Of a stretch of DNA of 64,000 nucleotides, positions 1-64,000 are shown piece after piece (the first letter of the stretch is position 1; each line of letters opens with the position of its first letter). A program made the translations under genes and the position numbers. The notes under the pieces are model-generated. The model saw only the letters and a list, made by a program, of their open reading frames with translations. It was not told the origin of the DNA and made no database searches. This stretch comes from Thiogranum longum. Lineage in GTDB: Bacteria > Pseudomonadota > Gammaproteobacteria > DSM-19610. Location: contig NZ_SMFX01000001.1 in assembly GCF_004339085.1 (NCBI RefSeq), forward strand, positions 310,001-374,000. The letters are read 5' to 3'.

Positions 1-22
1 GCTCTGACAGTCGGTTATAATG

Positions 23-52
23 AAAAAAGGCGCCCTGCGGGGCGCCTTTTTT
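23..52 (+). terminator. Intrinsic terminator at left edge
   Basis: A GC-rich stem (GGCGCCC and GGGCGCC around a short loop) is flanked by an A-run on the left and a T-run on the right, so it can work in both directions. It probably ends a rightward gene beyond the window edge, by family context the cytochrome oxidase subunit III gene, and also the leftward DUF2909 gene next to it. Confidence 0.85.
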
Positions 53-67
53 ATGCGGGGCTGGTAT

Positions 68-316
68 CTACTTTGCGATACGTGCCTGTGAATTGACAGG
101 GTGATTTGCCGGGTAGATGCCGTGTGGTTTGAGATGGCCGGTGGCAATGGCCAGCATGAGTAACCCGAAGAGAGAAACAGACAGGGCAATCCTCATGGTC
201 AGCGCCTTGACTGTGCGAGTCGATTTTCCCTTGTCTCGAACCATGAAGATCATGCCGCTCAGCAGGCTGGCGACAATAGCGATAAGTACGGCAATCGTGA
301 ATATTTTGATTAGCAT
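68..316 (-). CDS. Twin transmembrane protein, DUF2909 family
   Basis: An 82-residue protein with two hydrophobic helices (about residues 3-24 and 40-58) joined by a short basic loop containing RDKGKS. This matches the small DUF2909 membrane proteins found in cox assembly clusters; their molecular role is not established. I chose the ATG at 316 because an AGGGA sequence precedes it and the protein then starts directly with the first helix. A longer reading upstream would overlap SURF1 and is unlikely. It is divergent from SURF1 with about 90 bases between, and its 3' end meets the terminator at the window edge. Confidence 0.8.
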   Translation of the reverse strand: MLIKIFTIAVLIAIVASLLSGMIFMVRDKGKSTRTVKALTMRIALSVSLFGLLMLAIATGHLKPHGIYPANHPVNSQARIAK

Positions 317-403
317 GAGTTTCCCTGGACCGATCAGATTTTCTGAGTATAGGGTAAGCAGATTCCGCTTGCGAGGCTGCGGCACGGTCAGTAGGCTCGC
401 GGC

Positions 404-1135
404 ATGCGATTTGGCAGTCTGGAATTTCGCCCCGGCCTCTGGCCAACTTTGATAACCCTGATTATGTTCGGGATTCTGGTTTCGCTGGGATTCTGGCAAT
501 TGGACAGGGCTGCGCAGAAGCGTGCACTACTGGAAGAGTACCGGGCTGAAACTAATGATGCCCCGTTACGGCTTGATCCATTACGTGAAAATTACCAGGG
601 TATGGGTTATCGGGTGGTTGTTGCGAGCGGGCATTTCGATGGTGCCCGGCAGCTTCTTTTGGACAACCGTACATATAATGGAAGGGTAGGTTATCAGGTT
701 CTTACCCCGTTTGTGCTGGATGGGACAGAACGCAGGGTATTGGTAAACCGGGGATGGGTGCCGCTGGGCAACAACCGGGATGCTTTGCCCGACCTGCCGG
801 TACCGGCAGGCAAGCAGCACATTATTGCGCGTATCAAGTTGCCGTCGGACAAGATATTTATGCTGGCCGACGAGGAGCCGCGTAAAGGCTGGCCGTGGCG
901 CGTACAGGCGGTTCAGATAGAGCTGTTTGAAAAAGAGCTGGGATACCCGCTCATGCCGCTGATCTTGTTACTGGAAAGTGATACTGGTGATGGTTTTGTG
1001 CGCGACTGGCATCCGCTGACCTATGGCCCCGAACGCAACGAGGGGTACGCGGTACAGTGGTTCGGATTGGCATTGACGCTACTGATTATTTATCTCGTTG
1101 TTAATACAAGCAAAGTAGACAAGGCTCATGAATAA
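404..1135 (+). CDS. SURF1 family cytochrome oxidase assembly protein
   Basis: SURF1 proteins help insert heme a into subunit I of aa3-type cytochrome c oxidase in the inner membrane. The 243-residue product has the usual layout: an N-terminal helix (residues 13-30), a periplasmic domain and a C-terminal helix (about 217-235). The family signature GFWQLDRA follows the first helix, and LVNRGWVP and YAVQWFGLA are in their normal places. The stop overlaps the start of the next gene by eight bases, so the two are probably translationally coupled. It implies that oxidase structural genes lie just left of the window. Confidence 0.93.
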   Translation: MRFGSLEFRPGLWPTLITLIMFGILVSLGFWQLDRAAQKRALLEEYRAETNDAPLRLDPLRENYQGMGYRVVVASGHFDGARQLLLDNRTYNGRVGYQVLTPFVLDGTERRVLVNRGWVPLGNNRDALPDLPVPAGKQHIIARIKLPSDKIFMLADEEPRKGWPWRVQAVQIELFEKELGYPLMPLILLLESDTGDGFVRDWHPLTYGPERNEGYAVQWFGLALTLLIIYLVVNTSKVDKAHE

Positions 1136-1751
1136 AATTGTTTCCAGAACCCGCTCGCGGGCGGCGCTGGTTTTGTTGTTACTGGTATTTGCAGCACCGG
1201 TTATTCTGGCCTGGCTGGTGTTTTTCGTGTTCCCGGAGTTTCGGCCGACCGATACCATGAATCACGGTGAACTGGTGGTACCGGCGCGACCGTTGCCGGC
1301 CTTCCATTTGCAGGGTATCGGGACTGACACGGTCGACCAGAATTTTCTGCGAGGTAAATGGACGTTTGTGTATCTTGCTGAAGGCGCTTGCGAAAAACCC
1401 TGTGTGGATCAGCTCTACAAGATGCGCCAGGTACGCCTGACGCAGGGTAAGAACATCAAACGTCTGCAGCGACTATTTCTGTGGAATACCGAAGGCATCG
1501 GCGAAGCACAACGCCTCGAACTGGCGAAGCACTTCCCGGGGCTTGTTATTGGCAATATACAGTCTGGTGGCCAGGCAGACAGTCTGATAAACAGTTTCAG
1601 GCTGGAAGATGGTGCAGACCCTTATTCCTCCGGACGTTTGTACCTGGTTGACCCGATGGGCAACCTGATGATGAGTTATGAGCCTGACACGGTACCGCGC
1701 GGAATCACCAAGGATCTGGAAAGACTCTTAAAGTACTCCGGATTGGGTTAA
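1128..1751 (+). CDS. SCO/thioredoxin-like oxidase assembly protein
   Basis: A 207-residue protein with an N-terminal membrane anchor (about residues 12-35) and a periplasmic thioredoxin-like domain. The sequence [15 protein letters not shown] carries a CxxxC pair like the copper or redox site of SCO proteins, and a late [15 protein letters not shown] strand is typical of the fold. Proteins of this type sit between SURF1 and the heme synthase genes in many proteobacterial cox clusters and are thought to help deliver copper or reduce cysteines of the CuA site. It overlaps SURF1. The distal histidine expected of true SCO proteins is not obvious, so the metal role is inferred. Confidence 0.75.
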
Positions 1752-1806
1752 AATACCCGGCTCTATCAATTTGCTGACGCGCGCCAGACCGGCGCCGGGG
1801 ACGGGC

Positions 1807-2724
1807 ATGGGCTATTCAATGACAGCGGCGCTGGGCACGCATTGGCGGGACTACCTGGGAGTATGCAAGCTCAAGGTGGTGGCGCTGATTGTGTTCACCG
1901 CGCTGGTCGGAATGTTTCTCGCCGTACCTGGTATGGTCCCCTGGCAGCCGTTGGTTTTCGGTACCCTGGGCATTGGTATGGCGGCTGCATCGGCCGCGGC
2001 AATCAATCATGTTGTTGACCAGTATGCTGATGCGCAGATGGCGCGTACGCGTAACCGGCCGGTCGCAAGCGGCGCCATGACCAGCCGCAGTTGCCTGATC
2101 TTTGCGCTGGTACTGGGGGCGTTGGCAATGTGGATTCTGGTGCAGTTCGTCAATATGCTCACAGCTATCCTGACCTTCGCCTCATTGATCGGTTATGCTG
2201 TCATATACACGCTCTACCTGAAGCGTGCCACGCCGCAGAATATTGTGATCGGGGGTGCTGCTGGCGCTGCTCCGCCGGTACTGGGCTGGACGGCCGTGAC
2301 CGGGACGGTTGATCCGCATGCATTGCTGCTGTTCCTGATCATCTTTGTCTGGACGCCACCGCACTTCTGGGCGCTGGCTATTCACCGTCGCAGTGAGTAC
2401 GCCAAGGTCGATATTCCCATGTTGCCGGTTACTCACGGCGTACCGTTCACGCGCCTGCAAGTGATGTTGTATACCATCCTGCTCGTTGTGGTAACGATCC
2501 TGCCGTTTGTCACGCATATGAGCGGACTGTTCTATCTCGCCGGAGCACTGGGGCTGGGAGCCGGCTTTCTTTATCATGCCTGGGCATTGATGCATGATGA
2601 GAGTGACAGGCAGGCGATGAAGATGTTTGGCTATTCAATCATTTACCTGATGGCGCTGTTTGCCTTCCTGCTTGTCGACCACTACGTTCCTTACCTGCTA
2701 CGACTGACGGGGTTGGCTGAATAG
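1807..2724 (+). CDS. ctaB: Heme O synthase (protoheme IX farnesyltransferase)
   Basis: This UbiA-family membrane enzyme transfers a farnesyl group to heme b, making heme O for cytochrome oxidases. The first prenyl-diphosphate motif reads [20 protein letters not shown] with the expected aspartates, about 70 residues in, and the loop [20 protein letters not shown] is characteristic of CtaB/CyoE. About eight helices are visible. The start is uncertain: ATG at 1807 or 1819 are both possible, and a TTG at 1771 would add an unlikely extension. No heme A synthase (ctaA) gene lies between this gene and the upstream assembly protein, where it is often found. Confidence 0.93.
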
Positions 2725-2941
2725 CCGGGCCACCTCCACGGTGACGCTTCCTGGGCTACACTGATTTGCCGGGTTACGGGTAACTGTGGGAGCGCACTTC
2801 GCGTTTACCCACTTTCTGCCTGGGGGATATCCCTTTTAAATAACGGGGACTTTACCAAGGGTAGTTGCGTATATTAGAATGTAACGATTTTATGACCCAC
2901 TTTTCGGGTTATTCGCCAGATCGCACATACGAGGCAGGAAA

Positions 2942-4396
2942 ATGGCACAGGCCGCTATGGGAACTACACAGCAGTACAACTACGAAATCATCCGCAAGTT
3001 TGCCTTTATGGCGCTGGTGTGGGGCGTGCTCGGTATGAGCGCCGGCGTTTATATCGCATCGGAACTTGCCTGGCCGTTTCTGAACTTCGATATCCCGGCA
3101 ATTACCTTCGGTCGATTACGGCCTGTGCACACCACGCTGGTTATTTTTGGTTTCGGTGGCAGTGCGCTTTTTGCAACGTCCTATTATATTGTTCAGCGTA
3201 CCTGTCAGACACGTCTCTACAGTGACTGGATGGCTTCGTTTACGTTCTGGGGCTGGCAGGCTGCTGTTGCGCTGGGTGCTGTCAGTTACATGCTGGGTTA
3301 TACGCAGTCACGCGAATACGCCGAGTTTGAGTGGCCGATTGACCTGCTGATCACAGTGACCTGGGTGGTGTATTTCCTGATTTACGTCCAGACACTGCGT
3401 CGTCGTTCCCAGCCCCACATTTATGTGGCGAACTGGTTTTTCATGGCGTTCATACTGGCTACGGCCATACTGCACATCTTCAATAATCTGGCCATTCCGG
3501 TCGGAATGTTCAGCATGAAATCCTACAGTCTGTTCTCCGGCGTGCAGGATGCCATGACCCAGTGGTGGTACGGCCATAATGCAGTGGGCTTCTTCCTCAC
3601 CGCCGCATTCCTGGGCATGATGTATTACTTTGTGCCCAAGCAGGCAGGTCGACCGGTTTATTCCTATCGATTGTCTATCGTCCATTTCTGGGCGCTGTCC
3701 TTCCTGTACATGTGGGTGGGCGCCCACCATCTGCACTGGACAGCATTACCTGACTGGACTTCAACACTGGCAGCAACGTTCTCCATCATGCTGTTATTAC
3801 CGTCGTGGGGCGGCATGATCAATGGCATCATGACGCTATCCGGTGCCTGGGACAGACTGCGTACGGACCCGATCATGTTGTTCCTGATCACGGCGTTGTC
3901 GTTCTATGGTATGTCTACCTTCGAGGGCCCGTTGATGTCACTGAAGAGTGTGAACGCATTGTCACACTATACTGACTGGACTATCGGGCACGTGCATTCC
4001 GGCGCGCTTGGCTGGGTGGCGATGGTGACATTCGGCTCCTTCTATCACATGATTCCGCGTCTGTATGACACACGCCTCTACAGCACGCGTCTGGTGTACG
4101 TTCATTTCTGGCTGGCAACCATCGGTATCGTTCTCTATATCACCGCCATGTGGGTGGCCGGTATATTCCAGGGTCTGATGCTGCGCAGTTTCGACGATTA
4201 CGGCAACCTGGCCTATACCTTCGTTGAAACCGTGGCGTTCCTTCATAACCCGTACGTGGTTCGTGCGCTAGGCGGCCTGTTCTTCCTGTCGGGTATAGTC
4301 GTGATGGCCTATAACGTCTACATGACCATACGCAACGCACACGCGGAGGCTGCCGAGCTGGAAGCGAAGCTTGCAGCCAAAATGGCACGCGCCTGA
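2942..4396 (+). CDS. ccoN: cbb3 oxidase catalytic subunit I
   Basis: CcoN is the heme-copper subunit of cbb3 cytochrome c oxidase, the high-affinity terminal oxidase for low oxygen. The 484-residue protein is near the family's usual length and has about twelve helices. Histidine ligands are visible: [12 protein letters not shown] for the low-spin heme, [10 protein letters not shown] and VGAHHLHW for CuB, and [13 protein letters not shown] near the high-spin heme. The ATG follows a good GAGGCAGGA ribosome site. It opens the cco locus after a 217-base gap that must hold the promoter. I looked there for an FNR/Anr palindrome (TTGAT-N4-ATCAA) and found none. Confidence 0.97.
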
Positions 4397-4413
4397 TTTC
4401 GGAGTAGAGAAAA

Positions 4414-5151
4414 GTGATAAAGCATGAAAGTATAGAAACCAATGCGGGCTTGTTGATTATCCTGACGATGATCGTGATAAGCATCGGCGGTCTGGTTGAA
4501 ATTGTTCCGCTGTTCTTTATTAACGATACGGTTGAGGATGTGGAAGGTGTGCGACCTTATACTGCGCTCGAATTACGTGGTCGTGATATCTATCAGAGAG
4601 AAGGCTGCTACCTGTGCCATTCACAAATGATCCGCCCGTTTCGCGATGAAGACTTGCGCTATGGCCACTATTCCCTGGCGGCAGAGTCCCAGTACGATCA
4701 TCCGTTCCAGTGGGGTTCAAAACGTACAGGTCCGGATCTCGCTCGTGTCGGCAAAAAGTACTCGGATGAGTGGCATGTAGCGCATCTGGTCAACCCGCGG
4801 TCCGTAGTACCGCAATCGGTTATGCCCAATTACCCCTGGCTGCTGGAACATGAGCTGGATTACTCGGATGTGCAGGACCGCATGCGCGCACTCAAGATGG
4901 CCGGTGTTCCGTACTCCGAAACCCAGGATGAATACGACCGTAATGTTGCACAGTTCGGAAAGGTCGTTGCAGACAAACTGGATATATTAAACGCTGAAGA
5001 GAATCTCATGTCGCAGGCACTCGCCAACGATTTCGATGGTCAGCGTTCACGGATCACCGAGATGGACGCACTGGTAGCCTACCTTCAGGTGCTTGGCACG
5101 ATGGTGGATTTTACCAAGTACAACGAAGGTTACTTTGCAGAATTCCGCTAG
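4414..5151 (+). CDS. ccoO: cbb3 oxidase monoheme c subunit II
   Basis: CcoO carries one c-type heme that passes electrons from CcoP to CcoN. An N-terminal anchor helix (about residues 12-33) is followed by a periplasmic cytochrome c domain with the heme site CYLCH near residue 65 and the axial methionine probably in SVMPNYPWL. The 245-residue length fits gammaproteobacterial CcoO. The start is a GTG 17 bases after ccoN with GGAG just upstream. No in-frame ATG lies close by. Confidence 0.96.
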
Positions 5152-5171
5152 GCCCGTGCAGGGGGAGTGCG

Positions 5172-5381
5172 ATGCCTGACTGGCTGATCTGGTTTACGAG
5201 GTTCGAGAACAGCAAGATCGTTGCGTTGTTACTGTTCTTCGTGGCTTTTTGCGGAATTTTACTTTACGTGTATACGGGAAAGAAGCGGAGCCAGAGACTG
5301 GAGTCGTATAAATATATTCCCCTGCAGGATGATGATTTGGACCCGGATGCCGGCGACGGCGAGGTAAAAAAAGATGAGTGA
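5172..5381 (+). CDS. ccoQ: cbb3 oxidase small subunit IV
   Basis: A 69-residue single-helix protein (helix about residues 14-32) with a basic GKKRSQRLE stretch after the helix and an acidic tail (DDDLDPDAGDGE). Size, topology and its place between ccoO and ccoP identify it as CcoQ/FixQ, which in studied species stabilises the CcoNO core and its contact with CcoP. GGGGGAG precedes the ATG. It overlaps ccoP by eight bases, so coupling is likely. Confidence 0.9.
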   Translation: MPDWLIWFTRFENSKIVALLLFFVAFCGILLYVYTGKKRSQRLESYKYIPLQDDDLDPDAGDGEVKKDE

Positions 5382-6300
5382 TACCAAGAAGCCCCAGTCT
5401 GCGGTACAGACCACGGGTCACGCCTGGGATGGTGATATCCAGGAATTCAACAATCCTTTGCCGAACTGGTGGCTGTGGGCATTTTATGCAACGGTGGTGT
5501 TCGCGGTTGTGTACTGGATTTTTTATCCGGCGTGGCCGGTCGGTAGCAGCTACACGACCGGTGTAATGAATAATATTACCTTTGTTGACAGTGATGGCAC
5601 AGAGAAAACCATGCACTGGAATACGCGCGCATTACTGCTGAAGGACCTGCAGGAAGGCAAGTCAGCGACCCTGAGCAGGGAGTACCTGGAGAAGGTTCAG
5701 GGTGCAGATTATGAAACGATCCTCGGTGATGCCGAGATGATGGCCTTTACCCGCTCAATGGCCGTTGGCCTGTTTGGCGATAATTGCATGCCCTGTCACG
5801 GGGCCGGTGGTGGTGGCGTGATGGGTCTGTTTCCGAACCTGGCAGACGACGACTGGTTGTGGGGTGGTACGGTAGAAGATATCCAGACAACCATTTCCGA
5901 CGGCCGTTATGGTTTTATGCCGTCATTTCGCGAAACTTTCAATGATCAGCAGCTTGATGACGTGGCTGCATACGTGCTGTCACTGTCAGGACAGGAAACA
6001 GATTCTGCATCTGCACAACGCGGAAAGCGCCTGTTCCAGACCAGCGCGGGTGGCTGCTATTACTGTCACGGAACTGACGGCAAAGGTATGAAGTCACAGG
6101 GTTCCGCGAACCTGACTGACCAGATCTGGACAATTGCCGATGTGCCTGGTGCGGATGCGCCGGCACAGAAAAGGGCGGCAGTAAAAGCTGTAGTTGCCAA
6201 TGGTGTACAACGCACCATGCCGCACTGGTCGGACCGCCTGGACAAAACCCAGATCAAGCTGCTGACGGTCTATGTTCATGAACTCGGGGGCGGCCAGTAG
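5374..6300 (+). CDS. ccoP: cbb3 oxidase diheme c subunit III
   Basis: CcoP is the electron entry subunit of cbb3 oxidase. The 308-residue protein has an N-terminal helix (about residues 32-50), a conserved start HAWDGDIQEFNNPLPNWW, and two cytochrome c domains with heme sites CMPCH near residue 138 and CYYCH near residue 227. Candidate axial methionines are in GFMPSF and RTMPHW. It is the last structural subunit gene of the cluster and is followed by the maturation genes. Confidence 0.96.
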   Translation: MSDTKKPQSAVQTTGHAWDGDIQEFNNPLPNWWLWAFYATVVFAVVYWIFYPAWPVGSSYTTGVMNNITFVDSDGTEKTMHWNTRALLLKDLQEGKSATLSREYLEKVQGADYETILGDAEMMAFTRSMAVGLFGDNCMPCHGAGGGGVMGLFPNLADDDWLWGGTVEDIQTTISDGRYGFMPSFRETFNDQQLDDVAAYVLSLSGQETDSASAQRGKRLFQTSAGGCYYCHGTDGKGMKSQGSANLTDQIWTIADVPGADAPAQKRAAVKAVVANGVQRTMPHWSDRLDKTQIKLLTVYVHELGGGQ

Positions 6301-6336
6301 TCCCGCGAGAAGCATCCGGGTACGCGTTCTGCAACT

Positions 6337-7758
6337 ATGACAGATTCTGCCAGTCAGGTACTGTACCAGGCGCGTATCCCAATCTATCCACGTTCCGTCA
6401 AGGGGCGGTTCAGGACGCTGAAATGGGGCATTCTCACGTTTGCCTATGGTGTCTATTTTCTTTTGCCCTGGTTGCGCTGGGAGCGAAATGCAGGCCCGGA
6501 TCAGGCGGTTTTATTTGATATTGCCGACCGCAAGTTCTATCTCTTCGATCTTGTCATGCATGCGCAGGACCTGTTTTGGCTGACCGGCTTTCTGCTGGTC
6601 GCTGCGTTGCTGCTGTTTTTTGTAACCAGTATTGCCGGTCGGGTGTTCTGCGGCTATTTTTGTTTCCAGACGCTGTGGACGGATCTTTACCTGCTGATCG
6701 AGCGGCTGGTGCAGGGCGACCGAGTGGCACGGATACGCCTGGACAAGTCGCCGTGGACTGCGAACAAGTTCCTGCGCAAGGTGCTTACGCATATCCTGTG
6801 GCTTGCGGCGGCCTTCCTGACCGGGTTGACCTTCACCCTGTACTGGGGAAATGCACCTGAACTGATTGTTGAATGGTTCACCGGCAAGGCCCCGTTTGCT
6901 GCCTACGCAACAACGCTGTTCCTCACTATAACGACCTATGTCATGGCCGGGCTGGCACGCGAACAAGTGTGTACCTATATGTGCCCCTACGCACGTTTCC
7001 AGTCGGTTATGTTCGATGAGGACACGCGCATTGTCGCTTACGACGTGGCGCGGGGTGAAGGAAAGGCCGGTCGACACAAGGTCACGCGTGATCTGAAAAC
7101 GCTTGAGCAGCGTCAACAGCAGGGTGTTGGCGAATGTATCGACTGTGGATATTGTGTGCAGGTATGCCCGACCGGTATTGATATTCGCAATGGCCTGCAG
7201 GTGCAATGCATCAGTTGTGCGCTGTGTATTGATGCCTGTGACACGATTATGGGTTCGCTGGGCTGGGACAAGGGACTGATTCGCTATACTTCCGAGAAAC
7301 AGGCGGAGGGCAAAGAGAGCCGGATACTTAAACCCAAAACGATCGCTTATGGCCTGGTGCTGCTGGCGGCAATTGCCGCATTGTTGTGGGGTGTCAGCAA
7401 CCAGGCGCCGCTGGAGATGTCGGTGGTGCAGGTACGCCAGCCCCTGTTCGTGCGTTTGTCTGACGGGCGGGTGCAAAACAGTTATGAGTTGCATATCGAG
7501 AACAAGACTGACCAGCCGTTAAAGCTGGCCATTATGATGCGCGGTCTGGCCGGAGCCGAGCTTGATGTCGGCAAGCTTTCGTCAGTTGAAATCGGGCCAC
7601 AACGCAGCTTGCGCGTGCATGCGCGGGTCCGCTGGAACAGTGGAAACAGGCACAAGGGTTCGCGCAGTTTCGAATTTGACCTGATTCCACAGACACAACC
7701 GGAGATTGGTATGATCAGTGCGCCTGCAACCTTTTACATGCCGGGCGGCGATAGCTGA
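6337..7758 (+). CDS. ccoG: cbb3 assembly ferredoxin CcoG
   Basis: CcoG (RdxA/FixG) is a membrane iron-sulfur protein; studied members reduce Cu(II) to Cu(I) for cbb3 assembly. The 473-residue product has several helices in the first half, a CGYFC motif near residue 107, a cytoplasmic 4Fe-4S region (CIDCGYCVQVCP then CISCALCIDAC, about residues 267-305) and a C-terminal periplasmic immunoglobulin-like domain after a last helix. It overlaps the next gene by one base (TGATG). Confidence 0.95.
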   Translation: MTDSASQVLYQARIPIYPRSVKGRFRTLKWGILTFAYGVYFLLPWLRWERNAGPDQAVLFDIADRKFYLFDLVMHAQDLFWLTGFLLVAALLLFFVTSIAGRVFCGYFCFQTLWTDLYLLIERLVQGDRVARIRLDKSPWTANKFLRKVLTHILWLAAAFLTGLTFTLYWGNAPELIVEWFTGKAPFAAYATTLFLTITTYVMAGLAREQVCTYMCPYARFQSVMFDEDTRIVAYDVARGEGKAGRHKVTRDLKTLEQRQQQGVGECIDCGYCVQVCPTGIDIRNGLQVQCISCALCIDACDTIMGSLGWDKGLIRYTSEKQAEGKESRILKPKTIAYGLVLLAAIAALLWGVSNQAPLEMSVVQVRQPLFVRLSDGRVQNSYELHIENKTDQPLKLAIMMRGLAGAELDVGKLSSVEIGPQRSLRVHARVRWNSGNRHKGSRSFEFDLIPQTQPEIGMISAPATFYMPGGDS

Positions 7759-8588
7759 TGTTGCAGTCCTTGCTGGCATTGCCGTTGGGCGTCGGTGTCG
7801 AAGTGCTGGTGTTTCTTGCGCTTTACCGTCTGACGCCGATGAATGGCCGTCAGGCTGCCGTCATCGTGGCGATGCTGGCAATAACGGCCGTGTTCATCGA
7901 CAGTCTGCTCGACTGGCCAGGCGCAGATGTGTTGGCCATGTATGTTGCTGTGTTGCTGGTGTCGGCCTATCTTCTGGGTATTATCAGTTCAGCGCGGGAG
8001 CAGCGACAGCGTGCCGGCGCAAAGGATCAGCGCTGGTTTCACTGGGGTCCTGCAATTATCGTCATATTTTTCGTCGCCCTGTTCGCGCTGGATGGCGTGC
8101 TGGTGGTGATTTCAAAACAGGGCCTGCCTCAACCGGTAGCTGACCGCCTGTTACCGAAACAGCACAAGTCCGAAACGGTGAACTCGGTGTTCCCCGGCGT
8201 GGTCGCACGTGACTTCCAGAAAAAAGAATCTCTCTACAACGCCTATCTTGAACAGGTTAAACAGCAGCAGGCGCGTGGCTGGCAGGTCAGCAAAGGCTGG
8301 CTGGAGAAACCGCTTGCAGGTCGCCCGGAGGTTTTCCAGGTCAGGGTGACAGAACGCGATGGTGCAGCCGTGGCCTTCGCCACGGTTGGCGGCGTTTTCC
8401 AGCGCCCCTCGGACAGCCGGCTGGACCAGTCGTTTGAACTTGTCGAAATTGAGCCGGGACTTTATCGCGGAGAACTCGTGCTGCCCGATCCGGGTATGTG
8501 GCAGCTGGTACTGCAGATCCGTCGTGGTGATCAGTTGCACGAGATTCATGCGGAAACCTCGGTTGGCGCCGGGGAATCTGCGCCTTGA
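7758..8588 (+). CDS. FixH-like protein with extra N-terminal membrane domain
   Basis: The C-terminal part resembles FixH/CcoH: a helix (about residues 94-117) followed by a periplasmic domain with [18 protein letters not shown] and [25 protein letters not shown], both typical of the family. FixH proteins bind or stabilise the CcoI copper ATPase during cbb3 assembly. Usual FixH is about 150-180 residues; this one is 276, with three more predicted helices (about 5-24, 32-51, 57-77) at the N-terminus. I cannot assign the extra part to a named family. It overlaps both ccoG and ccoI, so it belongs to the same transcript. Confidence 0.75.
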
Positions 8589-10993
8589 GCAAAGGTTCCG
8601 GTAAAGCGGATTGTTTTCATTGCGGGCTGCCTGTCCCGCCGGGATCAGATTACAGTGTTGAAATTGATGGTAAGGCGCAACCGATGTGCTGCCGCGGTTG
8701 CCAGGCTGTGGCGCGTGCCATTGTCGAAGGTGGTCTGAGCGACTTCTATCGATATCGCACAGAGAAATCGCCACAGGCACGCGACCTGGTGCCGGAACAG
8801 CTTGATGAGATGGCATTATTCGATCGTGATGATCTGCAGAAGAGTTTTGTTCGCCAGCAACCTGGCGACAGGCGTGAAGCCTCATTGATTCTTGAAGGGA
8901 TTGTCTGCGCCGCCTGTGTCTGGTTGAACGAACGACATGTAAAATCCCTGCCCGGTGTGCTCGATTTTTCCGTGAACTATTCTACGCATCGTGCCCGGGT
9001 CAGCTGGGACAACACGCGAATTCATCTCAGTGAAATTCTGGAAGCGATCAGCGCCATCGGCTATCACGCTCACCCGTTCGATCCAGGGCGCCAGGAGCAG
9101 GTATACAAGCGGGAACGTACTCGTGCACTGCGCCGCCTGGCGGTTGCGGGGCTGGGCATGATGCAGGTCATGATGCTGGCAGTCGCCCTGTATGCCGGTG
9201 AGGCAGAGGGTATGGATGCCGGGCTGCGCAACTTCCTGCGCTGGGTAAGCCTGTTGTTGACACTGCCGGTCGTGCTGTACTCGGCCCGCCCGTTTTTTGC
9301 CAGCGCCTGGCGTGACCTGAAGCGCCGCCGGCCGGGTATGGATGTGCCGGTGACGTTGGCGATCAGCGCCGCTTTTCTCGCCAGTGCATGGGCGACAGTG
9401 ACAGGAAAGGGTGATATCTATTTTGATTCGGTCACTATGTTCACGTTTTTTCTGCTGGCCGGCCGGTTCCTCGAAATGGGTGCCCGGCATCGTGCCGGTC
9501 AGGCGGCGGAGGAACTGGTCAAGCTGTTGCCGGCGACAGCGGCGCGGCTGGAAGAGGGCGGTGAGCGGCGCGTGCCTGTAGCCGACCTGGCTGTGGGAGA
9601 CCGGGTGCTGGTGCGCCCGGGAGAAAGTGTGCCGGCTGACGGCCGGGTCGTCGATGGACAGAGTTCAGTGGATGAGTCTTTACTGACAGGCGAAAGCCGG
9701 CCGTGCCGGCGTCAGCCTGGAGATCTGCTGGTGGGCGGCACCGTAAACATCGAAAGCCCGCTGGTAGTGGAAATCGAAAAAGTCGGCGAAGAGACGGTGT
9801 TGTCCGCTATCGTCCGCCTGCTTGATCGCGCGCAGACAGAAAAGCCTTCAGTGGCAAGAGTGGCTGACCGTATCGCCGGCTGGTTTGTTGGCGCATTACT
9901 GGTACTGGCTACCGGTGTAGCCTGGTGGTGGTGGCAGCATGACCCGGCACACGCGTTCGCCATCACACTTTCTGTACTGGTGGTGACCTGTCCCTGCGCA
10001 CTGTCGCTGGCGACACCGGCGGCGGTAACAGCGGCAACCGGCGCCCTGACGCGGCTGGGCGTACTGACCACACGCGGGCACGCCCTGGAAACCCTGGCAC
10101 ATGCCAGTCATATGATTTTCGACAAGACGGGTACGCTGACAGAAGGCCGACTTTCAGTGGCGGGGATCGAGTTGTTGTCCAGCCTGGATCGTGAGCAATG
10201 TCTGCTGTTGGCGGCATCCCTGGAGCAGGCGTCGGAACATCCGATATCACACGCGCTGTGCCGCGAGGCGGAAACCGTTAATGAAGCCGGATCATTGCTG
10301 GCTACCCCCGGTGAAGGTATCGAGGGGATAGTCGGGGGGCGCCGTTATCGCATAGGAACGGCAGCATTTGTCAGCAAGCTATTGTCGACTACGACCGGCC
10401 AGCCGTTACCGGGCGGGGTAGTGCTGGGGGATGAAAACAGTCTGCTGGCACACTTCACATTCACCGATCCATTGCGGGACAAGGCACGCGAAGCGCTCGA
10501 CGGACTACGTCGACTGGGGCTGGAAATCGAGCTACTGAGCGGTGATGAAGAACAGGCCGTGCAGCATATCGCCGGGCAACTGGGTATTCATCGTGCTCAG
10601 GCGCGTTGTCGGCCGGAAGACAAGCTGGCACGTATTCGCGACCTTCAGGCGCAGGGCGCCGTTGTGGCCATGGTCGGTGATGGCGTCAATGATGCGCCGG
10701 TGCTGGCTGCTGCGCAGGTATCGATCGCTATGGGCGGTGGTACCCAGCTGGCACACGCCAGTGCCGACATGGTGCTGCTGTCAGAACAATTGCCACACCT
10801 GGTGAATGCTGTACGAACCAGCCGGCGCACCCTGACGGTCATTCGCCAGAACCTCGGCTGGGCACTGGTTTATAATGTGATAGCCGTCCCGTTGGCGGCG
10901 GGCGGTCAAATAGCGCCCTGGATGGCGGCCATTGGCATGTCGGCCAGTTCGCTGGTGGTTGTACTGAATGCGCTGCGATTGCGGCAAGGTTGA
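8585..10993 (+). CDS. ccoI: Copper-exporting P-type ATPase for cbb3 assembly
   Basis: CcoI/FixI is a P1B ATPase that moves copper out of the cytoplasm for insertion into CcoN. The 802-residue protein starts with a cysteine-rich segment (CFHCG, then MCCRGCQAV), then a heavy-metal-binding domain with GIVCAACVW near residue 107. It then shows eight helices, the membrane metal motif CPC near residue 468, the phosphorylation motif DKTGT near 513, and GDGVNDAP. The start is a TTG that overlaps the upstream stop (TTGA). The extended N-terminus and its place before ccoS separate it from general CopA. Confidence 0.95.
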
Positions 10994-11003
10994 GGCGTTT
11001 AAT

Positions 11004-11189
11004 GTGAATATTCTTTTTTTGTTGATTCCTGTCAGCCTGATTATCATGGGTATCGCCATCTGGGTGTTCCTGTGGGCCATTCGCTCCGGGCAGTTCGAGG
11101 ACCTGGAGGGACCTGCGCACAGGATACTGATGGATGATGATGATCCGCGTATCCCGCGCAAGCCGCAATTGAAGGATGATGATGAGTAA
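11004..11189 (+). CDS. ccoS: cbb3 oxidase assembly protein CcoS
   Basis: A 61-residue single-helix protein beginning (M)NILFLLIPVSLIIMG, with WAIRSGQFEDLEGPAHRIL after the helix. This last motif is diagnostic of CcoS, which is needed for cofactor insertion into cbb3 oxidase. The tail is unusually rich in aspartate (DDDDP, DDDE). The true start is probably GTG at 11004, ten bases after the ccoI stop, with GAGG upstream. A longer in-frame reading from 10968 would overlap ccoI and add non-conserved residues. Confidence 0.9.
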   Translation: MNILFLLIPVSLIIMGIAIWVFLWAIRSGQFEDLEGPAHRILMDDDDPRIPRKPQLKDDDE

Positions 11190-11252
11190 GATAAGATAGC
11201 GCTAATATTCCAGGGTGGCCGATCGGGCGTCACCGAAGTTGAGGACTAGCCT

Positions 11253-11345
11253 ATGTTTACGTTTCAGGGTCTGCCGATGACGATAGTGATTGCACTGGTG
11301 GTAATCGCCTGGTTGAGCTTTCTGTCAGTCGTATTTTTTGCCTGA
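11253..11345 (+). CDS. 30-residue membrane peptide, CcoM-like
   Basis: A very short frame reads MFTFQGLPMTIVIALVV and continues as one hydrophobic helix ending VVFFA. A GAGGAC ribosome site lies six bases upstream. It is the last reading frame before the cco terminator and on the same strand. In Pseudomonas stutzeri the cbb3 oxidase has a single-helix subunit, CcoM, of about this size, so a structural or assembly role is plausible. That is inferred from size, topology and place only; the peptide is too short for secure homology by eye. Confidence 0.55.
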   Translation: MFTFQGLPMTIVIALVVIAWLSFLSVVFFA

Positions 11346-11365
11346 CGGGGTTAGCGTGATGGCAT

Positions 11366-11392
11366 AAAAAACGGCCCTTTCGGGCCGTTTTT
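11366..11392 (+). terminator. Terminator of the cco cluster
   Basis: An ACGGCCC stem pairs with GGGCCGT across a TTTC loop, with A-run and T-run flanks, so it can act in both directions. It separates the rightward cco genes from the leftward rpoH gene, whose stop lies about 20 bases to the right. Confidence 0.9.
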
Positions 11393-11411
11393 GTTTTCAT
11401 CAGTGGCGTAT

Positions 11412-12275
11412 TTATGCCATCAGGTCTTTCAGTTTCTTGATAGCATTTTTTTCCAGCTGGCGGATGCGCTCGGCAGATATGCCATAGCGATCTGCCAATT
11501 CCTGCAGCGTCACCTTGTCTTCGGTCAGCCAGCGCTGTTCGAGAATGGTGCGTGCGCGCTCATCGAGCTGTGACAGTGCATTGGCGAGTTGCTGGTTGCT
11601 TTGCTGTTCCCAGTCGACAGCTTCCAGGGCATTGGCCGGGTCCTGCTCTCCAGTAGCCGTCAGATAGGCCGCGGGCGTCCAGCCGCCGTCTTCCTCATCA
11701 CTGCTGTCAAGCGGGTCAAAGGCGACATCCTGGCCACTCAGGCGCGACTCCATTTCCAGCACCGTTTCGGGGCTGACACCCAGATCCTTGGCCACGGACT
11801 CGACTTCCTCGCGATTCAGCCACCCGAGCCGCTTTTTGGCGCTGCGCAGGTTGAAGAACAGTTTGCGCTGCGCTTTGGTGGTAGCGACTTTGACGATGCG
11901 CCAGTTACGCAGTACATATTCATGTATTTCGGCACGAATCCAGTGTACGGCAAAGGACACAAGACGCACGCCGACATCGGGGTCGAAGCGGCGCACGGCT
12001 TTCATCAGGCCAATTCCGCCCTCCTGGATCAGGTCGGCAAGCGGCAATCCATAACCTTTGTAGCCACGGGCAATTTTGACCACGAAGCGCAAATGTGACA
12101 GAACCATTTCGCGGGCAGCATCGAGATCGCCGTTATCACGCAGACGAACCGCCAGCTCGCGTTCACGTTCTGCAGTGAGCATCGGAATTCGGTTAACGGC
12201 TGCCAGATATGTGCTCAGCTGCTCGCCGGGAACCGGTAGAGTGGTTACTGACGTTGAAACCAGTGCATTGCTCAT
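11412..12275 (-). CDS. rpoH: Heat-shock sigma factor RpoH (sigma-32)
   Basis: RpoH directs RNA polymerase to heat-shock promoters. The 287-residue protein has the family RpoH box [15 protein letters not shown] in the middle, region 2 sequence ([22 protein letters not shown]) and a C-terminal region 4.2 helix-turn-helix ([21 protein letters not shown]). The ATG at 12275 is preceded by GGAGG; a longer reading upstream would run through the CIRCE operator and is not conserved sequence. A perfect CIRCE palindrome lies 39 bases before the start, so HrcA repression is likely in addition to the usual controls. Confidence 0.97.
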
Positions 12276-12313
12276 TGTTCGAATGGCCTCCAGGGTTTTA
12301 GCTACGGTTGATT

Positions 12314-12340
12314 TTAGCACTCGCGGGATAAGAGTGCTAA
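12314..12340. promoter_or_regulatory. Perfect CIRCE operator upstream of rpoH
   Basis: The sequence is TTAGCACTC, nine bases, then GAGTGCTAA: an exact match to the consensus HrcA-binding CIRCE element with the canonical 9-9-9 spacing. It lies between the GGDEF gene and rpoH, 39 bases from the rpoH start. A possible -10 (TCTTAT, read leftward) falls inside the spacer, so bound HrcA would block initiation. HrcA normally controls groESL and dnaK operons. No hrcA gene is in this window. Confidence 0.92.
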
Positions 12341-12390
12341 TCGCCGTGAAAGTTCCATTTTTTCCATCACGATAAGCAGATTTTTTGGAA

Positions 12391-13704
12391 TCAGGCGCAG
12401 ACCTGGTTACGGCCCTGGGCCTTGGCGGCATACAGGGCGCGATCGGCATTTCCGATCAGTTGGGTCAGCGTCATGCCGGGATTTGCCTGGTTGGTATCCA
12501 GTCCTATGCTGACCGTAATGGGGACATTAGCCGGGCGCAGTGCCTCAATGCTGATGCGCAACTGTTCTGCGCAGGTATGTGCATCCCTGGCGGCGCACCG
12601 TGGCACCAGCAGGGCAAATTCCTCGCCACCGAAGCGTACAGGCAAGGCATTGTCCGGTAGCAGGTCCAGCAGTAGTTTACCAAGTGCTTCAAGTACGCGA
12701 TCGCCGGTAATATGCCCGAATTTGTCGTTAATTTTCTTGAAATGGTCGATATCCAGCAAAACTGCTGCTACCGGGTGGTTGTGTCGGTTGGTGACGAAGT
12801 GCTCGCCATGATCAAGTAGATAGCGTCGGTTGTACACCCGGGTAAGGCTGTCAGTGATGGCCAGCTTGTGCATTTCGTCGGTCTGCCGTTTCAGGGCAGC
12901 GAATTGCTGACGGATAGTCAGCAGTGAGCGAATACGTGCCAGTAGCACTTCTTCCACAATCGGCTTGGAGACGAAATCATTGGCGCCTGCATGAAAAACC
13001 TCAACCTGTTTTTCACCGGATTCGGAACCCGTCAGTACCAGTACTGGCATTTCCTGTTGAGAATAATGGAAGCGCGTGCGAATGGCATGCAGGAGGTCTC
13101 CGCCGGTCAGGCGCCCCTGCAGGTAGAAGTCAGTGATGACAATATCGAAATATTCGTCTTCACGTACGCCCCCGGGCGATGTGTCACGCAGCAGCTGGAT
13201 AGCTTCCTCGGCGTGCGTGGTATGCGTCACCTGCAAGCCATGGCGTTCCATCAGGCTGAGCATGACGGTTGCAGTCAGTTGGCTGTCCTCTACGTACAGG
13301 ATACGTCCAACCAGGCCAGAGTGACGCAAGGTGAACTCCATGATGAAGGATGCAAACGCATGGTAGCCCAGTGATTTGTCAAAATAATCGGTAACGCCGG
13401 CGGCGAAGCCTTCACGAAGCAGGCGGGTGTCAGCATCGCCTGATACCACGATGGTTGGTGTGTAGTGGTGAAATTTTGAGGCGCGCACATAGCGGCATAG
13501 CTCAATGCCATCTTTGTCAGGCAGCATGAGTGCTGTAGTAATCAGATCGAAATGACTGCGTTCCAGCCAGGCGCAGGCTTCCTGCACCGTGCCACAGGTG
13601 GTTATTTTGGTGTCTGGCATTTCTTCATTGAAAATACGGGTGATAATGGTGCGGGCAACTTCCGAACCATCTACCACCAGAATGCGATTTAGTTTTCGGG
13701 GCAT
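12391..13704 (-). CDS. Double-receiver diguanylate cyclase (PleD-like)
   Basis: A 437-residue cytoplasmic protein with two receiver domains (about residues 7-128 and 133-258) and a C-terminal GGDEF domain (about 272-437) that should make cyclic di-GMP. The active-site motif is FGGEEF. The first receiver seems unable to be phosphorylated: the expected aspartate is alanine ([11 protein letters not shown]) and the acidic pocket reads VVDGS. The second keeps its aspartate (ITDFYLQ), though the usual proline is glutamine. No RxxD inhibition site precedes GGEEF. It is upstream of rpoH on the same strand but separated by the CIRCE region. Confidence 0.9.
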
Positions 13705-13829
13705 GGAGAAGGCCTGTTTTTCAGATTTTTGTTATTGGGCGTATTATTCCTGCATCCACTCTTATCGGGTTCTTGATCCGGAAACTTGAGCAAATATCTG
13801 AAAAAAAAGCGGGTCTTGCCTGGTCGGTG

Positions 13830-14762
13830 CTATTGAGGTTCGATTGCCGAAAGATGGCGCCCTACAGCGATCCATGCCCCTGCCAGGCCGAGTAAGGAAC
13901 CTCCAGTCAGCAGGTAGAAAAGTTCACCGGAGGTCAGGATTTCCAGGCTGAAGCTGCTCTGGTACAGCCCGGCCAGACGCCGAACCGGGTCAAGGAGTTG
14001 AAGCAGTGCAACTTCAACCATCAGTGCGCCCACCAGTGCGCCGAATATGCCATACCAAAGGCCGGCATAGAGAAAAGGTCGACGGATGAAGCCATCGGTG
14101 GCGCCGATAAGTTTGGTGATTTCGATTTCTTCGCGGCGGCTCTGTATTTCAAGGCGGATAGTGTTGCCGATGATAAGCAGAACCGCGAGCCCCAGCAGTG
14201 CTGCCATGACCCTGATAGTGCGCTGAACAATCTCCATGATGGTATTGAAGCGCTTGACCCATTGCAGGTCCAGCTGAGCCAGTTCCACTTCAGGCAATGC
14301 ACGTAACTTTTCTGTAAGCGATTCTGCTGCAACCGCAGTTGCATGTCCCGAGGCCGGTTTGATTGCCAGCACTGCCGGTAGCGGGTTGTCATCGAGCAGA
14401 TCCAGCGCCTGTCCGAAGCCGGAAAGCTCGCGGAATTCCGCCAGTGCCTGTTCTGGTGTGATCAGCTGCAGTGAATCGATTTCTGGCCACTGTGCGAGCC
14501 TGCCCTTCAATGTGCGCGCCTGTTCAAGCGACACGGATTTGCGGAGAAACACGGACAGGTTTGCACCGCCATCCCATTGTGCCCCGAGTTTTTGCAGGTT
14601 ACCGGTGAGCAGATAGAGGCCGGACGGCAGCGCCAGTGCGATACCGATAACGGCAATCGTCATCAACGATGCCAGTGGTGTGCGATACAGGCGCCCGAGA
14701 CTGTTCAGTGCCACCTGGATATGCCGCACGAAATAGTTATGGATGGGTTGAGGCAGTCTCAT
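13830..14762 (-). CDS. ftsX: Cell division ABC permease FtsX
   Basis: FtsX is the membrane half of the FtsEX complex, which activates cell-wall amidases at the septum. The 310-residue protein has a short cytoplasmic N-terminus, a first helix (about 36-57), a periplasmic domain, and three further helices in the second half (about 185-300), the FtsX topology. The motif IRLEIQSRREEIEITKLIGAT is typical. Its start overlaps the ftsE stop (ATGA), so the pair is translationally coupled. About 125 bases without a gene separate it from the GGDEF gene downstream. Confidence 0.94.
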   Translation of the reverse strand: MRLPQPIHNYFVRHIQVALNSLGRLYRTPLASLMTIAVIGIALALPSGLYLLTGNLQKLGAQWDGGANLSVFLRKSVSLEQARTLKGRLAQWPEIDSLQLITPEQALAEFRELSGFGQALDLLDDNPLPAVLAIKPASGHATAVAAESLTEKLRALPEVELAQLDLQWVKRFNTIMEIVQRTIRVMAALLGLAVLLIIGNTIRLEIQSRREEIEITKLIGATDGFIRRPFLYAGLWYGIFGALVGALMVEVALLQLLDPVRRLAGLYQSSFSLEILTSGELFYLLTGGSLLGLAGAWIAVGRHLSAIEPQ

Positions 14763-15433
14763 GCCATGGCGACCTCACCGCTGTTAAGGAGTTGCCCGTG
14801 TTCAAGGTGCAGCCGCTCATAGGGCATGCGCGATATCAGGTCGAGGTCGTGGCTGGCAATCAGGACTGTGACGCCAACCTGGTTGAACTGCTCAAACAGA
14901 TGCATGATATCGCGCGAGAGGTCAGGATCCAGGTTGCCGGTAGGCTCATCGGCCAGCAGCAGTTTGGGTTTGTTGACGACTGCGCGGGCAATGCCCACAC
15001 GCTGCTGTTCACCCCCGGAGAGGGTGATGGGAAAAGCACGTTCATGGCCCAGTAAACCCACCTTGTCGAGTGCGGCGCGTACACGCCTGCCGATTTCCTG
15101 GTGGCGGTGGCCGGCAATGACCAGTGGCAAGGCAACATTGTCGAACACCGTGCGATCGAATAGCAGACGATGGTTCTGGAAAATCATGCCAATCTTGCGT
15201 CGCACCATTGGTATGCGCCGTTTAGGTGCGCGCGACAGGTTTTCGCCATCGAGAAAAAGCTGGCCGCGTGTGGTGCGTTCGAGCAGGGCAATCAGTTTCA
15301 GCAGGGTACTCTTGCCTGCACCTGAATGCCCGGTCAGAAAAGCCATGCTCCCGGCGGGCATGTGCAGGTTGACGGCGTGCAAGGCGTCTTTGCCGCCGGG
15401 GTAGCGTTTACTGACGTTATCGAAGCGAATCAT
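14759..15433 (-). CDS. ftsE: Cell division ABC ATPase FtsE
   Basis: The ATPase partner of FtsX. The 224-residue protein has Walker A GHSGAGKSTLLKL, signature LSGGEQQRVGIARA and Walker B LLLADEPTGNLD, with the FtsE-typical start MIRFDNVSKRYPGGKDALHAVN. It lies between ftsY and ftsX in the order ftsY-ftsE-ftsX seen across gammaproteobacteria. Confidence 0.96.
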   Translation of the reverse strand: MIRFDNVSKRYPGGKDALHAVNLHMPAGSMAFLTGHSGAGKSTLLKLIALLERTTRGQLFLDGENLSRAPKRRIPMVRRKIGMIFQNHRLLFDRTVFDNVALPLVIAGHRHQEIGRRVRAALDKVGLLGHERAFPITLSGGEQQRVGIARAVVNKPKLLLADEPTGNLDPDLSRDIMHLFEQFNQVGVTVLIASHDLDLISRMPYERLHLEHGQLLNSGEVAMA

Positions 15434-15468
15434 GTCGGTAGCGGGTGGTTTGTGGCAGGTGCGATGTT

Positions 15469-16464
15469 TCAGTCGCGGTCAAACAGGGCATTGACAAATT
15501 CCCGGGCGTTGAAAGGGCGCAGATCCTCAATACTCTCCCCGACGCCGATAAACCGGATCGGGATGCCCAGCTGCTTGGCAATCGCGAATATGATACCGCC
15601 CCTGGCCGTGCCGTCGAGCTTGGTCAGGGTGATCCCGGTAAGGTTCATGGCCTGGTTGAATTCACGCGCCTGGTTAAGTGCATTCTGTCCGGTACCTGCA
15701 TCAACGACCAGCATGACTTCGTGTGGTGCGGCCTGGTCGAGCTTGCCGAGTACCCGCTGGATTTTTTTCAGTTCTTCCATCAGGTTGGACTGGGTGTGCA
15801 GGCGGCCGGCGGTATCGGCAATCAGCACGTCAACATGACGTGCCTGTGCGGCCTGCAGCGCATCGAAAATAACAGAGGCCGAGTCGGACCCTTGCTGCTG
15901 GGCGATGACCGGTACATCGTTGCGCTCTCCCCAGGTCTGTAACTGCTCTACGGCCGCGGCACGGAACGTGTCGCCGGCCGCAAGCATTACAGAACGACCT
16001 TCATCCTTGAGTCGTCTGGCGATTTTGCCAATGGTCGTTGTTTTGCCAGCACCGTTAATGCCAACCATCAACAGTACGAAGGGTTGATCCGATTCAGGAA
16101 TTTCAAGCGGGGCTTCAACCGGCGTGAGCATGGCGGTCATGTCTTCCTGCAGCGCCGACATCAGTGCGTCGGCATCAGCCAGTTGTTTGCGCGCGACCCG
16201 GTGCGTCAGGTCGTCGATAATCGCCTGGGTGGCCTCAACACCGACATCTGCCGTCAGGAGCCGGGTTTCCAGGTCTTCGAGAAGTTCATCATCGATCTGT
16301 TTATGGCCCAGGACCAGGCTGGCGATACCTTCAGTGAGGCCGCCGCGGGTTTTCGACAGGCCGGCTTTCAGGCGACCGAACAAACCGGGCTTGCTGGCCT
16401 GTTCCTGTGCCGTGTCGGCGTTGTTGTCAGACGTTGAAGATTTGTTTTTGCCGAAACCAAACAT
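15469..16464 (-). CDS. ftsY: Signal recognition particle receptor FtsY
   Basis: FtsY is the SRP receptor GTPase that brings ribosomes making membrane proteins to the translocon. The 331-residue protein has an N domain (about 30-110) and a G domain with GINGAGKTTTIGK, DTAGRLHTQ and TKLDGTARGG. The acidic A region before the N domain is short here, unlike the long one of E. coli. The start at 16464 (MFGFGKNK) is preferred over an upstream in-frame ATG because it begins with the amphipathic basic stretch normal for FtsY. It is divergent from the M16 peptidase gene. Confidence 0.95.
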   Translation of the reverse strand: MFGFGKNKSSTSDNNADTAQEQASKPGLFGRLKAGLSKTRGGLTEGIASLVLGHKQIDDELLEDLETRLLTADVGVEATQAIIDDLTHRVARKQLADADALMSALQEDMTAMLTPVEAPLEIPESDQPFVLLMVGINGAGKTTTIGKIARRLKDEGRSVMLAAGDTFRAAAVEQLQTWGERNDVPVIAQQQGSDSASVIFDALQAAQARHVDVLIADTAGRLHTQSNLMEELKKIQRVLGKLDQAAPHEVMLVVDAGTGQNALNQAREFNQAMNLTGITLTKLDGTARGGIIFAIAKQLGIPIRFIGVGESIEDLRPFNAREFVNALFDRD

Positions 16465-16541
16465 CGTTTTTGCTGTCCACTTGGGTCTGTGTATCCTATC
16501 ATTCCCCCTCATTTACGGATAGGACGAAAAAGGAGTCAAAG

Positions 16542-17909
16542 ATGCGAGGATTACTCGCGCTCGTTCTCGGTCTGGGCATCAGCCTGGCCCAGGCCGCCCC
16601 GGCGGTGCATGAATACATGCTCGACAACGGTCTCAAGCTGATCGTGAAAGAGGATCACCGGGCACCGGTTATGGTGTCGCAGGTGTGGTACAAGGTGGGT
16701 TCCAGCTATGAACATGACGGGATCACCGGAGTATCGCACGTGCTGGAGCATATGATGTTCAAGGGTACAAAGGCGCACCCGGCCGGTGAATTCTCACGCA
16801 TTATTTCGGAAAATGGCGGGCGTGAGAATGCGTTTACCAGCCAGGATTACACGGCATACTTCCAGACCATGGAGAAAAGCCGGCTGAAAACCAGTTTTGA
16901 GCTGGAGGCCGATCGCATGCGCAATCTGACATTGCCCGAGGAAGAGTTTCTCAAGGAAGTTCGGGTGGTGATGGAAGAGCGTCGTATGCGCACCGAGGAT
17001 AATCCTCAATCACTGACCTGGGAACAGTTCAACGCGACGGCCTATGTCAGCAGCCCCTACCGTATCCCGGTGATCGGCTGGATGGATGATCTTGAATCAA
17101 TGCAAATTGATGACCTGCGTGACTGGTACCGGCAATGGTATGCGCCCAACAATGCAACCGTGGTTGTCGCAGGCGATGTCAACCCGGATGCAGTACTGGA
17201 ACTGGCGCGCCGTTATTTCGGGCCGCTGAAGCCGAGTGATATCAAGCCTGTCAAACCACGCAGGGAAATTGAGCAGCTGGGTATCAAACGCCTGCAGGTA
17301 AAGGCACCGGCCGAGTTGCCCTATCTTATGATGGGATACAAGGCGCCGGTGGTGCTGACGGCTGACAAGTCAATGGAGTGGGAGCCTTATGCACTGGAAG
17401 TGCTGGCAGGTGTACTGGACGGTGGGAGTGGAGCGCGGCTGGCCAGTGAGCTGGTGCGTGGCAAATCCATTGCCGCCAGTGCCAGTGCCAGTTATGACGC
17501 TCACGACCGCTTGCAGAGTCTGTTCCTGCTGTCCGGAACACCTTCGCGCGGGCATTCGGCCAGAGAGCTGGAGACAGCGTTGCGCGAGCAACTGCAGAAG
17601 CTCAAGGAAGAACCCGTCGGGAAACAGGAGCTGGACCGGGTCAAGGCACAGATCCGTGCACAGAAGGTCTACGAGCAGGATTCGATTTTCTACCAGGCCA
17701 TGCAGATAGGCATACTGGAAACGGTGGGTCTGGGCTGGCGTGAAGCCGGGCACTATCACAGGCAGATTCAGGCCGTCACCCCGGAACAGGTGATGGCAGT
17801 AGCGAAAAAGTACCTGATCGATGATCACCTGACGGTCGCCGAGCTGGTACCCCAGCCCATCGATCCCGATCACCCGCCACGCCGCGGAGGGAGTGGCCAT
17901 GTACGCTAG
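16542..17909 (+). CDS. M16 family zinc peptidase, catalytic member
   Basis: A 455-residue secreted or periplasmic M16B peptidase. A signal peptide (MRGLLALVLGLGISLAQAA) precedes the inverted zinc motif HVLEH (about residues 68-72), with the distal glutamate probably in ENAFTSQDYTAYFQ and following sequence. The second half-domain is the usual non-catalytic repeat. AGGAG lies upstream of the ATG. Its 3' end is close to the paired M16 gene, and such pairs act as heterodimers like mitochondrial processing peptidase. Natural substrates are unknown. Confidence 0.9.
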   Translation: MRGLLALVLGLGISLAQAAPAVHEYMLDNGLKLIVKEDHRAPVMVSQVWYKVGSSYEHDGITGVSHVLEHMMFKGTKAHPAGEFSRIISENGGRENAFTSQDYTAYFQTMEKSRLKTSFELEADRMRNLTLPEEEFLKEVRVVMEERRMRTEDNPQSLTWEQFNATAYVSSPYRIPVIGWMDDLESMQIDDLRDWYRQWYAPNNATVVVAGDVNPDAVLELARRYFGPLKPSDIKPVKPRREIEQLGIKRLQVKAPAELPYLMMGYKAPVVLTADKSMEWEPYALEVLAGVLDGGSGARLASELVRGKSIAASASASYDAHDRLQSLFLLSGTPSRGHSARELETALREQLQKLKEEPVGKQELDRVKAQIRAQKVYEQDSIFYQAMQIGILETVGLGWREAGHYHRQIQAVTPEQVMAVAKKYLIDDHLTVAELVPQPIDPDHPPRRGGSGHVR

Positions 17910-17934
17910 ACCGCGATCTCTACAAGGAAGCGTT

Positions 17935-19263
17935 ATGCAGAAGCTCTTAACAGTTGCGCTTGCAACGATACTCACTGCCTTGACAAGTGCCGCACAGGCA
18001 CTCCCCGATATAAAAAGCTGGCACACAAGCAGGGGCGCGAAAGTACTGTTTGTCGCTGCGCCTGAATTGCCTATGGTAGACGTGCGGCTGGTATTTGATG
18101 CCGGAAGTTCACGTGATGGCAAGCAGCCGGGGGTTGCGAAACTGACCAGTGCGTTGCTGGACCAGGGCGCAGGTGGATTGAGCGCTGATGAGATCGCACG
18201 CGGTCTCGAGCAACGTGGCGCGGAACTGGGAGGGGGCTCGATGCGCGATATGGCGTGGGTATCATTGCGCAGCCTGGTCGATCCCGGCTTACTTGAGCCT
18301 TCACTGGAGTTGTTTGGCAAGGTACTGGCAAAGCCGGATTTCCCTGCGGAAGATTTCGCCCGCCAGCAGAAGCAGATGTTGATCGGTCTGCAATACGAGA
18401 AACAGAAGCCGGCGGCGATTGCCAAAAAAAACTTCTATAGAAAATTATATGGTGAGCACCCCTATGCAAGCCATCCTGCAGGTACGGAAGACAGCGTGAA
18501 AGCGCTGGATGTGGTGGATCTGCAGGCCTTCTACAAACACTACTATGTTGCACGCAATGCGACGGTTGTTATTGTTGGCTCGCTCGATGAATCGCAGGCA
18601 CGCAAGATTGCAGCGCGACTTGCAGACAGCCTGCCGGAAGGGAGCAAACCGCCACCGTTACCCCCGGTGACGGAGCCCGTCAAAGGCAGTGAGGTGTTAA
18701 TCGAGCACCCGTCCAGCCAGAGTCACGTGTTGATGGGGCAGCCGGGGTTGCGCCGAAAGGACCCGGACTATTTTCCGTTGTATGTCGGTAATCACATTCT
18801 TGGCGGTAGTGGCCTGGTGTCACGTATCAGCGAAGAGATTCGTGAAAAACGCGGTCTTGCGTACAGTGCCTACAGCTATTTTATCCCGATGAAGAAGAAG
18901 GGTCCGTATCAGCTGGGCTTTCAGACACGTAATGACCAGCGCGAGGAAGCATTGCAGGTATTACGTGATACCTTGTCCGGTTTTATCGCGTCGGGGCCGA
19001 CCGGCAAGGAACTTGCGGCAGCAAAGAGCAATATTGTCAGTGGTTTCCCGCTGCGTGTCGCCAGCAATAGCAAGATCTCTGAATATCTCGCCGTGATAGG
19101 GTTTTACGACCTGCCGCTGAATTATCTGAATACCTTTACCGCACATGTCGAGGCAGTCACGGTCGAGCAGATTCTCGATGCCTGGAAACGGCGTATTCAC
19201 CCGGAGAAAATGGTAACGGTCATTGTCGGTGGCCGTCCCGAGGCGGCCAGGCCCTCACAGTAG
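17935..19263 (+). CDS. M16 family peptidase-like protein, zinc site absent
   Basis: A 442-residue M16 homologue with a signal peptide (MQKLLTVALATILTALTSA). The place of the HxxEH motif reads LTSALLDQGAGG, so it should not bind zinc or cleave. It keeps the substrate-domain features GSGLVSRISEEIREKRGLAYSAYS. It most likely forms the non-catalytic partner of the peptidase just upstream. The start at 17935 follows AAGGAAG; in-frame codons at 17893 and 17899 overlap or abut the upstream gene and would bury the signal peptide. Confidence 0.88.
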   Translation: MQKLLTVALATILTALTSAAQALPDIKSWHTSRGAKVLFVAAPELPMVDVRLVFDAGSSRDGKQPGVAKLTSALLDQGAGGLSADEIARGLEQRGAELGGGSMRDMAWVSLRSLVDPGLLEPSLELFGKVLAKPDFPAEDFARQQKQMLIGLQYEKQKPAAIAKKNFYRKLYGEHPYASHPAGTEDSVKALDVVDLQAFYKHYYVARNATVVIVGSLDESQARKIAARLADSLPEGSKPPPLPPVTEPVKGSEVLIEHPSSQSHVLMGQPGLRRKDPDYFPLYVGNHILGGSGLVSRISEEIREKRGLAYSAYSYFIPMKKKGPYQLGFQTRNDQREEALQVLRDTLSGFIASGPTGKELAAAKSNIVSGFPLRVASNSKISEYLAVIGFYDLPLNYLNTFTAHVEAVTVEQILDAWKRRIHPEKMVTVIVGGRPEAARPSQ

Positions 19264-19408
19264 GCCAGGGATTACGAGATTGTAACGGAATCCCTGACGA
19301 CAGATTAAGCCGTCTTGCAATGAAATGCCTCTCGCGAGCCACTAATCTGGCGACTCTCTGGCTTTAAGCCGCCAGTATTCATAATTCTTTCATTCTCAGG
19401 AGGAGAAT

Positions 19409-20059
19409 ATGGAAAAGCACAAGGGATGTGCGGTCGCCTTACCGGTAGTTCTTTGGATGGGTTTCGTAATGCCGGCAAATGCGGCATTGGTAATATCGGA
19501 GATCTTCTACGATGCCAGTGGGCCGGATGCGGGTAATGTCTTTGTAGAACTGTTCGGCTCACCGGGTGAGAGTCTGGATGGCCTGGTGCTGGAAGGTGTC
19601 AACGGTAGCAATGGTTCGGTCTATCAGAGCATCAACCTGGCTGGCCTGGTACCCTCCGATGGTGTTTTCGTGATTGGCGATGATAACGGCGGTACGACGT
19701 CTGTCGCCAATGCGGATTTTATAGCCGCTGCTGATTTCCAGAATGGTCCTGACTCGGTCGTATTACGCAATGGCGATACCGTGCTGGATGCTGTTGGATA
19801 CGGTATTTTCTCGGCTACAGATTTTTTTGCCGGAGAGGGTGCGTCTGCACCTGATCCTGCTGCAGGCTTCAGTATTGCGCGGCTGGCACTGGCGCTGGAC
19901 AGCAATGATAATAGCGTTGATTTTTCGGTGTTTGAATTTCCTACTCCCGGTATTGTGGCTTCAGTTGCCGCTGTGCCGACCCCCCCTGCCCTGTTACTGT
20001 TTTCGTCCGGATTGATCGGGCTGGCGCGTCTGGCGCGTGGTACTCGTAAAAGCAGTTGA
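19409..20059 (+). CDS. Secreted lamin-tail-domain protein with PEP-CTERM-like end
   Basis: A 216-residue exported protein. It has a signal peptide ending near ANA (residue 25), a lamin-tail-like beta domain (VISEIFYDASGPDAGNVFVE, then VFVIGDD and DSVVLRNGDTVLDAVGYG), and a C-terminal tripartite tail: VPTPPAL, a hydrophobic helix, then RLARGTRKSS. That tail resembles PEP-CTERM signals cut by exosortase, with PTPP in place of PEP. Neighbours are unrelated and no exosortase is in the window. A strong CAGGAGGAG site precedes the ATG. The 145 bases upstream hold two inverted repeats (CAGGGATT at 19266 with its complement at 19289, and CTGGCG with CGCCAG near 19350-19380), possibly leader structure. 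Confidence 0.78.
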   Translation: MEKHKGCAVALPVVLWMGFVMPANAALVISEIFYDASGPDAGNVFVELFGSPGESLDGLVLEGVNGSNGSVYQSINLAGLVPSDGVFVIGDDNGGTTSVANADFIAAADFQNGPDSVVLRNGDTVLDAVGYGIFSATDFFAGEGASAPDPAAGFSIARLALALDSNDNSVDFSVFEFPTPGIVASVAAVPTPPALLLFSSGLIGLARLARGTRKSS

Positions 20060-20083
20060 CCGGGCAAGCCGTGCTGCGCAACC

Positions 20084-21234
<1,151 letters not shown>

Positions 21235-21244
21235 TATTAAATAA

Positions 21245-21535
<291 letters not shown>

Positions 21536-21564
21536 TGGCAGTAACGTTGGTCAAGAAGTTCCGC

Positions 21565-21588
21565 AGGCTCCTTGATGGAGCCTTTTTT
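21565..21588 (+). terminator. Terminator after the ferredoxin gene, abutting ggt
   Basis: AGGCTCC pairs with GGAGCCT over a five-base loop and is followed by a run of T, a normal intrinsic terminator. The ggt start codon follows immediately, and the GGAG in the right stem arm sits eight bases before that ATG, where a ribosome site would be. Confidence 0.8.
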
Positions 21589-23298
21589 ATGCCTGCTACT
21601 GACATTCCGGCTAAAAGCCGGCGCATATGGCCCTGTGCACTGGTTGGATTGCTCCTGCCGATGGCGGCGCTGGCTGTAGATGGACAAGCGCCGCCACGCC
21701 CGGACAGCCAGGCGATAGCCTCGGCGCACCCGCTTGCAACGCAGGCGGGTATGCAGATCCTGGAAGCCGGCGGTAACGCTTTCGATGCGGCCGTGGCAGT
21801 AACAGCGGCACTGGCTGTAGTTGAACCCTACAGCTCGGGTATCGGTGGCGGCGGATTCTGGTTGCTGCACCGGGCCAGTGACGGCAAACAGGTGATGCTG
21901 GACGGGCGTGAGCAGGCACCACAGGCGGCGCACCGTGATCTGTACCTGGACAAGCAGGATAATGTCGTACCGGGGCTGTCGATGGATGGCGCGCTGGCGG
22001 CCGGTATCCCCGGTGAGCCGGCGGCACTTGTACGACTGGCCAAAGATTACGGCCGATTACCGTTGAAGCAAACGCTGGCGCCGGCGATACGCCTTGCGCA
22101 GGACGGATTTCCGGTGGATAGCCATTACCGGGCCATGGCGCGCTTCCGTGTTGAGGCTCTGCGCAAGTCCCCCGCTGCTGCAGGACGCTTTCTCGAAAAT
22201 GGTGAGGTGCCTGCCGAGGGTGTCCTGATTCGACAGCCCGGACTGGCGGAGACCCTGCGTGCACTGGTTGACCGTGGCAGAGCGGGTTTTTACACGGGCA
22301 AGGTTGCGGAGCGTCTGGTCGAGGGTGTCCGCAAGGCGGGTGGTATCTGGACGCTGGATGATCTGGCGCAGTACCGCGTTATCGAGCGCGAACCGGTCAG
22401 CTTTCAGTACCAGGGCCGGCGTATTGTTTCTGCCGCACTACCGTCTTCCGGCGGCGTCGGGCTGGCGACCATGCTGAATATTCTGGCCACTTATCCCCTT
22501 GAACAGACAGAACCTGCACAACGCATTCACCTTGTGGTTGAAGCCATGCGACGTGCCTATCGTGATCGAGCCCAATACCTTGGCGACCCCGATTTTGTCG
22601 AGGCCCCGGTGCCGCTGCTGATGGACATGCGCTATGCCGACGGTCTGCGCGCTTCGATTCATCCGCAACGTGCAACCCCAAGCCGGCTGTTACCCGGTGT
22701 GGCGAGTCTTTCGAAGGGAACTGATACCACGCATTTCTCCGTGCTGGATCGTGAAGGTAATCGGGTTGCCGCCACCTTGAGTATCAATTACCCGTTCGGG
22801 GCAGCCTTTGTTGTGCCGGGCACCGGTGTGCTGTTGAACGATGAAATGGATGACTTCTCCGCCAAGCCGGGTGTCCCCAATGCCTACGGGCTGGTGGGCG
22901 CAGAGGCCAATGCCATTGCTCCCGGCAAACGGCCGCTGTCGAGTATGACGCCGACGTTTGTCGAGTCGGAACAGGGTGTGGCCATACTGGGTACGCCGGG
23001 TGGCAGTCGTATTATCACCATGCTGTTGCTCGCCATTCTGGATATGCATGGCGGTCACGGTCCGGCTTCCTGGGTTGCGCTGCCGCGTTACCACCATCAG
23101 TACCTGCCGGATGTTATTCAGTTTGAGCCGGGCGCATTATCTCCCCGCATACAACAGACACTAAAGGAACAGGGGCATCTGCTGAAACCGCTGGATTCGA
23201 CCTGGGGTAATATGCAGGCAGTGTATTTCGACTACGCCAGCGGCAAGGTGGAGGCGGCTTCCGACCCGCGCGGCGGCGGGCTCGCCAGTGTACGCTAG
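21589..23298 (+). CDS. ggt: Gamma-glutamyltransferase (periplasmic)
   Basis: GGT breaks down glutathione by transferring or hydrolysing its gamma-glutamyl group in the periplasm. The precursor self-cleaves before the catalytic threonine, seen here in GTDTTHFSVLD. The small-subunit motifs for substrate binding (PLSSMTPT, GTPGGSRI) are present. At 569 residues from 21589 it has a normal length and starts with a signal peptide (CALVGLLLPMAALA). A start at 21535, overlapping the ferredoxin stop, is in frame but would translate through the terminator hairpin; I think the shorter form is right. Confidence 0.93.
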   Translation: MPATDIPAKSRRIWPCALVGLLLPMAALAVDGQAPPRPDSQAIASAHPLATQAGMQILEAGGNAFDAAVAVTAALAVVEPYSSGIGGGGFWLLHRASDGKQVMLDGREQAPQAAHRDLYLDKQDNVVPGLSMDGALAAGIPGEPAALVRLAKDYGRLPLKQTLAPAIRLAQDGFPVDSHYRAMARFRVEALRKSPAAAGRFLENGEVPAEGVLIRQPGLAETLRALVDRGRAGFYTGKVAERLVEGVRKAGGIWTLDDLAQYRVIEREPVSFQYQGRRIVSAALPSSGGVGLATMLNILATYPLEQTEPAQRIHLVVEAMRRAYRDRAQYLGDPDFVEAPVPLLMDMRYADGLRASIHPQRATPSRLLPGVASLSKGTDTTHFSVLDREGNRVAATLSINYPFGAAFVVPGTGVLLNDEMDDFSAKPGVPNAYGLVGAEANAIAPGKRPLSSMTPTFVESEQGVAILGTPGGSRIITMLLLAILDMHGGHGPASWVALPRYHHQYLPDVIQFEPGALSPRIQQTLKEQGHLLKPLDSTWGNMQAVYFDYASGKVEAASDPRGGGLASVR

Positions 23299-23309
23299 GA
23301 TTTTCCTGC

Positions 23310-24125
23310 CTAATGCTGGCAGCGCGGGCAATAAAACGTTGATCGCTGACTGCTGCGGGTTTCGCGTATGGGCGTACCGCAACGCGGGCAAGGGTCGGAT
23401 GTTCTGCCGTATACATCCAGCGATTGCTGGAAATACCCCGGCTTTCCCTCACTGTTGAGGAAGTCCCTCAGCGTCGTTCCTCCCTGGAGAATGGCTGCGC
23501 GTAGAACAGCCTGTATTGCATCGGCCAGCAAAACATGACGCGCCCGGCTGATACGCCCCGCTGCGCGAAGCGGATGAATGCCTGCCATAAACAGGGCTTC
23601 ATTGGCATAGATATTACCTACGCCCGCAACCGTGTGACTGTCCATAATAAACGACTTGATAGCCAGTTTGCGCCCACGTGATTTGTTAAACAGGTAATCG
23701 CCGTTGAAGTCATCGGCGAGTGGTTCAGGTCCCAGTGAGGTCAGTAACGGGTGGCGGTCAATCGACTGTTCGCACCACAGCCAGGCACCGAAGCGTCGTG
23801 GGTCGGTATAGCGTAGTAACTTGCCATTACCGTAGAGCAGGTCGATATGATCATGTTTGTCCGGGGCCAGGGTGTCGTCAACGATACGGAGACTGCCGGA
23901 CATGCCAAGGTGAATGATCAGCGTACCCCGTGAAGTTTCGATTAACAGGTATTTTGCGCGTCGTGTTACCCGTCTTATTTGTGCACCGGTAATATTGTGC
24001 GCCAGTGTGTCGGGTACCGGCCAGCGTAGCTGTTTCTGACGCACGACAAGGCCGCGCACGCGCTTTCCCGTCAGGTGAGGTTCAATTCCCCGGCACGTGG
24101 TTTCAACTTCAGGCAGTTCCGGCAT
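23310..24125 (-). CDS. mutM: Formamidopyrimidine-DNA glycosylase
   Basis: MutM (Fpg) removes 8-oxoguanine and ring-opened purines from DNA and nicks the site. The 271-residue protein begins [14 protein letters not shown] with the catalytic proline and glutamate, has the RAKYLL lysine region and the helix-two-turn-helix [12 protein letters not shown]. It ends in a zinc finger with CPRCG and CPRCQ. It is convergent with ggt, with only about 11 bases between the stops. Confidence 0.97.
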
Positions 24126-24166
24126 GCTATGTCAGTCTTGATGGAGCATCGTTTTGGCAGGCAGGA

Positions 24167-25015
24167 CTACGGTGGCCCACCCGCCAGGGCAGGTTCAAGC
24201 AGGCGCGCTGCAATGTCGCCCATACGGTATTCGATACCAAAAGCCGGCCGGGCAAGTACCAGCTCGGGCTTGCGTGAAGTAATAACCAGTTCGACGGGCT
24301 GCTGTTGTTCGGCGAGCCGGATAGTAAGGCGCTCTCCCTGCGGCTGGCTATCAGCCTCCCGTACATTAATGGCGGTTGCCGCCTGCCAGCTATCGATAAA
24401 CTGCTGCACATCATCACCGGAAATATCGCGAGTTGGTGAAAGTAACCAGCCTGAGTCCCCCTTTTCCAGTGTTAAACCCGGAAGTGTCAGCGACGTGATG
24501 TGAGTGTGTTGAGGCAGTATTTTCCGTCGTACAAACTGGGTATAGCCTGCTTCAACCCTGTACAGGTAAAGATCGGGCACCAGCTTGACCTGATCGCCAA
24601 CCCGCAGGTAACGCTGGTTCTCCAGTGCGTCGATGCCACCAAAGTCGATACGTGTCTGGTTGAGTGTCAGGCTGGCGCGTGGAGGATCCAGCTCGAGCTG
24701 ACCAAGATTCATATCACTGACCGGGTAACTGCGTGTAACAGTTTGTTCTGCCAGTCGTGTCAGTGCATTCACCTGAAAGGTCTCTGCGGGCAGCCGGGGT
24801 TCACGCATAATCCACCAGAATCCGTCTTTGTCCTTTTCCAGCAGCAGCTCATCGCGCAACGGGCGCGTAACGCTGACCCGTTCTATGTCACTGGTATTTA
24901 GAGGTATCACCGTCTCCACGTCGGCTTCTTCAATTCCGGGTTCGTAACGTGCGATCAGTATAAGGATCACAATGGTAGTGAAAAGCAGGATGTTGGTCAG
25001 CCAGCGTGATTTCAT
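24167..25015 (-). CDS. DUF4340 domain protein
   Basis: A 282-residue protein with one N-terminal helix (residues 5-21) and a mostly beta periplasmic part matching DUF4340: LLLEKDKDGFWWIMREPRLPAE, RYLRVGDQVKLVPDLYLY. The function is unknown; the family is regularly encoded after GldG-like ABC genes, as here, and is thought to be an auxiliary part of that system. The ATG at 25015 lies 14 bases after the upstream gene. Longer readings upstream run through GldG in another frame and are rejected. Confidence 0.82.
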   Translation of the reverse strand: MKSRWLTNILLFTTIVILILIARYEPGIEEADVETVIPLNTSDIERVSVTRPLRDELLLEKDKDGFWWIMREPRLPAETFQVNALTRLAEQTVTRSYPVSDMNLGQLELDPPRASLTLNQTRIDFGGIDALENQRYLRVGDQVKLVPDLYLYRVEAGYTQFVRRKILPQHTHITSLTLPGLTLEKGDSGWLLSPTRDISGDDVQQFIDSWQAATAINVREADSQPQGERLTIRLAEQQQPVELVITSRKPELVLARPAFGIEYRMGDIAARLLEPALAGGPP

Positions 25016-25028
25016 ATCGGGTTCCGTT

Positions 25029-26390
25029 TTAGCGGTTACGGCGTCGCCACCAGATGCCAACACCGGCCGACAGTAGCGCCAAAGGCAGGACAAACAGGAA
25101 ACCGAAGCCGATAAGCGCCTGTGCAAACTTGCCGAGCTCCAGGTTGACATCACTGGCCGTGCGCGCGGTGATGGCGATGAACCGGTCGTCGTGGTTAAGC
25201 CAGTTGAACAGGGCCAGTCCAAGGTCGATATTGCCGGCATTCCCCAGGTAGGTGTTGGAGATAAAATCGCTGTCACAAATAACCCCGGCACGCTGCTGAT
25301 CAAGCTGATCTTCATCACCTCGTTCACGGGTAAAGATATAGCCGATATCGAGTGGTCCCATGCGCTCGTCACTGTCCTGGTCAAAACGGATGGTTCCACT
25401 GATCGGGCCGATTTCAGTCCATGCGCGATCAAGCGTGGTCAACAGGGGTTGTGCTTCCCAGTCCGGCGGTGCTGTTACGTCAATCGCGCAGGCCTGCGGG
25501 AATAGCGTGATTCTTCCTTCTATGCCACGTGTAATTTCGTGCATGGGATAATCGGGGATGATGGCGAATGCCGGGTTATCGATACCGAACAGTTGCGTGG
25601 TAGGGTCTACCACGGTGCCCGGCAGGAGCTCAATACCGAGTGTTTCCGCGACCGGTTCCAGACCGGCCAGGCCGCCGGGTTCGACCAGCCACAGCAGGTT
25701 ACCACCTTGTCGGAGATATCGGTTGATGAGCTGTACTTCACCGGACAACAGTGGTGTGCGCGGGTCTGCTATTACCAGCAGGCTGGTGTCGCCGGGTATT
25801 GCAGGCGTTTCTGCGAGCATCAGTGTTTCGACATGGATGCCTTTGTCGGAAAGCAGTTTGCCAAACTGTCCGAAGTCGTGGTTGGCCTGTCCGAGCGGGT
25901 TGCGTTCACCGTGTCCGGTCAGAAAGACCACCTTGCGTGCACTGGGTCGTGCAATACGCAGCAGGGCATTGGTCAGGCTCTGCTCTGACAGGTCCTGTAT
26001 CTTGTCGCTGCGGCCGTTGTAGGCAACCAGTAATTCACCATCCAGTGTAATACCCATTTCACGGACACGTTCCGGCTCCGCATCCGGGTTGACAAAGTGC
26101 AGTTCAACATCGGGCTTGTGACGCTGATAACGTGCCACAAGATCATGAATATGCTCGCGCAGTTCGGGGTTGTCGCGTGCGAATGCCGTAATATGAACCG
26201 GTCCTTCCATTTCCTCGAGTAACTTGCGGCTGTCAACTGACAGGCTGTTGCGGCCGCCGCTGGTCCAGTCGGCCTCGATATTATAGCGTGTGCTCAGCCA
26301 GCCAAGCAGTCCGGCCATGGTCAGAAGCCCGACAAGAAAAATCAGGTTCTGTAACTGCAGCTGACGGCGGGATGATCGGGTCACTTTCAT
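25029..26390 (-). CDS. GldG-like ABC auxiliary protein
   Basis: A 453-residue protein with an N-terminal helix (about residues 14-33), a large periplasmic region and a C-terminal helix (about 425-447). Sequences such as SLSVDSRKLLEEMEGPVHITAFAR and VVFLTGHGERNP match the ABC-type gliding motility auxiliary component family (GldG). Despite the name, these occur in many non-gliding proteobacteria and the transported substrate is unknown. It is the third gene in a leftward set after the ATPase and permease. Confidence 0.85.
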   Translation of the reverse strand: MKVTRSSRRQLQLQNLIFLVGLLTMAGLLGWLSTRYNIEADWTSGGRNSLSVDSRKLLEEMEGPVHITAFARDNPELREHIHDLVARYQRHKPDVELHFVNPDAEPERVREMGITLDGELLVAYNGRSDKIQDLSEQSLTNALLRIARPSARKVVFLTGHGERNPLGQANHDFGQFGKLLSDKGIHVETLMLAETPAIPGDTSLLVIADPRTPLLSGEVQLINRYLRQGGNLLWLVEPGGLAGLEPVAETLGIELLPGTVVDPTTQLFGIDNPAFAIIPDYPMHEITRGIEGRITLFPQACAIDVTAPPDWEAQPLLTTLDRAWTEIGPISGTIRFDQDSDERMGPLDIGYIFTRERGDEDQLDQQRAGVICDSDFISNTYLGNAGNIDLGLALFNWLNHDDRFIAITARTASDVNLELGKFAQALIGFGFLFVLPLALLSAGVGIWWRRRNR

Positions 26391-26394
26391 GGGG

Positions 26395-27150
26395 TTATCC
26401 GGTCAGGCGTTTCTGATCCAGTCGGCGAATGCCAAGAATCAGGAACACGCTGATTAACAGCAGGTAGTAGACCAGGTCGCGGGTGCTGAAGATGCCCTTC
26501 AGGAATGCATTGAAGTGTGTCTTCAGTGACAGGTACTGGAAAAGTCCGGAAATATTCTCGCTGGCGCTGCTGTTCCAGTCAATGATCCATAGCAACATCA
26601 ACAGGCCCAGTGTACTGATGGCCGCAACGACCGGTTGCTCGGTCAGCGAAGACAAAAACAGCCCAATGGCGGCAAAGGCACTGGAGAGCAGTGCAAGCCC
26701 AAGCAGTCCCGACAAAAGTTTGCCGGCATCAAGTGTTGTGCCCGAATACAGCGACAGCGGCATGGCCATGAGCATCAGTAGCAGAATAAAGAAGAACAGG
26801 GTGATGCCAAGGAATTTTCCCAGCACGATCTCACGAATCGATACGGGTGCTGACAGTAGTAGTGTCAGCGTACGGTTGCGCTGTTCTTCACTGATGCTGC
26901 GCATGGTGATGGCAGGCGAAATCAGCAGCAGCAGGAAGCCAACAGTCTGAAATAATGGCGCTACCACGAGGTCGGTGACCCCTGGCGCGCCCTCGATGCC
27001 AGCCAGCCGGGGTTGCCATGTCGACATATAAGTATCCAGTTGTGACAGGAACAGAAAGGCGATCACAAGTTGCAATACCGCGAGTATCGCCCAGGCCAGT
27101 GGTGACAGAAACAGGTTTTTCAGTTCTCGTATTGCAATGGTGAGTATCAT
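26395..27150 (-). CDS. ABC-2 type permease (GldF-like)
   Basis: A 251-residue integral membrane protein with six helices and the motif SPAITMRSISEEQRNRTLTLLLSAP, typical of ABC-2 permeases in GldF/NosY-like systems. It works with the neighbouring ATPase. It touches the ATPase gene by one base at 27150 and lies four bases before the GldG-like gene, so all are cotranscribed. Confidence 0.9.
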   Translation of the reverse strand: MILTIAIRELKNLFLSPLAWAILAVLQLVIAFLFLSQLDTYMSTWQPRLAGIEGAPGVTDLVVAPLFQTVGFLLLLISPAITMRSISEEQRNRTLTLLLSAPVSIREIVLGKFLGITLFFFILLLMLMAMPLSLYSGTTLDAGKLLSGLLGLALLSSAFAAIGLFLSSLTEQPVVAAISTLGLLMLLWIIDWNSSASENISGLFQYLSLKTHFNAFLKGIFSTRDLVYYLLLISVFLILGIRRLDQKRLTG

Positions 27151-28121
27151 CAGGCGGCATCCCCTGTTGCCTGAGGGCCATCATGGCAGGTCAGTTCCAC
27201 GAACACCTGTTCGAGCGTCTGCCGGTCCAGTGCAAGTTCAACCAGTCCCAGGCCATGGTCTGCAATGCTGGCAGCAATACCTCCGGCAGGATTTTCACCC
27301 CTGAAGTGCAGTTTTGCGCGACAAGGGCCGAGTCGTTCGCTGCGGTCTGCGCCGGGAAGGTTTTCCAGTATTTCATCTGACAGAGGTTCGCGGGTTTCCA
27401 GTACCAGTACGTGGCTGACAAGTTGTTTTTCGATTTCCTGCATGCTTTGCGAGAAGACCAGTCGGCCTTCATTAATAATCTGCACGCGTGTGCAGGTGGC
27501 CTGAACCTCCGGCAGAATGTGTGTGGAGAGGATGATGCCATGAGTTTCTCCCAGTTCCCGGATCAGGTTACGGATTTCGCGGATCTGGTTGGGGTCAAGG
27601 CCAACTGTCGGCTCGTCAAGAATCACTACAGCCGGATTGTGTAATATGGCCTGGGCAATACCGACACGCTGCTGGTAGCCCTTGGAGAGGTTGCCGATCA
27701 GGCGGCGGTTGACTGCCAGCAGACCACAGCGGCGCTTGGCGTGGTTTATGGCCTGGCCGCGTTTTCCCGTGCTGACGCGGTGCAGCCGTGCGCAGTAGTC
27801 GAGGTATTCATCCACTGTCAGGTCCCGGTAGACCGGCGGTTGTTCGGGCAGGTAGCCAATATCAGACTTGGCCTGCCTGGGCCGGTCGAGCATATCGATG
27901 CCGTTGATCTCTATGCGCCCTTCGCTGGGTGCGAGGTTGCCGGTAATCATCTGCATGGTCGTCGACTTGCCAGCGCCGTTGGGGCCAAGAAAACCCAGCA
28001 CCTCGCCCGGTGATAACGTAAAGTCGATATGGTCGACCGCCAGCTGGTGTCCGTAGTAACGTGACAGCTGTTCGACGCTAATCAGGATTTTTGAGTCCAT
28101 GTGCTTTATGATAGGTTCCAT
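27150..28121 (-). CDS. ABC transporter ATPase (GldA-like)
   Basis: The ATPase of the GldFG-like exporter. It shows Walker A GFLGPNGAGKSTTMQMI, a variant signature LSKGYQQRVGIAQA and Walker B VVILDEPTVGLDPNQ, with a C-terminal regulatory tail typical of ABC-2 ATPases. ATG at 28121 is preferred (GGAAA upstream) giving 323 residues; ATG at 28100 is a shorter alternative. It is divergent from the globin-coupled diguanylate cyclase with under 70 bases between. Confidence 0.92.
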   Translation of the reverse strand: MEPIIKHMDSKILISVEQLSRYYGHQLAVDHIDFTLSPGEVLGFLGPNGAGKSTTMQMITGNLAPSEGRIEINGIDMLDRPRQAKSDIGYLPEQPPVYRDLTVDEYLDYCARLHRVSTGKRGQAINHAKRRCGLLAVNRRLIGNLSKGYQQRVGIAQAILHNPAVVILDEPTVGLDPNQIREIRNLIRELGETHGIILSTHILPEVQATCTRVQIINEGRLVFSQSMQEIEKQLVSHVLVLETREPLSDEILENLPGADRSERLGPCRAKLHFRGENPAGGIAASIADHGLGLVELALDRQTLEQVFVELTCHDGPQATGDAA

Positions 28122-28186
28122 AGTGTCATTTCCGCGCCCGAACGGGAGCATAACTTAAACGATTGCGGATTTGGATAGTCCTTTTT

Positions 28187-29254
28187 ATGCCAGCGCGAAA
28201 ACCGGAAACGCCATTATGTGACCAGTTCGGCTTCGACGTCGACTGGCGTCGTGCGCAGCTGGCGCTTATCGGGCTGCAGGAAGAGTCGCGCGATACAGTC
28301 CGCCAGTTGCACCGGTGCGTGTTGACAGATGATGCTTCGCAACGAATCGTCAATGGCTTCTATGAGCAGCTGTTGCACGATTCACGAGCAAAATCCCTGC
28401 TGGAAAGTTACGATATTGATCGCCTGAAGTTGACGCAGGTGGCCTATCTCACAGATTTTGGTGTGGACTTCCGGGATGCGGGCTACTTCGAGACACGCGC
28501 CCGGGTCGGTATTGCTCATGCCCGCGTGGGACTGCCACTGGCATTGTACCTGTCAGCTTTTGGCGTTATGCAGACACTGATACTGGAGATGCTGACCGAG
28601 TGCGTCAGTGATATGGCTGAACACCAGCTGCTCAGCCGCCTGGTACTGAAACTGACCACCCTCGATATAGCCGTTGCCACCGAGGTTTATCACAGGAGCA
28701 GCGTTCTGGAGCTGGACCGCTCGGTCAAACACCTGCGGCTCGAACAGAGCCTGCTGCGTACGCAGTTGCAACAGGATGCCCTCACCGGAGTATCCAGCCG
28801 TACCAGCCTGCTGGATGCGCTGGAGGCGGCCATCAGCCGTTCTACCAAGACGGGCCAGCCGTTGTGCATCATTATGGCTGATCTGGACCACTTCAAAGCG
28901 GTAAACGACCGCTACGGACACATGGTGGGTGACAAGGTGCTGACTGAAGTCGGTGCGCGTATTCGTGCAGCATTGCGCGAGTTTGATCTTGTTGGCCGCT
29001 ACGGGGGTGAGGAATTTGTTATTGTGCTTGAAAACACCTCCCGCCACACAGCCTTGCAGGTGGCCGAGCGTATTCGCCAGCGTATTGCCGGCCAGCCAAT
29101 CAAAACCGGAAGCCACCAGCTTGATATTACCATTAGCCAGGGTCTGGCCCTGCGCGTCGAGGGTGATGACTCACAAAGTTTGCTACAGCGCGCCGATGAT
29201 GCCATGTACAAAGCCAAGCGCGCAGGCCGAAATTGTGTCGCAGAAGCCGATTAG
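28187..29254 (+). CDS. Globin-coupled diguanylate cyclase
   Basis: A 355-residue cytoplasmic protein. The N-terminal half (about 20-160) looks like a globin-coupled sensor: FYEQLLHDSRAKSLL, then VGIAHARVGLPLALYLSAF, where the histidine in AHARVG is the expected heme-binding residue, as in E. coli DosC (VHARIGIP). The C-terminal half (about 190-355) is a GGDEF domain with active site YGGEEF and an RxxD inhibition site (REFD) five residues before it. It should make cyclic di-GMP in response to oxygen or another heme ligand. The ATG at 28187 is preferred to an upstream TTG; its ribosome site is weak. Confidence 0.83.
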   Translation: MPARKPETPLCDQFGFDVDWRRAQLALIGLQEESRDTVRQLHRCVLTDDASQRIVNGFYEQLLHDSRAKSLLESYDIDRLKLTQVAYLTDFGVDFRDAGYFETRARVGIAHARVGLPLALYLSAFGVMQTLILEMLTECVSDMAEHQLLSRLVLKLTTLDIAVATEVYHRSSVLELDRSVKHLRLEQSLLRTQLQQDALTGVSSRTSLLDALEAAISRSTKTGQPLCIIMADLDHFKAVNDRYGHMVGDKVLTEVGARIRAALREFDLVGRYGGEEFVIVLENTSRHTALQVAERIRQRIAGQPIKTGSHQLDITISQGLALRVEGDDSQSLLQRADDAMYKAKRAGRNCVAEAD

Positions 29255-29262
29255 CCGCCTTC

Positions 29263-31254
29263 ATGCTGCTGGGGGTTGATACAGGTGGCACCTTCACTGA
29301 TTTTGTCTGTTTTGATGGTTGCCGGCTTCGTACCCACAAGGTGTTGTCGACACCCGATGCACCCGAGCGCGCTGTCCTGCAAGGTATTCAGGCACTGGGT
29401 CTGCAAGGCGAGACCTTTTACCTCGTTCACGGGTCGACGGTTGCCACCAATGCGGCACTCGAAGGCAAGGGCGTAAGCACCGTATATATCACCAACCGTG
29501 GACTTGCCGATGTCCTGACCATCGGTCGACAGGCACGCGATGCACTCTACTGTTTGCAGCCACAACCGCAACCCCCGCCGGTACCGGCAGCGATGTGCCT
29601 GGAAACGGGTGGCAGGCTGGGTGCGGATGGCTGAGTGGTTGAATCACTTGATGAAGCGGAATGTGCGGCGCTGGCCCAACGTGTAAGCGAAATGCAGCCT
29701 CAGGCTGTTGCGATCAACCTGCTGTTTTCCTGGCTGGACGATCGCTACGAACAGATGATCCGCCGTGCCTTGCCGGATGATCTGTTTGTTGCCTGTTCTG
29801 CAGACATTTTGCCGGAGATGCGTGAGTATGAGCGTGGTATGGCAACCTGGCTGAACGCCTGGCTTGGGCCGAAGGTGCAGGGCTACCTGCAGCGTCTGCA
29901 GCAAGCCGTGCAGCCTGCTCCGGTCCATGTCATGCAAAGCTCGGGGCTTACAATTCGCGCGGACCACGCTGCACAGCGGGCGGTGAATCTGTTGTTGTCC
30001 GGCCCGGCCGGGGGGCTGATGGGTGCGCGGCATGTAGCGGCAAGGCATAACATTACGCGTCTTCTGACCTTTGATATGGGAGGTACGTCGACAGATGTGG
30101 CGCTCATTGACGGGCAGATCAGCCTGACCTCGCAAGGGCGGATCGGACCTTACCCGGTCGCGGTGCCAATGGTGGATATGCATACCATCGGTGCAGGTGG
30201 GGGGTCGATTGCGCGAGTGGACAGCGGCGGTATGCTGGCCGTTGGGCCCGAGTCATCCGGTGCTGATCCCGGCCCCGCCTGTTATGCACAGGGTGGGCAG
30301 CTGGCCACCGTAACTGATGCAAACCTGGTGCTTGGCCGCTTGCGCCCGGGGGTGTTTCTCGGCGGTGATATGTCACTCGATGTTGATGCGGCGCAACAGG
30401 TTATTTCAACGCTGGCGCTAAAAATGGGTCTATCAGTACGGGATGCGGCGCAGGGTGTTATCGCACTTGCCAATGAGCACATGGCGCAGGCGTTGCGGGT
30501 TATTTCCGTGCAACGCGGTATTGATCCGTGCGGGTTTACACTGACAGCTTTTGGCGGAGCGGGTGGTCTGCACGTCTGTGCCCTGGCCGATGCGCTGGGC
30601 ATGCGCCAGGCGCTGGTACCGGCTGCCGCGGGTGTACTGTCGGCGTTGGGTATGCTGGTAGCACCGCGTGGCCGCCAGCTATCGCGCACCTTGCGCGGGC
30701 GGCTTGATGAACAGGGTGAAGCCGATCTGAAGAGTGTCTTTCGGCGGCTCACCGACCAGGGCCTGTCGGAGTTGGAAGAGGAAGGTGTGCAGGCCGAGCT
30801 TGTTGAGATTACCTGTAGTCTTGACCTGCGTTATGTCGGTCAGAGTTATTCACTCAATATCCCGTTCAACACCCTTGATGAAGCTGCCGAGGACTTCCAT
30901 CGGGCGCACTATCGGCGTTTCGGTCATCGGCTGGATGTGCCTGTTGAAATAGCCAACCTGCGTGTGGCACTGGCGGGTCAGGGGGTGCAACCGGTGTGGC
31001 AGGATGTTACTGCTGAAGGCACTGGCAAACCCCTTGAATGCGTCGCTCTGGCTGGCTTTGAACAGACTGTCCCTGTCTGGCGACCGGCCGACCTTGAGGG
31101 AAGCCGGGTGTACGAGGGGCCATTACTGGTGGTCGATGATGTCGCTACCGTGCTGGTTGAGCCAGGCTGGGTGCTCAGGAAAGCGGATGATGGCAGTTTA
31201 TTACTGGCAAAAAAATCCGCAGGGTCTTGCGACGCTGCGGAAAGGACGGGATAG
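29263..31254 (+). pseudogene. Hydantoinase A / oxoprolinase family gene with in-frame TGA
   Basis: The frame begins MLLGVDTGGTFTDFVCFDG, the start of ATP-dependent hydantoinase/5-oxoprolinase proteins, and continues to TFDMGGTSTDVALIDG and the C-terminal domain, about 663 codons in all, near the family length. At 29632-29634 a TGA interrupts it inside the N-terminal domain (after GGRLGADG); the reading resumes in the same frame with GTG and matching family sequence. It is thus either a recent nonsense mutation, a sequence error, or two pieces joined by restart at the GTG. No hydantoinase B partner is adjacent. The rest of the gene looks intact, so any loss is recent. Confidence 0.8.
31209..31241 (-). 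terminator. Leftward terminator inside the hydantoinase 3' end
   Basis: Read on the minus strand, TCCGCAG pairs with CTGCGGA, with a further GTC-GCAA-GAC inner hairpin, followed by seven T. It is well placed to end the leftward EAL-HDOD transcript, whose stop is about 160 bases upstream of it on that strand. It lies within the last codons of the rightward hydantoinase gene. Confidence 0.75.
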
Positions 31255-31398
31255 GAAGACAAAGCTCGAAAGTGCAGGGCGAAAGTACTGAGCAGTTAGT
31301 ACCACCCCCTGAACCGGTCACTCGTCCAACCAGATTTGAGCTTACGTGGTGCTTCACAGACCGTCCTTGATCTGGATCAATGAAAGGGTGTCGTCAGG

Positions 31399-32607
31399 TT
31401 AATCGTTGACCAATGTCTGACAGGTTTCATTGGCCCAGCGCACTGCAGACAGGTAGGCATCGCGGATTTCCGGGGCCTTAAGTACTTCGCAATGAATGTT
31501 TTCCCAGTCACCACGCTCATAAGCCAGTACGCAACCCAGTGTTTTGCCATGGTTGCCACGGCGGTGCAGCAGTGCATCCCGGATATGATCAGCGAGCGGT
31601 AACTGAGTAAGAATTTCTTCCATGCTGTTGTCCATTAGTGCGTCAAGCGCGGAAAACAATCCAACCGTAAAGTAGGCATCAATATTCGTTTCGTTGCGCG
31701 CACGCGCCATATTTTCGGCCATTTTGGCGCGAATCATGGCAATAACGATCAGCTCTGTGGGCTTGTCATCGATCTGTGACATGGCAAGCAGGGTCACCCA
31801 GCTGCGAATCGTTTTAAGTCCAAGGATAACAACAGCTTGCTGAATTGATTCGATCTTGCGCGGCAACGCGATGGCGGCGGAGTTTACATAGCGCAGGATT
31901 TTGAAACTGAAGGTGATATCCCGGGCGATAAGGTTTTCAAGTTCTTCCGGTGTAATGTCAGGGTTCTGCAACCGGCTCATAAGCTCTAGTATGGCCAGCC
32001 GGTTATTGGGAAGACGCTGGCTACGTATGATTTTCGGTTGAGCGAAGAAGTAGCCCTGAAAATAATCGAAGCCCAGCGCCATGCAGAAATCAAACTCATC
32101 GCGGGTTTCCACTTTTTCCGCAAGCAGGCGTAGCGGATATTTTCGTAGCTGGGTGACATGTGCGCGAATCTCATCCTGGTCAAGTGCCATGATGTCTATC
32201 TTGATGATATCCGCCAGCTCAACCAGAGGTTGTAGCGATTCGTGGTAGATAAAATCATCAAGGGCAATGCTGTACCCCTGCTGTCTTAGCCGGGTCACAC
32301 CGGCCACCACATCCTCGTCGGCCTCGATGTCTTCCAGTAATTCCAGTACAACCCGGTCTTTGGGTAATGAGATGGTGGTTTCGCCAACAAAAAAGGCGCG
32401 GGTCAGATTGATGAACGCAAGCCTGTCACCGACGATATTGTCCAGTCCGATTTCCATAAAGGTGTTAACAATGACGTCTGAAGATGCCTTGTCGCCATCG
32501 GTAATATCGGCAACGTTTTGCTGTGCCGAACGAAACAGCAGTTCATAGGCATAGACACCCTGCTGGCGGTCATAAATAGGCTGCCGGCCGATAAAAATTT
32601 CACTCAT
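31399..32607 (-). CDS. EAL-HDOD signalling protein
   Basis: A 402-residue protein with an N-terminal EAL-like domain (MSEIFIGRQPIYDRQ, AYELLFRS) and a C-terminal HDOD domain (about 200-390). The EAL signature is replaced by YELL and the metal-binding acids are mostly missing, as in the YuxH group, so cyclic di-GMP breakdown is unlikely; binding or protein-protein signalling is more probable. HDOD proteins act in regulation of motility and stress. It is divergent from the desaturase. Confidence 0.9.
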   Translation of the reverse strand: MSEIFIGRQPIYDRQQGVYAYELLFRSAQQNVADITDGDKASSDVIVNTFMEIGLDNIVGDRLAFINLTRAFFVGETTISLPKDRVVLELLEDIEADEDVVAGVTRLRQQGYSIALDDFIYHESLQPLVELADIIKIDIMALDQDEIRAHVTQLRKYPLRLLAEKVETRDEFDFCMALGFDYFQGYFFAQPKIIRSQRLPNNRLAILELMSRLQNPDITPEELENLIARDITFSFKILRYVNSAAIALPRKIESIQQAVVILGLKTIRSWVTLLAMSQIDDKPTELIVIAMIRAKMAENMARARNETNIDAYFTVGLFSALDALMDNSMEEILTQLPLADHIRDALLHRRGNHGKTLGCVLAYERGDWENIHCEVLKAPEIRDAYLSAVRWANETCQTLVND

Positions 32608-32756
32608 GACGTTTCGCTGTCCCGCATAATTTCAGAAAAGTCTAACAGATTCCGGTTGTTATGGCACAGTCAAGATTCAGATCAATATGGCCGAAACGGT
32701 TGCTATAGACAGCTGTGGTAAACTGCGCACTGCCAATACATGTTTTAGAGGTTTTA

Positions 32757-33953
32757 ATGGTTACATTGTTCTCCGGCTTCTCCTGGTATGCCGGCCTGGT
32801 GGATCTCCCCTGGTGGGGCTACCTTCTTACCGGGTTCGTGCTGACCCACATCACTATCGTCAGCGTTACTGTTTTTCTTCACCGTCATCAGGCGCACCGA
32901 GCGCTGGACCTGCATCCGGTTATCAGTCATTTTTTCCGTTTCTGGCTGTGGTTGACAACAGCCACTGTGACCCGCGAGTGGGTTGCCGTACACCGCAAGC
33001 ATCACGCGAAATGCGAAACTCCCGAAGATCCACATAGTCCGCAGACACGTGGAATTCAGACAGTGTTATGGAGAGGTGCGGAGCTTTACCGGGCGGAAGC
33101 GGACAAGGCAGATACCCTTGCAAAGTTTGGTCATGCCACACCGGATGACTGGCTGGAGCGTAACCTGTACAGCCGTTTCTCTATGCTCGGCATCGCCATT
33201 ATGCTGGCCGTGGATTATGTCCTGTTCGGATTTTACGGTGTTGCCCTGTGGGGTGTGCAAATGCTGTGGATTCCATTCTGGGCGGCAGGTGTCATTAACG
33301 GCATAGGACACTGGTGGGGTTATCGTAATTACGAGACGCCGGATACGTCGCGCAATATCTCCTGGCTGGGATTCCTGATCGGGGGGGAGGAATTGCACAA
33401 TAATCACCACGCGTTTGCCAGTTCGGCACGCTTCTCGTTGCGCCGCTGGGAATTTGATCTTGGCTGGGGCTACATTCGATTGATGCAGGCGCTGGGTCTT
33501 GCCCGGGTCAAGAAGCTGGCGCCTTTGCCGCAGATTGTTCCTGGCAAGGAACGGGTAGACCTGGATACTGTAAAGGCCGTGATCGTAGCGCGCTTTCATG
33601 TGATGTCTGATTATGCCCGCGAAGTACTGTGGCCTGTATTGCGGCAGTCATGCCGCAACGGCGAGTGTCGCCATGGTTTGCGCAGGACGCGACGGTTACT
33701 GGTGCGGGATCCCGATACCATGGATGCGCAAAGCCGGGGTTTGCTGGAAAGTGTCCTGTGCCGCTTTGCGGACCTTCGGATTGCCTATCAGTACAGGCAG
33801 CAGCTTCAACAGGTCTGGGGTCGCTCTGCAGCCAGTCACGAGGCCTTGCTGAAAGCTTTGCAGGACTGGTGTCAGCAGGCCGAGGCGACTGGCGTCAGGG
33901 CGTTACAGGAATTTGCACAGCGTCTGAAAGGCTACAGTCTGCAGCCTGTCTGA
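32757..33953 (+). CDS. Fatty acyl desaturase, DesA/delta-9 type
   Basis: An integral membrane di-iron desaturase that puts a double bond in acyl chains. All three histidine boxes are present: HRHQAH near residue 42, HRKHH near residue 81 and HNNHH near residue 217. Hydrophobic helices lie on both sides of the central boxes. The protein is 398 residues, with a C-terminal extension of about 140 residues that is helical and lacks a recognised domain. The ATG at 32757 has TAGAGG upstream; a longer in-frame start at 32715 is unlikely. A strong terminator follows the stop. Confidence 0.9.
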   Translation: MVTLFSGFSWYAGLVDLPWWGYLLTGFVLTHITIVSVTVFLHRHQAHRALDLHPVISHFFRFWLWLTTATVTREWVAVHRKHHAKCETPEDPHSPQTRGIQTVLWRGAELYRAEADKADTLAKFGHATPDDWLERNLYSRFSMLGIAIMLAVDYVLFGFYGVALWGVQMLWIPFWAAGVINGIGHWWGYRNYETPDTSRNISWLGFLIGGEELHNNHHAFASSARFSLRRWEFDLGWGYIRLMQALGLARVKKLAPLPQIVPGKERVDLDTVKAVIVARFHVMSDYAREVLWPVLRQSCRNGECRHGLRRTRRLLVRDPDTMDAQSRGLLESVLCRFADLRIAYQYRQQLQQVWGRSAASHEALLKALQDWCQQAEATGVRALQEFAQRLKGYSLQPV

Positions 33954-33967
33954 CAGTTGTCCAACGT

Positions 33968-33997
33968 AAAAAGCCCGGCACTGCCGGGCTTTTTTTG
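33968..33997. terminator. Bidirectional terminator between desaturase and rpmG
   Basis: AAGCCCGGCA pairs with TGCCGGGCTT, flanked by A-run and T-run. It serves the rightward desaturase gene and the leftward rpmB-rpmG operon. Confidence 0.92.
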
Positions 33998-34013
33998 CGT
34001 TGACCAGTACGAA

Positions 34014-34169
34014 TTACTTGATCTTCGCTTCCTTGTAGGTCACGTGCTTGCGTACCACCGGGTCGTATTTTTTCAGCTCCAGCTTGTCGGGCATGGTGCG
34101 CTTGTTCTTGGTGGTGGTGTAGTAGTGGCCGGTACCGGCGCTGGATACCAGTTTGATCTTGTCACGCAT
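34014..34169 (-). CDS. rpmG: 50S ribosomal protein L33
   Basis: A 51-residue basic protein reading [20 protein letters not shown] and ending [11 protein letters not shown], a full match to L33. It lacks the paired cysteines of zinc-binding L33, so it is the zinc-independent form. It follows rpmB by about 12 bases in the usual rpmB-rpmG operon. Confidence 0.97.
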
Positions 34170-34181
34170 GGTTGATTCCCC

Positions 34182-34418
34182 TTAAACCTTTTCGCCGCGG
34201 CCGCGGATATCGGCCAGCACAGTATCGATGCCGAGCTTGTCGATGATACGCATACCCTTGGAAGAAACGCGCAGTTTCACCCAGCGGTTTTCGTTCTCGA
34301 CCCAGAAACGGTGCGAGTGCAGGTTCGGCAGGAACCGGCGGCGGGTTTTGTTGTGCGCGTGGGAAACATTGTTACCCGAAACCGGGCGCTTCCCGGTGAC
34401 CTGACAAACTTTGGACAT
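34182..34418 (-). CDS. rpmB: 50S ribosomal protein L28
   Basis: A 78-residue protein starting [20 protein letters not shown], with [17 protein letters not shown] next, which is L28. The start at 34418 matches the family; an upstream in-frame ATG at 34508 overlaps the promoter and is rejected. It leads the rpmB-rpmG operon. Confidence 0.97.
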
Positions 34419-34479
34419 TGCTCTATTCCTCAAGAATTCTTGCACGGGCCCGCCCGGAGGCGAGCAACGAGAACCGCGC

Positions 34480-34508
34480 TTTATACCAGAGCAGTTGCTG
34501 GCAGACAA
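34480..34508 (-). promoter_or_regulatory. Sigma-70 promoter of rpmB-rpmG
   Basis: On the minus strand TTGTCT and TATAAA are separated by exactly 17 bases and lie about 60 bases before the rpmB start. Good spacing and -10 match support a strong housekeeping promoter. Confidence 0.65.
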
Positions 34509-34615
34509 GGTTTTTGCAAAAACGGCCGCTGTCAGGCGGGTAGGTGATGAGGGTGCGGGGGAAATGTAACTAATTGTAATATATATAGTTTATGTGTTTA
34601 TGTTCCGCAGATGCA

Positions 34616-35290
34616 TTACATCCAGCCGCGCTCGGCAAAAGAAACCGAACTGTGGTCGCCAACCACAATATGATCGAGTATCCGGATGTCGACCAGCGCC
34701 ATGACCTCGCGCAGGCGATCGGTAATACGTCGGTCGGCCTGGCTGGGTTCGGCCACCCCTGAGGGATGGTTGTGGGCAAGTATCAGCGCGGCGGCATTGT
34801 GCTGCAGCGCACGCCGTAATACCTCGCGGGGATGGACGCTGGCGCCATCCACAGTACCCCGGAACAGTTCTTCGCAGGCAATGACCCGGTGCCGGGTATC
34901 GAGAAACAGGCAGGCAAAAACTTCATAAGGGTACTCGCGCAGTTTCGCTTTAAGGTAACGGCGGGTTTCATCCGGATTCTGCAGTACGCCATCGCGCGAC
35001 AGGGTTTCACCGAGGTGACGGCGCGCCAGTTCCAGTACCGCCTGAAGCTGGGCAAATTTGGCATCGCCGAGTCCCCGGGTGCGGCAGAAACAGGCCCGAT
35101 CCGCCTTGAACAGGGTGCGCAGCCCGCCATATTCAGAAATCAGGTCACGCGCAAGATCAACAGCACTGCTGCCACGCGTTCCGGTGCGCAGAAAGATGGC
35201 CAGCAGTTCGGCATCGGAAAGCGCCTGGGCGCCGTGAGACAGCAGTTTTTCGCGTGGCCGCTCGGAAACAGGCCATTCCTGAATCGACAT
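34616..35290 (-). CDS. radC: RadC/JAB-domain protein
   Basis: A 224-residue protein with an N-terminal helix-hairpin-helix region ([25 protein letters not shown], shortened in effect here) and a C-terminal JAMM metalloprotease-like fold with HNHPSG and a downstream aspartate ([11 protein letters not shown]). The family's role in DNA repair is disputed. ATG at 35290 follows GGGAGG. It is divergent from coaBC, the usual arrangement. About 200 bases on its 3' side, up to rpmB, hold only the rpmB promoter and an AT-rich patch. Confidence 0.93.
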
Positions 35291-35439
35291 GGTCAACCTC
35301 CCTGTTCACCTTAATGTCGTGGATCGTGTGTGGTAGGGATTCTGGCCAGCAGCAACGGCTTTGTAAAGGCCGATGCCTTGACCAGGTCTGTGTTACTTCG
35401 GGTCGTTCCGCCCGTGGTGCTTCTGGTACACTTACATTT

Positions 35440-36669
35440 ATGACATTTCTGGCGAAAAAACAGCTCCTTCTTGGTGTCAGTGGTGGTATTGCGGCGTACA
35501 AGAGCGCTGACCTGGTGCGCCAGTTGCGTGCCGCAGGCGCCCGGGTTCGGGTGGTGATGACACCAGCCGCGCGCGAGTTTGTGGGCGAACGAACCTTTCA
35601 TGCGCTGAGTGGTGAACCGGTGTGGTGCGACTGGCAGGACGACCGAACTGCCATGGAACATATAGACCTTGCACGCTGGGCAGATCGAATTCTGATTGCA
35701 CCGGCTACGGCAGACACGCTGGCAAAGCTGGTGCAGGGCAGGGCCGATGACTTGCTGTCAGCTATTTGCCTCGCCAGCGATCAGCCCCCGACGGTAGCCC
35801 CGGCAATGAACCAGGCCATGTGGCGCAATCCCGCCACCCGGGACAATATCGAAGTCCTGCGCAGTCGAGGTGTTGCTGTGTGGGGGCCGGTCGAAGGTGA
35901 GCAGGCGTGTGGCGAAACTGGTCCCGGCCGTATGCTGGAACCCGCTGAACTTGTGACTCGCCTGTCTGAGAGTTTCTCAACTGGCCGCCTGGCCGGCATA
36001 CGGGTCGTAGTGACCGCCGGCCCGACGCGCGAGGCAATAGACCCGGTGCGCTATCTAAGTAATCGCAGTTCCGGAAAAATGGGTTACGCGGTAGCTGAAG
36101 CGGCACGTGAGGCAGGTGCAAGCGTTGTGCTGATCAGTGGGCCAACGACACTCGATGCGCCAGCCGGCATGGACATGGTGCGAGTGGAAAGTGCAGCAGA
36201 GATGCTGGACGCTGTGCAGGCACAGCTGGCATCCGCATGTGATCTGTTTATCAGTACGGCGGCTGTGGCGGATTACCGCCCTGCCACGCCTGCTATACAC
36301 AAGATCAAGAGGCAGATGGAGGCATTATCGTTGCCCTTGCAGCCTGTTACTGACATTCTTGCGAGCGTAGCACAAGGCAACCCCCGACCTTTCTGTGTAG
36401 GCTTTGCGGCGGAAACAGAGAATCTGTTGGTCAGTGCACAGAAAAAACGCATTTCCAAGGGTGTGGAGCTGATTGCGGCCAACCAGGTTGGCGGTGGGCT
36501 GGGGTTCGATGCAGATGACAATGAACTGTTGCTGGTCTGGGAAGGCGGCAGCAAAACGCTCGAGAGAGCGTCCAAGATCCGGCTGGCCCGCCAGCTGGTA
36601 GAACAGATCGCCGAGCTGTATGCCGGCGGCGGAACGACACAGGAACACCATGCAGAGCATTCAGCTTAA
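35440..36669 (+). CDS. coaBC: Bifunctional CoaBC (PPC synthetase/decarboxylase)
   Basis: This enzyme joins phosphopantothenate to cysteine and decarboxylates the product in CoA synthesis. The 409-residue protein has the flavin decarboxylase domain first ([28 protein letters not shown], and [10 protein letters not shown] with the catalytic cysteine) and the synthetase domain after about residue 185 ([22 protein letters not shown]). The start at 35440 fits the family; the longer in-frame reading overlaps radC. It overlaps the dut start. Confidence 0.96.
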
Positions 36670-37105
36670 AATCCTCGATTCGCGCATCGGCGCGGAATAC
36701 CCCCTGCCTGACTATGCCACCGACGGTTCTGCCGGCATGGATCTGCGCGCTTGTCTTGATAGTGCGCTGGTGCTGGAGCCAGGTGCGACCGAACTGATAC
36801 CGACCGGTATGGCAATGCACATCAGCGATCCTTCGCTGGCCGCAGTTTTATTGCCCCGTTCCGGGCTTGGACACAAGCATGGCGTGGTGCTGGGTAATCT
36901 GGTTGGCCTGATCGACTCGGATTACCAGGGACAGTTATATGTATCCTGCTGGAATCGGAGCCACACGCCATTTACGGTCGAACCGGGAGAGCGGATCGCC
37001 CAGATGGTATTTGTGCCGGTTGTGCGTGCAACGTTTGAAGTTGTTGAAGAATTTGTCGATAGTGAACGTGGGGCCGGTGGTTTTGGACATACTGGCCGCG
37101 CTTGA
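36650..37105 (+). CDS. dut: Deoxyuridine triphosphatase
   Basis: Dut hydrolyses dUTP to dUMP, keeping uracil out of DNA and feeding thymidylate synthesis. The 151-residue protein has the trimeric dUTPase motifs: [43 protein letters not shown] and the C-terminal [10 protein letters not shown]. It overlaps the end of coaBC by 20 bases. Confidence 0.97.
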
Positions 37106-37141
37106 CGGACATAACCGTGAAACACCAATCAGGGATTGTTG

Positions 37142-40599
<3,458 letters not shown>

Positions 40600-40605
40600 A
40601 GCAGC

Positions 40606-41271
40606 CTATTTACCTGCCGTCTCGAGAGATTCATCCTGCCTTGCGGCCTGCAGCTCCCGGAAGCGCCTGATATCGAGTTCGTACTTGTCCCGAATAGTCT
40701 GTTGCGCAACTCGCCGGTTTTCAATGTATTCAATATTGTGCCTGATCTGGTCACGCGCTTCGTTTATCTGTTGTGCGATCGATTCCGGCACGGGTTTGCC
40801 CGAGCGCTCCAGAACTGCGGCACGTTTTTTCTGTGTCGCCAGTCGTTGACGCATTTTCTGGATACGACCATTGGTCACGCGGATAATGGCTTCGATGGCC
40901 TCTATTTTGCCATCGCGGGTCAGAATCATTTCGTCTTCATTGGTAAAGGTGTCAAGCAGGATACGGTCTTTACGAGCCTGTTCCTGGCGCTTGAGTTCCT
41001 GTTCCGCCTTGAGTTCAGCCAGGCGTTCTTCTTCGGCAATTTGCTGCGGCGTTTTTGCCGCCGCGCGTGTTTGCACGATGACGCCCTGGTTATTCAGCGT
41101 CTGACTGCTTTTCCTGGCGTACTGTGGCGGAATGTGATCTCCGTACTGCACCTGGCCATTCTCATCGACCCATTTTTTCAGTTTGGCAGCCTGGGCCGGG
41201 ACGACCGACAGCGCCACAATGGCGCATAATCCGATGGTCGAGAATTTTTTGATGCGAGTAAGCATTTTCAT
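40606..41271 (-). CDS. DUF4124 domain periplasmic protein
   Basis: A 221-residue exported protein with a signal peptide (about residues 1-28, ending AQA). The DUF4124 domain follows (KLKKWVDENGQVQYGDHIPP), then a long charged helical region (about 75-215), probably coiled coil. Function is unknown. The start at 41271 puts the signal peptide at the N-terminus; an in-frame start at 41304 is less likely. Confidence 0.85.
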   Translation of the reverse strand: MKMLTRIKKFSTIGLCAIVALSVVPAQAAKLKKWVDENGQVQYGDHIPPQYARKSSQTLNNQGVIVQTRAAAKTPQQIAEEERLAELKAEQELKRQEQARKDRILLDTFTNEDEMILTRDGKIEAIEAIIRVTNGRIQKMRQRLATQKKRAAVLERSGKPVPESIAQQINEARDQIRHNIEYIENRRVAQQTIRDKYELDIRRFRELQAARQDESLETAGK

Positions 41272-41304
41272 GTTTATCTGTCCAAATTTGCGAGTACGCG
41301 GCAA

Positions 41305-42060
41305 GTGGAATTACTAGATCAGTTTGTGCTGTTTATCATTTCTCTGCTGGCAAACCTGCTGTCAGCCTTTTCAGGTGGCGGCGCCGGTTTGATCCAGTTG
41401 CCGGCACTGATCTTTCTGGGTTTGCCATTCGTGATTGCGTTGGCTACCCACAAGGTTGCCAGTGTTGCCCTTGGTATCGGCGCGACAGTGCGTCACTTGA
41501 GAGAGAGAGGCCTCGAAAAACGGCTTGCCCTGTTTATACTTGCGACCGGTTTGCCCGGTGTTGTCGTGGGCGCCAACCTGATAGTCGATATCCCGGGCCG
41601 TATTGCTGAAGTGGCGCTTGGAATGCTGACCGCAGGGCTGGGTTTGTACTCCTGGCGGCGTCCTGCCCTGGGGCAGACAGAAAGCCTCATACACCGTGAC
41701 AGGCGTGGTTTCATCATCGGTGGAGCAGGCCTGTTTTTGATCGGTGCACTGAATGGCTCGCTCACTTCAGGCACGGGTCTGTTTGTCACCCTCTGGCTGG
41801 TGCGCTGGTTCGGCTTTGAGTACAAACGTGCAATAGCCTATACGCTGGTGCTGGTCGGGGTGTTCTGGAACGGTGCTGGTGCGTTGACACTGGGTCTGAT
41901 CGCGGAGATCCGCTGGGACTGGCTGCCGGCCCTGTTGCTGGGGTCACTGCTGGGGGGGTATTTTGGCGCGCATCTGGCGATCCGCCAGGGGAACCGTTGG
42001 GTCAAGCGGGCGTTTGAGCTGGTGACGCTGGTGATAGGGGTCAAGTTGATTTTGGGATAG
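41305..42060 (+). CDS. TauE/SafE family membrane exporter
   Basis: A 251-residue protein with about seven to eight helices and the family opening LLSAFSGGGAGLIQLPALIFLGLP, repeated in degenerate form in the second half (GALNGSLTSGTGLF). Members export sulfite, sulfoacetate or other organic anions; the substrate here is not visible. It starts with GTG and has no clear ribosome site. It is divergent from the DUF4124 gene and is followed by a 450-base stretch holding two palindromic elements. Confidence 0.85.
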   Translation: MELLDQFVLFIISLLANLLSAFSGGGAGLIQLPALIFLGLPFVIALATHKVASVALGIGATVRHLRERGLEKRLALFILATGLPGVVVGANLIVDIPGRIAEVALGMLTAGLGLYSWRRPALGQTESLIHRDRRGFIIGGAGLFLIGALNGSLTSGTGLFVTLWLVRWFGFEYKRAIAYTLVLVGVFWNGAGALTLGLIAEIRWDWLPALLLGSLLGGYFGAHLAIRQGNRWVKRAFELVTLVIGVKLILG

Positions 42061-42097
42061 ATTACTGTGTTGAATGGTTTGGGGCAGGTGTCAGGAG

Positions 42098-42218
42098 GTG
42101 CCGGTGTGTCGGGGTTTCCCGGCTCAACGGTTTGCCCGCTGCGCGGGTCCCCTGCGCTTCTCGCGTAATGCGGCGCTCGGCTGCAACGAATCACCGGGAA
42201 ACCCCGACACACCGGCAC
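42098..42218 (-). repeat. Palindromic element 1 (short form)
   Basis: Two perfectly complementary 25-base arms (42098-42122 and 42194-42218) enclose a 71-base core. On the minus strand the core opens with TCGTTGCAGCCGAGC and closes with GAGAAGCGCAGGGG, then a CCCGC-GCA-GCGGG hairpin and AA. The same two boxes occur in element 2 on the plus strand, so this copy lies inverted and lacks a middle part. No protein-coding sense is apparent. It lies in the gene-free stretch 42061-42511. Confidence 0.85.
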
Positions 42219-42262
42219 TGAACGTTCGGTAGTACTCAAAGATTATGGTTTATACAAAGTAA

Positions 42263-42461
42263 GTTCCGGGCGGGTTGGCTTTCTTGCCGGCATCGACGCA
42301 GCCGAGCATCGCAGGCGTTTTGCGATTGAGCGAGCGTTGTTTGAGCGATTCACGCGTTAGCGTGGATGGCGAGTTTAGCGAGCGCGCAAAACGTCGAGAA
42401 GCGCAGGGTACCCGCGTAGCGGGCAAGTCGCCGCCGGCAAGAAAGCCAACCCGCCCGGAAC
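42263..42461 (+). repeat. Palindromic element 2 (long form)
   Basis: Perfect 29-base arms (42263-42291 and 42433-42461) enclose a 141-base core. Nested inside are CGTTTTGCG (42316-42324) with CGCAAAACG (42385-42393), an apical CACGC-GTTA-GCGTG hairpin (42351-42364) and a CCCGC-GTA-GCGGG hairpin near the right arm. The core boxes TCGACGCAGCCGAGC and GAGAAGCGCAGGGT match element 1. The arms align with those of element 1 (shared CCGG, GG and TTTC) but differ at about eight positions, each difference matched in the opposite arm. Confidence 0.87.
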
Positions 42462-42511
42462 GGAAACAACCACAAATGTTGCCCGCAGGATGTCCGCCGG
42501 AAACAGCCTGG

Positions 42512-43159
42512 TCAGGCGGTAATGCCATATTTCGCGCGGTAGCGGGCAATGGCCTCGAGTGCTTCGGCGTACTCGGACCGACCGTGCAGAAAGGTCTGTA
42601 ACTCGGCCAGTGTGACGATACTGGCCACTTTCAGCCCCAGATCCTGCTCGACTTCCTGAATGGCGGAGCGCTCGTCCTGGCCACGCTCCTGGCGGTCCAG
42701 GGCAATCACCACGCCGGCTGCACTGGCGCCTGCGGCATCGATGATCTGCAGGGATTCACGGATGGCGGTACCGGCGGTGATTACGTCATCGATAATCAGT
42801 ACGCGGCCTTGCAGCGGGGCGCCGACCAGGTTGCCGCCTTCACCGTGCGCCTTGGCTTCCTTGCGGTTGAAACACCAGGGCGTGTCCGTGTGGTGGTGGT
42901 CGGCGAGGGCGATGCTGGCAGCGGCGGCCAGCGGGATACCCTTGTAGGCCGGGCCAAACAGGACATCGAAGTCAATGCCGGAGTCGAGAATGGTCTGTGC
43001 ATAGAAGCGCCCGAGTCGTGCCAGATGGCTGCCACAGTTAAACAGGCCAGCGTTGAAAAAATACGGGCTGACGCGACCGGATTTCAGCGTGAACTCACCA
43101 AAGCGCAAAACACCGGCTTCGATGGCAAACTCGAGAAATTCTTTTTTATAGGATTGCAT
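42512..43159 (-). CDS. pyrE: Orotate phosphoribosyltransferase
   Basis: PyrE joins orotate to PRPP, giving OMP in pyrimidine synthesis. The 215-residue protein has the usual start [25 protein letters not shown], the flexible-loop lysines ([12 protein letters not shown]) and the PRPP motif [13 protein letters not shown]. It is divergent from the exonuclease gene with about 60 bases between. The other pyr genes in the window are 10 kb away. Confidence 0.97.
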
Positions 43160-43222
43160 GGGACTCCACCGGGAACGAAAAAGCTCCGGTATGATACACG
43201 CGCAACGCTAACAGGAGAACGC

Positions 43223-43996
43223 ATGCGCATTATCACCGTCAATGTTAACGGAATTCGGTCGGCGGCCCGCAAGGGCTTTTTCAGCTGGATGGTGCGGCAA
43301 CGTGCGGATGTGGTGTGCATTCAGGAGACCAAGGCGCAGGTTCACCAGTTGCAGGACCCGGTGTTCTGGCCGCGCGGCTGGCACGCATATTTCCACGATG
43401 CAGAGAAAAAGGGCTACAGCGGCGTGGCAATTTACTGCCGTCGCGAGCCGGACAAGGTGATCAGCGGGCTGGGCTGGCCGGATGTTGATAGCGAAGGCCG
43501 CTATCTTGAGGTGCGTTTTGGTTCGCTGGGCATCGTGTCACTTTATATGCACTCCGGGTCGTCCAGCGAAGCGCGCCAGCAGAAAAAATTTGAAATGCTG
43601 GAGCGCTTCATGCCTCATCTGCGCAAGTTGCGGCGCAGCCGGCGCGAATATGTCATTTGTGGCGACTGGAATATCGCCCATCGCGAGATCGATCTGAAAA
43701 ACTGGCGCGGTAACCAGAAGAATTCCGGTTTCCTGCCCGAAGAGCGGGCATGGATGGATGAGTTGTTTGGCCCGGCCGGATTTGTGGATGCCTTTCGGGT
43801 GGTCGATCAGCGGCCGGACCAGTACACCTGGTGGTCGAACCGTGGCCGTGCCTGGGAGAAAAATGTGGGCTGGCGAATTGATTACCAGGTGGTGACACCG
43901 GGCCTGGCGAAACGGGTAAAGAAGGCACGGATCTACAAGGACAGGCGCTTCTCCGATCATGCTCCACTTATTATGGATTACGACTACCCGTTATGA
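43223..43996 (+). CDS. Exodeoxyribonuclease III family AP endonuclease
   Basis: A 257-residue EEP-fold nuclease for base excision repair of abasic sites. Catalytic residues are in MRIITVNVNGIRSA, CIQETKAQ, GDWNIAHREIDLKN and the closing SDHAPL. It is closer to the short ExoA/Xth group than to mammalian APE1. CAGGAG precedes the ATG at 43223. The stop overlaps the next start by three bases. Confidence 0.93.
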   Translation: MRIITVNVNGIRSAARKGFFSWMVRQRADVVCIQETKAQVHQLQDPVFWPRGWHAYFHDAEKKGYSGVAIYCRREPDKVISGLGWPDVDSEGRYLEVRFGSLGIVSLYMHSGSSSEARQQKKFEMLERFMPHLRKLRRSRREYVICGDWNIAHREIDLKNWRGNQKNSGFLPEERAWMDELFGPAGFVDAFRVVDQRPDQYTWWSNRGRAWEKNVGWRIDYQVVTPGLAKRVKKARIYKDRRFSDHAPLIMDYDYPL

Positions 43997-45225
43997 ATGA
44001 CACGGTAAAAGTCGTCCTGTCCGGTCGCATGCTGGTCGCGTTGCTGATGGGCTTTTCCTCCGGCCTGCCGTTATTGCTGACCGGCTCCGTGTTACAGGCG
44101 TGGATGACGGATGAAGGGGTTGACCTGGGCACTATCGGCCTGTTTGCGCTGGTGGGTCTGCCATACACGCTTAAATTCCTGTGGGCCCCTGTGGTCGATC
44201 GTTATGCGTTGCCTTTACTTGGCAGGCGTCGCGGCTGGCTGTTGTTGACCCAGTTATGTCTGATGCTGGCCATTGCGGCACTTGGCTGGACGCACCCGGC
44301 ACAACATGTTCTGCCGGTCGCACTGGCAGCTTTGCTGGTGACGTTTTTTTCGGCGAGCCAGGACATCGTCATCGATGCCTACCGGCGCGAGGCGCTGGCT
44401 GACAGAGAGCTCGGGCTGGGTGCATCGTTGTACGTGAATGGCTACCGCATCGGTATGTTGCTGGCTTCGGGGGGTGGTCTGATTCTGGCCGATTTTATCC
44501 CCTTCCCGCAGGTTTACCAGTTGATGGCAATCGTCATGTTGATCGGTATCGGGACAACCCTGTTTGCGCCCGAGCCGGTGGCGGCGCAAGGCTTGCCTGC
44601 CTCGTTGGGCGAGGCGGTCATTCACCCCTTCGTGGATTTCTTCAAACATCAGCACGCCTGGCTTATTCTGTTATTTATTCTGCTGTTCAAGGTTGGCGAT
44701 ATCATGGCCAGCAACATGACAATACCGTTTTACCTGGATATCGGCTTCAGCAAGAGTGAAATCGGCGCCGTGGTAAAGCTGTTCGGCTTCTGGGCGACAC
44801 TTGCCGGAGGATTGCTGGGGGGTATTGTCATGCTCCGGGCAGGCATCTACCGGTCGCTATGGGGGTTTGGCATTCTGCAGGCAGTATCGACGGCCGGCTT
44901 TGCACTGCTTGCCCTCACCGGTTACAGCCTGCCCATGCTGGCTGCTGTAATTGCATTTGAAAATCTGAGTGGTGGCATGGGAACGGCGGCGTTTGTCGCT
45001 TTCATGGCCAGCCTGACCAATCGCCGCTTCACGGCTACTCAGTACGCATTGTTGACCAGCCTTATGGGTATTCCCAGGGTGATTGTCGCAGCGCCAACCG
45101 GTTACATGGCAGAAGGACTTGGCTGGGTCGGCTTTTTTGTATTTTGTACCTTGATCGCAATACCGGGGCTGTTGCTACTCACCCGTTTCAGGGGCTGGCT
45201 CGGGGAGGCAGGGCGTGCTGACTGA
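43993..45225 (+). CDS. AmpG-like MFS permease
   Basis: A 410-residue protein with twelve helices. The N-terminus LMGFSSGLPLLLTGSVLQAWM and LPYTLKFLWAPVVDRY are typical of AmpG, which imports anhydro-muropeptides from the periplasm for cell-wall recycling and, in some species, beta-lactamase induction. It overlaps both neighbours, so the exonuclease, this gene and the next gene form a tight operon. Confidence 0.88.
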   Translation: MNDTVKVVLSGRMLVALLMGFSSGLPLLLTGSVLQAWMTDEGVDLGTIGLFALVGLPYTLKFLWAPVVDRYALPLLGRRRGWLLLTQLCLMLAIAALGWTHPAQHVLPVALAALLVTFFSASQDIVIDAYRREALADRELGLGASLYVNGYRIGMLLASGGGLILADFIPFPQVYQLMAIVMLIGIGTTLFAPEPVAAQGLPASLGEAVIHPFVDFFKHQHAWLILLFILLFKVGDIMASNMTIPFYLDIGFSKSEIGAVVKLFGFWATLAGGLLGGIVMLRAGIYRSLWGFGILQAVSTAGFALLALTGYSLPMLAAVIAFENLSGGMGTAAFVAFMASLTNRRFTATQYALLTSLMGIPRVIVAAPTGYMAEGLGWVGFFVFCTLIAIPGLLLLTRFRGWLGEAGRAD

Positions 45226-45889
45226 TGTATCGCTATTGTCTGCATTCCTGGTCGGGCTGCTGGGCGGCGTGCATTGCGTCGGAATGTGCGGTGGTATTGT
45301 GACTGCCCTGTCACTGGGTCTGTCGCCGGATGAGCATGCCGCTCGCTGGCGCTACCAGCTTTTCTATAATGTGGGACGGATTTTCAGTTACAGCGTTGCC
45401 GGCGGGCTGTTTGGCGGGATCGGGTGGCTGGCATCGCACTGGAGTGGTATCCACCAGGCGCAGCTGGGCCTGCAGTTGGTGGCAGCATTATTTATGCTCG
45501 CCCTCGGCCTGTATCTCGGTGGATGGTGGAACGGATTGACGTATATAGAACGGCTGGGTGGTGTCGTCTGGCAAAGGATAGAACCACTTGGCCGGCGATT
45601 CCTGCCGGTGCGCAGCGGTGGTCAGGCGTTGTTGCTGGGCACCCTCTGGGGCTGGTTACCCTGTGGCCTGGTGTACAGTGTGCTGGTATGGGCAATATCG
45701 GCAGGAAGCCCCGCCCGGGGGGCGGTATTACTATTGAGTTTCGGGTTGGGAACCTTGCCGAACCTGTTGTTGATGGGCGTAGCCGCAGACCGGCTCGCCG
45801 CGCAGGTGCGCGATGTGCGCATCCGGCGACTGGCAGGGCTGCTGGTGTGTGGGTTCGGGCTGTATACGCTCTACCACATTATTCTGTGA
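45215..45889 (+). CDS. SafE/DsbD-like membrane protein, GMCGG type
   Basis: A 224-residue protein with six helices and the motif GGVHCVGMCGGIV in the first helix and WGWLPCGLVYS in the fourth. The paired cysteines in helices recall DsbD-type thiol transport or copper handling. Relatives often lie in cbb3 oxidase clusters; here it is 34 kb from ccoS. It starts with GTG inside the AmpG-like gene and its end overlaps the convergent DUF4426 gene by eleven bases. Confidence 0.82.
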   Translation: MLTDVSLLSAFLVGLLGGVHCVGMCGGIVTALSLGLSPDEHAARWRYQLFYNVGRIFSYSVAGGLFGGIGWLASHWSGIHQAQLGLQLVAALFMLALGLYLGGWWNGLTYIERLGGVVWQRIEPLGRRFLPVRSGGQALLLGTLWGWLPCGLVYSVLVWAISAGSPARGAVLLLSFGLGTLPNLLLMGVAADRLAAQVRDVRIRRLAGLLVCGFGLYTLYHIIL

Positions 45890-46325
45890 AGAACTGGTGG
45901 ATGAATTTGACCTCGTTTGCGTCCGCGTTGTCCCCCGGCTTGACGTGTAGCGTAAAGCGCAAGGTTTCTTCGTGTGAAATCGGAAAGTCTCCGATGTAGT
46001 AAATGGCGTTACCCTCACGTACTTCCCGCAGTGCGATGTCGCGCTTCTGCCCTGCCAGGTTGGTGGCGCTGGCGGTAATTTTGGCGGCTACCGGCTTCCC
46101 CGCCGTACCCATCACCTTACGCAGTACAGCCACATTGACCATGCCACGGTTCTTGCTGCGCTTGAGGCCATATTCACGCGTCACAGAAGGTGGAAGATAG
46201 TTGGTGTTCAGAGCATTGAAATGGACAACATAGTCACCAAAGTCCTGGGAGTTTTCCGCACTGGCTACACCCGACAGGGTGATCAGTGCACCAAACAGGA
46301 AGGGCAACAACGTATTCTTGAGCAT
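45879..46325 (-). CDS. DUF4426 domain periplasmic protein
   Basis: A 148-residue exported protein with a signal peptide ending near ASA (residue 23) and a beta-rich domain: YVVHFNALNTNYLPPSVTREYGLKRSK, GNAIYYIGDFPISHEETLRF. This is the DUF4426 family, of unknown function, common in gammaproteobacteria near proC-yggT or MetXW genes. A ribosome site (GGAGAA) precedes the ATG. Confidence 0.85.
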   Translation of the reverse strand: MLKNTLLPFLFGALITLSGVASAENSQDFGDYVVHFNALNTNYLPPSVTREYGLKRSKNRGMVNVAVLRKVMGTAGKPVAAKITASATNLAGQKRDIALREVREGNAIYYIGDFPISHEETLRFTLHVKPGDNADANEVKFIHQFFTE

Positions 46326-46410
46326 CCGGATTCTCCTTCGATTTTATGGTTTGTACAATGGAACTATAGACCAAACCGGGTCGATAAGGTTTCCTGGATG
46401 TGCGCAGGTG

Positions 46411-48399
46411 CTAAATAATCGCCTCTTCAGCTGTTTGTGTTATGGCAACTGAAGCCTTCGACGAATCTGTTTCCGGGGTGTATATAGTGTGGCGAATCTG
46501 TTGCAGTGCATCAATTTGTCGCTTGGTTGCACGCAGGCCGGTGTCCAGTTCCTTGATGCGTACATCCAGGGTATCACGTGATTCGCTGATGCGGCGAAGG
46601 GTCTCCAGTCGCTTCTCCATGGTTGCCTTGTGCTCCTTGATCTGCCTGACCAGCGGGTTCATGACCTCCTTGAGCCAGGCATTGGCATCCTGGTTGGCCT
46701 TGTAGAACAGGCTGCGGGTATGGCTGACCAGTGAGATGAAGAATTTCTTGACCACAAAGGACTGTCCGGTGGCGGCTGTAACCGGGCTACGCCGGAAGCT
46801 TTCCGCTTCCTGGTAAAGGCGTTCCAGGTCAGATGAAAAGCGTGCTGTCGAGAATTGCTTGGGCATAATTTGCGGCAAGCCGTGCTCTTCATGGAATTTT
46901 TTGTAGGTCGCACGGATCAGCATACGTGTCTGTTCCGAGTGGGTGGTGACCTGGTCCATGGTGTCACGGGCGCCATCGAAGAAAGTTTCCATGCCGCGTT
47001 TAAGGCCGCCGGTTGTCCAGCTGTGAGTCATGGTTTCGCGTGTTTTGTTGATGAGCCTGTCCAGCGTTTCCATGCTCAATGCATCAAGCATGCTGCGTGC
47101 CTGGTTTTGTAGCAGTCTCCGACTGTTCTGGAAACTCTCTACATTGCGCAGGTAGGCAGCCTGCTCCTCCCGGGACTTGCTCATGAGGTGCATGATGACA
47201 TCGGCATTCTTGCCACGTAATGAGCGTAGCTCGGCGAGTTGTTTGGTGGTTTCGCTTTTACGGCTTTCCAGAATGGCGAGGTTTTCATCGACCATTCCGC
47301 CAACATGCTCAACAAGGTTGTTACGGATGATTTCCTGCTTGCCCGGTAATATTGTGTTGGCGATGTAGTCTTCCAGTTCGGGTATGCGACTGTTGTTGAG
47401 CAGTTTCTTGTCGCCGCGGATTTTTGCCAGAAGGGCTTTCTGGGCAGATATCGGGAATACCAGGTCAGGCGAAATGTCCAGTTGTTCTGCTGTGGAAAGT
47501 CGCTGCGACTCGATGCTGGCGTTCACAGCAGCCGAGGCTTTCAGTTCGTCCCACAAAGTATCAATCTTGTTGAGTACCACAAGCCGGTTGTGGCCGGCTT
47601 TACCACGAACCGCGCTGACATGATGCTCCCACATTTCCATATCGCTGCGTGTGACGCCGGTGTCTGCACCAAGCAGAAAGAGTATTGCCTGCGCAGCCGG
47701 TAACATACTAAGGGTCAATTCAGGCTCGCTGCCCATGGCATTCAGACCAGGTGTATCCAGTACTACCAGGCCCTGTTTGAGCAAGTCATGCGGGAAGTTG
47801 ACCAGCGCATGTCGCCAGCAGGGAATCTCGACCTGGGTCGGCACTTTGCCAGTGGCTTTGAAGCCCGGGTCTGTTGCTTCATCGTAAAGGCCAAGTTTAC
47901 GGGCCTTTTCCAGCGGGACCTGTCGAGTTCGAATGACCTCGTGCAACGCCTGGGCAACCTGCTCCGGGTCACTGGTATTCAGCGGCGTATGGTTCCAGTG
48001 AATGGGTTCGAGTTTAAAATCCGCAATGCTCTTGTCCTGGAGCCGTGTTTCAATCGGCAGCAGGCGGATATAGGCATCAGGGGCGTCGTGATCATAGAAC
48101 AGTTCGGTCGGACACATGGTCGTGCGGCCGGCCTCGGACGGAAGCAGACGCTGACCGAAGTGAGCAAAAAACAGTGCGTTGATGAGCTCTGTCTTGCCGC
48201 GTGAAAATTCAGCAACAAAAGCAATCGTCAGGCGATCCTTGCGCAGGGCCTCTAGGGTTTCAAATATCCGGAATTCCTGTTCGCTCGAGGCCAGCTGATG
48301 GATTTCGAGCCATTCCTGAAATGCCTGGACATTGTGAATCAGTTTTTCGCGCCATTGCGTGTAATTTTTTAGACGGCGGTCAAGTTGATCCTGCTGCAT
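46411..48399 (-). CDS. Dynamin family GTPase
   Basis: A 662-residue bacterial dynamin-like protein. The P-loop reads AEFSRGKTELINALFF (the first glycine of the usual motif is alanine), switch region TTMCPTE, G3 DTPGLN and G4 NKIDTLWDE. After the GTPase (about 45-340) the protein is long and helical with coiled-coil stretches and a modest hydrophobic patch near 550-570. Relatives remodel membranes. The neighbours do not specify a job. The 155 bases between its start and yggU hold no gene I can see. Confidence 0.85.
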   Translation of the reverse strand: MQQDQLDRRLKNYTQWREKLIHNVQAFQEWLEIHQLASSEQEFRIFETLEALRKDRLTIAFVAEFSRGKTELINALFFAHFGQRLLPSEAGRTTMCPTELFYDHDAPDAYIRLLPIETRLQDKSIADFKLEPIHWNHTPLNTSDPEQVAQALHEVIRTRQVPLEKARKLGLYDEATDPGFKATGKVPTQVEIPCWRHALVNFPHDLLKQGLVVLDTPGLNAMGSEPELTLSMLPAAQAILFLLGADTGVTRSDMEMWEHHVSAVRGKAGHNRLVVLNKIDTLWDELKASAAVNASIESQRLSTAEQLDISPDLVFPISAQKALLAKIRGDKKLLNNSRIPELEDYIANTILPGKQEIIRNNLVEHVGGMVDENLAILESRKSETTKQLAELRSLRGKNADVIMHLMSKSREEQAAYLRNVESFQNSRRLLQNQARSMLDALSMETLDRLINKTRETMTHSWTTGGLKRGMETFFDGARDTMDQVTTHSEQTRMLIRATYKKFHEEHGLPQIMPKQFSTARFSSDLERLYQEAESFRRSPVTAATGQSFVVKKFFISLVSHTRSLFYKANQDANAWLKEVMNPLVRQIKEHKATMEKRLETLRRISESRDTLDVRIKELDTGLRATKRQIDALQQIRHTIYTPETDSSKASVAITQTAEEAII

Positions 48400-48554
48400 G
48401 CATAGTTTCCCGCTGTAAATTATTGGGCCTGTTTGGCAGGCGTGGTCGACTTTACGCTAGAGGCGTATCTTGCTACGGGTAACGGCCAAGGTGAGGAGGA
48501 CTTTAGTCTGTTTTTTATAGGCTTAGCGGGATTGTGGCTATCAGTCGGTGGCGC

Positions 48555-48854
48555 TTAACCATGATTTCGCGGGGAAACCGGTTCGGGTAAACGGTTGGGG
48601 TGGTTGATGCGCACCTTTTTTGTGCGCCCGTTCTGGCCACTGATCAACTCAACCTGTATGCGCGGTACCTGGCAATAGTGCGCAAGAAATCGTAGCAGGT
48701 GCTGGTTGGCCTTGCCGTCGACTGGCGGTGCGGTGAGACGAATTTTCAGCTGGTCGCCATACACTCCGACAATTTCATCCCGGCTGGCCCTGGGCTGTAC
48801 CCTGATGGACAGAATCAGGTCATCATCTTGCCATCGATAACAGGGTTCCGTCAT
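48555..48854 (-). CDS. yggU: DUF167 family protein YggU
   Basis: A 99-residue protein of the DUF167 fold: LILSIRVQPRASRDEIVG, KIRLTAPPVDGKAN and SGQNGRTKKVRI. Function is unknown. It is the last gene of proC-yggT-yggU, eight bases after yggT. Confidence 0.92.
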   Translation of the reverse strand: MTEPCYRWQDDDLILSIRVQPRASRDEIVGVYGDQLKIRLTAPPVDGKANQHLLRFLAHYCQVPRIQVELISGQNGRTKKVRINHPNRLPEPVSPRNHG

Positions 48855-48862
48855 CCGCGCGG

Positions 48863-49426
48863 TTATAGAAAAACCAAAAAGAGGGGTAGAATCAGATATT
48901 TGGCGAGCTGAATGGCAATCAGTGCCACCAGCGGTGAAAGGTCCAGTCCGGAAATCGGCGGTATCAATCGACGACAGGGGCGCAATACCGGCTCGGTGAT
49001 GCTGTATAGCAGGGATACCACGGGGTTATAGGTGCCAGGGTTCACCCAGCTGATAATGACCTGGACGAAAATTGAAAACAGGAAAACATTGAGCGCCAGT
49101 TCGGTCAGCTCACGGAGCGACAAGACCAGTAACGGCCACACAGCCAGCGGACCGCCACGTAGCAGTCCTATGAGTGTAAAGGACAGGAGTTGCAGGAGCA
49201 GCATCAGCACCAGCGCGCTGGTATCGACTTTCCCTGTGCTGGGGATGAAACGCCGCAGGGCAAGCAAAGGCGGATTAGTGACCTTGACCAGAAACTGGCA
49301 GACCGGGTTGTAGAAATCCGCACGCACAGCTGCCAGCAGGAAACGTAACATGACCATCAGGATATACAGGCCAAACAACGTGTTAATCAGGAATTCAACC
49401 GGGTTGGTTACGTAGCTTGTACCCAT
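48863..49426 (-). CDS. yggT: YggT family membrane protein
   Basis: A 187-residue protein made of two YggT repeats, each with a pair of helices and a NPVCQFLVKVTNPPLLALRRFIP or NPVVSLLYSITEPVLRPCRRLIP motif. The family occurs in nearly all bacteria and chloroplasts and is linked to osmotic shock tolerance and division-site or thylakoid organisation, without a settled mechanism. Its start touches the proC stop. Confidence 0.93.
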   Translation of the reverse strand: MGTSYVTNPVEFLINTLFGLYILMVMLRFLLAAVRADFYNPVCQFLVKVTNPPLLALRRFIPSTGKVDTSALVLMLLLQLLSFTLIGLLRGGPLAVWPLLVLSLRELTELALNVFLFSIFVQVIISWVNPGTYNPVVSLLYSITEPVLRPCRRLIPPISGLDLSPLVALIAIQLAKYLILPLFLVFL

Positions 49427-50256
49427 TACGACTTTTCTCCGAACTGTTTGGCCAGTTCGCGTGAGCGGTCACGGGCGGCCTTGAGGGCGTCATTGAACAA
49501 GGTGCGTAAACCACCTTCCTCCAGAACCGCCAGCGCTTTTTCAGTGGTGCCGCCCGGTGAAGTGACTTTTTGGCGCAGTGTGGCGGCATCATCGCGGCTT
49601 TCCAGCGCCATTTTTGCGGCGCCAAATGCAGTTTGCACGGCCAGCAGGCGCGCCGTCTTGTCGTCGAGCCCGAGTGATTGTCCGGCTTCCTGCAGGGCCT
49701 CGATAACAAGGAAGAAATAGGCAGGTCCGCTGCCGGAAAGTGCGGTAACTGCGTCCAGCAGTGACTCATCTTCAATCCACAGTGTCAGACCGACTGCCCG
49801 CAAGATGCTTTCGGCCAGCGCTTTCTGGTCATCACTTGCCGCCGAATTGGCAAACAGGGCAGTGGCGCCGCTTTGTACGAGCGCAGGTGTATTCGGCATG
49901 CAGCGTACTAACGCACAATTGCCACCCAGCCAGCGTTCCAGGTCATTGCTGCAAATCCCGGCTGCAATGGAAATAACCAGGGGATGTCGGGCTTGTACGG
50001 TGGCGGCCAGTTCACAGGCAACGTCATGCATAACCTGTGGTTTGACAGCCAGTACAACCAGCTCGCTTTGTTCGACCGCGGACGTGTTGTCCTTGGCGCT
50101 GCGGGTTCCGAATAACCGGCCCACGGCGGCCAGCTGATCCGGGTCGGGGTCGGATACCGATATACTGGCTGGATCCCAGCCATCGGCAATCAGGCCGCCG
50201 ATGAGGCTGCGTGCCATGTTGCCGGCACCGATGAAAGCAAGTGGTGTTTTCTTCAT
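49426..50256 (-). CDS. proC: Pyrroline-5-carboxylate reductase
   Basis: ProC makes proline from pyrroline-5-carboxylate with NAD(P)H. The 276-residue protein shows the Rossmann start LAFIGAGNMARSLIGGL, VVLAVKPQV, and the C-terminal signature LRQKVTSPGGTTEKALAVLE. The start MKKTPL at 50256 is preferred to one four codons upstream. In many relatives the PLP-binding yggS gene lies between pilT and proC; here it is missing. Confidence 0.96.
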   Translation of the reverse strand: MKKTPLAFIGAGNMARSLIGGLIADGWDPASISVSDPDPDQLAAVGRLFGTRSAKDNTSAVEQSELVVLAVKPQVMHDVACELAATVQARHPLVISIAAGICSNDLERWLGGNCALVRCMPNTPALVQSGATALFANSAASDDQKALAESILRAVGLTLWIEDESLLDAVTALSGSGPAYFFLVIEALQEAGQSLGLDDKTARLLAVQTAFGAAKMALESRDDAATLRQKVTSPGGTTEKALAVLEEGGLRTLFNDALKAARDRSRELAKQFGEKS

Positions 50257-50422
50257 GGCGCAGACCATACATCACCCCAAATGTCTGATTCAAGCGGAAA
50301 ACCCGGAGTCGGCGCGGAAACCTGCCAAGCCGCTATACTTGCAGGCGCCGGGCAGGGGCGCAAGGTCAAGTTATGGCCCGGCGTGACGATAAGGAAAGCC
50401 AGAACCACAGTTGGGGAAGAGC

Positions 50423-51460
50423 ATGGATATTGCTGAGTTACTCGCCTTTAGCGTTAAGAATAACGCATCCGATTTACACATTTCCGCGGGCCTGCCGCCC
50501 ATGATACGCGTCGATGGCGATATTCGCCGGATCAACGTACCTGCACTGGATCACAAGACCGTGCACAGCCTGATCTACGACATCATGAACGACAAGCAGC
50601 GCAAGGATTTCGAGGAATTCCTGGAGACGGATTTCTCTTTCGAAATCCCCAACCTGGCGCGTTTCCGTGTCAATGCATTCAACCATAATCGTGGCGCAGG
50701 CGGGGTATTTCGTACTATCCCCTCGACCATTCTCTCGCTCGAAGAGCTGGGTGCCCCCATGAGCTTCAAGGATATCGCTGACCAGCCACGCGGCATCGTG
50801 CTGGTAACCGGACCAACCGGTTCCGGCAAGTCGACCACGCTGGCGGCCATGATGGACCATGTGAACAATGAGCGATTCGAGCACATCCTCACCATCGAGG
50901 ATCCCATCGAGTTTGTGCATGAAAGTAAAAAGTGCCTGGTCAACCAGCGCGAGGTTCATCGAGATACTCACGGTTTCAACGAAGCCCTGCGTTCAGCCCT
51001 GCGTGAAGATCCGGACATTATTCTGGTCGGCGAATTACGCGACCTGGAAACCATACGCCTGGCACTTACCGCGGCCGAAACCGGTCACCTTGTGTTCGGT
51101 ACCCTGCATACCAGTTCTGCAGCCAAAACCATCGACCGTATTATCGATGTGTTCCCGGCGGCCGAGAAGACCATGGTGCGCTCCATGCTTTCCGAATCAC
51201 TGCGTGCGGTCATTTCGCAGACCCTGTTGAAAAAGACCGGTGGCGGACGTGTTGCCGCTCACGAAATCATGATCGGTACACCGGCGATTCGTAACCTGAT
51301 CCGTGAAGACAAGGTGGCGCAGATGTATTCTGCGATCCAGACCGGTCAGGCAGTGGGTATGCAGACACTCGACCAGAATCTTCAGGAACTGGTGCAGCGT
51401 GGCCTGATAAGCCGGCTTGATGCACGTTCCAAGGCCATGAACAAAGAACTCTTTCGCTAA
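50423..51460 (+). CDS. pilT: Type IV pilus retraction ATPase PilT
   Basis: PilT powers pilus retraction and twitching. The 345-residue protein has the PilT opening MDIAELLAFSVKNNASDLHIS, Walker A GPTGSGKSTTLAAM, the Asp box TIEDPIEFVH, Walker B DIILVGELRD, the His box TGHLVFGTLHT and the AIRNLIRE motif specific to PilT. ATG at 50423 follows GGGGAAG; a TTG four codons upstream is less likely. It is divergent from proC. Confidence 0.97.
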   Translation: MDIAELLAFSVKNNASDLHISAGLPPMIRVDGDIRRINVPALDHKTVHSLIYDIMNDKQRKDFEEFLETDFSFEIPNLARFRVNAFNHNRGAGGVFRTIPSTILSLEELGAPMSFKDIADQPRGIVLVTGPTGSGKSTTLAAMMDHVNNERFEHILTIEDPIEFVHESKKCLVNQREVHRDTHGFNEALRSALREDPDIILVGELRDLETIRLALTAAETGHLVFGTLHTSSAAKTIDRIIDVFPAAEKTMVRSMLSESLRAVISQTLLKKTGGGRVAAHEIMIGTPAIRNLIREDKVAQMYSAIQTGQAVGMQTLDQNLQELVQRGLISRLDARSKAMNKELFR

Positions 51461-51471
51461 CGGGGCGCATA

Positions 51472-52587
51472 ATGGATTTTAATTCACTGCTAAAGCTTAT
51501 GGTGCACAAGCAGGCATCCGACTTGTTTATCACGGCTGGTATGCCGCCGAGCATGAAGGTCAATGGACACATCAAGCCGGTCTCGCAGTCGTCACTGACA
51601 CCGGACCAGGCGCGCGAGGTTGTCCTGAGTGTGATGACTGAGGCGCAGCGCAAGGATTTCGACGAAAACCTTGAATGTAACTTTGCCATCAGTGCTGCCG
51701 GTGTCGGTCGTTTTCGCGTCAGTGCGTTTTACCAGCGGAATCATTGCGGCATGGTATTACGTCGGATCGAAACGACCATCCCCACCCTCGATGAGCTGAC
51801 GCTTCCGTCGGTGATCAAGAGCCTGGCCATGACCAAGCGTGGCCTGATTATATTTGTTGGTGCCACGGGTACCGGTAAGTCAACTTCACTGGCATCCATG
51901 ATCGGTTACCGGAATGCCAACAGTACCGGGCATATTATTACCATCGAGGACCCTATCGAATATGTGCATCAGCACAACGGTTGTATCGTAACTCAGCGTG
52001 AAGTGGGTATTGATACTGAATCGTTTGATACTGCGCTGAAGAACACCTTGCGTCAGGCACCTGATGTGATTCTGATTGGCGAGATACGTACCCGCGAAAC
52101 CATGGATCACGCTATTGCGTTCGCCGAGACCGGTCACCTGTGCCTGGCGACACTGCACGCCAATAATGCCAACCAGGCCATGGACCGTATTATCAACTTC
52201 TTCCCGGAAGACCGCCGTGGGCAGTTGTTGATGGATCTGTCGCTGAACCTGAAAGCCATCCTGGCGCAGCAGTTGATACCTACCCCGGACGGCAAGGGGC
52301 GTCGGGTGGCAGTTGAGGTGTTGATCAATACACCCCTGGCATCGGATATGATACGCAAGGGTGAAGTGCACAAGCTCAAGGATCTGATGAAGAGCTCCAA
52401 CCAGCAGGGTATGAAGACCTTTGACCAGGCCCTGTACGAATTGTACCGTGAAGGCCAAATTACCCAGGACGATGCCATCCACTATGCCGATTCGGCCAAC
52501 GAAGTGCGTTTGATGATCAAGCTGAAGGACAGCGAGGTCGAAGCTTCCAGTGCACTGGACGGTGTGACGCTGGTAGAAACACCCTGA
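51472..52587 (+). CDS. pilU: PilT-like ATPase PilU
   Basis: PilU is a PilT-dependent accessory retraction ATPase. The 371-residue protein has MDFNSLLKLMVHKQASDLFIT, Walker A GATGTGKSTSLASM, TIEDPIEYVHQHNGC, DVILIGEIRTRETM and TGHLCLATLHANNANQAMDRI, all typical of PilU. It follows pilT by 11 bases. A hairpin between its stop and the convergent pyrK-like gene probably ends the transcript. Confidence 0.96.
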   Translation: MDFNSLLKLMVHKQASDLFITAGMPPSMKVNGHIKPVSQSSLTPDQAREVVLSVMTEAQRKDFDENLECNFAISAAGVGRFRVSAFYQRNHCGMVLRRIETTIPTLDELTLPSVIKSLAMTKRGLIIFVGATGTGKSTSLASMIGYRNANSTGHIITIEDPIEYVHQHNGCIVTQREVGIDTESFDTALKNTLRQAPDVILIGEIRTRETMDHAIAFAETGHLCLATLHANNANQAMDRIINFFPEDRRGQLLMDLSLNLKAILAQQLIPTPDGKGRRVAVEVLINTPLASDMIRKGEVHKLKDLMKSSNQQGMKTFDQALYELYREGQITQDDAIHYADSANEVRLMIKLKDSEVEASSALDGVTLVETP

Positions 52588-52604
52588 TTTGTTGCTGTCA
52601 GTAG

Positions 52605-52635
52605 CGGGGTGTGGGCGTGTGCTGCCCATGCCCCG
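52605..52635. terminator. Hairpin between pilU and the pyr cluster
   Basis: CGGGG-T-GTGGGC pairs with GCCCAT-G-CCCCG across a seven-base loop, between two convergent genes. The stem is strong but there is no long T-run on either side, so termination is inferred from position. Confidence 0.5.
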
Positions 52636-52649
52636 TTATCGTGTGCGAG

Positions 52650-53522
52650 TCAGAAAACCGTGCTTGCCTCGAATACCGGGCCATCCACACAAACCCGTTT
52701 CATGGCTGCCCCTTCCGGAGTTTGTACCTTGACCACGCAGCCGGCACAGCCTCCGACCGCGCAGGCCATATATTCTTCCAGTGACACCTGGCAGGACAGC
52801 TTGTAGTCATTTGCCAGTTTTGCCACGGCCGCCAGCATCGGGTGAGGGCCGCAGGCATACACACTGATCTGCCTGCGTTGCTCATCATTCTGCTCGTCCA
52901 GCCAGCGGCGTGCCAGGTCTGTGATATAGCCCTCAAAGCAACCGCTATAGCCTTGCAGGCTGGCCAGGCGACTGGCGACACCCCAGTCATCCAGCAGAGG
53001 CATGGCAGCAATCACACCGTCCGGCATGCCGGGAACCATGATCCGGGACGGGCGCCCGGTGAACGGGAAAGGCACTTCAGACCCCATCAGCACCAGTGGC
53101 TGGCTGTCACGGGAGTTTTTCAAATGCTCGGCGAAGAAAACCATTGGCGGGATACCGACACCCCCTCCCAGCAGCAGTGCGCGTGGGCGGGACGGATCGA
53201 AGGTGAAGGGTTTACCGATCGGCCCCAGCAGGCTCAGTGTTTCCCCGGCTTCACGGTTAGCGAGCAGGCGTGTACCACGACCGACGGCCTTGTAGAGAAA
53301 GTCTACCCAGCCTTTTTCTGCATCGACCCGCATGATGGATAACGGCCTGCGCATGGCCAGCATGGGATCACAGCTCAGGTGCGCGAACTGGCCGGGTTGA
53401 GCGAGTGTGGCACATTCCGGTGCTTGCAAGCGCAGGATGTACTGGTCGCCATCGAAAGCCTGGTGTGAGATGACTTCGGCCGCTTCCAGGGCAATGGTTT
53501 CGCGGTGATCAGGGTGTTTCAT
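52650..53522 (-). CDS. PyrK-like dihydroorotate dehydrogenase electron transfer subunit
   Basis: A 290-residue ferredoxin-reductase-type flavoprotein. It has an FAD-binding domain (MRRPLSIMRVD), a NAD-binding domain (LLLGGGVGIPPMVF, YACGPHPMLAAVAK) and a C-terminal 2Fe-2S site CAVGGCAGC followed by VCVDGP. This is the PyrK arrangement, passing electrons from class 1B PyrD to NAD+. No pyrD is adjacent. It overlaps the start of the pyrC-like stop by one base, in one operon with pyrC', pyrB and pyrR. Confidence 0.87.
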   Translation of the reverse strand: MKHPDHRETIALEAAEVISHQAFDGDQYILRLQAPECATLAQPGQFAHLSCDPMLAMRRPLSIMRVDAEKGWVDFLYKAVGRGTRLLANREAGETLSLLGPIGKPFTFDPSRPRALLLGGGVGIPPMVFFAEHLKNSRDSQPLVLMGSEVPFPFTGRPSRIMVPGMPDGVIAAMPLLDDWGVASRLASLQGYSGCFEGYITDLARRWLDEQNDEQRRQISVYACGPHPMLAAVAKLANDYKLSCQVSLEEYMACAVGGCAGCVVKVQTPEGAAMKRVCVDGPVFEASTVF

Positions 53523-54811
53523 CAGGCCTCGCGGGTAAAAATAATCCGGCCATCGCGCAGGGTATAGTGTACCTGTGCAGGCATTTCCCAGCCGTTGAAC
53601 GGCGTATTCTTGCCCTGGCTAAGCAGGTTGTCCGGGGTGATCCGCCAGTGTGCGCCGGCATCAAAAATACAGATATCTGCGACCCGGCCAACACCGAGTT
53701 CGCCACAGGGCAGGTTGAGAATGGCGGCAGGGCCGCAGGTCACGCGGGCGATAGCCTCGCTCAGTGTGAGCTGTTCGTCCTGCGCGAGTTTGAGGGTCAG
53801 CGGTAGCAGGGTGTCGATACCGGATGCCCCTGGCTCGGTAGCCGGGAACGGCGCCAGCTTGGCATCGGCCTCGTGCGGCTGGTGGTCCGAGCAGAGCGCG
53901 CCGAGCGTGCCGTCCCGCAGCCCGGTAATCAGTCCTGCGCGATCATTCTGGGTGCGCAGAGGCGGGATGAAGTGGAAATCGGGATTGAATTCCGAGGCAT
54001 CCAGGTCAGTCAGGTACAGGTATGGGATAGCAGTATCGGCGCTGACCGGCAGGCCATCGAACTGTGCACGCGCCACCATGCGTACTGCACGCTCGGTGGT
54101 GAGCCGGCAAAAGTGGGCGCGCACGCCGGTCTGCTGAATCAGTGCAAGGTCGCGCGCCACGGCGACAGTCTCAGCTGCCTCGGGAATGCCGCGCAGACCA
54201 AGGCGAGTGGATACCTGGCCTTCGTGCAGGCAACCATCAACAGAAAGTGCCGGGTCATCTGCATGCAGGAAGACTGTCAGGTCGAAGGTTGCCGCGTACT
54301 CGAAGGCACGGCGCTCGATCTGTGTCGAGGCCAGGGGTTTCAGTGCATTGCTGACACCGACACAGCCGGCCTGCTTCAATGCCGCCATTTCGCTAAGGTG
54401 TGTTCCCTGGAGGCCGCGCGTCAGGGCGCCCAGCGTGACAACGCGTGTCGCGTCAAGCTGGCTGGCACGGTGACGGATGAGCTCAACCACAGCGGGGGTA
54501 TCGACGACGGGCGTGGTATCGGGCGGGCAGCACAGGGTGGTGATACCGCTGGCGGCTGCGGCGCGGCATTCGCTATCGATAGTTGCTTTGTGTTCCTGGC
54601 CGGGATCACGCAAACGCGCGCACAGGTCAACCAGCCCCGGGATAACGTGCAGGCCGCTGGCTTCCAGCGTGATGTCAGCACTGAAGCCGTCCGGCGCTTC
54701 ACCAATGGCGGCGATACGACTGCCGGCAATATACAGGTCGGTTGTGTCATCGATCCCGTTGGTTGGATCGACCAGGTGCCCGCCACGGATATGGATGTTG
54801 GGCTCAGCCAT
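53522..54811 (-). CDS. Non-catalytic dihydroorotase-like subunit PyrC'
   Basis: A 429-residue amidohydrolase-fold protein of the type I dihydroorotase line. The metal-binding HxH of active enzymes is replaced: the sequence reads [15 protein letters not shown]. That is the pattern of Pseudomonas PyrC' (PyrX), which has no activity but is needed for the dodecameric aspartate carbamoyltransferase. Its neighbour is pyrB, with eight bases of overlap. A true dihydroorotase must be elsewhere. Confidence 0.9.
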
Positions 54812-55781
54812 GGTTTTCCTGACTGGATACGGGATGCATGGCCATGGACATCACTGCCATTCGGGTGGCAATGCCGTAGGTAACCTGTTCGAGAATCACC
54901 GAGCGTGGTCCGTCAGCCACCTGCGAGTCCATTTCCACACCACGGTTGATGGGGCCGGGGTGCATGACCGTGACATCCGGTTTCGCATTCGTCAGGCGCT
55001 CCCGGGTCAGGCCGTAGAGACGGTAGTATTCGTGCTCGCTTGGCAGCATGGCGCCTTGCATGCGTTCACGTTGCAGGCGCAGCATAATGATTACGTCGGC
55101 ATCACGCAGACCTTCTTGCAGATCATGGAATACCCGTACACCAAGTGATTCCACGTGGGCCGGTATCAGGGTACGTGGTGCCACAACTCGCAGGTCACCC
55201 ACATTTAGCAGGTTGAGTGCATGAATTTGCGAGCGCGCGACGCGTGAATGGGCAATGTCACCGACAATAGCGACTGTCAGGCGGCCAAAGTCGGGGCCTT
55301 TTTCGCGGCGGATCGTGAACATGTCCAGCATGGCCTGGGTCGGGTGCGAATGGCGGCCATCACCGGCATTGATCACACTGACGTGTGGCTGCACGTGGCT
55401 GGCGATGAAGTTTGCAGTGCCGCTGTCGGTATGACGTACCACAAACATATCGATATGCATCGCTTCCAGGTTGCGCAGCGTGTCCAGCAATGTTTCACCT
55501 TTCACGGCACTGGAAGCATTGATATTGATGTTGAGTACATCAGCCGAAAGCCGTTTGGCGGCCAGCTCGAAAGTGGTGCGTGTGCGTGTGCTGGCTTCAA
55601 AAAACAGGTTGACGATGGTTTTGCCGCGCAGCAGCGGAACCTTTTTCACGGATTGCTCGGTAACGCCGGCAAAGGACTCTGCGGTATCGAGGATTTCTGT
55701 CAACAGACCACGGTTCAGTCCTTCGATAGAAAGGAAATGGCGCAGCCTGCCGTCTTCACCAATTTGCAGGTTGGCGCTCAT
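54804..55781 (-). CDS. pyrB: Aspartate carbamoyltransferase catalytic subunit
   Basis: PyrB makes carbamoyl-aspartate, the first committed pyrimidine step. The 325-residue protein has [15 protein letters not shown] for carbamoyl phosphate, [25 protein letters not shown] and [12 protein letters not shown]. Its N-terminal extension and the pyrC' neighbour indicate the class A ATCase of Pseudomonas. No pyrI regulatory gene is present. Confidence 0.97.
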
Positions 55782-56278
55782 GGTGCGCGTTTAACCTCCA
55801 GTTGCAGTGGTTCCGGACCGGTCAGTTTGACGTGATCCTGTTCACCGAGTTCCATGTGCTGCCCTGTGACAGCGGCTTCTATCGGGAGTTCGCGACCGTC
55901 GCGCTCGACCAGCACGGCGAGTGTAATTGAGGCCGGGCGGCCGTAATCGAACAGTTCATTCATGGCGGCGCGAATGGTGCGCCCGGTGTGCAGTACGTCA
56001 TCAACAAGAATAATGTGCCTGTCATCGACGGAAAAAGGCAGTTGCGAGGGACGAACCTGCGGGTTCATTCCGATACGGGTGAAATCGTCCCGGTAGAAAG
56101 AGATGTCCAGTTCGCCGAGCGGTTCCCTGATGTCCAGCAGCGGGTACAGTTGTTGTGCGACCCAGACACCGCCAGTATGAATTCCGACCATGGCGGTCTG
56201 CTCGTCGATCAGCACGCGCTCACGCAGTTCGTCGGCCATGTTGCCGATCAGGGCTGAAATATCGCTTGTTTTGTTCAA
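55778..56278 (-). CDS. pyrR: PyrR-like uracil phosphoribosyltransferase/regulator
   Basis: A 166-residue phosphoribosyltransferase with the PRPP motif [21 protein letters not shown] and the [20 protein letters not shown] region typical of PyrR. In Gram-positives PyrR controls attenuation of pyr mRNA; in gammaproteobacteria it may act as regulator or only as enzyme. The start is inferred as TTG at 56278, overlapping the ruvX stop (TTGA), which gives the family length; no ATG fits, and the longer reading runs through ruvX. The stop overlaps the pyrB start. Confidence 0.88.
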
Positions 56279-56700
56279 TCGTTTGGCTCTTGCTGTAACC
56301 AGTCCTGCAGAATGACCTGTGCGGACATCGCGTCGATGTCTGTGTTTGCCTGCTCGCGCGCACTGAGCCTGTTTTCCACCACCCACGAGCTGAGTCTTTC
56401 TTCCGCCTGGTGTACCGGCAGGCGGAAGCGGCCTTCAAGCTGGCGACAAAAGCGTTTGGCCGCGTGGGTCATGTCCTGCTCGGCGCCATCCATATGATAC
56501 GGGATTCCGACCACCAGTGCGCCCGGTTTCCATTCCTCTATCAGGTGACTCACTGCAGCCCAGTCCGGTTTGCCGTCGCGTGCGCGGACAGTGGTCAGTG
56601 GTGTTGCCGACCGCGTCAGCCGCTGGCCAACGGCGACACCGATACGCCGGCGTCCGTAGTCGAAGCCGAGCAGGGGTTGGCTGGCTTCACTCTCCGGCAT
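56275..56700 (-). CDS. ruvX: Holliday junction resolvase-like YqgF/RuvX
   Basis: A 141-residue RNase H-fold protein: [35 protein letters not shown], and [12 protein letters not shown], ending with [15 protein letters not shown]. In E. coli YqgF takes part in 16S rRNA 5' end maturation; the resolvase function is inferred from fold. It touches both neighbours, yqgE upstream and pyrR downstream. Confidence 0.95.
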
Positions 56701-57260
56701 CAGGCGTGACCGGTATCTCCGGAAAGCAGGTCGAGATCCACGCCAAGTGATGCAGCCGCAGCTTTCCAGCGCTCATCATCCGGTTTGTTAAACAGAATGT
56801 CAGGGTCGGCAGGCCCGCTGAGCCAGGCATTGTCGGCCAGTTCCTGCTCCAGCTGGCCGGCGCCCCAGCCTGCGTATCCCAGTGTGACAAGTATCTTTTC
56901 AGGGCCTTCGTCGTGCGCAATTGCCTGCAGAATATCCAGTGATGAGGTGACACCAATACGGTCGGTGACCTGCATGGTGGCTTCCCACTCGCCCAGTGGA
57001 CTGTGCAGTACGAAGCCGCGCTCCTGCTGGACCGGGCCGCCGAGGTAGATGGGGATGTGTCGTGCCTCGACAGAGGCATCCCTGATTTCAATGTGCTCCA
57101 GGATTTCGCCGAGTTGCATATTCATTGGCCGGTTAATAACCAGCCCCATGGCGCCTTCTTCGTTGTGTTCGCAAATGTAGGTGACGGAATGGAAGAAATT
57201 GGGGTCTTCCAACCCTGGCATGGCAATCAGAAACTGGTTGGTGAGGAGCGATCCAGTCAT
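56700..57260 (-). CDS. YqgE/AlgH family protein
   Basis: A 186-residue protein with the family's sequence LTNQFLIAMPGLEDPNFFHSV, EGAMGLVINRP, LGGPVQQERGFVLHS and LGYAGWGAGQLEQEL. The family is annotated as a transcriptional regulator (AlgH) but the structure suggests another role. It starts the operon yqgE-ruvX-pyrR-pyrB-pyrC'-pyrK. Confidence 0.95.
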   Translation of the reverse strand: MTGSLLTNQFLIAMPGLEDPNFFHSVTYICEHNEEGAMGLVINRPMNMQLGEILEHIEIRDASVEARHIPIYLGGPVQQERGFVLHSPLGEWEATMQVTDRIGVTSSLDILQAIAHDEGPEKILVTLGYAGWGAGQLEQELADNAWLSGPADPDILFNKPDDERWKAAAASLGVDLDLLSGDTGHA

Positions 57261-57318
57261 ACCGCTAGTATCCTGTAGCGAACCACAGAGTACAAGTGAT
57301 GGTGTGTCGCGAACGAGA

Positions 57319-58194
57319 TCAGGGCCGTGTGGTGAGCTTGTTGCTGCTGGAAAAGATCCAGGTGCGGGTTATGTAGAGAATGTCGTTGTCCTTGCGGATA
57401 TTTTCCGGAAATGGAGCGAAGGGTGCTGCGAGTTTAACGATGCGTACTGCGGCATCATCGAGGATTTTGTGCCCGGACGGCTTCAGTATGGTTATGTTGC
57501 GCACACTGCCATCCGGGTAGACAGCCACCTCAACCATCAATTTCCCGGACATGCCCTGGCGGCGGGCGGCATCGGGGTAGTTGAGCTGGCCAACCCGCTC
57601 TACCTTGTGCACCCAGTCGCGCATATAGCTGGCGTAGCGGGCTTCCCGGGTACTTGCAGTAATGTAGGCGCCGGCCAGGCGTTTCGAATAAACCAGCGCA
57701 TTTTGCTGGATACTCTCATTCAGTGAGAGCATTTCCTTGCTGCGGTTAATAATGTCTGCAGCATTGGGCCGCTCCTGTTTTTCCTGTGGATCGCGGCTGT
57801 CCGGTGTCTTGCGAATGTTGTTATCGCTGGTGAGCAGGCGTGTTTTCTCAGGCTGTTTTTCCGGGCTGGCAGCAGTTTTTACCTGTGCCTGCATCTGCTG
57901 GCGGACCTTGACCTTCTCTGTAGTATTGCCGGCGCCCTGCTGGCTGGACTCGGCAAGGTAATCGTAGTCTTCCGGTGGTAGTTCCTTGCCGGGATTGACC
58001 ACGGTAATGTCCAGTGTCGGCAGGTAGTCATCCTGCGAGTCGCGATCAAAGGCATCAAAACTGATGCCCAGGATAATCAGTGCATGAAAGGCGGTGGCGA
58101 CAAACAGGGTCAATGCCAGCCGATCAGTCGTCGGCGCTTCGAGTGCCGGTTGGTCCAGGGTTGTCATGATTTTGCTGTGCTGGTGTTCATGCAT
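57319..58194 (-). CDS. TonB-like energy transducer
   Basis: A 291-residue protein with one N-terminal helix (about residues 28-46), a polar periplasmic linker rich in Glu, Lys and Gln but not in proline, and a C-terminal TonB domain (YPDAARRQGMSGKLMVEVAVYPDGSVRNI). It should couple the ExbBD proton channel to an outer-membrane receptor. No exbBD is adjacent. The gene lies beside gshB-apbE as in Pseudomonas tonB3-like loci linked to twitching. ATG at 58194 or 58167 are both possible. Confidence 0.85.
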   Translation of the reverse strand: MHEHQHSKIMTTLDQPALEAPTTDRLALTLFVATAFHALIILGISFDAFDRDSQDDYLPTLDITVVNPGKELPPEDYDYLAESSQQGAGNTTEKVKVRQQMQAQVKTAASPEKQPEKTRLLTSDNNIRKTPDSRDPQEKQERPNAADIINRSKEMLSLNESIQQNALVYSKRLAGAYITASTREARYASYMRDWVHKVERVGQLNYPDAARRQGMSGKLMVEVAVYPDGSVRNITILKPSGHKILDDAAVRIVKLAAPFAPFPENIRKDNDILYITRTWIFSSSNKLTTRP

Positions 58195-58228
58195 CGCAGT
58201 ATGCAGTATTCATACCGGTGTGTCCCGG

Positions 58229-59272
58229 TCAGTGTTTTAACGAAACGACCCTGACAGACTTCCACGCCGGATCGAATACAATCTGTTTTGCCAGCCGTGG
58301 TGTAACCCACGCAACGTCCTGATCGTCTATACGCAGTACATCGGTGACGCCCATATTGACCGCAACTGATTGCCAGTGTTCCGCGCCGGCGATCAGCAGT
58401 GCAGTAGCGGCAGCATCAGCCAGTGCCGGGTCGTCGGCAATTACAGTTACCGAGCGGGTAGCGGTAGCCGGGTAGCCGCTGCGTGGGTCAAGGATATGGT
58501 GGTAGCGCCGGCCCTGGTAAATATAATAGCGTTCGTAATCACCGGAGGTGAAGACACAGGCAGCACCCTGTAATTCCAGCGTGGCGAGAGTCCCTGTATT
58601 GCGCGGGTGGCGGATACCGATGCGCCAGGGCTTGTTGCCGCCACGATTTCCACGCAGACAAAGATCACCGCCGGCATTGATAATCAGGTTGTGGATGCCC
58701 CGACCTTCCAGTAGTTCCACGGCCTTGCCGACAGAGTAGCCCTTGGCAAACCCGCCAAAATCCAGTCGAACATGCGGGTTTTGGCTACTGACAATATTAC
58801 CGTCAATGGTGAGCTGAAGGCTTGACGGCTTGTGTGATAGCCACGCGTTTATCCGCTGTGGTGAAGGTGGAGGCCCTTCAGGCTCGTCCTGCTGGAAGCC
58901 CCACAACGCCAACAGTTCACCAATCGCCGGGTTGAACAGACCGCCGCTCAGGCGCTCAAAGTTTTGCCCCATGCGAATCAATTTCACAATGGAGCTGTCG
59001 GTTTGCCAGGATTTACCGGCGGCGATGGCATTATTCAGATCGTCGAGGGCGCCGCGTTGCCAGGCGTGCCAGTCGCGGTGTTGTTGCTGATACATCGCGT
59101 CTACAGCCTGCACGGCAGCGCGCGACTGTGCCGCATCGACACCCTGTGTTGTGATGTCGATCAGTGTGCCAAAGGCAAATAATTGCTGCCGGTAGACGAC
59201 CTCCGGCTGTGGTTGACAAGCGGTTGCCAGCAGCAGCGCCAGAGCCAGAAAAGAAACAGCGCGTATGCTCAA
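58229..59272 (-). CDS. apbE: FAD:protein FMN transferase (ApbE lipoprotein)
   Basis: ApbE covalently attaches FMN to threonine residues of proteins such as NqrB, NqrC and RnfG in the periplasm. The 347-residue protein has a lipoprotein signal (LLLATAC), the AFGTLIDI motif, a DFGGFAKGYSVG FAD site and HHILDPRSGYPA. The start is TTG at 59272, overlapping the gshB stop (TTGA), so it is coupled to gshB. No nqr or rnf gene is in the window. Confidence 0.93.
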   Translation of the reverse strand: MSIRAVSFLALALLLATACQPQPEVVYRQQLFAFGTLIDITTQGVDAAQSRAAVQAVDAMYQQQHRDWHAWQRGALDDLNNAIAAGKSWQTDSSIVKLIRMGQNFERLSGGLFNPAIGELLALWGFQQDEPEGPPPSPQRINAWLSHKPSSLQLTIDGNIVSSQNPHVRLDFGGFAKGYSVGKAVELLEGRGIHNLIINAGGDLCLRGNRGGNKPWRIGIRHPRNTGTLATLELQGAACVFTSGDYERYYIYQGRRYHHILDPRSGYPATATRSVTVIADDPALADAAATALLIAGAEHWQSVAVNMGVTDVLRIDDQDVAWVTPRLAKQIVFDPAWKSVRVVSLKH

Positions 59273-60225
59273 TGGCGTGCGTTTAGCTGATTTTCGATAG
59301 CGTCCATCAGCTCAGAGGCGATATCCAGCCCGTAGATCGAATCCAGCTCGCGGATACAGGTTGGGCTGGTGACATTGATTTCTGTCAGGTAGTCACCAAT
59401 GACGTCAAGGCCGACAAACATCAGGCCACGTCGACGCAGTTCAGGCCCGACCTGTGCACAGATCCAGCGGTCGCGCTCGCCAAGCGCCACACCCTCGCCA
59501 CGCCCGCCGGCGGCCAGATTTCCGCGGGTCTCGCCTTTCGCCGGGATACGCGCAAGTGCCCAGGGCACAGGCTCGCCATCAATCATCAGAATGCGCTTGT
59601 CGCCGGCGCTGATCTCGGAAATGAATTTTTGCGCCATGGCAGTTCGCTGGCCCAGCTTGGTGAGGGTTTCCAGAATGACGCTGATATTGGGGTCTTCGCG
59701 GGTTACCCGGAAAATCGACGCACCACCCATGCCATCAAGGGGTTTCAGAATGATATCCCCATGCTCATCGAGAAAGCCGCGCAGTCGGGATGGTTTCCGA
59801 CTGACCAGGCTGGGCGCGCAGCATTGCGGAAACCAGCCAGTAAACAGCTTTTCGTTACAATTTCGCAGCGAATCGGCGCGATTTACGACAAGAACGCCAT
59901 GCTCTGCGGCCAGTTCAAGTAAGTAGGTGGTGTACAGGAACTCCATGTTCAGGGGGGGATCCTTGCGCATCAGTACGACATCCAGAGAGCTGACAGGCTG
60001 ATCTGCCATATCTGACAGTTCGAACCAGTCGTGGTCGCGGTCAAAAACCTGCAGTGATTGCATGCTGGCGGAAACCTGGCCGTCGTGCTGGTACAGGTCA
60101 GATTGTTCCATGTAAAAAAGCTGCCAGCCGCGTCGTTGTGCGGCCAGTAACATCGCGAAGCTGCTGTCTTTATACGTTTTGATGGACTGGATCGGGTCCA
60201 TCACGATGCCCAGGCGGATCGTCAT
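59269..60225 (-). CDS. gshB: Glutathione synthetase
   Basis: GshB joins gamma-glutamylcysteine and glycine. The 318-residue ATP-grasp enzyme has GIVMDPIQSIKTYKDSSFAML, LRKDPPLNMEFLYTTYLLE, DIILKPLDGMGGASIFRV and NVTSPTCIRELD. AGGA precedes the ATG. It is divergent from pilG, with about 210 bases between them; I see no clear promoter there. GGT, which degrades glutathione, is also in the window. Confidence 0.97.
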   Translation of the reverse strand: MTIRLGIVMDPIQSIKTYKDSSFAMLLAAQRRGWQLFYMEQSDLYQHDGQVSASMQSLQVFDRDHDWFELSDMADQPVSSLDVVLMRKDPPLNMEFLYTTYLLELAAEHGVLVVNRADSLRNCNEKLFTGWFPQCCAPSLVSRKPSRLRGFLDEHGDIILKPLDGMGGASIFRVTREDPNISVILETLTKLGQRTAMAQKFISEISAGDKRILMIDGEPVPWALARIPAKGETRGNLAAGGRGEGVALGERDRWICAQVGPELRRRGLMFVGLDVIGDYLTEINVTSPTCIRELDSIYGLDIASELMDAIENQLNARH

Positions 60226-60435
60226 CGGGGTTCCTGCTGCGATCTGATCAATCGCTCAGATTGTGAACGGATTCAGGTTTGTAAAGTTTACTTGGCAATG
60301 GACGATAGATGCCAGTAGCCGCGATTGTATCGTAATTATGTCGGCAAATCGGTCGCTTGGAGCTTGTTGCGCATCACCAGAGGGAGGCGCAGGCGATAAA
60401 CCGGGCGAAGTATAGAAGCGCAAGGTGGGAGTCGT

Positions 60436-60900
60436 ATGGAAACCGTTATGGATTCGATAGAAGCAGAAAAGATGGAAACCGTAGACGAGAAAGCGAAATC
60501 CAGCAAAGAAGCCGCCAGTGATGACGGGTTTGCGGGTCTGAAGGTCATGGTCATTGATGACTCAAAGACGATTCGCCGAACGGCTGAAACCCTGCTCAAA
60601 AAAGCTGGATGTGATGTTGTGACGGCAACCGATGGTTTCGAGGCGCTGGCCAAGATTGCCGACGAAAAACCCCGCATTATTTTTGTCGATATCATGATGC
60701 CGCGGCTGGATGGCTACCAGACCTGCGCATTGATCAAGAACAACCAGGTGTTCCGGGATACCCCGGTCGTTATGTTGTCGAGCAAGGACGGGCTGTTTGA
60801 TCGCGCACGCGGTCGCATTGTGGGTTCTGACCAGTATCTCACCAAACCGTTTACCAAAGATGAATTGCTGGGAGCGATCCGTGAGCACGTCATGACATGA
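60436..60900 (+). CDS. pilG: Twitching motility response regulator PilG
   Basis: A 154-residue single-domain receiver. It shows VMVIDDSKTIRRTAETLL, the phosphoacceptor aspartate in IIFVDIMMPRLDG, PVVMLSSKDGLFD and DQYLTKPFTKDEL, matching PilG, which acts downstream of ChpA on pilus extension. It has an extra charged N-terminus of about 36 residues (rich in Lys, Glu, Asp) compared with the usual 135-residue protein. It starts the pilGHIJ cluster. Confidence 0.93.
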   Translation: METVMDSIEAEKMETVDEKAKSSKEAASDDGFAGLKVMVIDDSKTIRRTAETLLKKAGCDVVTATDGFEALAKIADEKPRIIFVDIMMPRLDGYQTCALIKNNQVFRDTPVVMLSSKDGLFDRARGRIVGSDQYLTKPFTKDELLGAIREHVMT

Positions 60901-60975
60901 CGGAACGGTCCCGGGATCACGCCGCCAGCGGCGTACCCGTTGTGGAGCAGTAACCAACTCTAGGGGAAGAAAGAA

Positions 60976-61344
60976 ATGGCACAAATTTTGATTGTAGATG
61001 ATTCACCGACCGAAGCCCACATTCTGAAAGGCATGCTCGAGAAGAACGGTTTCGAAATCGAAACGGCCGAGAACGGTACTGAAGGTATCGAGCGCGCCAA
61101 GGAGCTGAAACCGGATCTCATCCTGATGGATGTCGTGATGCCGGGATTGAACGGGTTCCAGGCGACGCGTCAGCTGACGAAGAATACAGAGACAGCTGAT
61201 ATCCCGGTGATCATCGTGACGACTAAGGACCAGGAGACGGATCGTGTCTGGGGTCTGCGCCAGGGCGCAAAGGACTTCCTGACCAAGCCGGTTGCTGAAA
61301 AAACACTGATGGAAAAAATCAACGCGATTCTGGCGGCTGCCTGA
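60976..61344 (+). CDS. pilH: Twitching motility response regulator PilH
   Basis: A 122-residue receiver: MAQILIVDDSPTEAHILKGM, aspartate in LILMDVVMPGLNGFQ, IIVTTKDQETDRVWG and KDFLTKPVAEKTL. The sequence is typical of PilH, which in Pseudomonas draws phosphate from ChpA and favours retraction. AGGGGAAG precedes the ATG, 75 bases after pilG. Confidence 0.94.
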   Translation: MAQILIVDDSPTEAHILKGMLEKNGFEIETAENGTEGIERAKELKPDLILMDVVMPGLNGFQATRQLTKNTETADIPVIIVTTKDQETDRVWGLRQGAKDFLTKPVAEKTLMEKINAILAAA

Positions 61345-61355
61345 GGATCAGGGAT

Positions 61356-61901
61356 ATGTCTGCACAAGATTTCGACACACCACTGGAATGGCTGGTTCAC
61401 CTGGAAAGATGTTGTCTGAACCATGCGCACGGCCTCCCTCAGCAGGAAGAAGGTGATGATGAATGGATCGGAATTGGATTCCGTCTAGGGGGTCTTGATC
61501 TTGTTGCACCGTTGGGTGAGGTTGCAGAGATTCTCACGCCGCCCTCTTTGTCAAAAGTGCCGCGGACCAAAGCATGGGTCTGTGGTATTGCAAATGTTCG
61601 CGGGAACCTGATGCCGATTATGGATCTTCAGGGCTATCTTCACGACAGGCCGGCAGTATTGAACCGGCGTAGTCGAATTCTTGTTGTAAATCACAACGGG
61701 GTCTATTCGGGACTGGTTGTCGACGCGGTGCTGGGGCTCCGACACTTCAGGGAAGACCAGCGTTGTGATGAATTGCCGGGCGATGATGAGAAGATTTATC
61801 CGTATCTGAAGCATGGATTCCGTTCGGGTGCCGAGCACTGGGGTGTGTTCAGTATGTACGATCTGGCTGAAAGGCCACAGTTTTTGCAGGCCGCAGTCTA
61901 G
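61356..61901 (+). CDS. pilI: CheW-like adaptor PilI
   Basis: A 181-residue protein with a CheW domain (about 35-175): IGFRLGGLDLVAPLGEVAEIL, VCGIANVRGNLMPIMDL and SRILVVNHNGVYSGLVVDAVLG. It should link the receptor PilJ to the histidine kinase ChpA. It starts 11 bases after pilH. Confidence 0.93.
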   Translation: MSAQDFDTPLEWLVHLERCCLNHAHGLPQQEEGDDEWIGIGFRLGGLDLVAPLGEVAEILTPPSLSKVPRTKAWVCGIANVRGNLMPIMDLQGYLHDRPAVLNRRSRILVVNHNGVYSGLVVDAVLGLRHFREDQRCDELPGDDEKIYPYLKHGFRSGAEHWGVFSMYDLAERPQFLQAAV

Positions 61902-61977
61902 TGGTCAGGAAAAGGTTAGTTCTTTGTAGTAATCCAATTGGGGAAGACGATCAGCTGAATAGGTCAGGAGACGAAGC

Positions 61978-63996
61978 ATGAGTACAGCGACACAGTCCCA
62001 CGTAAAGGTGGGCTCACATAAAAGGACGATGTATCTGATTGCAGCACTTCTGCTGTCATTGGGCGCCATGGTCAGCGTATTCTGGTACGTTGGCATTCAG
62101 GCCAACTATGACAAGGAGTACATCGGGTACACCAGTGAACAGCAGGTGCTTTCCCAGCAGATTGCGAAGTACGCGCTGGAGGCATCTTCGGGCGTGGACA
62201 GTGCATTCGACCAGCTGGTCCAGTACCGTGATCGATTTGAGCAGATTCTTGGTTACGAGGAAAATGGTAACGTGGTTACCGGGCTTCCTCCGAGTAGCGA
62301 GGCCATCAAGGATGACCTGGAGGCGATGAAAGCGTCCTGGTCGAAGTTCCGTGAAAGTATTGACTTCGTTGTGGACGGAAAGGAAAGCGTGGCAGTCGTT
62401 TCCGAGGCCAGTAAGGTCATAAATGAAATCATGCCAAAGCTGCAGGCCTACGATGAAGAGATCGTGGATATCCTGATGAACAGCAAGGCCAGTCGCGAAA
62501 CCATTAACATCGCAACACGCCAGCTTATGCTGAGTCAGCGTATAGCAAACAACATCAACCACGCACTGAGCGGTGAAGGTGTGGAGACGGCGATTGAGCG
62601 GTTCTCCGAGGACGTCGAAGCGTACGGCACGGTGCTGGATGGCATGGTTCGTGGTAACGACACCATGAAGATGGTCAAGAACGAAGACGTACAGACCAAA
62701 CTGTTTGAAACGTCGATGCTGTTTACCATTGTCTCGGATTATGTTGAAGAGTTGCTCGACATGTCTGAAGATCTGCTGGAGATTCAGAAATCAGCCAGGA
62801 GCATAGCATCCCAGTCTGACGAGCTGTTTGCCGGTGCGCTGCGCTTGCAGAATGCCTATTCGTTGGCAGCAGACCTGCGCACAGTTCAGCCCGAGATGGC
62901 ATACGTCTTTGGTGTAGTCAGTCTCCTGGTGCTGTTCCTGCTGGGTATGCAGGTGTATCGCGATCAGGAAACCCGTCGTAAACAGGCAGAGAAAGAAAAC
63001 ACCGACAACCAGGAAGCTATTCTTCGTCTTCTTGATGAAATGGGCAACCTGGCCGATGGTGATTTGACAACTTATGCTACTGTGACCGAGGATTTTACCG
63101 GCGCTATTGCTGACTCGGTCAACTATACCATCGACGCCCTGCGTGACATGGTGACGACCATCAATGAAACATCCGGCCAGGTATCGGCGGCAGCCAGGCA
63201 GACGCAGGAAACTGCGCAGCACCTGACAGAAGCCAGTAGTCACCAGGCAGAAGAGATCACCACTGCCACAACAGCGATTAACGAGATGGCCGTATCGATC
63301 GACGAAGTGTCCCGCAATGCCGAGGACACGGAACAGATGGCGGTGAAATCGGTTGAATTCGCCGGTAAGGGTGGTGACACCGTTCGTCGTAACATCGAAG
63401 GTATGGATCGCATTCGTGAAAACATCCAGGAAACGTCGAAACGTATCAAGCGCCTGGGCGAAAGCTCCCAGGAAATCGGTGATATCGTTGAACTGATCAA
63501 CGACATCGCAGAGCAGACCAACATCCTGGCATTGAACGCCGCTATCCAGGCGGCAATGGCTGGTGAAGCAGGCCGTGGTTTCGCGGTGGTTGCTGATGAA
63601 GTCCAGCGTCTCGCTGAGCGTTCAGGTAATGCTACCAAGCAGATTGAAGCACTCGTTAAAACCATCCAGACCGATACCAATGAAGCGGTTATCTCCATGG
63701 AGCAGAGTACTGCGGGTGTGGTAAACGGTGCACGACTGGCCGAGGAGTCCGGGGAAGCGCTGGATGAGATCATGAATGTGTCTGATGACCTTTCTTCCCT
63801 GATCCAGAACATCTCTGCATCTGCCCGCCAGCAGTCCAAAGCGGCAGCGAATATCTCCGAAACCATGCATGTTATTCAGGAGATCACGACCCAGACATCT
63901 GCCGGTACCAACGAAACGGCAGCATCCATCGGTAATCTGGCAGGTCTTGCAGACGAGATGGGCGGATCAGTCGCCGGCTTCAAGCTTCCGGAATAA
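61978..63996 (+). CDS. pilJ: Type IV pilus chemoreceptor PilJ
   Basis: A 672-residue methyl-accepting protein. The first helix (about 19-40) and second helix (about 310-330) flank two periplasmic PilJ-type domains, followed by a HAMP region and a signalling coiled coil with the hairpin tip [30 protein letters not shown]. The A-M in place of the more common A-R after the Q-A-A is a small variation. The stop is four bases before the window edge; chpA/pilL should follow. Confidence 0.95.
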
Positions 63997-64000
63997 CGGA

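Follow-up and report, generated by a model that had tools for sequence, protein, structure and literature searches.

A widespread family of short intergenic repeats with copy-specific, self-paired arms in Gammaproteobacteria

Two palindromic elements located at positions 42,098-42,461 of the window, the stretch of 64,000 nucleotides analysed in this study, belong to a widespread family of short intergenic repeats in many Gammaproteobacteria. The repeat family has apparently not been described so far. We interpret it as a dispersed family of non-autonomous elements of about 200 bp, whose plus strand has a function when folded, with RNA as its likelier form; we put the probability of this reading at about 0.5.

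Results

The two palindromes in the window

The initial annotation had reported two related palindromes with perfect arms of 25 and 29 bases, and an inverted-repeat check showed both to be real and correctly placed. Element 2 (42,263-42,461, plus strand) is a complete copy and was used as the reference copy for family searches. Its 5' arm (42,263-42,291, plus strand), which varies from copy to copy, and its 3' arm (42,433-42,461, plus strand) form the outer helix P1, in which 29 of 29 nucleotides are perfectly paired; the arms reach 35 nucleotides with two mismatches (94%). Element 1 (42,098-42,218) lies on the minus strand. In element orientation, the 3' arm of its helix P1 is at 42,098-42,122 and the 5' arm at 42,194-42,218 (both minus strand), with perfect pairing at 25 of 25 nucleotides. 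Box 2 (GAGAAGCGCAGGG) and box 1 (GCAGCCGAGC) of element 1 were found at 42,150-42,162 and 42,175-42,184, respectively, again on the minus strand, and the boxes are thus common to the two elements in opposite orientation, as had been noticed before.

The earlier view of element 1 as a deleted version is consistent with its alignment to element 2: both arms and both boxes are present, and most of the internal hairpin is missing. Although internally deleted, this copy is recognised by the covariance model as belonging to the family (C1:352122-352194, minus strand, 57 bits, E = 6e-11). All arm differences between the two elements had been described as matched in the partner arm, which holds, both arm pairs being perfect; the number of differing positions had been given as about eight and is about 11 when the 25-nucleotide arms are compared without gaps. 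The plus strand of element 2 folds with a z-score of -10.4 against dinucleotide shuffles, and element 1 with a z-score of -8.5. The folding energy of element 2 is -126.9 kcal/mol for the plus strand versus -111.5 kcal/mol for the minus strand. Its nested stems, CGTTTTGCG/CGCAAAACG and CACGC/GCGTG, pointed out in the initial annotation, were recovered in the predicted fold.

Fold of the core

The plus strand (reading GCAGCCGAGC...GAGAAGCGCAGGG) is a single folded rod consisting of P1, P2, P3, an internal loop, P5 and a side hairpin, P6. All coordinates in this paragraph refer to the plus strand of element 2. Box 1 (GCAGCCGAGCATCGCAG, 42,298-42,314), which is conserved in the alignment and covaries with box 2, is the 5' strand of the mostly non-canonical helix P2, and box 2 (GAGAAGCGCAGGG, 42,396-42,408) is its 3' strand. 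The two boxes are therefore the two strands of one helix, a point that goes beyond the initial annotation. The covarying helix P3 is formed by 42,315-42,323 (5' strand) and 42,386-42,394 (3' strand). The conserved internal-loop strand TGTTTGAGC (42,338-42,346), the most widely kept motif of the family, faces a second conserved strand, GCGAGTTT (42,369-42,376). The rod ends in the apical hairpin P5 (42,345-42,370), which covaries and is variable in length, and the side hairpin P6 (CCCGC-GTA-GCGGG) occupies 42,411-42,423.

When a hand-written structure was applied to 31 aligned copies, double changes were found at 27 of the 35 core pairs. Paired cells amounted to 92.8% in the core of these copies, versus 67.7% after column shuffling and about 42% or less when the structure was slid; many copies are of common ancestry, and the covariation cells are thus not independent events. 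The covariation was also seen in a broader collection, made up of 107 distinct sequences with an alignment fitted to the model. In comparisons between genera, too, the core helices covary, and they do so around loops that are conserved.

Boxes 1 and 2 share the form GAG-N-A-N-CGCAG, and their mutual pairing is seen from covariation. A conserved central A.A is flanked by the two N-N positions, which swap between C-G, T-A and G-C; of 75 sequences, 70 have a standard pair at one of them and 73 at the other. Since the P2 positions between the N-N pairs imply A.G and G.A oppositions, helix P2 is mostly non-canonical. Tandem G.A also takes the place of standard pairs elsewhere in the helices.

Arms that differ between copies and pair within each copy

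Each copy in the host genome has outer arms of its own, which pair within that copy. The median identity between copies is 79% for the core and 39% for the arms. Arm pairing was counted in 28 type-A copies, of which 27 belong to the host genome, the genus or named close relatives. Watson-Crick pairs made up 714 of the 784 arm cells, a proportion that is somewhat selected because the copies were picked mainly for recognisable paired arms. After arms were exchanged between copies, a control unaffected by this choice, the mean was 328 and the maximum 417. At most arm positions all four pair types are present.

Several simple origins of the arms were considered and rejected. Guide-like arms are rejected on the ground that the arms of 11 copies in the host genome match nothing else there beyond chance. 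Derivation of the arms from the target site is rejected as well: in the close relative G012, the nadA site carries no arm, and the fabI site carries an arm remnant only. The orthologous element is present in G010, and the remnant is therefore best taken as the result of a loss. Base-specific mutagenesis of the arms is rejected by the mixed spectrum of the copies in G009, a genome of the host's genus.

Strand asymmetry of mismatches

Mismatches in the helices of the plus strand are G-U far more often than A-C, with a total ratio of 55:7. The ratio is 34:4 in the core and 21:3 in the arms (p = 3e-4, which is indicative, since related copies are not independent), and it is 128:37 in the broad set. 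The variant arms of G009 showed 11 G-U and 9 A-C, mismatches too few to tell the strand. Because G-U far exceeds A-C, one strand is kept foldable. The bias argues for selection acting on a single folded strand, be it RNA or single-stranded DNA; the G-U excess identifies the folding strand without separating these two. Selection for pairing, as suggested in the initial annotation, is thus backed both by covariation in every helix and by the strand-specific G-U excess.

Size and distribution of the family

The unit consists of a core of about 125 nucleotides closed by arms of 25-36 nucleotides, giving about 200-242 bp in all. In the complete host genome (2.9 Mb), the covariance model found 13 copies, including elements 1 and 2, and an earlier search with element 2 gave further copies. 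Genome searches thus returned numerous intergenic copies with varied, self-complementary arms, as the initial annotation had expected of an element family. With model R1, members were found in 10 of 17 genomes of the host's genus and in 16 of 399 genomes sampled across the phylum, all 16 belonging to the host's class. The broader model R2 found members in 66 of 369 genomes, or 52 of 271 genera, in a sample of the class. Named relatives with members are Thiohalobacter and Thiogranum assemblies, Burkholderiales, Silvimonas and Nevskia. Since the copy number ranges from 0 to 46 within the host's genus, with zero in seven of its members, the family is not essential.

No family in Rfam 15 reached the gathering threshold, and a type-A copy had no match there even at E up to 5. 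Searches of plasmid and phage collections gave no family match. Three pattern matches were found on viral contigs. One of them (L166:7717-7762), on an IMG/VR contig filed as viral, clearly belongs to the family and has arms of the same type; it may come from the flank of a prophage or from a piece of chromosome that was filed wrongly. The open-access literature, to which the search was confined, held no matching sequence or description of the repeat family.

Distant members are of type B, in which the outer stem is short and a pyrimidine-rich hairpin comes after it. At L027, L047, L054 and L117-L143, this hairpin (CTTTTCTTTGGTTACTTTCTTTTGGCGAAGCAAAAGAAAGTAAC) lies directly 3' of the core and is often followed by a CTCGCC/GGCGAG hairpin. 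The pyrimidine-rich 3' hairpin recurs across many families and, judged from its sequence, may be capable of forming an intrastrand triplex. Perfect tandem arrays of hexa- or heptanucleotides adjoin the 5' end of some distant members (L143:1888-1942, L054:6298-6340 and L137:1630-1673), the units being AAAGAGC, CAACCC and CAACAG on the plus strand of the respective loci. Other short palindromic repeats, of the GGATTCCGGCCTGCGCCGGAATGACG and GATTGCTTCGCTGCGCTCGCAATGACG types, flank elements at L002, L003, L004, L020, L032 and L057 and at the G012 loci L144/L145.

Position relative to genes

Elements 1 and 2 are arranged head-to-head between two convergent genes, a TauE-like gene (41,305-42,060, plus strand), whose 3' end is toward element 1, and pyrE (42,512-43,159, minus strand), whose 3' end is toward element 2; both genes are taken from the list of open reading frames, and their names from the initial annotation only. 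A spacer of 44 bp (42,219-42,262, without strand) separates the elements, and a search of it for a sigma70-like promoter found none. No promoter stands out near the window copies in general. The head-to-head arrangement turned out to be a rule of the family, which had not been recognised in the initial annotation: 25 of 31 pairs of neighbouring copies within 1.5 kb are head-to-head, one of the 25 (L061) being an overlapping artefact.

For 11 of the 13 copies in the host genome, the 3' arm of the element is faced by the 3' end of an adjacent gene. Simple ORF calls at all loci showed that most genes no more than 150 bp away point toward the element: 40 of 47 beside the 3' arm, and 22 of 32 at the 5' side. 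A search for U-tracts after a GC stem, as in intrinsic terminators, gave one site versus 0.9 by chance, and none stands out near the window copies. A tie to one particular gene was considered and rejected, the recurring 403-aa neighbour being argG at one orthologous locus. At the site between the lpd (pyruvate dehydrogenase) side gene and argG, an element or a head-to-head pair is present in six species of the genus (L046, L062, L060, L094, L073 and L049).

Turnover of copies and arms

The close relative G012 lacks elements at the tauE-pyrE, pyrB-phoU and nadA sites and has, as mentioned above, an arm remnant at the fabI site. In the host genome, two copies are 98.8% identical over 242 bp, arms included, in unrelated surroundings. 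No clear target duplication was found at these two recent copies or at the nadA empty site.

Orthologous elements show how resident copies change. The argG-side element of two species has an identical core throughout, in a locus that is 88-92% identical, and its arms differ by three pairs changed on both sides and two changed on one. In the fabI-side element, 8 of 30 arm pairs are changed on both sides, including one paired deletion, and three on one side. These facts suggest that the cores of resident elements are constrained, and that the arms change on both sides together.

The genome G009 contains about 44 copies of one variant (L194-L233), and 26 were read over their whole length. Where the cores of these copies differ at no more than one position, the arms differ at 6-21 of 28 pairs, almost all of them matched; in one example there are no core differences and 17 of 28 arm pairs are changed, none of them one-sided. 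The exception is one pair involving L201, which is due to a one-base shift in one arm. The arm ends of the G009 copies are conserved, the variable positions are interspersed, and the mutation pattern is not base-specific. Independent compensatory mutation cannot easily account for the G009 arms, the change being far too concerted for slow selection alone. Two readings are left: around the time of copying the arms were replaced together as matching pairs, or they remained old and the core was homogenised. The identical arms of the recent pair in the host genome argue against renewal at every copying event. Arm copying during mobility, which the initial annotation had offered as an alternative, may still apply alongside selection: copies in G009 that have the same core show many changed arm pairs, all of them matched.

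As to the enzymes involved, PF01797 (Y1/RAYT transposase) is absent from the complete host genome despite its 13 copies; it is present in 12 of 17 genus members and does not track copy number. PF00078 (reverse transcriptase) is absent from the host genome as well. A drive by RAYT or reverse transcriptase is therefore rejected for the host genome at present. A transposase-like frame between the two copies at L072 was also rejected as a candidate, since it looks like an unrelated degenerate insertion sequence.

Discussion

Nature of the element

We favour a functional folded strand, preferably acting as RNA, because resident elements have conserved cores and because the G-U bias is specific to one strand. 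The folded strand would act as RNA inside 3'-end or convergent read-through transcripts; the conserved loops would bind a putative factor, and the arms would need only to pair. The family might spread by occasional copying through an enzyme supplied from elsewhere, and the complementarity of the arms would persist if each arm is under selection to fit its partner or takes that partner as its template.

The main rival is a purely selfish non-autonomous mobile DNA, in which the folded single strand serves only as a copying substrate (cf. REPINs, IS200/IS605 ends and attC) with no function once inserted, the arms pairing for recognition and one of them being rewritten by snap-back synthesis. Strand-specific folding would suit single-stranded DNA equally well as RNA, and a near-identical 242-bp unit at unrelated loci, the differing presence of elements between close species, and about 44 variant copies in G009 with identical cores and 7-17 of 28 arm pairs changed, nearly all matched, are what such an element would leave. 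The cores at orthologous resident sites are, however, better conserved than their surroundings, the two most recent copies in the host genome have kept identical arms without a clear target duplication, and that genome has neither a Y1/RAYT transposase nor a reverse transcriptase. We therefore consider the RNA reading more likely than a purely mobile single-stranded DNA hairpin, which seems rather unlikely to us, if the strongest of the rivals. It is worth noting that the element could also be self-diversifying, a mobile structured RNA or single-stranded DNA with arms rewritten as matched pairs at copying, one templating the other, and a central module recognised by its shape. An element of this kind is not known to have been described before, and we raise it tentatively, as an unlikely possibility.

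Two further explanations were weighed. Quasi-palindrome correction at the DNA level, that is, template switching in a hairpin, could keep the arms complementary while gene conversion homogenises the core, and pairing itself would be unselected. The matched block changes and the paired deletion at an orthologous site, together with the matched arm changes beside identical cores in G009, are in line with this process. A symmetric DNA process, however, predicts equal numbers of G-U and A-C and not 55:7, and the core helices covary between genera around conserved loops as for a selected fold; we regard this explanation as improbable. An immobile element serving convergent genes as an intrinsic terminator or as a protector of their 3' ends would agree with very stable folds at gene 3' ends and in convergent intergenic regions. 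U-tracts are nevertheless not beyond chance, the same gene pairs occur without the element in close relatives, complex conserved loops are not needed for termination, and recent copies are found at unrelated sites. Such a role by itself is thus highly improbable. The decoupled evolution of arms and core, for its part, provides a natural test of how arms are matched, whether by selection for pairing, by snap-back copying or by hairpin-templated correction.

Comparison with known systems

REP and REPIN sequences have a conserved palindrome of 20-40 nucleotides with a tagging tetranucleotide. The present family resembles the REP/BIME/REPIN sequences with RAYT (PMC2817692, PMC3116915) in forming multi-copy intergenic palindromes, often as inverted pairs. 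Its unit of about 200-242 bp, however, is far longer, its arms are unconserved, its centre is conserved and its ends variable, which is the reverse of REP, its internal helices covary, and the host genome has no Y1/RAYT transposase.

In MITE-type repeats, the terminal repeats are conserved across copies. Those of the present family are almost wholly different between copies, yet self-complementary, with the median identity of 39% in the arms versus 79% in the core. MITE-type repeats such as Correia/NEMIS, ERIC, RUP and the Coxiella QMITEs (PMC2229807, PMC5896051) are similarly short, non-autonomous, dispersed, hairpin-forming and located at gene ends, and the host genome does contain near-identical dispersed copies at unrelated loci, as is usual for MITEs (242 bp, 98.8%). 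The 3' pyrimidine-rich hairpin of the distant members (CTTTCTTTTGGTTACTTTTCTTTGGC...) looks, from its sequence, similar to intrastrand triplex motifs (Holder et al. 2015, PMC4666352); the published TM-ECO triplex motif is a G/C-rich pattern, unlike this hairpin (Holder et al. 2015, PMC4666352). Retrons differ from the present case in that the host genome has no reverse transcriptase (PF00078).

The family shares a strand-specific fold and variable, pairing stems with the attC sites of integrons. It differs from them in having no attC core sites or cassette array, its conserved module being central and its copies scattered. It is the folded form of one DNA strand that is recognised in attC, and its stems vary but pair. 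With the structured RNAs of Rfam, the family has in common conserved loops, covarying helices and a strand-specific fold; covariation above shuffled controls and strand-specific tolerance of G-U, both of which are expected of a structured RNA, are found here. Unlike these RNAs, it is multi-copy, dispersed and without a match in Rfam 15. A strongly covarying fold that is missing from Rfam and occurs in about a fifth of the sampled gammaproteobacterial genera is a target for transcriptomics and RNA biochemistry.
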